Positions 1 through 38,283 of a DNA stretch of 38,283 nt are shown here, in pieces. The translations under genes and the position numbers were made by a program. This DNA comes from Thermodesulfobacteriota bacterium (GTDB taxonomy: Bacteria > Thermosulfidibacterota > Thermosulfidibacteria > Thermosulfidibacterales > B14-G1), in the NCBI GenBank assembly GCA_024274915.1, contig JAJSAC010000039.1, positions 1-38,283 on the forward strand, written 5' to 3'. Positions within the stretch are counted from its first letter, which is position 1. Each line of letters opens with the position of its first letter. Below the pieces are notes generated by a model. The model was not told the origin of the DNA, made no database searches, and worked only from the letters and a program-made list of their open reading frames with translations.

Positions 1-108
1 CTACTGGAGAAGGAGGTCCTTTCGTCTGACGAGCTGGACAGGATCCTCTCCCAATTTGAGCTTAAAAAGAGCACCCGTTTCGGGGATGAGGAGCAGGATG
101 CCGCTTGA
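1..108 (+). CDS. ftsH: FtsH ATP-dependent zinc metalloprotease, C-terminal end (partial)
   Basis: Only the last 35 codons and the stop (TGA 106-108) lie in the window; the gene begins to the left. The visible piece starts LLEKEVLSSDELDRIL, which matches the usual FtsH C-terminal pattern (LLExExLxxxEIxxIL), followed by a short acidic tail. FtsH is a membrane-anchored hexameric AAA+ protease, but its ATPase and zinc sites lie outside the window, so the call rests on this short tail and on the ftsH-folP order, which is common in bacteria. The folP start codon at 98 overlaps its last codons, which suggests coupled translation. Confidence 0.72.
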   Translation, partial: LLEKEVLSSDELDRILSQFELKKSTRFGDEEQDAA

Positions 109-1024
109 TGGCTTGGGAAGGGCTCCCCTCATCAGAAGGGCTCCCCTCATCATGGGTGTCCTCAATGTGACCCCCGATTCCTTCTCTGATGGGGGGAGGT
201 ATGTCCAGATTTCCGCTGCTCTGGAGCGGGCCAGGGAGATGGTGGAGGAAGGGGCCGATATTATAGACGTGGGGGGAGAGTCCACTCGCCCTGGGGCCCA
301 ACCCGTCCCCTTGGAGGAGGAGATAAAGAGGGTGGTACCCGTTGTGAAGGCCATAAGGGCCGAGCTGGACGTTTCCATCTCGGTGGACACCTACAAATCA
401 GAGGTGGCCAAGGCTGCCCTGGAAGCCGGGGCCGTTATGGTGAATGACGTGTCGGGGCTCCGCTTCTCACCCGATATGGTGGATGTGGTGGCAGAGTATC
501 AAGCCCACGTGGTGGTGATGCATATGAAGGGGACACCCAGGAACATGCAGGAGAACCCCAGTTACCGGGACGTGGTGGGGGAGGTGAGGGACTTTTTCAC
601 AGAGAGACTGGAGTTTCTTCAGTCTCGGGGGGTGGATTTGGAGAGGGTCCTATTGGACCCCGGTATAGGTTTTGGCAAAAGGGTGAAGGATAACCTGGCC
701 CTTATCCGGGGCATTCCCCGATTCATGGACCTGGGGAGGCCCATTCTGGTGGGGCCCAGCAGGAAGTCCTTTATTGGAGAGGTTCTAGGGTTACCTGTGG
801 AGGAGCGCCTAGAAGGGACCCTGGCGGCGGTCTCTATAGCCATATTTTTGGGGGCCGCAGTGGTGAGGGTCCATGACGTCCGCCAAGCCAGGAGGGTGGT
901 GGACATGGCCTGGGCCTTGAGGGGAACCTATGACGGGAGACAGGAGACGGGGGACCGGGCAGCCTTATCTACCGTCTCCCGTCCTCTGTCTTCTGTCCGT
1001 ATAAACCAGAAGGACCAGCCATGA
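98..1024 (+). CDS. folP: Dihydropteroate synthase
   Basis: Condenses 6-hydroxymethyl-dihydropterin pyrophosphate with p-aminobenzoate in cytosolic folate synthesis; sulfonamides target this enzyme. The 308-residue product has the pterin-binding TIM-barrel signatures: MGVLNVTPDSFSDGG (19-33), GGESTRPG (59-66), VNDVSG (115-120), MHMKGTPRNMQ (141-151), DPGIGFGK (187-194), GPSRKS (219-224) and RVHD (257-260). ATG 98 is chosen because GAGGAG lies 4 bases upstream; ATG 86 is a weaker alternative. The start overlaps the end of ftsH and the stop overlaps cdaA (ATGA). Two oddities: an in-frame 18-base tandem duplication near the N-terminus (118-152), and a C-terminal tail (about residues 278-308) encoded by low-complexity inverted-repeat DNA and unlike folP proteins in general. 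Confidence 0.95.
   Translation: MPLDGLGRAPLIRRAPLIMGVLNVTPDSFSDGGRYVQISAALERAREMVEEGADIIDVGGESTRPGAQPVPLEEEIKRVVPVVKAIRAELDVSISVDTYKSEVAKAALEAGAVMVNDVSGLRFSPDMVDVVAEYQAHVVVMHMKGTPRNMQENPSYRDVVGEVRDFFTERLEFLQSRGVDLERVLLDPGIGFGKRVKDNLALIRGIPRFMDLGRPILVGPSRKSFIGEVLGLPVEERLEGTLAAVSIAIFLGAAVVRVHDVRQARRVVDMAWALRGTYDGRQETGDRAALSTVSRPLSSVRINQKDQP
118..152 (+). repeat. 18-bp tandem duplication inside the folP N-terminus
   Basis: The 17-base unit AAGGGCTCCCCTCATCA occurs at 118-134 and, after one G, again at 136-152. The period is 18 bases, so the reading frame is kept and the protein carries RAPLIR followed by RAPLIM. The second copy runs directly into the ATG of the MGVLNVTPDSF core. Two perfect copies suggest a recent slippage duplication. 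Confidence 0.85.
932..998. repeat. Low-complexity inverted repeat within the folP 3' end
   Basis: The left part (932-952) is built of GACGGGAGACAGGAGACGG-like units and the right part (971-998) of their complement. GGAGACGG at 943-950 is exactly complementary to CCGTCTCC at 972-979, so the RNA can fold into a hairpin. The style resembles degenerate intergenic repeats rather than coding sequence, and it encodes the non-conserved tail of FolP. Confidence 0.6.
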
Positions 1025-1833
1025 AGGAGGTTTTGCCCTACATAACCCGTTCCTTCTATTCCATGCGGTGGCAGGATGTCCTGGACATCTTTGTGGTGGC
1101 CTTTGTCATTTACCATTTCATCCTTATGCTCAAAGGCACCCGGGCCTTCAGGATGTTGGTGGGGTTAGTGGTCATTGTGCTGGTCACCATCCTATCCCAG
1201 TGGCTCAAGCTCCAGACTCTCAACTGGCTCTTTTCCAACTTCTGGCAGATGGGTATCATTATTCTGGTCATCCTCTTCCAACCTGAGTTGCGGAAGGCCC
1301 TGGCCCAGGTGGGCACCACCCCCTTCTATCTGGGAGCCACCCTCAGGGAGGAAATGGTTCTCAGGGAGATTGTGGATGCTGCCCACTATTTGGCCACCAA
1401 GAAGATAGGGGCCCTTGTAGTCCTGGAAAGGGAGATGGGTCTCAAGAACTACATTGACTCGGGAATAAGGATAAACGCCGATGTGACCAAGGAGTTGCTC
1501 ATTTCCATATTTCTGCCCTACTCACCCCTTCATGATGGCGCCGTCATTGTGCGTTACGACAAGGTGGTGGCTGCAGGATGCCTCCTGCCCCTGTCCACGG
1601 ATCCCAGGATAAGCAAGGTCTTGGGCACCAGGCACAGGGCGGCCTTAGGCCTATCAGAAGAGACGGATGCCGTGGTTGTGGTGGTCTCCGAAGAGCGAGG
1701 GTCCATTTCTGTTGCCATAGGAGGGAAGCTTACCCGGGAATTGGACAGGGAGAGTCTGTTCCGTGTACTGGCCAATCTTTTCCTCAAAAACACCAGAGGC
1801 AGGAGGCCCTTGTGGGCATGGGGGGAGAAGTAG
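1021..1833 (+). CDS. cdaA: Diadenylate cyclase (CdaA/DacA type), membrane-bound
   Basis: Makes the second messenger c-di-AMP from two ATP. The 270-residue protein has three hydrophobic N-terminal segments (about 20-37, 43-60 and 66-86), then a DAC (DisA_N) domain. The two active-site motifs are intact: DGA at 172-174 (in SPLHDGAVIV) and RHR at 204-206 (in GTRHRAALG). Length and layout match the CdaA class. ATG 1021 overlaps the folP stop, so the two are translationally coupled. The usual partner gene cdaR (YbbR domains) and glmM are not next to it; NAD kinase follows after 76 bases instead. c-di-AMP typically controls potassium and osmotic balance and wall synthesis; that role here is by family. 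Confidence 0.95.
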   Translation: MKEVLPYITRSFYSMRWQDVLDIFVVAFVIYHFILMLKGTRAFRMLVGLVVIVLVTILSQWLKLQTLNWLFSNFWQMGIIILVILFQPELRKALAQVGTTPFYLGATLREEMVLREIVDAAHYLATKKIGALVVLEREMGLKNYIDSGIRINADVTKELLISIFLPYSPLHDGAVIVRYDKVVAAGCLLPLSTDPRISKVLGTRHRAALGLSEETDAVVVVVSEERGSISVAIGGKLTRELDRESLFRVLANLFLKNTRGRRPLWAWGEK

Positions 1834-1909
1834 GTTAAAGGTGAAAAGGGAAGAGGGAGAGGCTATGGGCGAGGACCATTGGGGCGAAAGGTTGACGAGG
1901 AATGCAGGG

Positions 1910-2758
1910 ATGAAGATAGGGGTAGTATCTAAACCCAGGAAGCCTGCCCATGAAGTGGTGAAGGGGTTGATGGCTTGGTTGGAGGAGAGGGGCCACGAGG
2001 CGGTTCTGGATGAGGATACGGCGGCCTTGGTGGGGCTGGACTCCCCCCATAAAAAGTCTGAGGTTCCTTCCCTGTCGGATCTGGTGGTGGTTCTGGGAGG
2101 GGATGGTACCCTCCTCTCCGTAGCGCGCTTGGTGGGGGAGCGGGACGTACCCATCTTGGCTGTGAACCTGGGGTCTCTGGGTTTTCTCACGGAGGTCACC
2201 TTGGATGAACTCTTTCCCGTGCTGGAAAAGGTGTTGGAGGGAGACTACACCCTGGACGAAAGGACCATGCTGGAAGCTTACGTACATAGACAGGGGGAGA
2301 GGATAGCCCAGTACCGGGTCCTTAATGATGTGGTGATCCACAAGGGCACCCTGGCCAGGATCATCGATTTAGAGACTTACATAGACGATTACTACCTCAC
2401 CACCTATCGGGCTGACGGACTCATCATTTCCACTCCAACAGGGTCCACGGCCTACTCTTTGGCAGCGGGGGGGCCTATCATCCATCCGTCTCTCCCTGCC
2501 ATTATCCTGAATCCCATATGTCCTTTCACCCTTAGTCAGAGACCTTTAGTAGTACCTGATGACCTGGGACAGGTGACGGTGACCCTTCTCACGGAGAATG
2601 AGGACGTCTTTCTCACCTTGGACGGTCAACTGGGGTTTGCTCTGAGGTTTAAAGATAAGGTGGAGGTTAGAAAGGCTCCTTACACCATCAAGCTGATTAG
2701 AAGTCCTTATAGGAACTACTTCGAGGTGTTGAGGGCCAAGCTCAAGTGGGGTGAATGA
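1910..2758 (+). CDS. nadK: NAD kinase
   Basis: Phosphorylates NAD to NADP with ATP or polyphosphate in the cytosol. The 282-residue product begins MKIGVVSKPRKP as NAD kinases do. It has the GGDGT nucleotide motif (63-67), NLGSLGFLTEV, the NDVV motif in the central part, and the glycine-rich PTGSTAYSLAAGGPI that forms the active site. ATG 1910 is preferred because it places the conserved first strand at the N-terminus, with GAGG about 9 bases upstream. ATG 1865 has an even better Shine-Dalgarno (GGGAGAGG) and would add 15 residues without homology, so the start is not settled. The gap from cdaA (1834-1909) is purine-rich with no other gene. Confidence 0.95.
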   Translation: MKIGVVSKPRKPAHEVVKGLMAWLEERGHEAVLDEDTAALVGLDSPHKKSEVPSLSDLVVVLGGDGTLLSVARLVGERDVPILAVNLGSLGFLTEVTLDELFPVLEKVLEGDYTLDERTMLEAYVHRQGERIAQYRVLNDVVIHKGTLARIIDLETYIDDYYLTTYRADGLIISTPTGSTAYSLAAGGPIIHPSLPAIILNPICPFTLSQRPLVVPDDLGQVTVTLLTENEDVFLTLDGQLGFALRFKDKVEVRKAPYTIKLIRSPYRNYFEVLRAKLKWGE

Positions 2759-2779
2759 TTTTCACGGGAGGTCCCTGTT

Positions 2780-4234
2780 ATGGGTTCTATCCCCTTGATG
2801 TGTGGAAGGGTCTGGGATGGGGCTCTTTCACGCCTCGTGGAGGCCACTAAGGCGCTCTTTGGTCTCTTCTATCTCAAAGGGAGGGACACCTGGGTGTGTG
2901 TGGCTCAGTATGGGCTTCCCTTCTCCTCCAGTTTGGACCTGCCTTGGGGTGTCTTGGAAAAGGTGACAGGGGGTGAACCGAGGCCCCTTTTGATAGAGAA
3001 AGATCTGGAAGGGGATCTTCCCTTTTCCTTTGCGGGGTCCCTTCTTTTCCTTCCTTTGGTGGTAGGAGGAGAGATCTGGGCCGCTGTCTTTGTGGGCAGG
3101 GGAAGGGAGCAATCCCCCTTTTCCGAGGAAGATCTGGAGAGGGCTGTTCTCCTTCTCTGGGGGATGGAGCCCTTTTTGAGGGATGGTCTGTCAGGAGGGA
3201 AGGAGCAGGGGGACGCGGGGTTGTACCACCAGATCTTGGCCTTTGCCTCGGTCATTTTGGAGCTCAGGGATCCCTATACATTTGGCCATTCTGAAAGGGT
3301 GGCCCTCCTCTCGGAGCTTTTGGCCTCTCAGCTTCCCTTAAACAGGGAGGAGAGGGAGATCATTTACAGGTCGGCCCTTCTCCATGATATGGGCAAAGTG
3401 GTCCTTCCCGACTACCTCCTCCTGAAACCTGGTCCCCTCACCCCTGGAGAGTGGGAGGCAATGAGGGAGCATCCTGTGATAGGGGAGAAGGTTCTGTTCA
3501 CCATCAAGGAATGTCATCCCTGTGCCCTTCTGGTACGCCATCATCATGAGCGATGGGACGGCAATGGGTATCCTGACGGCCTGAAGGGAGAGGAAATTCC
3601 CCTGGGGGCCAGGGTGATAGCCCTGGCCGATGGCTTGGATGCCATGTCTTCGGAGAGGCCTTACAGAGAGGCCTTGCCCACTGAGGGGATAAGGATAGAG
3701 CTGGAGCGGGGTGGAGGTACCCAGTGGGATCCCCATCTGGTCTCCTTGACATTATCCAATTTGGAAGAATTCCTGGGCGTGGTGGTCACTTGGAAGGGGA
3801 AACTGGAGGATGTGGCCAAGGAGATGGACGAGCTGAGGAAGAGGCTGAGCCGTATACCCCTCCTGGCCACGGCCATGGCCCAGCTTCCCGTCTGGATCCC
3901 CCAGCTGGGTCCCCCTGAAAGGGGACTGGAGGAGATGGTTGCCGCTGTGGAGGGGCTCCTGGGCGAAGAGTTTAGGGTATGGCTTCTCAAGGGTTCCCAG
4001 GTGGTGTGGGGCAGGGAAGAGTTGCCCACGGGTTACTGGGAGAATGCCTCTTACAGAGTGATTCCCATAAGGGGTGACTACAAACTGGTAGTGAAGCTGG
4101 GCGTGGAGTGGGCAGAGGAGATGTCCCTCCTCCACTATGCCCTGGCCAGTCTCATGGCCCAAAGATTGGAACACGGCCTGGTGTTGAAAGAGCTGGAAGA
4201 GTGCCGCCTCATGTCTCAGGGGGGGGCTTCCTGA
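2780..4234 (+). CDS. GAF-like sensor / HD-GYP phosphodiesterase
   Basis: Predicted cyclic dinucleotide phosphodiesterase, normally acting on c-di-GMP. The 484-residue protein has an N-terminal GAF-like domain (about 1-135). A canonical HD-GYP domain follows (about 148-325), with GHSERV (169-174), HDMGK (202-206), HHHERWDGNGYPDGL (254-268), ALADGLDAM (281-289) and RPYREALP (293-300). All expected metal ligands and the GYP triad are visible. A C-terminal part (about 335-484) has a short coiled-coil-like helix and a second GAF-like fold of unknown ligand. There are no membrane segments. GGGAGG 8 bases before ATG 2780 supports the start, and the gene sits 21 bases after nadK, so it is likely in the cdaA transcript. 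Its stop overlaps the convergent hyuB end by 19 bases. Activity on c-di-AMP is possible but untested. Confidence 0.88.
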   Translation: MGSIPLMCGRVWDGALSRLVEATKALFGLFYLKGRDTWVCVAQYGLPFSSSLDLPWGVLEKVTGGEPRPLLIEKDLEGDLPFSFAGSLLFLPLVVGGEIWAAVFVGRGREQSPFSEEDLERAVLLLWGMEPFLRDGLSGGKEQGDAGLYHQILAFASVILELRDPYTFGHSERVALLSELLASQLPLNREEREIIYRSALLHDMGKVVLPDYLLLKPGPLTPGEWEAMREHPVIGEKVLFTIKECHPCALLVRHHHERWDGNGYPDGLKGEEIPLGARVIALADGLDAMSSERPYREALPTEGIRIELERGGGTQWDPHLVSLTLSNLEEFLGVVVTWKGKLEDVAKEMDELRKRLSRIPLLATAMAQLPVWIPQLGPPERGLEEMVAAVEGLLGEEFRVWLLKGSQVVWGREELPTGYWENASYRVIPIRGDYKLVVKLGVEWAEEMSLLHYALASLMAQRLEHGLVLKELEECRLMSQGGAS

Positions 4235-5793
4235 ACCTTGCCCCAGCCCCCTCCTCCCGGGGTTTCTATCCGGATACGGTCACCGGGCTCCAGCCTCCCG
4301 TGGAACTTGCCGGGCATTTCCATCACGGCCCCGTCTCTCCTGAGGATGAGGTTTTTGCCGGTGGACCCGGGCTCTCCCCCCATGAGGCCGTAGGGAGGGA
4401 TTTTTCGCCTCTCGGATAGGACCGTTACCTCCATCTCCGTCAGGGCCTCCATCTCTCTGATGAGACCCTCTCCCCCTGGGTGGAGGCCCTTACCCCCCGA
4501 ACCTTTGCGGAGGGAGTAACGAGTCACCATGAGGGGATAGGTGTACTCCAGGGCTTCAATGGGGGTGTTGAGGGTGTTGGTCATGTGGGAGTGGACGGAG
4601 CTTACTCCCGGCCCCTTGGCCCAGGCTCCCGTGCCCCCTCCTAAGGTCTCGTAGTAAGCGAAGGGTCGGCCTGTGCTAGGGTGGAAGCCGCCCATGGCCA
4701 GGTTGTTCATGGTACCCTGGCTGGCGGCGGGGATTTTGTCTGGTAGGGCGGAGGCCAGGGCGCCCAGGACCACGTCTACTATCCTCTGGGAGGTCTCCAC
4801 GTTGCCTCCGGCCACGGCAGCGGGGAAGGTGGCTTCCACTATGCTACCCTCTAGCGTCACCACCTCTATGGGCTTTAGCAGACCTGCGTTCACGGGCACG
4901 TCTTCCTCCATGAGGCAGCGGAAGGTGTAGAGGACAGCGGAAAGAGTGATAGCGTAAACGGAGTTTATGGAACCTCTAACCTGGGCAGAGGAGGCTGTGA
5001 AGTCCAGGATAGCCCGGTCACCTTCTATGGTGAGGGTCACTTCTATGGGTACGGGAGAGGGTTCTATGCCGTCGTCTTCCATGAAGTCCCGGAAGGAATA
5101 GGTGCCGTTGGGTATGGCCCGGATGGTCTCCCTGGTGATGCGCTCCGTGTATGCCATGAGTTCCGTGCAGTAGAAGGAGACCTTATCCAATCTGTGGAGG
5201 GCCGCCAGTTCCTGGAGTCGCCGGATGCCCGTGGTGTTGGCCATGATCTGGGCGGAAAAGTCTCCCTCCCTCTCCTGAGGGGTTCTCACATTAGCCAGGA
5301 TGAAGGAGAGGACCTTGTTGTCCACTTTGCCCTTTTCTACCAGTTTCGTGGGGGGGATGATGATACCTTCCTGGAAGATGGAGGTGGAGAGGGGCATGGA
5401 GCCGGCGGACATGCCTCCCACGTCGGCGTGGTGGGCCCTGTTGGCCACGTAGAATCGGGGACTTTCTCCGTCTACGAAGACGGGGGCTACCAGGGTGATG
5501 TCGGGCAGGTGGGTGCCTCCCCTGAAGGGGTCGTTGAGCATCACCATGTCCCCCTCGTCCATGGGGATCTCTAAGGCGGCTTTAACCGACAAGGGCATGG
5601 AGCCCAGGTGAACGGGAATGTGGGCTGCCTGGGCCACCAGGTTTCCCCGGGCGTCGAAGACGGCGCAGGAGTAGTCCCGCCGCTCCTTGATGTTGGGGGA
5701 GAAGGACGTGCGTTGGAGGGTGACACCCATCTCTTCGGCTATGGAGGAGAGCCGGTTTTTAAAGACTTCTAGGAGAATAGGGCTGGTATTCAT
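4216..5793 (-). CDS. hyuB: Hydantoinase/oxoprolinase B subunit
   Basis: Subunit B of the ATP-dependent hydantoinase / 5-oxoprolinase family, cytosolic, which opens five-membered cyclic amides (N-methylhydantoin, hydantoin or 5-oxoproline). The 525-residue protein shows the family hallmarks: N-terminal NRLSSIAEEMGVTLQRTSFS, then IKERRDYSCAVFD, AHIPVHLGSMP, ML NDPFRGGTHLPD around residues 80-95, NRAHHADVGG, and a glycine-rich C-terminus (GGGWG). Length matches the stand-alone B subunit (about 500-580). ATG 5793 overlaps the hyuA stop (ATGA), so the two are coupled. The true substrate cannot be read from sequence; 5-oxoproline, hydantoins and the related acetophenone/acetone carboxylases share the fold. 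Confidence 0.92.
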   Translation of the reverse strand: MNTSPILLEVFKNRLSSIAEEMGVTLQRTSFSPNIKERRDYSCAVFDARGNLVAQAAHIPVHLGSMPLSVKAALEIPMDEGDMVMLNDPFRGGTHLPDITLVAPVFVDGESPRFYVANRAHHADVGGMSAGSMPLSTSIFQEGIIIPPTKLVEKGKVDNKVLSFILANVRTPQEREGDFSAQIMANTTGIRRLQELAALHRLDKVSFYCTELMAYTERITRETIRAIPNGTYSFRDFMEDDGIEPSPVPIEVTLTIEGDRAILDFTASSAQVRGSINSVYAITLSAVLYTFRCLMEEDVPVNAGLLKPIEVVTLEGSIVEATFPAAVAGGNVETSQRIVDVVLGALASALPDKIPAASQGTMNNLAMGGFHPSTGRPFAYYETLGGGTGAWAKGPGVSSVHSHMTNTLNTPIEALEYTYPLMVTRYSLRKGSGGKGLHPGGEGLIREMEALTEMEVTVLSERRKIPPYGLMGGEPGSTGKNLILRRDGAVMEMPGKFHGRLEPGDRIRIETPGGGGWGKVQEAPP

Positions 5794-7793
5794 CCCTCTA
5801 CCTCCAGAATGATATTGCCCAGGTGGTCTACCTGTCCCCGGGCGAAAGGGGGAATGACCAGTGTGGCGGAATACTCCACTACCAGGGCTGGGCCTTCTAG
5901 CAGATTGTTGGCCAGAAGCTTTTCTCTGCTAAACACGGGGACCTCCTCCTCCACCCCCTGGAAGATGGACCTGACGGTGTCTATGTGCGCTTCTTGGGGA
6001 GGTGTGGAGTTCCCTTCCTTTATGGGGGCGAGTTGGGGCTTGGGAGGAATACCCCTGGCCCGGAGCCTCACATTCACCATCTCTGTGGGCCTCTCGGGGC
6101 TGCTGTACCCGTAGAGCCTTTTGTGAGCCCGGTGAAACTCCTTCAGGGGGTCTTTTGTGAGGGGGACGGTGATCTCAAAAGACTGGCCCTTGTATCTCAT
6201 ATCCAGGGCCGGTTCCAAGACTATCTCTTCTCTGGACACCCCCTCATCTTCCATATCTCTTAAGGCCTGCTTTTTCAGGGAAGTCAAGGCCCCTTGGGTT
6301 TTCTCCTGCCAACCGGGGATAGTGGTGTCCACCATGACGGTGACGGAGTAGTCCTTCACAATGTCCGCCAGGAGCATGCCTAGAGCCGATAGGGTTCCCG
6401 GATCCCGAGGCACCAAGATCCTGGGGATATTGAGGGCCCTGGCCAGGAAGGCGGCATGGAGCCCTCCCGCCCCTCCAAATGAGACCAGGACGAACTCCCC
6501 GGGGTCGAATCCCCGCTCCACGGAGATGACCCTTATGGCCCTCTCCATGGTGGCATTGGCCACGGACAGGATGCCCTCTGCCAGTTCCACTTCCGACATG
6601 CCCGTGGAGGTTGCCATTTCCCTGAAAGGTTCCTCTAGTCTTCCCCTGGCCAGCTTCATCCTGCCCCCGAGGAAGTGCTGGGGGACCAGCCGACCCAGCA
6701 TGAGGTGGGCGTCGGTGACGGTGATTTCCTGTCCCTTGCCGTAACAGATGGGACCAGGGTCTGCTCCCGCCGATCGGGGTCCCACCCGTAGGGAACCGCC
6801 CCTGTCTATGTAGGCAATGGAGCCTCCTCCTGCTCCAACGGTGTGGATTTCAATCATGGGGACCTTGACGGGAAAACCCGCTACCCGGGCCTCGGTAGTC
6901 ATGGCCAGTTTTCCGTCCATGAGGGAGACGTCAGTAGAGGTGCCACCCATGTCAAAGGTGATCACCTTTTCAAATCCCGCTGCCCTGGCCACTTCCAATC
7001 CGCCTACGGCGCCCCCTGCCGGGCCCGACAGAATAGTCCTCACAGGCTCCTGGGCCGCCTTTGTAGCGGATATGGAGCCGCCGTTGGACTGCATGATTCT
7101 CATGATGTCATTAGAGCCCAGGTGGGACTGAATGTGGGAGATGTAGTTTTTCATGATGGGCAGGACGTAGGCGTTTATCACCGTGGTGGAGGTTCTCTCG
7201 TACTCCCGGAACTCAGAAAGGATTTGGTGGGATAGGGAGACCGGTATACCCATCCCTTCCAGGATTCTTCCCACGGCCAGCTCGTGTTGGGGGTGGGCGA
7301 AGGAGAAGAGGAGGGAGACGGCTACAGATTCCACGCCTTTCTCCAACAGTTCCTGTCCCACTTTTACCACTTCCTCTTCCTCTATCTCCTCTAGCACTTT
7401 GCCCTCAGGCAGGACCCTTCCCTTTATCCCCACCCTCAGTTCCTCGGAAACCAGGGGTGGAGAAGGCTGCCATGTGAGGGCGTAGAGGAGAGGGCGATTT
7501 TGGCGGCCTATCTCCAGGATGTCTTCCATTCCCCTGTTGGTGATGAGAGCGGTTTTGGCCCCTCTCCGTTCCAGGAGGGCGTTGGTGGCTACTGTGGAGC
7601 CATGGATGATGCTTTTGATCTCTTCTCCCGCCACCTCTTCCAGCCCTGCAAGAACCGCTAGGGCCGGGTTGTGGGGAGTGGACAGGAGCTTGTAGATGCC
7701 CCACTTTTCTCCTGCTTTGAAGACCAGATCCGTAAAGGTGCCTCCTGTATCCACCCCTATGGTTATTCTTTCTTTCACCCCTTTACCTTTCAC
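5790..7793 (-). CDS. hyuA: Hydantoinase/oxoprolinase A subunit
   Basis: Subunit A, the ATP-binding partner of HyuB. The product (667 residues) opens with IGVDTGGTFTDLV, the actin-like phosphate-binding motif of the Hydant_A_N domain. It continues with GSTVATNALLERRGAKTALIT and ends with the hydantoinase A core, including SGPAGGAVGG, FDMGGTSTDVSL, VGAGGGSIA, GPRSAGADPGP, FGGAGGLHA and PRDPGTLSALGML. The start is uncertain: GTG 7793 and GTG 7778 both lie in low-complexity GTGAAAGG-type DNA with purine-rich Shine-Dalgarno-like sequence, and the shorter form loses only five residues. It lies 33 bases after mqnD on the same strand, so transcription probably comes from the mqnD promoter. Acetone carboxylase subunits are related but expected context (a third subunit) is absent. 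Confidence 0.93.
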   Translation of the reverse strand: MKGKGVKERITIGVDTGGTFTDLVFKAGEKWGIYKLLSTPHNPALAVLAGLEEVAGEEIKSIIHGSTVATNALLERRGAKTALITNRGMEDILEIGRQNRPLLYALTWQPSPPLVSEELRVGIKGRVLPEGKVLEEIEEEEVVKVGQELLEKGVESVAVSLLFSFAHPQHELAVGRILEGMGIPVSLSHQILSEFREYERTSTTVINAYVLPIMKNYISHIQSHLGSNDIMRIMQSNGGSISATKAAQEPVRTILSGPAGGAVGGLEVARAAGFEKVITFDMGGTSTDVSLMDGKLAMTTEARVAGFPVKVPMIEIHTVGAGGGSIAYIDRGGSLRVGPRSAGADPGPICYGKGQEITVTDAHLMLGRLVPQHFLGGRMKLARGRLEEPFREMATSTGMSEVELAEGILSVANATMERAIRVISVERGFDPGEFVLVSFGGAGGLHAAFLARALNIPRILVPRDPGTLSALGMLLADIVKDYSVTVMVDTTIPGWQEKTQGALTSLKKQALRDMEDEGVSREEIVLEPALDMRYKGQSFEITVPLTKDPLKEFHRAHKRLYGYSSPERPTEMVNVRLRARGIPPKPQLAPIKEGNSTPPQEAHIDTVRSIFQGVEEEVPVFSREKLLANNLLEGPALVVEYSATLVIPPFARGQVDHLGNIILEVEG

Positions 7794-7832
7794 CCTTCAC
7801 CCCTTACCCCTTATACTCCTCACTCCTTACCT
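7776..7832. repeat. Degenerate TTCACCCC/TTACCCC low-complexity tract between mqnD and hyuA
   Basis: On the plus strand, pyrimidine-rich units of 7-9 bases (TTCACCCC, TTTACC, TTCACCC, TTCACCCC, TTACCCC, then ACTCCTCACTCC) follow one another for about 55 bases. They cover the whole mqnD-hyuA gap and the first hyuA codons. A related purine-rich piece (AAAGGTGAAAAGGGAAG) lies at 1837-1853 before nadK. The role is unknown. Confidence 0.6.
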
Positions 7833-8666
7833 TTCCTCTAAAAATATCCCGTGGACTGAGGGTGGAATGATGGCCAGATCCCGAGCCATCTCCAGGAGCC
7901 TCATCACCGCCTTCCTTCCTTCATCCCCCAGGCGGTAGGTGTACTCGTTGACGTAGAGATCTATGTGGCTTTGGATCACTTGGTCATCCATCTCCTGGGC
8001 ATGTTCTTTGATGTAGGGCCACGCCTCCTTTGGATGGTTTCTGGTGTACTTTATGCTTTCCAGGATGGCCTGCTGGATAGTTTCTATAGTCTCTGGACCC
8101 AGGGATCTCTTGGCCACAATCCCTCCCAGGGGGATGGGCAGCCCTGTCTCCTTCTCCCACCCCTCTCCCAGATCTGCTAGACACCTCAGTCCGTAGGATG
8201 GGTAGGTGAATCTCCCTTCGTGGATGATGAGTCCCACTTTCTCCCTTCCTGAAGCCACGGCAGGCATGATCTCGTCATACCGCATCACTACCAGCTCTTC
8301 CACTTGGGGGAATAGAATTCTCAGGAGTAGGGTGGCTGTGGTGTGAATGCCGGGCACCACCACCCTTTTTACCTCTCCTAAGGTGATCTGTTGAGATCTG
8401 GTGACCAAAAGGGGGCCACATCCCCTTCCTAGGGCGGCTCCAGTCTCCAGGAGGATGTAAGAGTCCAAGATGTAGCTCAAGGTGTGGAAGGAGACCTTGC
8501 TCACGTCCAAGGCTCTTCGCATGACTAAGGAGTTGAGCTCTTCCACATCTCTGATCGCCGGATCCAGCGCCAGTCCCGGTATTCTGACCCTCTTTTGGGC
8601 CAGGGCGTTGAATATAAAGGTGTCATTGGGACAGGGCGAAAAACCCAACGTCAGCTTTCTCTTCAC
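7827..8666 (-). CDS. mqnD: 1,4-dihydroxy-6-naphthoate synthase (menaquinone, futalosine pathway)
   Basis: Converts cyclic dehypoxanthinyl futalosine to 1,4-dihydroxy-6-naphthoate, late in the alternative menaquinone route. The 279-residue protein has the periplasmic-binding-protein-like fold of MqnA/MqnD. The diagnostic N-terminus is LGFSPCPNDTFIFNAL (7-22), with VSFHTLSYIL and a conserved LGRGCGPLLV region later; SPCPNDT favours MqnD over MqnA. The start GTG 8666 is set by a perfect AAGGAGGTG 5-6 bases upstream. No other mqn gene is in the window. It is first in the mqnD-hyuA-hyuB series on this strand. The finding implies a menaquinone-based, probably anaerobic respiratory chain. Confidence 0.9.
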   Translation of the reverse strand: MKRKLTLGFSPCPNDTFIFNALAQKRVRIPGLALDPAIRDVEELNSLVMRRALDVSKVSFHTLSYILDSYILLETGAALGRGCGPLLVTRSQQITLGEVKRVVVPGIHTTATLLLRILFPQVEELVVMRYDEIMPAVASGREKVGLIIHEGRFTYPSYGLRCLADLGEGWEKETGLPIPLGGIVAKRSLGPETIETIQQAILESIKYTRNHPKEAWPYIKEHAQEMDDQVIQSHIDLYVNEYTYRLGDEGRKAVMRLLEMARDLAIIPPSVHGIFLEER

Positions 8667-8698
8667 GGGTTCACCTCCTTGGCGCCGGATTTTACAGG

Positions 8699-8764
8699 CA
8701 TTGGCAGAACATAGGAAGACCTATTGCTCGGGGAGGGTTCGGAATGTAATAAACTCTGCCAATG
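8699..8764. other. Long-range inverted repeat between mqnD and the sulfate operon
   Basis: CATTGGCAGA (8699-8708) and TCTGCCAATG (8755-8764) are perfect 10-base inverted copies 46 bases apart. Between them ATAGG-AAGA-CCTAT (8711-8724) can form an inner hairpin. The segment sits between the divergent mqnD and DUF2061 genes. It could be two operator half-sites, or a structured RNA leader of either gene; on the minus strand a TTGACA overlaps the outer arm. It matches no riboswitch class I recognise. Confidence 0.45.
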
Positions 8765-8817
8765 TCAATTCTCCAGAGAGAAGACAGTAAGAGGTTGGCG
8801 GAGCTAGTAGTGGCAGT

Positions 8818-8870
8818 GGTACTTGACAGGTACTATCGTATCCTTTCTGTATAAGGCCTTGAGCCTTTTT
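8818..8870 (+). promoter_or_regulatory. Candidate promoter/operator for the DUF2061-cysDN operon
   Basis: GGTACT occurs at 8818-8823 and 8829-8834, exactly 11 bases (one helical turn) apart, and TTGACA (8823-8828) lies between them. TATAAG at 8850-8855 is the best -10 look-alike, but its 21-base spacing is too long for an ordinary sigma-70 site, so an activator or another sigma factor would be needed. A small hairpin (AAGGC 8853-8857 with GCCTT 8863-8867) followed by Ts may attenuate transcription. All of this is tentative. Confidence 0.3.
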
Positions 8871-8889
8871 GGGGGGGTGAGAGAGGAAG

Positions 8890-9186
8890 ATGGAAGATTA
8901 CCGGGTGAGAAGCATAGTGAAAACAATCAGCTGGAGGGTTCTGGCTACCCTTGCCACCATGTTGATAGTCTTTGCTTTCACGGGGAGGGCCAAGCTCTCT
9001 GTGGGAGTAGGCCTTGTGGAAGCTGTATCCAAGATGGTCCTCTATTATCTGCACGAGCGGGCTTGGGGCAAGGTATCTTGGGGCAAATTGAGACACCCCT
9101 TGGCTGATCTGGTCTTAAAGAAGGAGCTTACGCCAGAGGACAAGGAGCTTATTCATCAGAGGCTTAGAGAGCTCGGCTATATGTAG
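8890..9186 (+). CDS. DUF2061 small membrane protein
   Basis: A 98-residue protein of the DUF2061 family, recognised by RSIVKTISWRVLATLATM (7-24), TGRAKLSVGVGLVEAVSKM and the YYLHERAW motif (52-59). Two hydrophobic helices (about 17-31 and 36-53) predict an inner-membrane protein. The function of the family is not established; members are often found beside sulfate assimilation genes, and here it opens the cysDN operon, so a link to sulfate activation or transport is inference from context. The tail (about 60-98) is longer than usual and ends LRELGYM, curiously like the LRALGYM end of CysD downstream. The start is supported by GAGAGAGGAAG just upstream. Confidence 0.85.
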   Translation: MEDYRVRSIVKTISWRVLATLATMLIVFAFTGRAKLSVGVGLVEAVSKMVLYYLHERAWGKVSWGKLRHPLADLVLKKELTPEDKELIHQRLRELGYM

Positions 9187-9198
9187 AAGGGGGGCCTA

Positions 9199-10551
9199 AT
9201 GGAGAAGAGGAAGGCTCTGGTGGTGGGTATAGATGGTGTCCCCTGCACCTTGGTGAGGGAGTTTGTGGAAAGGGGCTATATGCCCAATTTCCAAGCCATG
9301 CTGGGCGACGGTTATAGGTTATACCAGATGGATGCTTCCCTGCCCGATATCTCTTCTGTGTCTTGGACAACCTTCTTAACAGGAGTGAACCCGGCAGAGC
9401 ACAGTATCTATGGGTTCATCCATTTAGACAGGAGGGACTACAGTCTCCGCTTTCCCAATTCGGGTAATGTGTTGGCCCCCACCTTTTTCCAGGTTTTGGG
9501 GCTGGACCCGGGGGGGAAAGAGTCTTCCCTGGCCCGGCGGTATCTTCCCAGACTTAAAGAGGCCAGGACCTCCATTGTGATCAACGTTCCCCACACCTAT
9601 CCTGCTTATCCCATGAACGGGGTGCTTATCTCGGGCTTTGTGGCCCTGGATCTGGCCCGGGCTGTCTACCCTCCCGTATTGGTTTCCACCCTGAAGAGAA
9701 TGGGGTACGTGATAGATGTGGACCCCAGCAAAGGTCATCGGGACAAGGAAGGTTTTTTAGAAGACCTCTTCCATGCTTTGGATAGGAGGCAGGAGGCCTT
9801 CGATCTATTCTTCAAAGGTGGATGGGACCTCTTTGTAGCTTGCATAACTGAGACGGATCGGTTGCACCACTTCTTTTTTGATGCTGCTTTGCACGAAGCC
9901 CATTCCTACCACGGGGCTTTCATCGATTTTTACAAAAGGCTGGACGATCTTGTAGGCCATCTCTACGACATGTTTCGTTCCCAGTATGGAGAGGGGGGCC
10001 TATTCATGGTCCTGTCCGATCATGGGTTTGCCACCCTGAAGAGGGAGGTGAATGTCAACAGGATCCTAGAAGAAGGGGGATTTTTGAAGTTGAAAGAGGA
10101 AGGGGAGCGGTACGAGAGGATTGCCTCGGGGACTAGAGCCTTTGCCATGGATCCCTGCCGCATTTACCTCCATTACAAAGACCGGTATCCCCTGGGCGAG
10201 GTGGAGGAAGGGGAGGCCGATGGGCTCTTGGAGAAGTTGACTGACCTCTTTCAAAACCTGAAGGATGAGGAGGGAAGCCCGGTCATCAGGGCCATTTACA
10301 GGAGAGGGGAGATATACCAGGGGCCCTTCATGAACGATGCCCCCGACCTTCTCTGTCTCCCTGTGGACGGTTACGATTTGAAGGGCAGGGTCGGTGCAGA
10401 GACGGTGTTCACCGATAGCGTCTTTGCAGGTATGCACAATCAGTACGACGCCATGCTCCTACTGCCGGAGGAGAAGGGTTTCAGTGGTAAGCCCCAGATA
10501 GGAGATCTGGCAGCCTTGTTGTTAGACCACTTTTGTGAGGAGGATCTTTGA
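9199..10551 (+). CDS. Alkaline-phosphatase-superfamily (type I phosphodiesterase/nucleotide pyrophosphatase) enzyme
   Basis: A 450-residue metal-dependent hydrolase of phosphomonoesters, diesters or nucleotides. The superfamily signatures are visible: GIDG (10-13) with metal ligand D12, the nucleophile region SSVSWTTFLTG (52-62, T57 or T58), a TETDRLHHFFFD segment, and SDHGF (273-277). No signal peptide or membrane helix is seen, so it is probably cytosolic, which is less usual for the family. It lies 12 bases after the DUF2061 gene and its stop overlaps the cysD start (TGATG), so it is part of the sulfate-activation operon. A nucleotide substrate such as APS, PAP or pyrophosphate-linked compounds is an attractive inference; sequence alone does not show it. 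Start ATG 9199 has GGGGGGCC upstream, a weak ribosome site. Confidence 0.85.
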   Translation: MEKRKALVVGIDGVPCTLVREFVERGYMPNFQAMLGDGYRLYQMDASLPDISSVSWTTFLTGVNPAEHSIYGFIHLDRRDYSLRFPNSGNVLAPTFFQVLGLDPGGKESSLARRYLPRLKEARTSIVINVPHTYPAYPMNGVLISGFVALDLARAVYPPVLVSTLKRMGYVIDVDPSKGHRDKEGFLEDLFHALDRRQEAFDLFFKGGWDLFVACITETDRLHHFFFDAALHEAHSYHGAFIDFYKRLDDLVGHLYDMFRSQYGEGGLFMVLSDHGFATLKREVNVNRILEEGGFLKLKEEGERYERIASGTRAFAMDPCRIYLHYKDRYPLGEVEEGEADGLLEKLTDLFQNLKDEEGSPVIRAIYRRGEIYQGPFMNDAPDLLCLPVDGYDLKGRVGAETVFTDSVFAGMHNQYDAMLLLPEEKGFSGKPQIGDLAALLLDHFCEEDL

Positions 10552-11354
10552 TGGATTACCTGGATCAGTTGGAGAGCAAGAGCATCTATATCATCAGGGA
10601 GGCTTACTATAGATTCAGGGACATTGCCATGCTTTGGTCTGTGGGTAAGGACTCCACCACCCTTCTTTGGTTGTGTCGCAAGGCCTTCTTTGGGGACATC
10701 CCTTTCCCCGTTATCCATATAGATACGGGCTATAAGTTCCCCGAGATGTACGAGTTCAGGGATAGACTGGCCAAAGAGTGGGGGTTGAATCTAATAGTTG
10801 GTAGAAATGAGGAAAAACTGAAGGATGGCATGGGGCCCTTTAAAGGGAGCAAGCTGGAGTGTTGTACAGAACTGAAGACCAACGCCCTCAAGCAGGTCAT
10901 AGCCGGGTACGGGCTCAAGGCCATCTTGTTGGGTATTAGGAGGGACGAGCACGGTATCAGGGCTAAAGAGAGATACTTCTCTCCTAGAGATACCCAGTTC
11001 AAATGGAACTACGAGGACCAGCCCGCTGAAATCTGGGACCAGTACAAGTCCAAGGTGGAGGAGGAGGAACACTTCAGGATTCATCCCCTCCTTCATTTCA
11101 CCGAGTTGGACGTGTGGGAGTACGTGAAGAGGGAGAATATCCCTATAGTGGAGCTCTACTTCTCTAAAGAGGGCAAGAGGTTTAGGAGCATTGGGTGTGT
11201 CCCCTGTTGTAGCCCCGTGAAGTCTGACGCCAGAAGTGTAGATGAGATCATAGAAGAGCTAAGAGTCTCTAAGACCCCCGAGAGGGCAGGAAGGGCCCAA
11301 GACAAGGAAGACACTTACACCATGCAGAAGCTCAGAGCCCTGGGCTATATGTGA
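10551..11354 (+). CDS. cysD: Sulfate adenylyltransferase subunit 2 (ATP sulfurylase small subunit)
   Basis: Makes adenosine 5'-phosphosulfate (APS) from sulfate and ATP, together with the GTPase CysN. The 267-residue product has the PP-loop SVGKDST (30-36), HIDTGYKFPEMYEFRD, and a C-terminal region IGCVPCCSPVKSDARS followed by RAGRAQDKEDTYTMQKLR, as in the shorter CysD forms. The family PP-loop usually reads SxGKDS, so this is intact. ATG 10551 overlaps the preceding stop and has GAGGAG about 8 bases upstream. Its stop overlaps a possible GTG start of cysN. It belongs to the four-gene operon DUF2061-AlkP-cysD-cysN. Confidence 0.95.
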   Translation: MDYLDQLESKSIYIIREAYYRFRDIAMLWSVGKDSTTLLWLCRKAFFGDIPFPVIHIDTGYKFPEMYEFRDRLAKEWGLNLIVGRNEEKLKDGMGPFKGSKLECCTELKTNALKQVIAGYGLKAILLGIRRDEHGIRAKERYFSPRDTQFKWNYEDQPAEIWDQYKSKVEEEEHFRIHPLLHFTELDVWEYVKRENIPIVELYFSKEGKRFRSIGCVPCCSPVKSDARSVDEIIEELRVSKTPERAGRAQDKEDTYTMQKLRALGYM

Positions 11355-11383
11355 GGGGGAGACCTGGAGATAAGGAGGGAACA

Positions 11384-12613
11384 TTGAGGGAGGACAGCCT
11401 TAAGTTTGTTATCGTAGGCCACGTGGACCACGGCAAAAGCACCTTAATAGGGAGGCTGTTGTACGATACCAATAGTCTGCCCGAGGAGAAGTTTGAGGAA
11501 ATAAAGGCCACGTCGAAGGTTCTGGGGAGGGAAGTGGAGTTTGCTTTCCTCATGGACGCCCTCAAGGAGGAGAGGGAGAGGGGAATCACCATTGACACCG
11601 CTCAGATCTTCTTCAGGACTCCCCAGAGGACCTACGTCATCATAGACGCCCCTGGACACAAGGAGTTCATCAAAAATATGATCACGGGGGCCAGCCAGGC
11701 CGAAGCGGCCATATTGATAGTGGATGTTGACGAGGGTGTGAGAGAACAGACCAGGCGCCACGGTTATCTCCTCTCCATGTTGGGTCTGAACCAGGTTTGT
11801 GTAGTGATCAACAAGATGGACCTAGTGGATTACTCCCGGGAACGGTTTGAGGAGGTTAAAGGAGATATCATTGCCTATCTGGATGGCTTGGGCATCGCTC
11901 CATCCTTTGTGATCCCTATTTCGGCTTTGAAGGGTGACAACGTGGCCTCTCTGTCGCCCAACTTGGAGTGGTACTCCGGTCCCACTGTTTTAAAGGCTTT
12001 GGCGACCTTTGATGGCGCAAAAATAGAGGAGAGGCCTTTTCGATTTCCCGTTCAGGATGTCTATCTGATGGGGGACAGAAAGGTCCTGGTGGGGAGGGTG
12101 GAGTCGGGAGAGGTTAAGAAGGGCCAAAAGGTGGTGGTGGCTGGCAGAGGGGAGAAAACTTCTGTGGCCTCCATAGAGAAGTTCCCGGTGGAGAATCCCG
12201 AGAAGGCTCAGTACGGCGAGTCCATAGGTCTTTGCCTGGAGCGTCAGGAGGGGATAGGCAGGGGGGAGGTTATTGCCTCGGAGCCTTTGCCCAGGACTAC
12301 TGGCACCGTGAGGGGCAGCGTCTTCTGGATGGAGAACCTGCCGTACAAGAAAGGTGATAAGGTGGTCTTCAGATGTGTCACCCAGGAGGTAAAGGGTGAG
12401 ATCCATGAAATCCTTAGAAAATACGATCCTGCCTCCATGGAGAAGAAGGAGGAGGGGGCCCAGGAGATCCTGCCTGCTGAGGTGGCCGAGGTGATCATAA
12501 GGCTGGACAGGCCTGTCTTGGTGGATCCATTCTCCTTCATCTCCGAGATGGGCAGGTTTGTCATTGAGATGAACGGCATTCCTGTGGCAGGGGGGATCGT
12601 TTCTAGGGAATGA
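11384..12613 (+). CDS. cysN: Sulfate adenylyltransferase subunit 1 (CysN GTPase)
   Basis: EF-Tu-like GTPase that drives APS synthesis by CysD. In the 409-residue product the G-motifs are GHVDHGKST (G1, 12-20), the GITIDTAQ switch I region, DAPGH (G3, 88-92) and NKMD (G4, 143-146). Two beta-barrel domains follow (about 200-400). There is no C-terminal APS kinase (CysC) fusion. TTG 11384 is chosen because AAGGAGGG ends 4 bases upstream and the protein then starts right at the G domain. GTG 11351, overlapping the cysD stop, would add 11 residues. G1 reads VDHGKS as in EF-Tu rather than the VDDGKS of enterobacterial CysN. Confidence 0.93.
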   Translation: MREDSLKFVIVGHVDHGKSTLIGRLLYDTNSLPEEKFEEIKATSKVLGREVEFAFLMDALKEERERGITIDTAQIFFRTPQRTYVIIDAPGHKEFIKNMITGASQAEAAILIVDVDEGVREQTRRHGYLLSMLGLNQVCVVINKMDLVDYSRERFEEVKGDIIAYLDGLGIAPSFVIPISALKGDNVASLSPNLEWYSGPTVLKALATFDGAKIEERPFRFPVQDVYLMGDRKVLVGRVESGEVKKGQKVVVAGRGEKTSVASIEKFPVENPEKAQYGESIGLCLERQEGIGRGEVIASEPLPRTTGTVRGSVFWMENLPYKKGDKVVFRCVTQEVKGEIHEILRKYDPASMEKKEEGAQEILPAEVAEVIIRLDRPVLVDPFSFISEMGRFVIEMNGIPVAGGIVSRE

Positions 12614-12704
12614 TTTGGGTTGGGAGTCGTTATGGGTGTGCACAGGGGGATATGGGATGGGAAAGGGAAGTGGGCGGGGTGTTGAATAATTGGGAGTGGG
12701 GGAA

Positions 12705-13154
12705 ATGAAGCTCTGTTTGGTGTGTTCCTCCGGAGGTCATCTTATGCAAATGCAGTTCCTCCGGAAGCTGTGGGAGGGGTATGACAGGTTCTGGGTCACC
12801 TTTCCTAAAAAAGATGCGAAAGCTTTGCTGGGGAGTGAAAGGCGGTACTGGGCCTACTTCCCTACCAACAGAAACCTTAAAAACTTTTTTAGGAACCTTT
12901 TTTTGGCTATTAGGGTCCTGGTGAAGGAGCGCCCTGATGCTGTCCTGACCACGGGGGCCGCTGTAGGGGTTCCCTTCATATACGTGGGGAGGATGCTAGG
13001 TATTACCACCGTGTACGTGGAGTCCCTCACCAGGGTGAAGGAGCTTTCCCTCTCGGGTAAGTTGGTCTATCCCTTTGTTGACCATTTGCTGGTCCAGTGG
13101 CCTGAAGTGGCGGGTAGGTACCCCAGGGCTAGGTGTAGGGGGAGGGTGGTGTGA
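12705..13154 (+). CDS. pssD: Alg14/PssD-type glycosyltransferase subunit
   Basis: Membrane-associated partner of a split GT-B glycosyltransferase, as in Alg14 or the rhizobial PssD. The 149-residue protein starts MKLCLVCSSGGHL (SSGGH at 8-12), contains TTGAAVGVP and VYVESLTRV, and ends after LVQWPE. These are the family marks of the acceptor/membrane-binding half. ATG 12705 is preferred over TTG 12690 because it gives the canonical N-terminus. The stop overlaps the GTG start of the Alg13/PssE half (GTGA). It follows cysN after 91 bases of G-rich non-coding DNA. The acceptor is probably a polyprenyl-linked sugar in exopolysaccharide synthesis, but no other polysaccharide genes are adjacent apart from a distant ugd at 22533. 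Confidence 0.85.
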   Translation: MKLCLVCSSGGHLMQMQFLRKLWEGYDRFWVTFPKKDAKALLGSERRYWAYFPTNRNLKNFFRNLFLAIRVLVKERPDAVLTTGAAVGVPFIYVGRMLGITTVYVESLTRVKELSLSGKLVYPFVDHLLVQWPEVAGRYPRARCRGRVV

Positions 13155-13630
13155 TCTTCGTCACCGTGGGAACGGAGAAATTTCCCTTTGACAGGCTGGT
13201 GAGGTGTGTGGACTTGGCTGTAGGGGAGGGGAAGATAATGGAAGAGGTCTTTATTCAAAAAGGACACTCCTCTTACGTTCCCCAATACGCGAAATACACC
13301 GAGTTCTTGGGGTTTCCCCGGATGATGGATATGCTGCAAAGGTCTAGGGTCGTTGTTTCCCATGCAGGAGTAGGTTCTTTTCTTTTGTGTATTCAACTGG
13401 GGAAGGTGCCTATCCTTGTTCCAAGAAGGGCGACATTGGGGGAACATCTGGACGATCATCAGTTGGAGTTCGCTAAAGTGATCGAGTTGCTGAACAAGGC
13501 TATAGTGACTTACGACGAGAAGCAAGTTTTGGAGAAGTTGCATTGGTATCCCAAGTTGGCAGCAAAGGTCGCTCTCTCTCTTTCTCCAGGGAGGAAGAGG
13601 TTATTGTCTCACTTGGAGGCTATACTATAA
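13151..13630 (+). CDS. pssE: Alg13/PssE-type glycosyltransferase subunit
   Basis: Catalytic, nucleotide-sugar-binding half of the split transferase (GT28 C-terminal domain). The 159-residue protein begins MIFVTVGTEKFPFDRLV and has SHAGVGSFLLCIQLGKVPILVPR as the sugar-nucleotide site, then EHLDDHQLEFA. This pattern matches Alg13 and PssE closely. It starts with GTG 13151 overlapping the pssD stop. Together with PssD it should add one sugar, probably from a UDP donor (GlcA in the rhizobial pair, GlcNAc in Alg13/14). Which donor is used here is not known. Confidence 0.87.
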   Translation: MIFVTVGTEKFPFDRLVRCVDLAVGEGKIMEEVFIQKGHSSYVPQYAKYTEFLGFPRMMDMLQRSRVVVSHAGVGSFLLCIQLGKVPILVPRRATLGEHLDDHQLEFAKVIELLNKAIVTYDEKQVLEKLHWYPKLAAKVALSLSPGRKRLLSHLEAIL

Positions 13631-13633
13631 TAG

Positions 13634-13665
13634 AAAAACGGCAGGTGGACTCCTCCACCTGCCGT
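13634..13665 (-). terminator. Rho-independent terminator of maeB
   Basis: ACGGCAGGTGGA (13638-13649) pairs perfectly with TCCACCTGCCGT (13654-13665) across a 4-base loop. On the minus strand the stem is followed by TTTTT (13638-13634 region), a textbook terminator 19 bases past the maeB stop. The plus strand has no T-run, so any effect on the pssDE transcript would be weaker. Confidence 0.92.
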
Positions 13666-13683
13666 CAATGAGCACGAAAAAGG

Positions 13684-15963
13684 TTATTCTGCTTCCTCCA
13701 TCTCCTGGGCTTCAACGACAGCTACGGCTACAAGATTGAAGATCTCTTCTGGTGTGGAGCCTCTTTGCAGCACGTGGGCTGATCTTTTGAGACCTTGGAG
13801 GATGGGTCCGATGACCTTAGCACAGCCTAACCTGTGGACCAGTTTGTAGGCAATGTTGCCAGCATCCAGGGTGGGGAAGATGAGCACATTGGCCCTCTCC
13901 TTGAGACTGGAGAAGGGATAAGTCCCTTTCAAGATTTCAGGAACCACGGCGGTGTCGGCTTGCATTTCACCGTCTATGGTGAGGAAAGGTTCCCTCTCTT
14001 TCACAATCTCTGTGGCTTTTCGCACCTTCTCGGCGGTGGGGTGATCCACTGAGCCGAAGTTGGAGTAGGAGAGCATGGCCACTTTGGGTTCCACGCCAAA
14101 CTTGCGGGCAGTTTCGGCCGTGCAGATGGCCACCTCTGCCAGATCTTCAGCTGTTGGATCTATGTTCACGGTGGTATCGGCGAAGAACATGAGATCATCC
14201 TTGAGAACCACAATGTAGACACCGGAGGCTTTGGATATCCCTTTCTTGGTCTTGAGCACCTTGAGAATGTGGGAGAGAACAGTGGAGTAGTGCTGGTCCT
14301 GGCCACCGATGAAGACGTCAGCGTCGCCCATGTGGAGCATCATAGCGCCTAGGGTGTTGGGGCCCCTGGCGACGAGTCTCCTGGCCTCGGCCAGGGTGAC
14401 ACCTTTTCTCTTCCTCATGGAATAGAGTTGTTGGGCGTAAAGTTCAGCCTTATCGAAGCGCAGGGGATCAATGATTTCGATACCCTTGAGTTCCAGTTTG
14501 AGTGCTGTGGCCTTCTCCTTGATCTCTTCTTTGTTCCCGATGAGAATGGGCTTTCCGATTTTCTCATCCAGGATGACCTGGGATACCCTGAGAATGTCGG
14601 GATGGCTCCCCTCGGGGAAGACGATCCTCTTGGGTTTCCTCTTGGCCCTGTTGATGAAAGCCCTGACCACTTCGCCCATTTTGCCTCTGAGGCGGGCCTC
14701 CAGGTACTCTTTGTATTTTTCGAAATCTTCTATCTTTATCCTGGCCACCCCCGAATCTATAGCGGCCTTGGCAACGGCAGTGGCTTCCCAGAGGGTTACT
14801 CTGTGGTCCAGGGGTTTGGGAATGATGTACTCGGGGCCGAACTCCAGCTTGTCCAGGTTGTAGGCCCTGAGCACGTATTCTGGTACATCCCCAGCTTTGG
14901 CCAAGTCAGCCAAGGCTTTGGCCGCTGCCACTTTCATCTCTTCGTTTATGGCCCTGGCTCTCACATCCAGGGCTCCCCTGAATATATGGGGGAATCCCAG
15001 CACATTGTTCACTTGGTTGGGATAGTCAGACCTTCCGGTGGCTATTATTGCGTCTTTGCGAACCTCCAGGACCTCTTCGGGGGTGATCTCGGGATCTGGG
15101 TTGGCGCAGGCGAAGATGATGGGCTTTGGGGCCATGCTTTTGACCATCTCTTGGGTGACGGCACCTTTTACGGAAACTCCTATGAATACATCGGCCCCTT
15201 TCATGGCTTCTTCCAAGGTTCTTAGACCGGTTTCGACGGCGAACTCTTCTTTATAGGGATTCATGCCTGCTGTACGGCCCTTGTATATGACCCCCTTGCT
15301 GTCGCACATGATGATGTTCTCTTTCTTGACGCCGACAAGGAGGATCATCTTGGCGCAGGCTATACCTGCGGCCCCGGCTCCGTTGACCACCACTTTGACG
15401 TCTTCTGCTTTTTTGCCTACCAGTTCCAGTGCGTTTATGAGGCCGGCTGTTGTGATGATGGCTGTACCGTGCTGGTCATCGTGGAATACAGGTATGTCCA
15501 TGATTTCCTTGAGCCTTTCTTCGATATAGAAGCACTCGGGAGCCTTGATATCTTCTAGGTTTATACCGCCGAAGGTAGGTTCCAGGAGTTTAACCACCCT
15601 GATGATCTCGTCGGGGTCTTCGGTGTCAATCTCAATATCGAAGACATCAACGTCTGCAAAGGTTTTGAAGAGGACTCCCTTACCTTCCATCACTGGCTTC
15701 CCGGAGAGGGCGCCTATATTACCCAGGCCCAACACGGCAGTTCCGTTGCTGACCACTGCCACTAGATTACCTTTGGCAGTGTAAACAAAGGCTTTGTCTG
15801 GATCTTCCGCTATCTCCAAACAAGGATATGCTACTCCTGGTGTATAGGCTAGTGACAAATCCCTTTGAGTCTCACAGGGCTTGGTTATAGTGATTTCAAT
15901 CTTTCCTGGTCGCCCTATGGAGTGGTACTCTAGTGCTTCTTCTTTCCGGATCTTGCCAGTCAT
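13684..15963 (-). CDS. maeB: Malic enzyme with C-terminal phosphotransacetylase-like domain
   Basis: Oxidative decarboxylation of malate to pyruvate, usually with NADP, in the cytosol. The 759-residue protein has an N-terminal malic enzyme domain (about 1-160: [54 protein letters not shown]), an NAD(P)-binding domain (about 165-410: [12 protein letters not shown]), and a phosphate acetyl/butyryltransferase-like domain (about 430-755). That layout and length are those of MaeB; the C-terminal domain usually regulates the enzyme via acetyl-CoA and is not catalytic. ATG 15963 has AGGAGGGA 8 bases upstream. It is a single-gene unit, closed by a strong terminator and divergent from folC. Confidence 0.96.
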
Positions 15964-15990
15964 GGCTTAGTCCCTCCTAAAAATAAAGTA

Positions 15991-16012
15991 CGCGTCCTTA
16001 TACAAGAACGCG
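15991..16012. promoter_or_regulatory. 22-bp palindrome between maeB and folC, candidate operator
   Basis: CGCGTCCTTAT at 15991-16001 and ACAAGAACGCG at 16002-16012 form an inverted repeat with 9 of 11 positions matching. On the minus strand it holds TATAAG, which could be the maeB -10 element, so a bound regulator would block maeB. It lies 28 bases before the maeB start codon. The binding protein is unknown. Confidence 0.4.
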
Positions 16013-16045
16013 CCCCCCAATAGCCCTATTTTGCTCCTGTATTAT

Positions 16046-16075
16046 TTGATTTATTGTTATCGGACTATATATGAT
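16046..16075 (+). promoter_or_regulatory. Candidate sigma-70 promoter for folC
   Basis: TTGATT (16046-16051) and TATGAT (16070-16075) are 18 bases apart in an AT-rich stretch. If used, transcription would begin near 16082, downstream of ATG 16071, and the folC start would have to be ATG 16140. The fit is fair but there is no further proof. Confidence 0.35.
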
Positions 16076-17363
16076 CTGGCCAGGGCTTTGCAACAAGCAT
16101 GTAGGGAGTTACACTATAACAAACTTAATTATAAAAGAGATGGATGAGATCGCCCAATATTCTGATACAATAGTGAAGCCTGGCCTTAAGAGAATAAAAG
16201 TTTTTCTTACGAAGTTGGGTAATCCCCAAAAGAAGTTTGCTACCATTCTCGTTGGAGGTACCAACGGGAAGGGCTCTACTGTTTCTTATTTGTATCACAT
16301 GCTTAATGCCATAGGAATCAAGGTGGGAGGCTATCTGTCACCCCATCTCACTAGCCTCAATGAGAGAATCTTGATTCCTGGGTCTTCCCCTTGGGAACTG
16401 AAGTCCCTCATGAAGGAACTGGAGTCTAAGGCCCTTCATTGGGGAATGGATTTGAGCCCTTTTGAGCTCCTCACGTCTGCAGTGTTTGTTCTTTTCAACA
16501 ATTATAGTATTGATCTAGCCATTATGGAGGTAGGCATGGGAGGGAGGTGGGATGCTACCAACGTGTCCCATCCCGTGGCGTCTATCATCGTCTCTTTGGG
16601 CTTGGATCACACTCAATACTTGGGCCACACCCTTTCCGCCATCGCCCTGGAAAAACTTCCCATAGGTCGTAAGGGGAGACCCCTCCTTCTAGGAAACATT
16701 CCCCTGGGGGGGCTCAGGGCCTTTAGGGAAGGTAACGGAGCTCTCGGAGCCGTGCTTCAGGAGTGGCAAAGGGATTTCTTTGTTTTGGAGCATAAAGAGC
16801 AAGGTTTCTGTTATGTGGGAGATCAGGTGGTATCCCCATTGGTTCTCAAGCTGGAAGGGCGTCACCAGTGGATCAACGCTTCCCTTGCCCTGAGGACCAT
16901 GGAGGTTTTGGGTTTTCCCCTTACAAGGCAGGCCTTAGATGCCCTTCAAAGGGTTTGGCTTCCTGCCCGGATGCAGGTGAAGGAGGTTGGAGGGGTTCCC
17001 GTTGTGTTTGACGTGGCCCATAACCCTCTGGCCCTAAGAGTGCTCTTGGAGAGTCTCCCGTTGCGCTTTCCAGAAAGGCCTCTATGGGTTTTTTTTCAGC
17101 TTCTAAAGGATAAACCCTGGCAAGAAGCTTTGAAGCTCCTTCTGGGTGGATTTGAAAGGGCTTTTTTTGTTGACCTCCCACGTGGAGGCAGGGAAGTCCC
17201 CGGTTCTTGGATAATGGCCTTTGACCAAGTGGAGTTTGTTAAGGGTAGGGATGAGTGGGATCTCCTTTTTCAAGAGGCCAGGGATAGAGGAGCGGTTGTT
17301 GTTTTCACTGGTTCTTTTGGAATGGTAAGGGAGGGCATGAGATGGGTGGATGGAGCAGAGTGA
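16071..17363 (+). CDS. folC: Folylpolyglutamate synthase / dihydrofolate synthase
   Basis: Adds glutamate to dihydropteroate and to tetrahydrofolates, using ATP. The 430-residue form shows KPGLKRI, then the P-loop GGTNGKGST, the SPHLTSLNERI segment, EVGMGGRWDATN, GLDHTQYLGHT and the C-terminal FDVAHNPLALR, all standard Mur-ligase/FolC landmarks. The start is unsure: ATG 16071 has no Shine-Dalgarno and lies inside a possible promoter, while ATG 16140 is preceded by AAAGAG with almost no spacing and leaves the first helix slightly short. Its end overlaps the pgeF start by 22 bases. It heads the run folC-pgeF-trmH-DUF4911. Confidence 0.93.
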   Translation: MIWPGLCNKHVGSYTITNLIIKEMDEIAQYSDTIVKPGLKRIKVFLTKLGNPQKKFATILVGGTNGKGSTVSYLYHMLNAIGIKVGGYLSPHLTSLNERILIPGSSPWELKSLMKELESKALHWGMDLSPFELLTSAVFVLFNNYSIDLAIMEVGMGGRWDATNVSHPVASIIVSLGLDHTQYLGHTLSAIALEKLPIGRKGRPLLLGNIPLGGLRAFREGNGALGAVLQEWQRDFFVLEHKEQGFCYVGDQVVSPLVLKLEGRHQWINASLALRTMEVLGFPLTRQALDALQRVWLPARMQVKEVGGVPVVFDVAHNPLALRVLLESLPLRFPERPLWVFFQLLKDKPWQEALKLLLGGFERAFFVDLPRGGREVPGSWIMAFDQVEFVKGRDEWDLLFQEARDRGAVVVFTGSFGMVREGMRWVDGAE

Positions 17364-18052
17364 GCCTTGGGGGAGAAGGGTTTCTGTTGAGGGAGGTCCA
17401 GGGTGTGTTTTTTATTCACAGTATGGGGAGCAGGGATTACAGGGCGAGGGAGAACAGGGAGGAGCTTTCGGAACTACTCGGCCTTTCCAAGATAGTGAGG
17501 GTTAGGCAAGTCCACAGTTCTGTAATTTTGGATGCCCAGTACGTGGGGGAGGACGAAGAAGGTGACGGGTTGTTCCTCTCGCGGCAGGCTGTAGGGACAG
17601 GGATAGCCGTACTTACAGCTGATTGTCTGCCCGTGTTGATCGTTGCTCCCCAGCATTTCCTTCTTCTCCACGTGGGGTGGAGGGGCCTTAAGGAGGGAAT
17701 AGTCCAGGAAGGGTTGAATAGATTAAATTCGTTATATAGTGACATTAAAAACATTAAAATATTGTTTGGCCCATTCATAAAACAGTGTTGCTATCAGGTA
17801 AGGATGGATATGGTTGGTAAGCTGAGGGAAAGGTTACCTCCACAAGTGATAGAGGCGGGGGTGGTTGAGAGGGATGGGAAGCTCTTCTTCTCCCTCGGTA
17901 CAGCTGTAACCAAGCTCTTGGAATTAGCGGGAGTGAAGGCCATACCTGAAGATCCTGGGTTTTGTACCAGTTGTTCAGGTCTGTTTCCCTCCTATCGAAG
18001 GGGGGGAGAGGGGGTTCCTCGGATGATAAATCTGGCCTGGAGGAGTATATGA
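17342..18052 (+). CDS. pgeF: YfiH/PgeF-family multicopper-polyphenol oxidase-like protein
   Basis: Laccase-domain (LACC1/YfiH) protein. Members have been linked to peptidoglycan editing in E. coli and to adenosine phosphorylase/deaminase activity; which applies here is not shown. The 236-residue protein has the three metal-site motifs: RQVHSS with H58, ADCLPV with C95, and HVGWRG with H110. It also has a later QCCYQV and the C-terminal FCTSCSGLFPSYRRGG...RMINLAW. ATG 17342 overlaps the folC end by 22 bases, with GGGAGGG just upstream. Its stop overlaps the next start (ATGA), so these genes are coupled. Confidence 0.93.
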   Translation: MGGWSRVSLGGEGFLLREVQGVFFIHSMGSRDYRARENREELSELLGLSKIVRVRQVHSSVILDAQYVGEDEEGDGLFLSRQAVGTGIAVLTADCLPVLIVAPQHFLLLHVGWRGLKEGIVQEGLNRLNSLYSDIKNIKILFGPFIKQCCYQVRMDMVGKLRERLPPQVIEAGVVERDGKLFFSLGTAVTKLLELAGVKAIPEDPGFCTSCSGLFPSYRRGGEGVPRMINLAWRSI

Positions 18053-18627
18053 CCACTCTGGAAAGGAAGAGACGTCTACTGGAGGTGCTGGAGAAGCGCC
18101 AGAAAGATCTGACCATTGTCCTGGAACGTCTCAGGAATCCTCACAATATAAGTGCCATCCTTAGGAGCTGTGATGCCGTGGGTATTCAGTATGTCCACAT
18201 AGTCGAGGAAGGTAGAGCAGTGGCCTTGTCGAGAAGTGTAAGCAGGGGGAGCGCCCAATGGCTGGACATATCTTTTTATGCTGATTCACTGAACTGTCTC
18301 CGGTTTCTTAAGGATCAAGATTTCAAGATATATGTGACAACGGTGAGCTCCAGTGTCAGGGACTTTAGAGAAGTGGACTACACATGCCCGTGTGCCATCG
18401 TGGTTGGGAGTGAATTGGAAGGTGTATCCCGAGAAGCCCTTGAAGAGGCAGATGAGTGTATTGTGGTGCCTATGGTGGGGTTTGTTCAAAGTTTTAATGT
18501 GTCCGTGGCCACCGCTATCATTTTGTATGAAGCCTTTAAGCAGAGGGAGAAGGCTGGTATGTATTCTTCATGTCGTTTCCCACTTGAGGAGAAGGAGAGG
18601 ATTTTGAGTCGGTGGCTCAGATTCTGA
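18049..18627 (+). CDS. trmH: TrmH-type tRNA (guanosine-2'-O)-methyltransferase
   Basis: SPOUT-class methyltransferase that 2'-O-methylates a ribose, in TrmH at G18 of tRNA, using S-adenosylmethionine. The 192-residue product has NPHNISAILRSCDAVG (30-45) with catalytic Arg39, GSELEGVS (120-127) and PMVGFVQSFNVSVATA (141-156), the trefoil-knot SAM site. RQKDLTIVLE near the N-terminus is close to E. coli TrmH, so I favour TrmH over the rRNA enzyme RlmB, though it is somewhat shorter than TrmH (229). ATG 18049 has GGAGGAG 5 bases upstream and overlaps the pgeF stop. Confidence 0.88.
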   Translation: MTTLERKRRLLEVLEKRQKDLTIVLERLRNPHNISAILRSCDAVGIQYVHIVEEGRAVALSRSVSRGSAQWLDISFYADSLNCLRFLKDQDFKIYVTTVSSSVRDFREVDYTCPCAIVVGSELEGVSREALEEADECIVVPMVGFVQSFNVSVATAIILYEAFKQREKAGMYSSCRFPLEEKERILSRWLRF

Positions 18628-18674
18628 TACCAAAAATTAAAGCGATACTTTAAGGCAACATGGTGGTAAAATAG

Positions 18675-18932
18675 ATGGAGGATAAGGGCTTAATTCTAAG
18701 GTTATGGGTGCCCAGATCCCAGGTTGCCTTATTGGTAGCCATGGTAGAGTCCTACGAGTCCTTGGGGGTTGTTAGGGTAATTGATGCCAAGAGAGCCCTG
18801 GCAGAAATTTATGTGTCTCCCTCTTTTTTGGACATCCTGGTAACCCTTTTGGAAGAACTTCCGAAGGAAGGCATCACTGTCAACATATTAGAAATCAAAA
18901 AACAGGGCCGTGAATCCCCAGAACCCACCTGA
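18675..18932 (+). CDS. DUF4911 family protein
   Basis: A small 85-residue soluble protein that resembles DUF4911: a short beta-alpha-beta-like fold with LRLWVPRSQVALLVAMVESYESLG, a central IDAKRALAEIYVSP stretch, then a helix ending in NILEI. The family is small and mainly seen in Thermodesulfobacteriota-like bacteria; its function is unknown, and the number of conserved residues visible is limited. It follows trmH after 47 bases with no strong ribosome site before ATG 18675 (GGTGG 10-14 bases upstream). Probably in the folC-pgeF-trmH transcript. Confidence 0.65.
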   Translation: MEDKGLILRLWVPRSQVALLVAMVESYESLGVVRVIDAKRALAEIYVSPSFLDILVTLLEELPKEGITVNILEIKKQGRESPEPT

Positions 18933-19400
18933 TATCCCCATAACCTGAAGACAAGCTTTAACCAAGAGTTAACAGCTTAAACCCAGGCTATTCAGCAGGT
19001 TGCCGCCCATCATCCCCTTCCGGTTTTTGATTGATAATATATATTATGTTAAATTTTGATAGAAAACCCTTAGAATTCCAACTCCTAATTTGTGCTCTCT
19101 GTCTTCTCTTACCCAAATAAGAATGTGCTCTCTCTTGCAAGCAAAAAATTGTTATTTAATTCTTAATCGATGACTAATATAAACTATATTTGAAAAAGAG
19201 TAACTTCTTAATATCCCTGAATTTCAGCAATTATCCCCACAACTCTATTGTGGCTTCATACTGGGGCTCTGGCGAATGCCGATTTTACCCCTTAAAATCC
19301 CCCATCCCGACTTTTTCGATTCTCCCATAGTTGGTGTCCTCTTCATGATCCAAAATCCCCTTACGGGGCAAATATGAATCTCTCTTTCCCCCCTCCCCTG

Positions 19401-19450
19401 CTCATGGTTTATAGCTCATAGTTGCCATCAACCATGAGCCATCAGCTATC
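19401..19450. repeat. Dispersed hairpin repeat, copy A
   Basis: About 50 bases nearly identical (4-5 differences) to 38232-38281. GCTCATAGTTG (19416-19426) pairs with CAACCATGAGC (19429-19439) apart from one mismatch, across a 2-4-base loop. The same AGCTCAT/ATGAGC motif recurs in the flanks. Located directly before the tRNA-Leu promoter. Confidence 0.8.
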
Positions 19451-19460
19451 GCCATTTGCC

Positions 19461-19489
19461 TTGACAAGGAGATTGACCTGGTCTAAATT
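19461..19489 (+). promoter_or_regulatory. Sigma-70 promoter for tRNA-Leu and following genes
   Basis: A consensus TTGACA (19461-19466) and TAAATT (19484-19489) with an ideal 17-base spacer. Transcription would begin near 19497-19500, right at the 5' end of tRNA-Leu, so the primary transcript needs almost no 5' trimming. Confidence 0.8.
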
Positions 19490-19499
19490 TCCCCTGCGT

Positions 19500-19586
19500 G
19501 CCGAAGTGGCGGAACTGGTAGACGCGCTATCTTGAGGGGGTAGTGGGCGTAAGCCCGTGCGGGTTCGAGTCCCGCCTTCGGCACCA
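19500..19586 (+). tRNA. tRNA-Leu (anticodon GAG)
   Basis: 87 bases including an encoded CCA. The acceptor stem GCCGAAG (19500-19506) pairs with CTTCGGC (19576-19582). The anticodon stem-loop is CTATC-TTGAGGG-GGTAG, giving GAG. A long variable arm (GTGGGCGTAAGCCCGTG area) is typical of leucine tRNA, and the T-arm has GGTTCGAGTCC. It reads CTC/CTT codons. Confidence 0.97.
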
Positions 19587-19594
19587 GAGAAGGT

Positions 19595-19671
19595 CGGGGC
19601 GTGGCGCAGTCTGGTAGCGCACTGGCATGGGGGGTCAGTGGTCGGCCGTTCAAATCGGCTCGCCCCGACCA
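19595..19671 (+). tRNA. tRNA-Pro (anticodon GGG)
   Basis: 77 bases with an encoded CCA. Acceptor CGGGGCG (19595-19601) pairs with CGCCCCG, and the anticodon arm CTGGC-ATGGGGG-GTCAG gives GGG. It lies 8 bases after tRNA-Leu and shares its promoter. The acceptor and T-stem are the same as in the tRNA-Pro(CGG) at 21157. Confidence 0.96.
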
Positions 19672-19712
19672 TATTTGGTCGTCCCTTATAATGGGTCCTT
19701 CCGGAGGTTCTG

Positions 19713-20468
19713 GTGGTTATTCTTTTGTCTAATGATGACGGTGTGTATGCTCAGGGATTGATGACGCTTAAAAAAGCATTGGAAGAAGTGGCAGAGGTTT
19801 ACATAGTAGCCCCCGATCGTGAGAAGAGCGCTGTCAGCCATGCTGTTACCCTTCACCGCCCCCTGAGGGTTGAGCGGATAAAGGAGCGGGTCTACGCCGT
19901 AGATGGAACTCCCACCGATTGTGTCATTCTGGCGGTGAACAAGCTCTTGGACAAAAGGCCGGACTTGCTGGTTTCAGGCATCAATCAAGGGGGGAACATG
20001 GGTGATGATGTCACCTACTCGGGCACCGTTTCAGCAGCTATGGAGGGAACCATTCTCGGCATACCTTCTATTGCTGTATCTTTGGTGGTGGGGGAACACA
20101 GGAATTATGAAAATGCCGCCTCCTTTGTCAAAAAGCTGGTGGGATGGATGAACACATCTCCCCTCCCCCCAGAGACTTTTCTGAACATCAATGTTCCAGA
20201 TAGAGAAGAATATGGCCACATTAAAGGAGTGATGTGGACCCGCCAGGGGAAAAGGGTTTATAGCGATTCCATCTACGAGTTGGTAGATCCTAGGGGAAAG
20301 AAGTACTACTGGATTGGGGGTGTACCCCTTGAGGATGTGGATAACGGGGAGGATACTGACATAGCAGCTGTGAGCAGGGGGTTCATCTCCATCACACCCA
20401 TTCACCTTGATTTCACTGACTATAGGGCCTTAGATAGACTCAGGAAGAAAGGGAGTCTCTCTCTATGA
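19713..20468 (+). CDS. surE: 5'/3'-nucleotidase SurE
   Basis: Metal-dependent survival-protein phosphatase that dephosphorylates nucleoside monophosphates. The 251-residue protein starts MVILLSNDDG with the metal-binding Asp pair (D8, D9). It has APDREKSAVSHAVTLHRPL, the active-site SGINQGGNMG with conserved asparagine, and VTYSGTVSAAMEG. GTG 19713 is set by GGAGG 6 bases upstream. It opens the surE-pcm-(nlpD-like) arrangement, which is conserved in many Gram-negative bacteria (surE-pcm-nlpD-rpoS in E. coli). Confidence 0.96.
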   Translation: MVILLSNDDGVYAQGLMTLKKALEEVAEVYIVAPDREKSAVSHAVTLHRPLRVERIKERVYAVDGTPTDCVILAVNKLLDKRPDLLVSGINQGGNMGDDVTYSGTVSAAMEGTILGIPSIAVSLVVGEHRNYENAASFVKKLVGWMNTSPLPPETFLNINVPDREEYGHIKGVMWTRQGKRVYSDSIYELVDPRGKKYYWIGGVPLEDVDNGEDTDIAAVSRGFISITPIHLDFTDYRALDRLRKKGSLSL

Positions 20469-20480
20469 CCAGGTGAGGAC

Positions 20481-21155
20481 GTGGGCCTCTGGAAGAAAAG
20501 GGAACCTGATTACGACAGGGCCCGGCAGAGGATGGTAGAGCTCATCGAAAGCCGGGGCATTAAAAATCCCCTGGTACTCCACGCCATGGCCAAGATTCCC
20601 CGTCATCTCTTTGTCCCTCCCCACCTCAGGGATGAGGCTTATGCTGACTATCCTTTGGCCATTGGGGAGGGACAGACCATTTCCCAGCCCTATATTGTGG
20701 CTCTAATGACAGAAGGCCTGGAGCTCTCTCCTGGGTCCAAGGTTTTGGAGATTGGTACGGGTTCTGGGTATCAAGCAGCCATTTTGGCGGAGATTTCTAA
20801 AGAGGTTTACTCGATAGAGCGCCTGTCTTCCCTGGCGGAAAGGGCCGAGGAGCTTTTGAGGCAGCTGGGGTATGACAATGTGTACATAAAGGTTGGGGAT
20901 GGGACCATGGGTTGGCCTGAGCACGCCCCTTATGATGCCATCATAGTGACCGCCGCTGCTCCTTCTGTTCCCCCTCCCCTCTTGGAACAACTAAAGGTGG
21001 GAGGAAGGATGGTTATCCCTGTAGGGGGTGCCTTCTCCCAGGACCTGTTGAAAATTGTGAAAACCGATTCCCAGGGGAACTATACCACCCGTTCCTTGGG
21101 TGGTTGTGTTTTTGTGAAGCTTTACGGTAAATTTGGTTGGAAGAAGGAAGAGTAG
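20481..21155 (+). CDS. pcm: Protein-L-isoaspartate O-methyltransferase
   Basis: Repairs isoaspartyl residues in aged proteins with S-adenosylmethionine. The 224-residue protein has the PCMT signature AIGEGQTISQPYIVALM (60-76), the SAM-binding VLEIGTGSGYQAA (88-100), VGDGTMGW and the RMVIPVGG strand. Length agrees with the family (about 210-230). GTG 20481 follows GGTGAGGAC. It ends at TAG 21153-21155, one base before the start of tRNA-Pro(CGG), so an mRNA made through this operon carries the tRNA immediately after the stop codon. Confidence 0.95.
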   Translation: MGLWKKREPDYDRARQRMVELIESRGIKNPLVLHAMAKIPRHLFVPPHLRDEAYADYPLAIGEGQTISQPYIVALMTEGLELSPGSKVLEIGTGSGYQAAILAEISKEVYSIERLSSLAERAEELLRQLGYDNVYIKVGDGTMGWPEHAPYDAIIVTAAAPSVPPPLLEQLKVGGRMVIPVGGAFSQDLLKIVKTDSQGNYTTRSLGGCVFVKLYGKFGWKKEE

Positions 21156-21156
21156 T

Positions 21157-21233
21157 CGGGGCGTAGCGCAGCCTGGTAGCGCACCAGCTTCGGGAGCTGG
21201 GTGTCGGCCGTTCGAATCGGCTCGCCCCGACCA
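21157..21233 (+). tRNA. tRNA-Pro (anticodon CGG)
   Basis: 77 bases with an encoded CCA. Acceptor CGGGGCG pairs with CGCCCCG, and anticodon arm CCAGC-TTCGGGA-GCTGG gives CGG. It is inserted between pcm and the LOG-like gene, with one base to the pcm stop and about 20 to the next start. I see no promoter of its own; release would depend on RNase P and 3'-processing of the longer transcript. Confidence 0.97.
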
Positions 21234-21253
21234 TTAATTTGAAGGGGAGGGAT

Positions 21254-21706
21254 ATGGCCAAGGCTGCAGTGGGCGTTATAGGTGCCTCCCATTGTAACTC
21301 CCAGGAGTACGAGAGGGCCTACCAGCTTGGTCGCGGTATTGCTCGTTTAGGTGCTGCTTTAGTGTGCGGAGGATCGGGCGGAGTCATGGAGGCGGCTTCC
21401 AAGGGGGCTCGGGAAGAGGGTGGTTTAGTGATAGGAATCGTTCCCCAGTCCAGTCCTGGGGAGGCCAATCCTTATGTCACCGTGGCTGTGGCAACAGGTA
21501 TGGGCCATGCTAGGAATTCCATCATTGTGAACACTGCCCAGGCACTGGTGGCGGTAGGTGGAGAGTACGGTACCCTCTCAGAAATAGCATTGGCCCTCAA
21601 AGGGGGTAAGGTAGTGTTGGGTTTGGACACCTGGGATATACCTGGAGTAGTAAGGGTCTCTTCTGTGGAAGAGGCGCTCAAAACCTTGGAGGGATTGCTG
21701 AGGTGA
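21254..21706 (+). CDS. LOG-like Rossmann-fold protein (TIGR00725 type)
   Basis: A 150-residue protein of the lysine-decarboxylase-like/LOG superfamily, whose studied members hydrolyse N-glycosidic bonds of nucleoside monophosphates. It has VGVIGAS at the first strand, CGGSGGVMEAASKGA (38-52), and GGEYGTLSEIALAL (102-115), the counterpart of the PGGxGTxxE motif. The GT and E that bind phosphate and sugar remain. Exact function is unknown. ATG 21254, with GGGGAGGG just upstream, is preferred over TTG 21239. Its stop overlaps the next start (GTGA). Confidence 0.85.
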   Translation: MAKAAVGVIGASHCNSQEYERAYQLGRGIARLGAALVCGGSGGVMEAASKGAREEGGLVIGIVPQSSPGEANPYVTVAVATGMGHARNSIIVNTAQALVAVGGEYGTLSEIALALKGGKVVLGLDTWDIPGVVRVSSVEEALKTLEGLLR

Positions 21707-22536
21707 GCTACACCAGAAGGGCACTGGTGGTGGCCGTCTTAGCCCTCCTTTTTTTCCCTTCCTTTTCCCAAGGAAAAAGAAGGCCCCATGGGAGTGGCAG
21801 TTATACTATGTACATAGTGAGAAGGGGTGACACCCTCTCTTCTGTTGCCCGGAGATACCATGTATCTTGGAAGAGGCTGGCCAGGATAAACGGTATTTCC
21901 CCTCCTTATAGGATTTTCAGGGGGCAGAGGCTCAGAGTGCCTCTGCCGAGAGGGAGCTACCGGTTGTACCGAGTGAAGAGGGGAGACTTCCTGAAAAAGG
22001 TCGCCTGGCGCTACAAGGTGTCCTGGAGGACACTGGCAAGGTTGAACGGCATAGAGAGTCCCTATACGATCTACCGGGGACAGTATCTAAAAATTCCCAG
22101 GTCTAGTATCTCTATTGCCAGAGGTAGAAAGGGGATGAGAGGCATGGGCACTCCGGAAAAGGGCTTTGCGAGGGTCGAAGGGTTTTCTCCCCCCGTCTCC
22201 ACTGAGGCCAAAAGAGGGATTAACATGGGGCTGGACTACTTCCTCTCCAAAGGGGAAAAGATCGTCTCCTCTGCTCCTGGAAAGGTGGTTTATGCCTCTC
22301 TAGACATGAGGGGACTGGGTTCCGTCCTCATTCTGGAACACTCCGGTGGATACGAGACAGTGTATGCAGGCAAGGCCATCTACTGGATGACAGGGGAAGG
22401 AGAAAGGGTGGAAGCGAGGAAGGTGTTGGGGGAGGCTATAGAGAAAACGGTGCTCCACTTCGAGATAAGAAAGGCCGGGAGACCTCTCCCGGCTGCTAGA
22501 TTGGTTAGCAGGAGAATAAAAGGGGGTAAGAAATGA
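21703..22536 (+). CDS. NlpD/EnvC-like LysM protein with degenerate M23 domain
   Basis: Envelope protein, probably an activator of cell-wall amidases. The 277 residues have an N-terminal hydrophobic export segment (about 7-20, no lipobox Cys seen), two LysM repeats (36-80 with YIVRRGDTLSSVARRY; 87-132 with YRVKRGDFLKKVAWRY), and an M23/LytM domain (about 172-266). In place of the zinc ligands HxxxD it reads N174-MGL-D178, and the later HxH is VLH (H252 only). So the domain should not bind zinc; this loss is the hallmark of NlpD/EnvC-type activators. GTG 21703 overlaps the preceding stop. Position after surE-pcm supports an nlpD equivalent. Confidence 0.87.
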   Translation: MSYTRRALVVAVLALLFFPSFSQGKRRPHGSGSYTMYIVRRGDTLSSVARRYHVSWKRLARINGISPPYRIFRGQRLRVPLPRGSYRLYRVKRGDFLKKVAWRYKVSWRTLARLNGIESPYTIYRGQYLKIPRSSISIARGRKGMRGMGTPEKGFARVEGFSPPVSTEAKRGINMGLDYFLSKGEKIVSSAPGKVVYASLDMRGLGSVLILEHSGGYETVYAGKAIYWMTGEGERVEARKVLGEAIEKTVLHFEIRKAGRPLPAARLVSRRIKGGKK

Positions 22537-23840
22537 GAGTAGCGGTTGTAGGAGCTGGCTACGTAGGGGTGGTGACAGCAGCCGGATTTGCCGAGTTTGG
22601 TAATGAAGTGGTCTGCGTAGACAAGGTTCCAGAGAAGGTGGAAATGCTTAGTAAGGGGGAGATCCCCTTTTACGAGCCTGGGTTGCAGGAATTGGTGGGA
22701 AAGAACCTTAAGGAGGGCCGTCTAGTCTTCACCACCGACGCTCCCCAGGCTATTCTAGACTCTCTGGTGATTTTCATAGCGGTGGGAACGCCTCCTCGGG
22801 GGGACGGCTCCGCCGATCTCTCCTATGTAGAGGAAGTTGCCAAGGAGATTGCCAGGAATCTCAACGAGTACAAGGTCGTGGTTACCAAAAGCACTGTGCC
22901 TGTGGGTACCAGTCAGCGAATAAAAGAGATTATCAATATCAGCAAGAACAACAACACAGGCTTTGACGTGGCTTCCAATCCAGAGTTTCTGAGGGAGGGT
23001 TCTGCCGTTTACGACTTCATGCATCCCGATAGGGTGGTAATTGGTACGGATAGTGATGCTGCCAAGGCCATCTTAAGGGATCTTTACCGGCCCCTTTACT
23101 TAAGGGAGACCCCCTTCGTTTTCACTGATCTTAAGACTTCGGAGCTCATCAAATATGCTTCCAACTCTTTTTTGGCCATGAAGATCTCCTTTATCAACGA
23201 GATAGCCAACCTCTGTGATGCCTTGGGGGCCGATGTACACGTAGTGGCCAAGGGAATGGGTCTGGATGGGCGTATCGGCTCTAAGTTCCTCCATCCCGGC
23301 CCCGGCTATGGAGGGTCCTGCTTTCCTAAGGATACCTTGGCCCTATTGAGAATGGCCCAGGACGCTGGTTATCACTTCCATCTAGTGGATGCCACAGTTC
23401 AGGTGAATCAGAAACAGCAGGAGAGGGCTGTGGAGAAAGTGTGCCAAGCCGTAGGTGGAGACCTCGAGGGAGTGGTTATAGGTTTTCTGGGGCTTTCGTT
23501 CAAACCAAACACCGACGACATCCGAGAGTCTCCAGCCCTCTACGTGGCCAAGAGGCTTATAGAAGAGGGAGCATCTCTCAGGGTTTTCGATCCTGCTGCC
23601 ATGAAGAACGCGTCTCAGGTACTGGGGGATGGGTGTATCTATTGTAGAGATTCTTATCACGCTGCCGAGGGTGCCAAGGCTCTAGTGGTTGCCACAGAGT
23701 GGAATCAGTTTAGGAACCTGGATCTTGTCAAAGTGAAAGAGGTGATGAATGGGGGGATCATAGTGGATCTGAGAAACGTGTACGAGCCAGATAAAGCCAG
23801 GTCCCTGGGCTTCCGTTATGTAGGCATGGGGAGGAGATGA
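22533..23840 (+). CDS. ugd: UDP-glucose 6-dehydrogenase
   Basis: Oxidises UDP-glucose to UDP-glucuronate with NAD, a precursor of surface polysaccharides. The 435-residue protein starts MRVAVVGAGYVGVVTAAGFA (Rossmann motif), followed by IAVGTPPRGDGSADLSYV, KSTVPVGT (119-126), NPEFLREGSAV (149-159) and the catalytic Cys263 in GPGYGGSCFPKD. LGLSFKPNTDDIRESPA marks the C-terminal NAD(P)-sugar-binding domain. ATG 22533 overlaps the NlpD-like stop (ATGA). The GlcA product could feed the PssD/PssE-type transferase at 12705-13630. Confidence 0.96.
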   Translation: MRVAVVGAGYVGVVTAAGFAEFGNEVVCVDKVPEKVEMLSKGEIPFYEPGLQELVGKNLKEGRLVFTTDAPQAILDSLVIFIAVGTPPRGDGSADLSYVEEVAKEIARNLNEYKVVVTKSTVPVGTSQRIKEIINISKNNNTGFDVASNPEFLREGSAVYDFMHPDRVVIGTDSDAAKAILRDLYRPLYLRETPFVFTDLKTSELIKYASNSFLAMKISFINEIANLCDALGADVHVVAKGMGLDGRIGSKFLHPGPGYGGSCFPKDTLALLRMAQDAGYHFHLVDATVQVNQKQQERAVEKVCQAVGGDLEGVVIGFLGLSFKPNTDDIRESPALYVAKRLIEEGASLRVFDPAAMKNASQVLGDGCIYCRDSYHAAEGAKALVVATEWNQFRNLDLVKVKEVMNGGIIVDLRNVYEPDKARSLGFRYVGMGRR

Positions 23841-23841
23841 G

Positions 23842-24138
23842 ATGCCAATTGCTTCCAAGTTGATCGTCGCCCTGGCCAAAACCCTGGATTTAGTCTTAAG
23901 GCTTTACATCTGGGTCATAATTATAGGGGCAATCATCTCTTGGGTGAGTCCCAGTCCTTATAACCCTGTGGTAAGAACTATTAATCGCTTAACTGAGCCT
24001 GTTCTTAGACCTATAAGAAAAATTATTCCCCCCTTAGGAGGAATAGATTTCAGTCCCGTGGTAGCCATTTTCCTGATCTATCTCATCCAGAGTCTGGTGG
24101 TTCCCCTCCTCTACCGCATTGCCCTGGCAACCATGTGA
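23842..24138 (+). CDS. yggT: YggT family membrane protein
   Basis: A 98-residue inner-membrane protein with two hydrophobic helices (about 17-36 and 71-88). The loop PSPYNPVVRTINRLTEPVLRPIRKIIPPLGGIDFSP is the YggT family signature (PxNPxxxxxxxxxxPxlxPxRrxiP). The function is not settled; homologues are near cell-division and SepF/FtsZ genes in many bacteria. GAGGAG precedes ATG 23842. It is paired with the DUF167 gene yggU, as in many genomes. Confidence 0.92.
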   Translation: MPIASKLIVALAKTLDLVLRLYIWVIIIGAIISWVSPSPYNPVVRTINRLTEPVLRPIRKIIPPLGGIDFSPVVAIFLIYLIQSLVVPLLYRIALATM

Positions 24139-24152
24139 TGCCTCGGTGAAAG

Positions 24153-24437
24153 ATGGGTCCTTGGTATCGAGAGGGAAAAGGAGGGGTGATCATCAAAGTG
24201 AAGGTCTCTCCCAGGTCTTCCAGGCCCGGGGTTCAAGGTGTTGAAGGGGAATACCTTAAGGTAAAGCTCAAGTCTCCCCCCGTGGAGGGTAAGGCCAACA
24301 GTGAACTGGTGGAGGTGCTGGCCAAAGCCTTGGGGATTTCCAAGACTCAGATGGAAATTGTTAAAGGGTTCAAGGGTAGAATAAAGGAAGTGATGGTCTC
24401 GGGACTCGAACCGGAGGAGCTGAAGGATCTGGCATGA
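24153..24437 (+). CDS. yggU: DUF167/YggU family protein
   Basis: A 94-residue soluble protein of the DUF167 family, seen in VKVSPRSSRPGVQGVEGEYL (about 16-35), LKSPPVEGKANSELVEVLAKAL and the ELVxG-type KGFKGRIKEV loop. The function is not known. The start follows GGTGAAAG, a weak site, but MGPWYREGKGGV matches the expected N-terminus. Its stop overlaps the mtnA start (ATGA). Together with yggT it forms the conserved yggT-yggU pair. Confidence 0.92.
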   Translation: MGPWYREGKGGVIIKVKVSPRSSRPGVQGVEGEYLKVKLKSPPVEGKANSELVEVLAKALGISKTQMEIVKGFKGRIKEVMVSGLEPEELKDLA

Positions 24438-25474
24438 TAACACCTTTTGAGTTCAACAATGATGATACATTGATCCTTCTGGACCAGAGAAGGCTTCCAT
24501 GGGAGGAGAAGTATGTGGCTTGCAGGACAGCAGAGGGGGTGGCCCGTGCCATAAGGGAGATGGTGGTAAGGGGTGCACCGGCCATAGGGATTGCGGCGGC
24601 CCTAGGCCTATACTTGGGTGTGAAGGATTACCAGGGAGAAGAGGAGGGTTTCTTCCGCCTTCTGGAAGAAAAGAAGAAGTTATTGTCCACTACCAGGCCC
24701 ACAGCGGTCAATCTTTTTTGGGCTCTGAATCGTATGGAAAGGGTGGCCTTGGATTCGCCTTTGCCCGTGAAGAAAATAAAGGAAAGGCTTCGGGTTGAAG
24801 CCTTGAAGATTTGGGAGGAAGACGTGGAGGCCAATAAGAGAATAGGGTTGACGGGGGCCTCCCTCTTTTCTAGAGCTTGCAGGGTTCTTACCCACTGTAA
24901 TGCCGGTGCTCTGGCCACGGGTGGGTACGGTACAGCCCTGGGGGTGATCAGGGCCCTTCACGAGAGGGGCATGGTGGAGATGGTACTGGTGGACGAGACC
25001 CGTCCCCTTCTCCAGGGAAGCCGTCTTACTGCTTGGGAGCTTTGTCAGGAAGGTATTCCCCACATACTCATAACCGACAACATGGCGGGCCACTTCATGG
25101 CAAGGGGAATGGTGGATGCCGTGATTGTAGGGGCTGATAGAATAGCCTCCAACGGGGACGTGGCCAACAAGATAGGCACCTTTTCCTTGGCAGTTTTGGC
25201 CCACCGCCATAGGATCCCCTTCTATGTGGCTGCTCCCCTTTCTACCCTGGATCTTGATCTTTCCTCAGGAGAGGAAATTCCCATAGAGGAAAGGTGTGAG
25301 GATGAGGTGACAACTCTGGCAGGCAAGAGACTCTGTCCCAAAGAGACCCAAGCCTTCAATCCCGCTTTTGACGTTACCCCGGGAGAGCTGGTGACTGCTA
25401 TTGTCACTGAGAAAGGGGTGGCCCAATCCCCCTACCCCACCTCTCTCAAAAATCTGGTGGAGAAAAGATCGTGA
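24434..25474 (+). CDS. mtnA: S-methyl-5-thioribose-1-phosphate isomerase
   Basis: Isomerises 5-methylthioribose 1-phosphate to the ribulose form in the methionine salvage pathway. The 346-residue protein has VVRGAPAIGIAAALGL (44-59), THCNAGALATGGYGTALG (153-170) with Cys155, VDETRPLLQGSRLTAWEL (186-203), and GADRIASNGDVANKIGT (233-249) with Asp235; these are the catalytic Cys and Asp of MtnA and show it is not an eIF2B-type regulator. ATG 24434 overlaps the yggU stop. No other methionine-salvage gene is adjacent. Confidence 0.95.
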   Translation: MITPFEFNNDDTLILLDQRRLPWEEKYVACRTAEGVARAIREMVVRGAPAIGIAAALGLYLGVKDYQGEEEGFFRLLEEKKKLLSTTRPTAVNLFWALNRMERVALDSPLPVKKIKERLRVEALKIWEEDVEANKRIGLTGASLFSRACRVLTHCNAGALATGGYGTALGVIRALHERGMVEMVLVDETRPLLQGSRLTAWELCQEGIPHILITDNMAGHFMARGMVDAVIVGADRIASNGDVANKIGTFSLAVLAHRHRIPFYVAAPLSTLDLDLSSGEEIPIEERCEDEVTTLAGKRLCPKETQAFNPAFDVTPGELVTAIVTEKGVAQSPYPTSLKNLVEKRS

Positions 25475-26433
25475 TGTGGGTCATCGGTGTGGACCTAGGA
25501 GGTACGGCCATAAAGGCTGCCATTGTGAATGAATGGGGTGGAAGGGAAGAGATTAGGGAGATCCCTACCCAGGCCCATCTGGGGCGGGATCACGTATTGG
25601 AGAACAGGCTTCTTCCCCTCATAGAGGGCTTGATAAAGACGGCGGAGAAAAGGGGGATGGCGCTAGGGGGGGTGGGTGTGGCCGTGGCCAGTCCTTTGGA
25701 CCCTTGGAAGGGTGTGGTTTACTACCCTCCCAACCTTCCAGGGTGGGGGGTCTTCCCCCTCTTAGCTTTTTTGAAAAAGCGAATCTCCCTTCCTGTCTAC
25801 GTGGATAACGACGCCAATCTCTTCGCCCTGGGGGAATGGAGATGGGGAGCCGGAGAGGGAGAAACTCCCCTCCTCTGCCTCACCCTGGGAACGGGAGTGG
25901 GGGGAGGGATCGTCTACCAGGGGGGCACCATATGGCATGGGGCCCACGGTGTTGGCGGTGAACTGGGCCATATCACCATAGATATGGAAGGGCCTCTCTG
26001 TAGATGCGGAAACAAAGGCTGTCTAGAGACTTTGGCCTCAGCTTCGGCTCTGGAAAGGTGGGTGAGAGAAGCCCAGGAGAGGGGACGTCCTACCCTTCTC
26101 GCTCCCGGTGCTAAAGCCAAAGAGATCGCCCAAGCTGCCCGGCAAGGTGATTCCTTGGCCTTGGAGGCTTTTCAGTGGGTGGGAAGGAACCTAGGTGTGG
26201 GTATGGCTGCCTTGGCCAACGCTTTTGACCCTCAGGTTATTGTGTTAGGTGGTGGACTATCAAAAGCTGGTATGCTACTATTATCACCAGCCGTGTCAGA
26301 ATTTAAACGTAGAGTTCTCCCCTTGCAAAGGGAGAGGGGGGAGGTACGTTTAGCTTTGTTAGGGAATATGGGAGGAGTGTTGGGGGCGGCTCTGCTAGCC
26401 TTGGGCTTAGGTGTCGAAAACCAAGAGAGGTGA
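25474..26433 (+). CDS. ROK family sugar kinase (glucokinase-like)
   Basis: Cytosolic kinase of a hexose, likely glucose, with ATP. The 319-residue product has the phosphate-binding VDLGGTAIKAAIVN (6-19), DNDANLFALGE with the catalytic Asp, TLGTGVGGGIV, HGVGGELGHITID (about 158-170), and the ROK zinc motif CRCGNKGCLE (176-185), complete. Whether it is a glucokinase or acts on another sugar cannot be read from the sequence. ATG 25474 overlaps the mtnA stop (TGATG); GTG 25471 would add one residue. It lies just before an FBP aldolase/phosphatase, a pairing consistent with sugar interconversion. Confidence 0.92.
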   Translation: MWVIGVDLGGTAIKAAIVNEWGGREEIREIPTQAHLGRDHVLENRLLPLIEGLIKTAEKRGMALGGVGVAVASPLDPWKGVVYYPPNLPGWGVFPLLAFLKKRISLPVYVDNDANLFALGEWRWGAGEGETPLLCLTLGTGVGGGIVYQGGTIWHGAHGVGGELGHITIDMEGPLCRCGNKGCLETLASASALERWVREAQERGRPTLLAPGAKAKEIAQAARQGDSLALEAFQWVGRNLGVGMAALANAFDPQVIVLGGGLSKAGMLLLSPAVSEFKRRVLPLQRERGEVRLALLGNMGGVLGAALLALGLGVENQER

Positions 26434-26445
26434 GGGAGGAGAAGG

Positions 26446-27540
26446 ATGAAGGTGACTTTGAGCGTTATCAAAGCAGACATTGGAGGCTACGTGGGTCACA
26501 GTCACATGCACCCCGAAGTGCTGGACGTGGCCAGTGAAAGTTTGGACGGTGCCAAGGCCGATGGCCTGATTTTAGATTTTAGGGTCCTTTACTGTGGGGA
26601 CGACTTGGAGCTCATTATGACCCATACCCGGGGAGAGGAGGATCCAGATATTCACAAGCTGGCCTGGGACACTTTTATCAGGTGTACGGAAGTGGCCAAG
26701 AGACTGAAGCTCTATGGAGCAGGCCAGGATCTCCTGGCAGATGCCTTCAGTGGCAACGTTAAAGGCATGGGGCCCGGAGTGGCTGAGATGGAAGTCGAGG
26801 AGAGGAAGAGCGAGCCCGTGATCGTCTTTATGGCTGACAAGACTTCTCCTGGAGCCTGGAATTTGCCCCTATTCCGCATTTTTGCCGACCCTTTTTGCAC
26901 CGCTGGCTTGGTTATTGATCCCAGCATGCACGACGGCTTTGCCTTCGATGTTCTGGATGTGAAGGAGAACGTGAAGATAGAGATGAGTTGTCCCGAGGAG
27001 ATGTATGACCTTTTGGTTTTCTTGGGAGCTTCTGCCCGTTACATGATCCGGACAGTGCGTAGAAAAAGCGATGGTGAGGTTGCTGCCAGGGCTTCTGTTC
27101 AAAGGCTCAACATTATGGCTGGGAGATACGTGGGCAAGGACGATCCTGTGCTCATAGTTAGAGCTCAAAGTGGCTTCCCCGCTGTGGGGGAGATTCTAGA
27201 GCCCTTCTCATTCCCCCACTTGGTGGAAGGGTGGATGAGAGGTTCTCACCATGGACCTTTTATGCCGGTTTCCTTCAAATACGCCACCCCCAGCCGCTTT
27301 GATGGTCCTCCCAGGGTGATAGCCGCAGGGTTCCAGCTCACCAACGGCATGCTATTAGGTCCTGTGGACATGTTTGACGATCCCAGCTTCGATTACGCAC
27401 GCCAAAAGGCCTTGGAGATAACAGAGTACATGAGGCGGCATGGTCCCTTCGAGCCCCATAGGTTAGGCCTGGAAGAGATGGAGTATACCACCATGCCCCA
27501 GGTGATGAAGAAGCTCCAGGATCGCTTCAAGAAACTGTGA
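26446..27540 (+). CDS. fbp: Fructose-1,6-bisphosphate aldolase/phosphatase (class V, archaeal type)
   Basis: Bifunctional gluconeogenic enzyme that condenses glyceraldehyde 3-phosphate with dihydroxyacetone phosphate and then dephosphorylates the FBP to fructose 6-phosphate. The 364-residue protein begins MKVTLSVIKADIGGYVGHS and contains HMHPEVLD, VADKTSPGAWNLPLFRIFADP-like MADKTSPGAW, SMHDGFAFDVLDV, the GPVDMFDDPSFDYARQKA segment and the C-terminal HGPFEPHRL. These match class V FBPases known in archaea and deep-branching thermophilic, often autotrophic, bacteria. GGAGGAG sits 6 bases before ATG 26446. A terminator follows directly, so it ends the long operon. Confidence 0.95.
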   Translation: MKVTLSVIKADIGGYVGHSHMHPEVLDVASESLDGAKADGLILDFRVLYCGDDLELIMTHTRGEEDPDIHKLAWDTFIRCTEVAKRLKLYGAGQDLLADAFSGNVKGMGPGVAEMEVEERKSEPVIVFMADKTSPGAWNLPLFRIFADPFCTAGLVIDPSMHDGFAFDVLDVKENVKIEMSCPEEMYDLLVFLGASARYMIRTVRRKSDGEVAARASVQRLNIMAGRYVGKDDPVLIVRAQSGFPAVGEILEPFSFPHLVEGWMRGSHHGPFMPVSFKYATPSRFDGPPRVIAAGFQLTNGMLLGPVDMFDDPSFDYARQKALEITEYMRRHGPFEPHRLGLEEMEYTTMPQVMKKLQDRFKKL

Positions 27541-27560
27541 TATGAAAGGATTTTTTGTCC

Positions 27561-27598
27561 AAGGGTGGCCCTATTACGGGACCACCCTTCTGTTTTTT
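27561..27598 (+). terminator. Rho-independent terminator after FBP aldolase/phosphatase
   Basis: AAGGGTGGCCC (27561-27571) pairs with GGG(A)CCACCCTT (27578-27589) with one bulged A, followed by TTTTTT (27593-27598). It closes the surE-to-fbp series. The ftsK start codon is only 9 bases past it. Confidence 0.9.
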
Positions 27599-27606
27599 AA
27601 TATCTC

Positions 27607-29820
27607 ATGAGAAAAAGGTTCCCTTTATTAAAGATCTTCTGGGCGCTGATCCTTATAGCTGGAGGGGTGAGTCTTTTCTCTCTTCTTTCTGACCCATGGA
27701 TCAAAGGTTCCCCGTCCCTTCCTGCCAAGGCAATTTCTAGTGTCTCCTCCTTCTTGCTTCACTGGGGAGGCTGGGGGGCCTATCCCTTCTCCGCTTTCTT
27801 ACTAGTTCTAGGGGCATTCCTCCTTTTAAGACTCGGACCATGGATCATCCCAATATGGTCATCCTTGGCCCTGGTCGGTCTCATTATAGACCTTGTGTCT
27901 TATCTCCTAGGTCATCCAGAGGCTTCTGGAAGAATGGGAGAATGGTTGGGAACCAAAATAAAGGATTATCTGGGCCTCTACGGTTTATGGACTCTGGTGG
28001 CTGCTTTCACCTTGGGGCTTATCGTAGTTCTCAAGGGGGACAGGGTGTTCATAAAGGGGCTTAGGGGTGCCACCCGTACCTGGGGCCTCCTCTGGGGTAG
28101 ATCCGATGAGCCGGGCTTGGAACAAGAGGAAAAGGGAGAGAAAACGGCAGCGATGGTCCCTCAGCTTGAAGGGGAAGGTGAGGAAGAGCCACTTGGGTCT
28201 CGCCCCCGTTCCAAGCGAAAAGAGCTCCCCACCTTAGAGGTGGTTCTTTCCAAGAAGGGAGAAGATGGGATACAAGGAGACCCCGGAGCCACCGATGCCC
28301 AGGGAGGGCATGGAGATCTGCCTTTCTCCTCCCCTCCCCAGGGGACCGAAATTGAGATAAGAGAAGCACCTCCGCCTTCCAAGAGAGAGTACCGGGGGGG
28401 AGGGAGAGTGGGAAGGTACAAAATTCCTCCCCTAGATCTTCTCGATCCCCCACTTCCTACAAAGGAAAAGGCTGACAAGGCTATTTTAGAACAGAAGGCT
28501 GCCCTTCTAGAGGAGAAGCTGGGCAACTACGGTGTTACGGGCAAGGTGGTTAGCATTCATTACGGCCCTGTGGTCACCATGTTCGAGTTTCAGCCTTCTC
28601 CCGGAGTGAAGGTGAGCAGGATAGCCAACCTCTCCGATGATATAGCCATGGCTATGAAGGCATTAGGGGTGAGGATTGTGGCTCCCATCCCTGGTAAAGA
28701 CGTGGTAGGCATAGAGATACCTAACGACCATAGGGAACCTGTCTATTTCCGCGAGATTGTGGGATCGGAAAAGTTTAAGAGGTCTTCTTCGCCTCTCACC
28801 ATGGCCCTAGGTAAGGATATCTTTGGAAGGCCGTTCGTGGCTGATTTAAAAAGGATGCCCCATCTCTTGGTGGCTGGAGCTACAGGCTCAGGGAAGAGTG
28901 TGGGGCTCAATACCATTATCTGTTCCATCCTTTACAAGGCCACCCCCCAGAAGGTGAAGTTTATTATGGTGGACCCCAAGATGCTGGAGTTCTCTGTATA
29001 TAACGGAGTGCCCCACCTCATCACACCTGTCATCACCGACCCCAGGAAAGCGGCTTCAGCTCTGGGATGGGCCGTCACTGAAATGGAGAGACGTTACGCC
29101 CTCCTCACCCAATGGGGAGTTAGAAATATCGAGGGGTACAACCGGGTGACCGAAGATCCTTTGCCTTACATCGTAGTGGTGATCGACGAACTGGCAGACC
29201 TTATGATGGTGGCTGCAAAGGATGTGGAGACCCTTATAGCCCGTCTGGCCCAAAAGGCTCGGGCGGCAGGTATCCACCTGGCTGTGGCTACCCAGAGACC
29301 TTCCGTGGACGTCATCACCGGTCTCATCAAAGCCAACTTCCCCAGCCGCATTTCTTTCAAGGTTTCCTCCAAGGTAGACTCCAGAACCATCCTTGATACC
29401 ATGGGTGCTGAGAAGCTCTTGGGCCTGGGAGACATGCTCTTTCTACCTCCTGGGACCTCGGATCTGGTGAGGCTTCACGGAGCTTACATCTCTGATCAGG
29501 AGATCCTGAGGGTGGCTGGCTTCTGGAAAGACCAGGAGGAGCCCCAGTTCAATGAGGAGATTATCTCCCGTTCCTTGGTGGACGGGGGTTGGGAAAACAT
29601 GGTGGGTGACACGGATGACGAGCTCTATCCTCAGGCGGTAGAATTGGTGGTTAGGACAGGCCATGCCTCGGCTTCCATGATCCAGCGGTATCTCAAAATC
29701 GGCTACAACCGGGCGGCCAGGCTTATTGAACGTATGGAAAAGGAAGGAGTAGTGGGCCCTGCCCAGGGGAGCAAGCCTCGAGAGGTCTTACTCACTCCCC
29801 AGGACCTCAACGAAGAGTGA
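27607..29820 (+). CDS. ftsK: DNA translocase FtsK/SpoIIIE
   Basis: Septum-located motor that pumps chromosome DNA and helps dimer resolution during division. The 737-residue protein has four hydrophobic N-terminal helices (about 9-25, 54-73, 78-100, 127-143), a charged linker (165-270), then the motor domain with Walker A GATGSGKS (424-431), Walker B VVVIDELADLM (523-533), and a C-terminal winged-helix gamma domain (about 670-735: ELYPQAVELVVRTGHASASM). Length is that of short-linker FtsK/SpoIIIE. ATG 27607 has no Shine-Dalgarno and follows a terminator by 9 bases, so either read-through, an unseen promoter or a leaderless message drives it. It is convergent with the M42 gene, 7 bases apart. 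Confidence 0.96.
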   Translation: MRKRFPLLKIFWALILIAGGVSLFSLLSDPWIKGSPSLPAKAISSVSSFLLHWGGWGAYPFSAFLLVLGAFLLLRLGPWIIPIWSSLALVGLIIDLVSYLLGHPEASGRMGEWLGTKIKDYLGLYGLWTLVAAFTLGLIVVLKGDRVFIKGLRGATRTWGLLWGRSDEPGLEQEEKGEKTAAMVPQLEGEGEEEPLGSRPRSKRKELPTLEVVLSKKGEDGIQGDPGATDAQGGHGDLPFSSPPQGTEIEIREAPPPSKREYRGGGRVGRYKIPPLDLLDPPLPTKEKADKAILEQKAALLEEKLGNYGVTGKVVSIHYGPVVTMFEFQPSPGVKVSRIANLSDDIAMAMKALGVRIVAPIPGKDVVGIEIPNDHREPVYFREIVGSEKFKRSSSPLTMALGKDIFGRPFVADLKRMPHLLVAGATGSGKSVGLNTIICSILYKATPQKVKFIMVDPKMLEFSVYNGVPHLITPVITDPRKAASALGWAVTEMERRYALLTQWGVRNIEGYNRVTEDPLPYIVVVIDELADLMMVAAKDVETLIARLAQKARAAGIHLAVATQRPSVDVITGLIKANFPSRISFKVSSKVDSRTILDTMGAEKLLGLGDMLFLPPGTSDLVRLHGAYISDQEILRVAGFWKDQEEPQFNEEIISRSLVDGGWENMVGDTDDELYPQAVELVVRTGHASASMIQRYLKIGYNRAARLIERMEKEGVVGPAQGSKPREVLLTPQDLNEE

Positions 29821-29827
29821 ATAAGCA

Positions 29828-30892
29828 CTAGAATCCCAGGGGGGTAAAGTCCATTTCAGGGGATAGGCCAACCACCGTCTCTGTGATGAGATCTACAGCT
29901 CCTTCTACGTCTTTTAAGGAGACAACTTCCACGGGGGTGTGCATGTATCTGTTAGGTATGGAGACCAGGGCAGTGGCTACCCCTCCCCGGGTGATTTGAA
30001 TGGCGTTGGCATCTGTGCCTGTGGCCCTGGGCTCTCCCGTTAGCTGATAGTTAATGCCTTTTCCCCGGGCCTTCTCCTCCATAAACCTGGAGAGAACAGG
30101 GTTTATATTGGCACCTCTGTGGAGGATGGGGCCTTTACCCAGCTTAACATCCCCTACCCTCTTCTTTTCTACTTCGGGGAAGTCCGTGGCAAAACCCACA
30201 TCCACAGCAATGCCCACTTGGGGGTCAATGGAAAAAGTACTGGTCCTGGCTCCACGAAGTCCCAGTTCTTCTTGTACTGTGGCCACCGCATAAAAGGAGA
30301 CTCGGAGCTCTCTGGTAGCCAGCTTTTTTAAGGTCTCCAATACTACAAAGACCCCTATTCTGTCGTCGAACCCTCGCGCTACCACGAGGTCGTTGAGGAG
30401 GGGGGTTAGGTTGCCCTCGATCACCACTGGATCTCCAGGAGAAACGAGTTTCCGTGCTTCCTCGCCACTGGAGGCCCCTATGTCTATCCATAGTTGGTGA
30501 ATTTTCAAAGGCTTCCCCCTATCCTTTTCCTCCATGAGATGGATGGGTTTTTTTCCAATGACACCGGGAATGTCTCCCTGGGAGGTGATGATCTTTACCC
30601 TCTGGCCGTCCAATATCCCAGGATCTACCCCCCCGATGGCCGAGAAGTAGATAAATCCCTGTTCGTCTATGTACTTCACCATGAGCCCTATCTCATCGCA
30701 GTGACCCGCTGCCATAACCCTTAGAGGGGCCTGGGGATTGAGGATACCCATCACATTGCCGTGGTAATCTACCTTTACTTCCTGGGCTACCTTTTCCATC
30801 TCTTCTTTGATAATTTCCCTAATCTTGCTCTCAAATCCCGAAGGTGATGGAGTCTCCACCAGTCGCTTCAGCAGTTCTAAGTCTAAAGCCAT
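29828..30892 (-). CDS. M42 family metallo-aminopeptidase
   Basis: Dinuclear zinc or cobalt aminopeptidase, probably a tetrahedral (TET-like) dodecamer in the cytosol, removing N-terminal residues from peptides. The 354-residue product has all metal and catalytic residues: H64 and D66 in GHCDEIG, D176/D177 in GFDDRIG, E208/E209 in QEELGLRG, D231 in AVDVG and H318 in MHTPVEV. ATG 30892 is chosen for its AAGGAGG 5-6 bases upstream; ATG 30907 would add five residues (KEAEM-type) without homology. It is 11 bases after the histidine kinase stop. Related cellulase-annotated M42 names in databases are misleading. Confidence 0.95.
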   Translation of the reverse strand: MALDLELLKRLVETPSPSGFESKIREIIKEEMEKVAQEVKVDYHGNVMGILNPQAPLRVMAAGHCDEIGLMVKYIDEQGFIYFSAIGGVDPGILDGQRVKIITSQGDIPGVIGKKPIHLMEEKDRGKPLKIHQLWIDIGASSGEEARKLVSPGDPVVIEGNLTPLLNDLVVARGFDDRIGVFVVLETLKKLATRELRVSFYAVATVQEELGLRGARTSTFSIDPQVGIAVDVGFATDFPEVEKKRVGDVKLGKGPILHRGANINPVLSRFMEEKARGKGINYQLTGEPRATGTDANAIQITRGGVATALVSIPNRYMHTPVEVVSLKDVEGAVDLITETVVGLSPEMDFTPLGF

Positions 30893-30903
30893 TTCCGCCT
30901 CCT

Positions 30904-32781
30904 TCATAGTATTGGATGGGTAAAATAAAAAGTGGCCCCTTTCCCCGGGGAGCCTTCAGCCCAGATGCTACCACCCAATTTTTCCACGGCCTTTTTGGCT
31001 ATAGTGAGTCCCAGCCCCGTACCCTTCTTACTGGGATGAAGGCGAACAAAGGGTTCAAAGATCTCCTGGGCCTTTTCGGGGGGGAAACCCTCCCCGTAGT
31101 CCTTAACGGAAAATAGAAATTCGCCTTTTCTCCTGACATAGCCGACTTCTACTATAGGAGGGTTGCCTTTTATCCCGTATTTAAAAGCGTTTCTCAGCAG
31201 ATTCCTGAAGATGAGCTCCAAAAGGAAGGGATCGCTTTTGAGTACTGGGGGGAGCTTTATCGCTATGTCCATGGTAATCCCCACTTCTCGAGCAAGATCT
31301 CTCCAGATACCTTCCACCAGGAGATATGGCGAGATCCTCTCCAGCTCCACTTCCTTGTTATCCATGAGGGAGTAAGCGGTGAGGTGTTTAAGGGTGGACT
31401 CCAGCCTGTTCACGGCCCACTTCAGTTCTTCCATGGGGAAGTCGTCTAGGGAAGGTTGGGCCACCACCCTTTTCAGATAGACGATGGGGCCGCGAAGTTC
31501 GTGGGCCGCCGAGTAGGCAAAGCTCTCCAGCTCTTTGTTGCGTCGGGAGAGGTCTTCCAGGAGCCGCTCTTTCTCAGTGATATCTATGGCCACTCCCAGT
31601 ATCCCCCTACCCTTGCCAGGGTGTGCTGCTATGGGAACTGTGCTCACCATCATGGGAACGGGGCTCCCCTCTTTGTCTGCCATGGTGATGTGGTGTATTT
31701 CTGGTCCTCCTTCTCCCTTCATTTGGAGGTTCAGTCTTTCTATGATCGTTGCCTGGGAAGAAGGGTGAACTAGTTGGTAGAAGGGCTTTCCCACCAGTCC
31801 CCGGGCTTCCCTTAGGGGGTATCCTAGGGTCAAGGCCAAAGAGCCATTGATAAAGGAGATACGGCCCTTGGGATCCAACTGGAAAAGGCAAAGGAGAGGA
31901 CTGGAGGCTATTCTCCTGTATCTCTCTTTGATGACACGTGTTTCCAAGGCCCCGTGGATGGACTGGGCCAGGGAAGAGGCGTAGATCTCTATAGCCCCCC
32001 TTCGCTTTTTTAACAGGTCTTCCGAGCCTTCTAAGAGGAGGAGACCTACAGCTTTGCCTTGCCATAGAAGGGGAAAAAGGCCCCTGCCTTCCCAAAATGT
32101 TTCCTCTTTAGCAGATAAAACCTTGTAGGCCAGGGACTTGATCTCTTCTCCAATGGGCCTCAAAAAGGAGACTTGATCATCCTCAACTAGTGATAATAGC
32201 ATGCCTCGACATTCCACCAGCTCTTTACAGTCCTTCTCCACCTGTTTCTCTATCTCTGGGAACTCTTCTAACATGAGAAGGTTTTTCCCCTTCCTCTCAG
32301 CCTTCACCAGAAGGCTGAGGCCCTTCAAGCGGGAGATGTGTTTTTCACATCTGGCCATACAACCACCGGTGGCCACACCCAGGATTTCCAGTGTCTTTAG
32401 GAGGTCTCCGTCGGGGCGAGAACTTCCTTTTAGGATAAGGACCCCCTTAAGAGTTCTTCTGGTTTTGACAGGAATTATCGCAAAAAAGTGGTCTTTTCTT
32501 ACCACGGTCCTGACGCTTTCCCCCCCTTCCAATGAAAAGAGCAGAGACGAGATGGAGGACTCCTGTTGGGCTTCTATGGGGGGATAGCTGTCTGTCAATT
32601 GCCACTTTCCCTCATCAAAGATGGAAAAAAACCATCCTGACAGGAATCCGTAACTTTCGACTGTCCTTCTGAGAAGGACTGAAAGGATTTCCCGGGGAGA
32701 TGAAAGCTCCTGAATATGGGCTAAGATGGAGACGAGGTTCTCCTCCCTTCTTACTCTAGCACTGTGGTAGTTGTCCCCCAT
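30904..32781 (-). CDS. Soluble GAF-PAS sensor histidine kinase
   Basis: Two-component sensor without membrane helices, so the signal must be cytosolic. The 625-residue protein has a GAF-like domain (about 15-135), a second GAF-like domain (about 145-285), a PAS domain (about 295-410, with LCLFQLDPKGRISFINGSL), then a histidine-phosphotransfer helix with H427 in AYSAAHELRGPI. A HATPase domain follows with N-box LLRNAFKYG, and G-boxes DYGEGFPP and GTGLGLTIAKKAV. All kinase boxes are intact. No response regulator gene is nearby, so it is an orphan. ATG 32781 lies just after the DUF151 stop; TTG 32787 is an alternative. The sensed ligand is unknown. Confidence 0.9.
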   Translation of the reverse strand: MGDNYHSARVRREENLVSILAHIQELSSPREILSVLLRRTVESYGFLSGWFFSIFDEGKWQLTDSYPPIEAQQESSISSLLFSLEGGESVRTVVRKDHFFAIIPVKTRRTLKGVLILKGSSRPDGDLLKTLEILGVATGGCMARCEKHISRLKGLSLLVKAERKGKNLLMLEEFPEIEKQVEKDCKELVECRGMLLSLVEDDQVSFLRPIGEEIKSLAYKVLSAKEETFWEGRGLFPLLWQGKAVGLLLLEGSEDLLKKRRGAIEIYASSLAQSIHGALETRVIKERYRRIASSPLLCLFQLDPKGRISFINGSLALTLGYPLREARGLVGKPFYQLVHPSSQATIIERLNLQMKGEGGPEIHHITMADKEGSPVPMMVSTVPIAAHPGKGRGILGVAIDITEKERLLEDLSRRNKELESFAYSAAHELRGPIVYLKRVVAQPSLDDFPMEELKWAVNRLESTLKHLTAYSLMDNKEVELERISPYLLVEGIWRDLAREVGITMDIAIKLPPVLKSDPFLLELIFRNLLRNAFKYGIKGNPPIVEVGYVRRKGEFLFSVKDYGEGFPPEKAQEIFEPFVRLHPSKKGTGLGLTIAKKAVEKLGGSIWAEGSPGKGATFYFTHPIL

Positions 32782-32783
32782 CT

Positions 32784-33260
32784 TCAAACTTTATACTTAC
32801 CAAAATCCTCTGGGTCTAGACTTTCCAGCCACTCTCTTAAGAGATCGCTTTCTTGAGTGAGATCGAAGCTTTTGGCCCTGGCAATCACATCTTGTTTCAC
32901 GTAGATGGGAGCATTGGTCCTCAGGGCCAGCGCTATGGCATCGCTGGGCCTGGAATCTATCTGCACCTCCCGTCCTTCTGGGGTAGAAAGGTAGATGGTA
33001 GCGTAAAAGGTGTTCTCCACCAGGTTGTCCACGACGATCTTCTTCACCTCGGTGGAAAGGGATTCCAGGATACCTTTAATGAGGTCATGGGTCATGGGTC
33101 TAGGAGTGACCACCTTTTCCAACTCCATGGCTATGGCGTTGGCTTCGAAGAGCCCAATCCAGATGGGTAAAGCCTTCTTCTCTTCCATATCCTTTAGTAT
33201 CACAATTGGTGAATTGGTGACGGGGTCGAGAATGATCTTGGCCACCTTCATGCGAATCAT
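32784..33260 (-). CDS. Bifunctional nuclease family protein (DUF151)
   Basis: A 158-residue protein of the DUF151/BFN family, with [15 protein letters not shown] near the start, [18 protein letters not shown] (32-49), TPRPMTHDL (52-60) and [12 protein letters not shown] (about 102-113). The family is called bifunctional nuclease from plant and archaeal/bacterial members, but enzyme activity in bacteria is not well established. ATG 33260 overlaps the miaB stop and follows GGAGGTGAG, so the two are coupled. The order miaB-DUF151 is common in bacteria, which supports a functional tie to RNA modification. Confidence 0.92.
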
Positions 33261-34567
33261 AGACTCTCACCTCCTTCTGCCAGGGTGCCCAAAAGCTGGT
33301 ACATTCTGGTCTCCCCTATTCTCACTTTTTTTACGGTTCCAAGATGTTTCCTCTCTCCGGGGACAGACACAATCTTGTTGGTTCTCGTCCTTCCCTCCAA
33401 CATGCCGTCCTTCCAGTCATAGAAGAGGACATCTAGTACTTTTCCTTGGTAAGTCCTGCTCACCTCTTCCGTTATTCTGTCTTGAAGCTGGAGGAGATGG
33501 GTGAGCCTTCTGCCTTTCTCTGAAGTGGGAACATCGTCTTCCCATTGGGCAGCCCGGGTGCCCTTTCTCACCGAGTAACAAAAGGCGAAGACGCCCTCAT
33601 ACCGGACCCTTTCCACCAGATCCAGGGTGAGTTGGAAGTCTTTTTCCCTTTCTCCTGGAAAACCCACTATAAAGTCGGAGGTTAGGGCCACTTCTGGGAT
33701 GTACTCCCTTATCATGGCCACCTTCTCCAAGTATTCTTCCCTGGTGTAGCCCCTACCCATTCTCTCCAATACTGTAGTGGAGCCAGACTGGGCGGGGAGA
33801 TGGATGTACTCGCATATTTTGGGTAGAGCGGTTACGGTTCTTATCAGCTTCTCAGAGAAATCCCGGGGGTGGGAGGTGATGAAGCGGATCCAGCGGATAC
33901 CTTCCACCTCGTGGACCTTCTCTAGCAGGCCGGAGAAGTCTATCCCTTCGTCGAGGTTCTTGCCATAAGAGTTTACGTTTTGACCCAAGAGGGTCACCTC
34001 TAGATAGCCCTGATCGGCAAGTCTTTTGACTTCTTCTACAATTTCGATGCTGGGTCTGCTCACTTCTCTGCCCCTGGTGAAAGGTACTACGCAATAGGCA
34101 CAGAAGTTGTCACAGCCTTCCATCACAGTCACATAGGCGCGGTAAGGATCTTGGCGGCGAACGGGCATCTTCAAGGAGGTGATGCAAGAACCATTTAAGT
34201 GAGTCTTCACCACTCGCCGTCCCAGCTTCACCTCTTCCAACACTTGGGGCAGGGAGTAGATGTTTCTGGGGCCCACAACGAAGTCTACGAAAGGCATTTT
34301 GTCCAAAAGGTTTTTCCCTTCTTTCTGAGCTACACAGCCACAAACCCCGATGACTACTCCCATTTTCTTTAATTTTTTGAGCCGACCCAGCTCGCTGTAG
34401 ACCTTGTGCTCTGCCTTTTCCCTCACGGCACAAGTGTTCAGGATTACCAGTTGAGCTTCTTCTTCAGAGGAGACAGGGTAATAGCCCATGGTGGTCAGAA
34501 CACCCAGAAGCTTCTCCGAGTCGTGGACGTTCATTTGACAGCCGTATGTTCTGACGAAGACTTTCAT
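33257..34567 (-). CDS. miaB: tRNA-2-methylthio-N6-dimethylallyladenosine synthase
   Basis: Radical-SAM methylthiotransferase that makes ms2i6A37 in tRNA. The 436-residue protein has the N-terminal UPF0004 domain with cluster ligands C10, C46 and C78, the radical-SAM CDNFCAYC (C152, C156, C159), and a C-terminal TRAM domain (about 375-432). Two [4Fe-4S] clusters are thus predicted. [18 protein letters not shown] is the MiaB start. There is no clear Shine-Dalgarno before ATG 34567, and the gene is 62 bases after the kinase-helicase stop. It is the usual companion of DUF151. Confidence 0.96.
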
Positions 34568-34629
34568 GCCGAGGTTAAAGATAGGTTTGGCCGGAGACTA
34601 AGTCAAGAAAACTGGATTGCCCTCGGGTC

Positions 34630-37236
34630 CTACCCTACTCCCAGCATCTCTTTGATGAAAGGAGAGGGCCTCTCCTGGAATCTGGACTGGGGGTTTGGGT
34701 ATCGGTAGTAGGTGAGAAAGAGGACCTCTGTGGCTCGAGTGATGGCGGTGTAACACAGTCGCCGCTCCTCTTCCATCTCTTCGGGAACACCTAGGACACG
34801 GGTCAAGGGAAATTCACCCTCTACCAGCCCCACGACAAATACCACCGGGAACTCGAGCCCCTTGGCTCCGTAGACAGAAAGAAGTCTTATGCCTTCTTCT
34901 CCCCCAGCCAACCCTGCGTCTTTTAGAAATCTAATGTACCTCAGAAAGTTGGCCGTGGTAGGGCTCCTGGCCGATTCCTCGAACTCTCTGGCCTTTTTCA
35001 GGAGGGCCTCCATGGCCTCCATCCTGGCGACCAAGAGGGGGGCTTCAATCCGGAACATGAACCTGTTCAGAGCCTCTATGCCCAGCTCCAGGGCTTGGGA
35101 AGGCTTTACATTGGGATCCAAGGTATCCAAGAGTCCTTCCAGTCTCTCTAAGGCTCCTTCTCTCTTTCCTACCAATGGAGAAATCCCCTTTAAAACCCTC
35201 TTTTTTAAGATGGATCCTTTACCCCTGGCCAGGAAGGCCAAGAGATCTAAGAGGGCTTTTACCTCCTCTCGATCCAGGATGGCTCTGCCTCCCTCTTGGG
35301 TAAAGGGGATCTTCCGCTTTTTTAACACCTGCTCCATGAGCCTTCCCCTGGTCTTCACTCTGTAGAGGATGGCAAAGTCACTGTAACTGTAGCTCCTTTT
35401 CATCCTTAGGATCTCTATCATATCAGCCACGTACTCGGCCTCCTCTCTGGGGGTCTTCAGGGGCTGAATAAATAACATAGCCTTATCTTCTTCCCGGTAG
35501 GTCCAGTAAAGCTTGGGGAGCCTATCTCTGTTTTTTGTTATGAGGGAGATGGCCATCTCCCGAAACTCGGGGGGAAGTCGAAAGGTTTGGGTAAGCCCAT
35601 GGTGGACAAACCCCTGCTTCTTTACTTCTTTCAGATAGGAGGGTTGAGCTCCCCTCCACTGGTAGATGGACTGGTCGTCGTCTCCCACAAGGAAGAGACT
35701 TCCCCCCTGAGCAAGGACCCTGACCAGGGCAATCTGGGCACCGTTCAGATCCTGGACCTCGTCCACCAGAACGTGCCGGAGCCTTTCCCAGTAAAAAGAA
35801 GCCACTTCTTCCTTTTCTAAGAGCCTCAGAGCAAAGTAAACGAGGTCTTCGTAGCCCAAGGTGTTCCTTTCCCTCACCAGGCGGAGGTAGTGTTCCTCGA
35901 AGGCTTCCAGCATTTCTCTCCATTTTCCTGTGGCCTGGGAGACCATCTGAACCCAGGGGGCACCCTGGACCCTTGCCCGGCGGTAGACCTTTACGATCTC
36001 CTGGAAAGCCTTCTCTCCTCCCGCCTTCACCGCTGCTTCCTCTACAAGTCTTTCCTGCTGAGGGGGGAGAGCCAGGGTGAATTCAGTGGGCAAAGAAAAG
36101 AGATGACCGAAGCGGGAAACTATCCGTAAGGCTATTTGGTAAAAGTTACCTAGCCATATGGCTCTGTAATCTCCTCCTATAGCTTCTTCCAGGCGGGTCT
36201 CCATCTCTCTCCAGCTTCTGAAAGAGAAAGTGAAAAGGGCTATACTTTCGGGGGCTTCCCCCTCCTTTAAGAGCCGAATGGCTCTGGCCAATAGAAGTGT
36301 GGTTTTTCCTGTGCCTGGGCCTCCTGTGACCAGGATTCGAGGAGATGGATCCTCCACGGCTTGACGCTGTTCTCCAGTAAGGGGCGGCAATCCCTTGTGT
36401 TTCCCCAAGGGACGGACCACCAGAGTCAACCCCCCTTTTTCATACCCCAAAAGTTCTTCCATGAAGGCCCTGCATGAGGGATACCTCTCTTCTGGTTTCG
36501 GAGATAGGGCCCTGAGGATGGCGTGGGCCAGCTCCTGGGGCAAGAGGGAAAGGAGGTTCTCTTCCCTTAGGCCCCTGATGGTTTTCTCCCTCGCCTCCTC
36601 CAGGGTGTTGCCTAGAAAGGGATTGATCCCTGTGAGCATCTCCAGAACGACCACAGCAGCGCTCCATTGATCCGAGGCCGGTGTAAAGATTCCTTTCCAG
36701 TTTTCCGGAGCCATGTAAGCAGGGGTGCCTCCCATACTCATGCTCAGATCCTCCTGGGCCAAGCGGGAGAGGCCGAAGTCCAGGACCTTCACCCTTACCT
36801 CTGGGGTGATCATGATGTTTTCAGGCTTTATATCCCTATGGACTACTCCCCTTTCGTGGGCATGATCCAGGGCTTCCAAAAGCTGAGTGGACGTCTCCAG
36901 GGTCTTCCCTTTTTCCATTCTCCCTTTGGACAGTACTTCTCTGAGGCTTTCTCCCTTCACTACTTCAGTGACGATCAACAACCTGCCTTTTATTAAGTCT
37001 ACGGTATACAAGCGAACTATGGCGGGATGGTCCAGGCGAGCAAGATTCTGAACTTCTTCGAGATAGGGGGTGGCATCACCTTGGAATCGCACCACCTTTA
37101 CAGCCACTTCTCTCTGAGTGAGGGGATCCAGGGCCAAATACACGTCGCCAAAACGGCCCCCTCCCAACCATCCTTTTACCTCGTATCTTCCCAGGCAAGC
37201 GAAAGGCATGTCATCAGGCGGGGTGGATGGAGGCAT
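34630..37236 (-). CDS. Hanks-type Ser/Thr kinase fused to UvrD/Rep SF1A helicase
   Basis: An 868-residue fusion. The N-terminal kinase (about 18-265) has G-loop GGGRFGDV (25-32), K47 in VAVKVV, HRDIKPEN (133-140), DFG (153-155) and APE (176-178). The C-terminal helicase (about 285-868) has Walker A GGPGTGKTT (305-313), DEVQD (492-496, motif II), GDDDQSIYQWRGA (518-530, III), QTFR (550-553, IV), GAKGLEF (790-796, V) and EEERRLCYTAITRA (822-835, VI). Every catalytic element in both parts is present; motif V has Y where UvrD usually has H. No membrane helix is seen, which is unlike PknB-type kinases. The start overlaps the ARPP-1-type gene by 23 bases. Start ATG 37236 or 37209 is possible. Function unknown; a kinase-controlled DNA unwinding or repair/defence role is inference. 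Confidence 0.93.
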   Translation of the reverse strand: MPPSTPPDDMPFACLGRYEVKGWLGGGRFGDVYLALDPLTQREVAVKVVRFQGDATPYLEEVQNLARLDHPAIVRLYTVDLIKGRLLIVTEVVKGESLREVLSKGRMEKGKTLETSTQLLEALDHAHERGVVHRDIKPENIMITPEVRVKVLDFGLSRLAQEDLSMSMGGTPAYMAPENWKGIFTPASDQWSAAVVVLEMLTGINPFLGNTLEEAREKTIRGLREENLLSLLPQELAHAILRALSPKPEERYPSCRAFMEELLGYEKGGLTLVVRPLGKHKGLPPLTGEQRQAVEDPSPRILVTGGPGTGKTTLLLARAIRLLKEGEAPESIALFTFSFRSWREMETRLEEAIGGDYRAIWLGNFYQIALRIVSRFGHLFSLPTEFTLALPPQQERLVEEAAVKAGGEKAFQEIVKVYRRARVQGAPWVQMVSQATGKWREMLEAFEEHYLRLVRERNTLGYEDLVYFALRLLEKEEVASFYWERLRHVLVDEVQDLNGAQIALVRVLAQGGSLFLVGDDDQSIYQWRGAQPSYLKEVKKQGFVHHGLTQTFRLPPEFREMAISLITKNRDRLPKLYWTYREEDKAMLFIQPLKTPREEAEYVADMIEILRMKRSYSYSDFAILYRVKTRGRLMEQVLKKRKIPFTQEGGRAILDREEVKALLDLLAFLARGKGSILKKRVLKGISPLVGKREGALERLEGLLDTLDPNVKPSQALELGIEALNRFMFRIEAPLLVARMEAMEALLKKAREFEESARSPTTANFLRYIRFLKDAGLAGGEEGIRLLSVYGAKGLEFPVVFVVGLVEGEFPLTRVLGVPEEMEEERRLCYTAITRATEVLFLTYYRYPNPQSRFQERPSPFIKEMLGVG

Positions 37237-38113
37237 GGATCAGGCAGTCTCCCGTGGTAAGGGTCCTCCCTACCACCCTTGTACTTTCTAAGAGCCACTC
37301 CTCTCCTCTTCCTCTGGAAGCCAGTCTTCGCGCAGGCGTTGCCTGTAGTATCTCCTTCCACATCTCTTCTATTCTCTCCCAGGTCGTGCTCCCCTTCCTC
37401 CCCCTTATCCGCTCTTCCAAAGCGTCAAGGGCATAGCCCTTCGACAAACCAGGCCACTCTCCTGCAAAGAGAGAAGGGTTGGCCAAAATATCGCAGCACA
37501 GGAAACCTCTAGGGGTGAAAGCCATCACCCCTGTCACATTTTCTCCCGGTGTCCAGCCCCCGTAGAGATCCTCCAGGATCCCTTCCTGATAAACAAAGGA
37601 ATGGTGGAGACTTCCCGTGACCGAGGGAACTTTTAATGAGGTTAACTTCCTCTCCACTTCCCTCCACACTTCCTGCTGGTCCGCCTTTCCCTTGCCTTTG
37701 ATGGATAAGGTGATGAGGCTTCTCAAGCGAGGGTGTGCCACGTAGCCTCCGTTGAACAGAGGTTCGCTACCGGCCCACCTTCCCTCCTCTATGCAAACCA
37801 CGGGTAACTCCACCTCTTCGCTGGCAGGAATCACTACTGAAGAGATGACCATTCTGTCCTGTTGAGCCCCAAGCAACTCTTCTCCTTCTAGGACAAAGAG
37901 ATCCTCCGGGGAGGGGTTCTCCACCAGAACCTTTTCCACCGTGCCCAGCTCCTTTACGTAGGCCTTGTCCTCTTCCAGAGCCAAATGGAGGAGTTCCAGG
38001 TTATCGTCACCTGGTGAGCCTTCCAGGGGAACTATCATGAGGTTTCCCAGGAGCACGGGATCTTTGAGATCCAGGTTCTCTATGAGATCTCTCCATTTCA
38101 TTGGCTTAGTCAT
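37214..38113 (-). CDS. ARPP-1-type protein of unknown function
   Basis: A 299-residue soluble protein with no signal peptide. It shows the ARPP-1 family landmarks as I know them: FVLEGEELLGAQQDR (73-87), SSVVIPASEEVELPVVCIEEGRW (91-113), then VTGVMAFTPRGFLCCDI near 195-215. The beta-rich first half is the conserved part. The family has no proven biochemistry; I recall it in nucleotide- and ADP-ribose-related conflict contexts, but that is memory, not shown here. Its stop overlaps the kinase-helicase start by 23 bases (37214-37236), so the pair is translationally coupled. No Shine-Dalgarno is seen before ATG 38113; ATG 38101 is an alternative. Confidence 0.75.
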   Translation of the reverse strand: MTKPMKWRDLIENLDLKDPVLLGNLMIVPLEGSPGDDNLELLHLALEEDKAYVKELGTVEKVLVENPSPEDLFVLEGEELLGAQQDRMVISSVVIPASEEVELPVVCIEEGRWAGSEPLFNGGYVAHPRLRSLITLSIKGKGKADQQEVWREVERKLTSLKVPSVTGSLHHSFVYQEGILEDLYGGWTPGENVTGVMAFTPRGFLCCDILANPSLFAGEWPGLSKGYALDALEERIRGRKGSTTWERIEEMWKEILQATPARRLASRGRGEEWLLESTRVVGRTLTTGDCLIHASIHPA

Positions 38114-38206
38114 TAGACAACAGGGCTGCGGAAATGATCAAGGGGTCTTGGCCCAGGACTTCCCCCATTTTTGGTCTTATGGGTCAGGGCGAGGCGTTCC
38201 GACCGC

Positions 38207-38283
38207 AGAGATGATAGCTCATAGCTCGTAGTTCATGGTTCATAGCTCATAGTTGCTATCAGCCATGAGCCATCAGCTATCAG
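38207..38283. repeat. Dispersed hairpin repeat, copy B (runs off the window)
   Basis: From about 38207 the sequence is built of AGCTCAT/AGCTCGT/AGTTCATGG/CATAGCTCATAG units and their complements (CCATGAGCC, ATCAGCTAT). Positions 38232-38281 match 19401-19450 with 4-5 differences. The core hairpin GCTCATAGTTG/CAGCCATGAGC persists with a T-G pair in place of T-A. The copy lies upstream of the ARPP-1 gene and reaches the window edge. Confidence 0.8.

Follow-up and report, generated by a model that had tools for sequence, protein, structure and literature searches.

A Ser/Thr kinase joined to a UvrD/PcrA-like helicase and its ARPP-1 partner: a possible two-protein system of bacterial chromosomes

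Introduction

The SF1A helicases PcrA, UvrD and Rep have all of their motor motifs in common with the kinase-helicase fusion analysed here. The fusion differs from them in adding an N-terminal kinase, in a shorter 2B region, in the lack of a C-terminal tail and in forming a clade of its own. With the PknB-type Hanks kinases it has in common a complete catalytic kinase domain, but it is devoid of PASTA repeats. YabT is a DNA-activated Hanks kinase that phosphorylates RecA (PMC3708118); it carries a short DNA-binding region and a membrane helix, whereas the fusion has a whole helicase in that place. PglW and the NERD-kinase proteins likewise contain a kinase within a DNA-related multidomain protein. 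However, Pfam detects no NERD or REase domain in the fusion. Among defence systems, the PADLOC models that the helicase half matches best are those of Gabija GajB. Unlike in Gabija, no GajA OLD-nuclease gene is adjacent (the neighbours are ARPP-1, MiaB and BFN), the kinase is fused, and the gene lies off the mobile elements searched.

The second protein considered here belongs to the ARPP-1 family (PF20208). In the parts of the published account on which we draw (Iyer et al. 2022, PMC9503650), ARPP is placed in predicted conflict systems with ADPr and nucleotide themes and WYL partners. Its authors predict a sugar-directed enzyme that works via a conserved Cys, a Gln being conserved too, draw an analogy with covalent crosslinking by the SRAP domain, and describe an association with HIRAN, a DNA 3′-end binder. 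The partner described below is likewise a PF20208 protein with the conserved Cys and Gln. The partners named in those parts of the account are ADP-ribosylglycohydrolase-centred operons, HIRAN, WYL and a deacetylase, and they do not mention a kinase-helicase. No ADP-ribosylglycohydrolase or rhodanese-phosphatase gene occurs among the Pfam-annotated neighbours of our loci (the window, which ends just past the ARPP gene, and a few others).

Literature searches, by phrases that can miss much, returned no account of a kinase-helicase fusion. The domains are familiar; their covalent architecture and the pairing with ARPP appear to be undescribed. Judging from sequence comparisons, we propose, with a probability of about one half, that the two genes encode a chromosomal two-protein system in which a PcrA/UvrD-like ssDNA translocase with a covalently attached Hanks kinase has a dedicated ARPP-1 as its partner.

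Results

Architecture of the fusion protein

The window is the whole 38,283-nt stretch of DNA that was analysed (genome G000). The fusion gene and its parts are located as follows.

34630..37236, minus strand: kinase-helicase fusion gene, longest ORF 868 aa, no internal stop
36448..37185, minus strand: Hanks-type Ser/Thr kinase domain, aa 18-263 (PF00069, 1e-47), with residues K47, E61, HRD 133-135, N140, DFG 153-155 and T171
36379..36447, minus strand: variable linker, aa 264-286
34645..36378, minus strand: SF1A UvrD/PcrA-like helicase, aa 287-864, with motifs Walker A 305-313, DEVQD 492-496, GDDDQSIYQWRGA, KGLEFPVVF and EERRLCYTAITR

The initial annotation had described a single protein combining a kinase with a UvrD-type helicase and free of NERD or nuclease domains, leaving the strand unstated. 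The unbroken 868-codon frame, on the minus strand, bears this out, and the motif positions then quoted (K47, HRD, DFG, Walker A and DEVQD) are correct in the 868-aa numbering. Pfam assigns PF00069, PF00580 and PF13361 to the protein, the remaining matches being overlapping related families; no NERD (at E 0.001), REase, nuclease or PASTA domain was found by the same search. The true start is probably Met10 at 37209, giving a protein of 859 aa, since the first four aligned fused homologues begin there and the position lies 4 nt past the stop codon of the ARPP gene.

The kinase half carries the Lys, HRD and DFG motifs and the kinase fold profile of Hanks-type kinases. In an alignment of 28 fused homologues, with identities down to about 30%, K47, E61, H133, D135, K137, N140, the DFG motif and T171 are invariant, while R134 is replaced by Gly in three sequences, where HRD thus reads HGD. 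Within the activation loop, S165 and S167 are Ser or Thr in 21-22 of the 28 fusions and T171 alone is invariant. The protein scores 188 bits against a cut-off of 450 for the PknB/Stk1 PASTA kinases, and a helicase follows its kinase domain.

All SF1A motifs (I, Ia and II-VI) are present in the helicase half, which matches PF00580 at 2.5e-49 (aa 287-540) and PF13361 at 2.8e-36 (best stretch 738-845). Invariant among the 28 fusions are Gly305, Gly308, Gly310, K311, D492, Q495, D496, G518, D519, Q522 and R626, and likewise K792, G793, E795, E823-R826 and R834. The PcrA structure 1pjr aligns with this half in two blocks, the first covering 392 residues. Between the blocks, in a part of 2B, the fusion has about 47 residues compared to 83 in PcrA, and the PcrA-type C-terminal tail is absent. 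None of the NCBIfam equivalog cut-offs for pcrA, uvrD and rep was reached by the helicase half (298 bits against 911 for pcrA). A stand-alone UvrD/PcrA, in a 727-aa frame, is also encoded in G000.

The linker differs in sequence among all homologues shown and, as it varies in both length and sequence, no conserved coupling element is visible between kinase and helicase. For the pair G000 and G001, the kinase has a dN/dS of 0.09 and the helicase one of 0.06, dS being close to saturation; these low values indicate that both halves are under purifying selection. AlphaFold predictions on single sequences were uninformative (pLDDT of 35 for the fusion and 31 for ARPP).

The ARPP-1 partner

Immediately upstream of the fusion gene lies a constant partner that the initial annotation overlooked.

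37214..38113, minus strand: ARPP-1 gene (PF20208, 1.8e-58), 299 aa, directly upstream of the fusion
37210..37213, minus strand: 4-nt gap between the ARPP stop codon and the likely fusion start
37610..37612, minus strand: ARPP Ser168, within the paired-clade signature S-x-T-x-S-x-H

The short gap suggests translational coupling of the two genes. The ARPP-1 profile is matched with 198.7 bits against a cut-off of 27, and the conserved residues are Gln85, Arg87, Cys107, Glu109, Arg112 and Trp113, including the Gln and the Cys of the family. No convincing relative of ARPP was found in the PDB (best E 0.31).

ARPP is adjacent to and upstream of the fusion on the same strand in G001, G006, G007, G008 and G022. 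In the phylum of G133 it is directly upstream in many genomes, and several families have it at another place in the genome; the order is reversed in G506 and G507, where ARPP directly follows the fusion. In a tree of 143 ARPP sequences, one clade (support 0.926) is represented by a single ARPP in each of 66 of the 69 fusion genomes, and this pairing holds even where the genes are unlinked. ARPP was absent by search in the other three (G402, G433 and G435), with two faint fragments in G435. Conversely, only three members of the paired clade come from genomes where no fusion was detected (G406, G432 and G477). These are fragmented assemblies with congeneric fusion carriers, and in G477 a helicase C-terminal fragment resembling the end of the fusion stands at the start of a contig. 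Within the phylum of G133, both genes occur in 60 genomes, one of them alone in 3 and 3, and neither in 81 (Fisher p 1.4e-33, a descriptive value, as the clade was chosen post hoc and the species are non-independent, with no correction for phylogeny). The pairwise distances of fusion and ARPP are correlated (0.72; 0 of 2000 permutations), while their trees are incompletely congruent. Finally, the close relatives G002-G005 of the window genome have neither fusion nor ARPP nor any PF00069 kinase, a joint absence which implies that gain or loss affected both genes at once.

Ser168 is found in 68 of 68 paired ARPPs but in 6 of 71 others, and His170 in 65 of 69 against 6 of 71. Ser168 is thus a candidate contact or phospho-acceptor, with the caveat that any clade is expected to show some clade-specific residues. 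Many fusion genomes of the G133 phylum also encode a second, longer ARPP of about 340 aa (for example at L202 and L203); these proteins fall outside the paired clade.

Distribution and origin of the fusion

The homologue search found the fusion in 69 genomes from three phyla; the carriers are mostly uncultured bacteria, in three groups, and many of the genomes are drafts. Identities of fused homologues to the window protein are 76% (G001), 50% (G007), 49% (G008), 46% (G006, cut by a contig end), 36% (G022) and 32% (G133). A frame break missed between the halves, which the initial annotation had named as fatal to its reading, and an assembly artefact are both rejected, because the same fused frame recurs in the 69 genomes of these three phyla.

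The distribution is patchy within the window's own phylum. In that of G133 the fusion occurs in 63 of 147 genomes (about 43%), a count of matches that span the kinase and some or all of the helicase; a few are cut by contig ends and one, in G407, has a flagged TGA inside the match. No further phylum with the fusion was found in two domain-wide samples with overlapping genomes, the second of 385; the distribution is therefore narrow overall and dense in one phylum. The architecture, at first called unusual, is not confined to the window's genome but is common in this other phylum, although the literature searched contains no report of it. A scan of genome contigs by kinase patterns gave 80 loci, none of them a fusion, and a helicase-only match in G066 was discarded as a separate helicase.

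The 28 kinase halves fall in one clade (support 0.979), apart from 107 other kinases, and the 28 helicase halves in another (support 0.951), apart from 33 stand-alone helicases. That both halves are monophyletic points to one ancient fusion event. In the fusion tree, the window's phylum groups with G506, a member of the G133 phylum, which suggests that the fusion was transferred between phyla.

Genomic context and mobile elements

Downstream of the fusion, after a gap of 62 nt, lies a gene found in the same order in G001.

33257..34567, minus strand: MiaB-type methylthiotransferase

It is probably a housekeeping neighbour outside the system. 'MiaB' was largely set aside as a recurrent component, because L245, among the four cluster members, resembles a different radical SAM protein in sequence. 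The synteny of the fusion is stable within families and its neighbours are mostly housekeeping genes. DNA-linked neighbours occur in some genomes, namely a DEDDh exonuclease-WYL fusion upstream of ARPP in G006-G008, dnaN and dnaA in one genus and an HhH-GPD glycosylase in G526, and they favour the DNA-handling system proposed here; repair-type neighbours, however, differ between families, and the remaining ones are for the most part unrelated. In one genus (L181, L231, L232 and L233) the order of genes around the fusion is conserved, with a rhomboid gene and the convergent dnaN and dnaA as its neighbours.

The fusion was absent from 72,556 plasmid and 50,697 phage records, searched for a single place covering 80% of the protein. 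The 17 kinase matches on IMG/VR contigs included no single-gene fusion of this type. ARPP had no match in IMG/VR and one among plasmids. Two IMG/VR contigs (L258:4022-6302 and L262:3084-5679) carry a kinase gene followed on the same strand by a separate, short UvrD-like SF1 helicase gene; in L262 a third gene with no Pfam match lies beside the pair.

These data bear on an anti-phage function, in which the helicase would sense foreign or phage DNA, the kinase would act as effector or alarm, and ARPP would counter phage-driven ADP-ribosylation. The patchy occurrence in the window's phylum, the separate adjacent kinase and SF1 helicase genes of the two viral contigs and the predicted conflict systems in which ARPP has been described (PMC9503650, in the parts drawn on above) are in its favour. 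So are PADLOC matches of the helicase half to GajB and of the kinase half to PD-T4-6 and MAD6; however, such matches are expected of any UvrD or Hanks kinase, and they were rejected as evidence of membership because generic domains of these kinds score there. Moreover, the plasmids, phages and viral contigs searched hold no fusion, synteny with housekeeping genes is stable, a large share of one sampled phylum carries the gene, and no nuclease or toxin partner recurs. We therefore regard defence as unlikely, and the phage response put forward in the initial annotation has lost ground to genome maintenance, which fits the lack of plasmid and phage records and the stable synteny better, the former being its main basis.

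Proposed function

By whole-genome search, the fusion is the only PF00069 kinase in G000, G006, G007, G008 and G133. A search for PP2C_2 phosphatases detected none in G000, G007, G008, G133, G022 or G506, several of these genomes being incomplete. A sole Hanks kinase with no PP2C phosphatase found makes a dedicated substrate likely, and the first candidates would be the fusion's own helicase half and ARPP. Self- or partner-phosphorylation, suggested from the start, has thus become more plausible.

A kinase merely co-expressed with a non-essential helicase, the two joined by chance and not regulating each other, is quite improbable. It would accord with the variable linker and with the stand-alone UvrD/PcrA of G000. 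However, both halves have long been kept intact with invariant catalytic residues, no split versions were noticed among the carriers, and several of these have no other Hanks kinase.

In the two-protein system favoured here, the helicase half would load on exposed ssDNA at stalled forks or repair gaps, as its SF1A family and intact motifs suggest. Loading, or dimerisation on DNA, may then activate the adjoining kinase, by analogy with YabT. The kinase would phosphorylate its own helicase half, ARPP or both, and so time translocation or the recruitment of ARPP; this step is suggested by the sole Hanks kinase of several carriers, the lack of a detected PP2C and the fixed partner. The motor would expose a sugar-containing substrate, possibly an abasic site or an ADP-ribosylated one, on which ARPP would act with its conserved Cys and Gln, in keeping with the prediction published for the family (PMC9503650, in the parts cited). 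A more specific and doubtful proposal is that the fusion is, in principle, a bacterial counterpart of DNA-activated kinases. Its motor would signal that it has met damaged ssDNA through phosphorylation of itself and, at the Ser168 signature, of ARPP; the latter would then act on an abasic or ADP-ribosylated sugar.

If true, bacteria that have no further Hanks kinase would thereby possess a DNA-damage signalling unit complete in itself. Covalent coupling of kinase and translocase would convert DNA contact directly into phosphorylation, for which bacterial precedents such as YabT are few. Through the near one-to-one pairing, the unexplained ARPP-1 family also acquires a definite partner and a few residues on which to focus.

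The idea that the motor runs on RNA or R-loops, with ARPP processing ADP-ribose or another nucleotide ligand and the kinase passing the signal on, is hardly probable: it draws on the ADPr and nucleotide themes and the WYL partners of the family (PMC9503650, same parts) and on the exonuclease-WYL fusion before ARPP in G006-G008, but WYL is limited to one family, the helicase aligns best with the DNA helicases PcrA and UvrD, and no ADP-ribosylglycohydrolase, Macro or Nudix gene is present in the annotated loci. The upstream gene in question encodes a DEDDh exonuclease-WYL fusion and directly precedes ARPP at L034:7918-8802, and also at L035 and L036.

Finally, the end of the window's contig carries imperfect repeats.

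38209-38282: 21-nt direct repeats and a 25-nt inverted repeat (76%)
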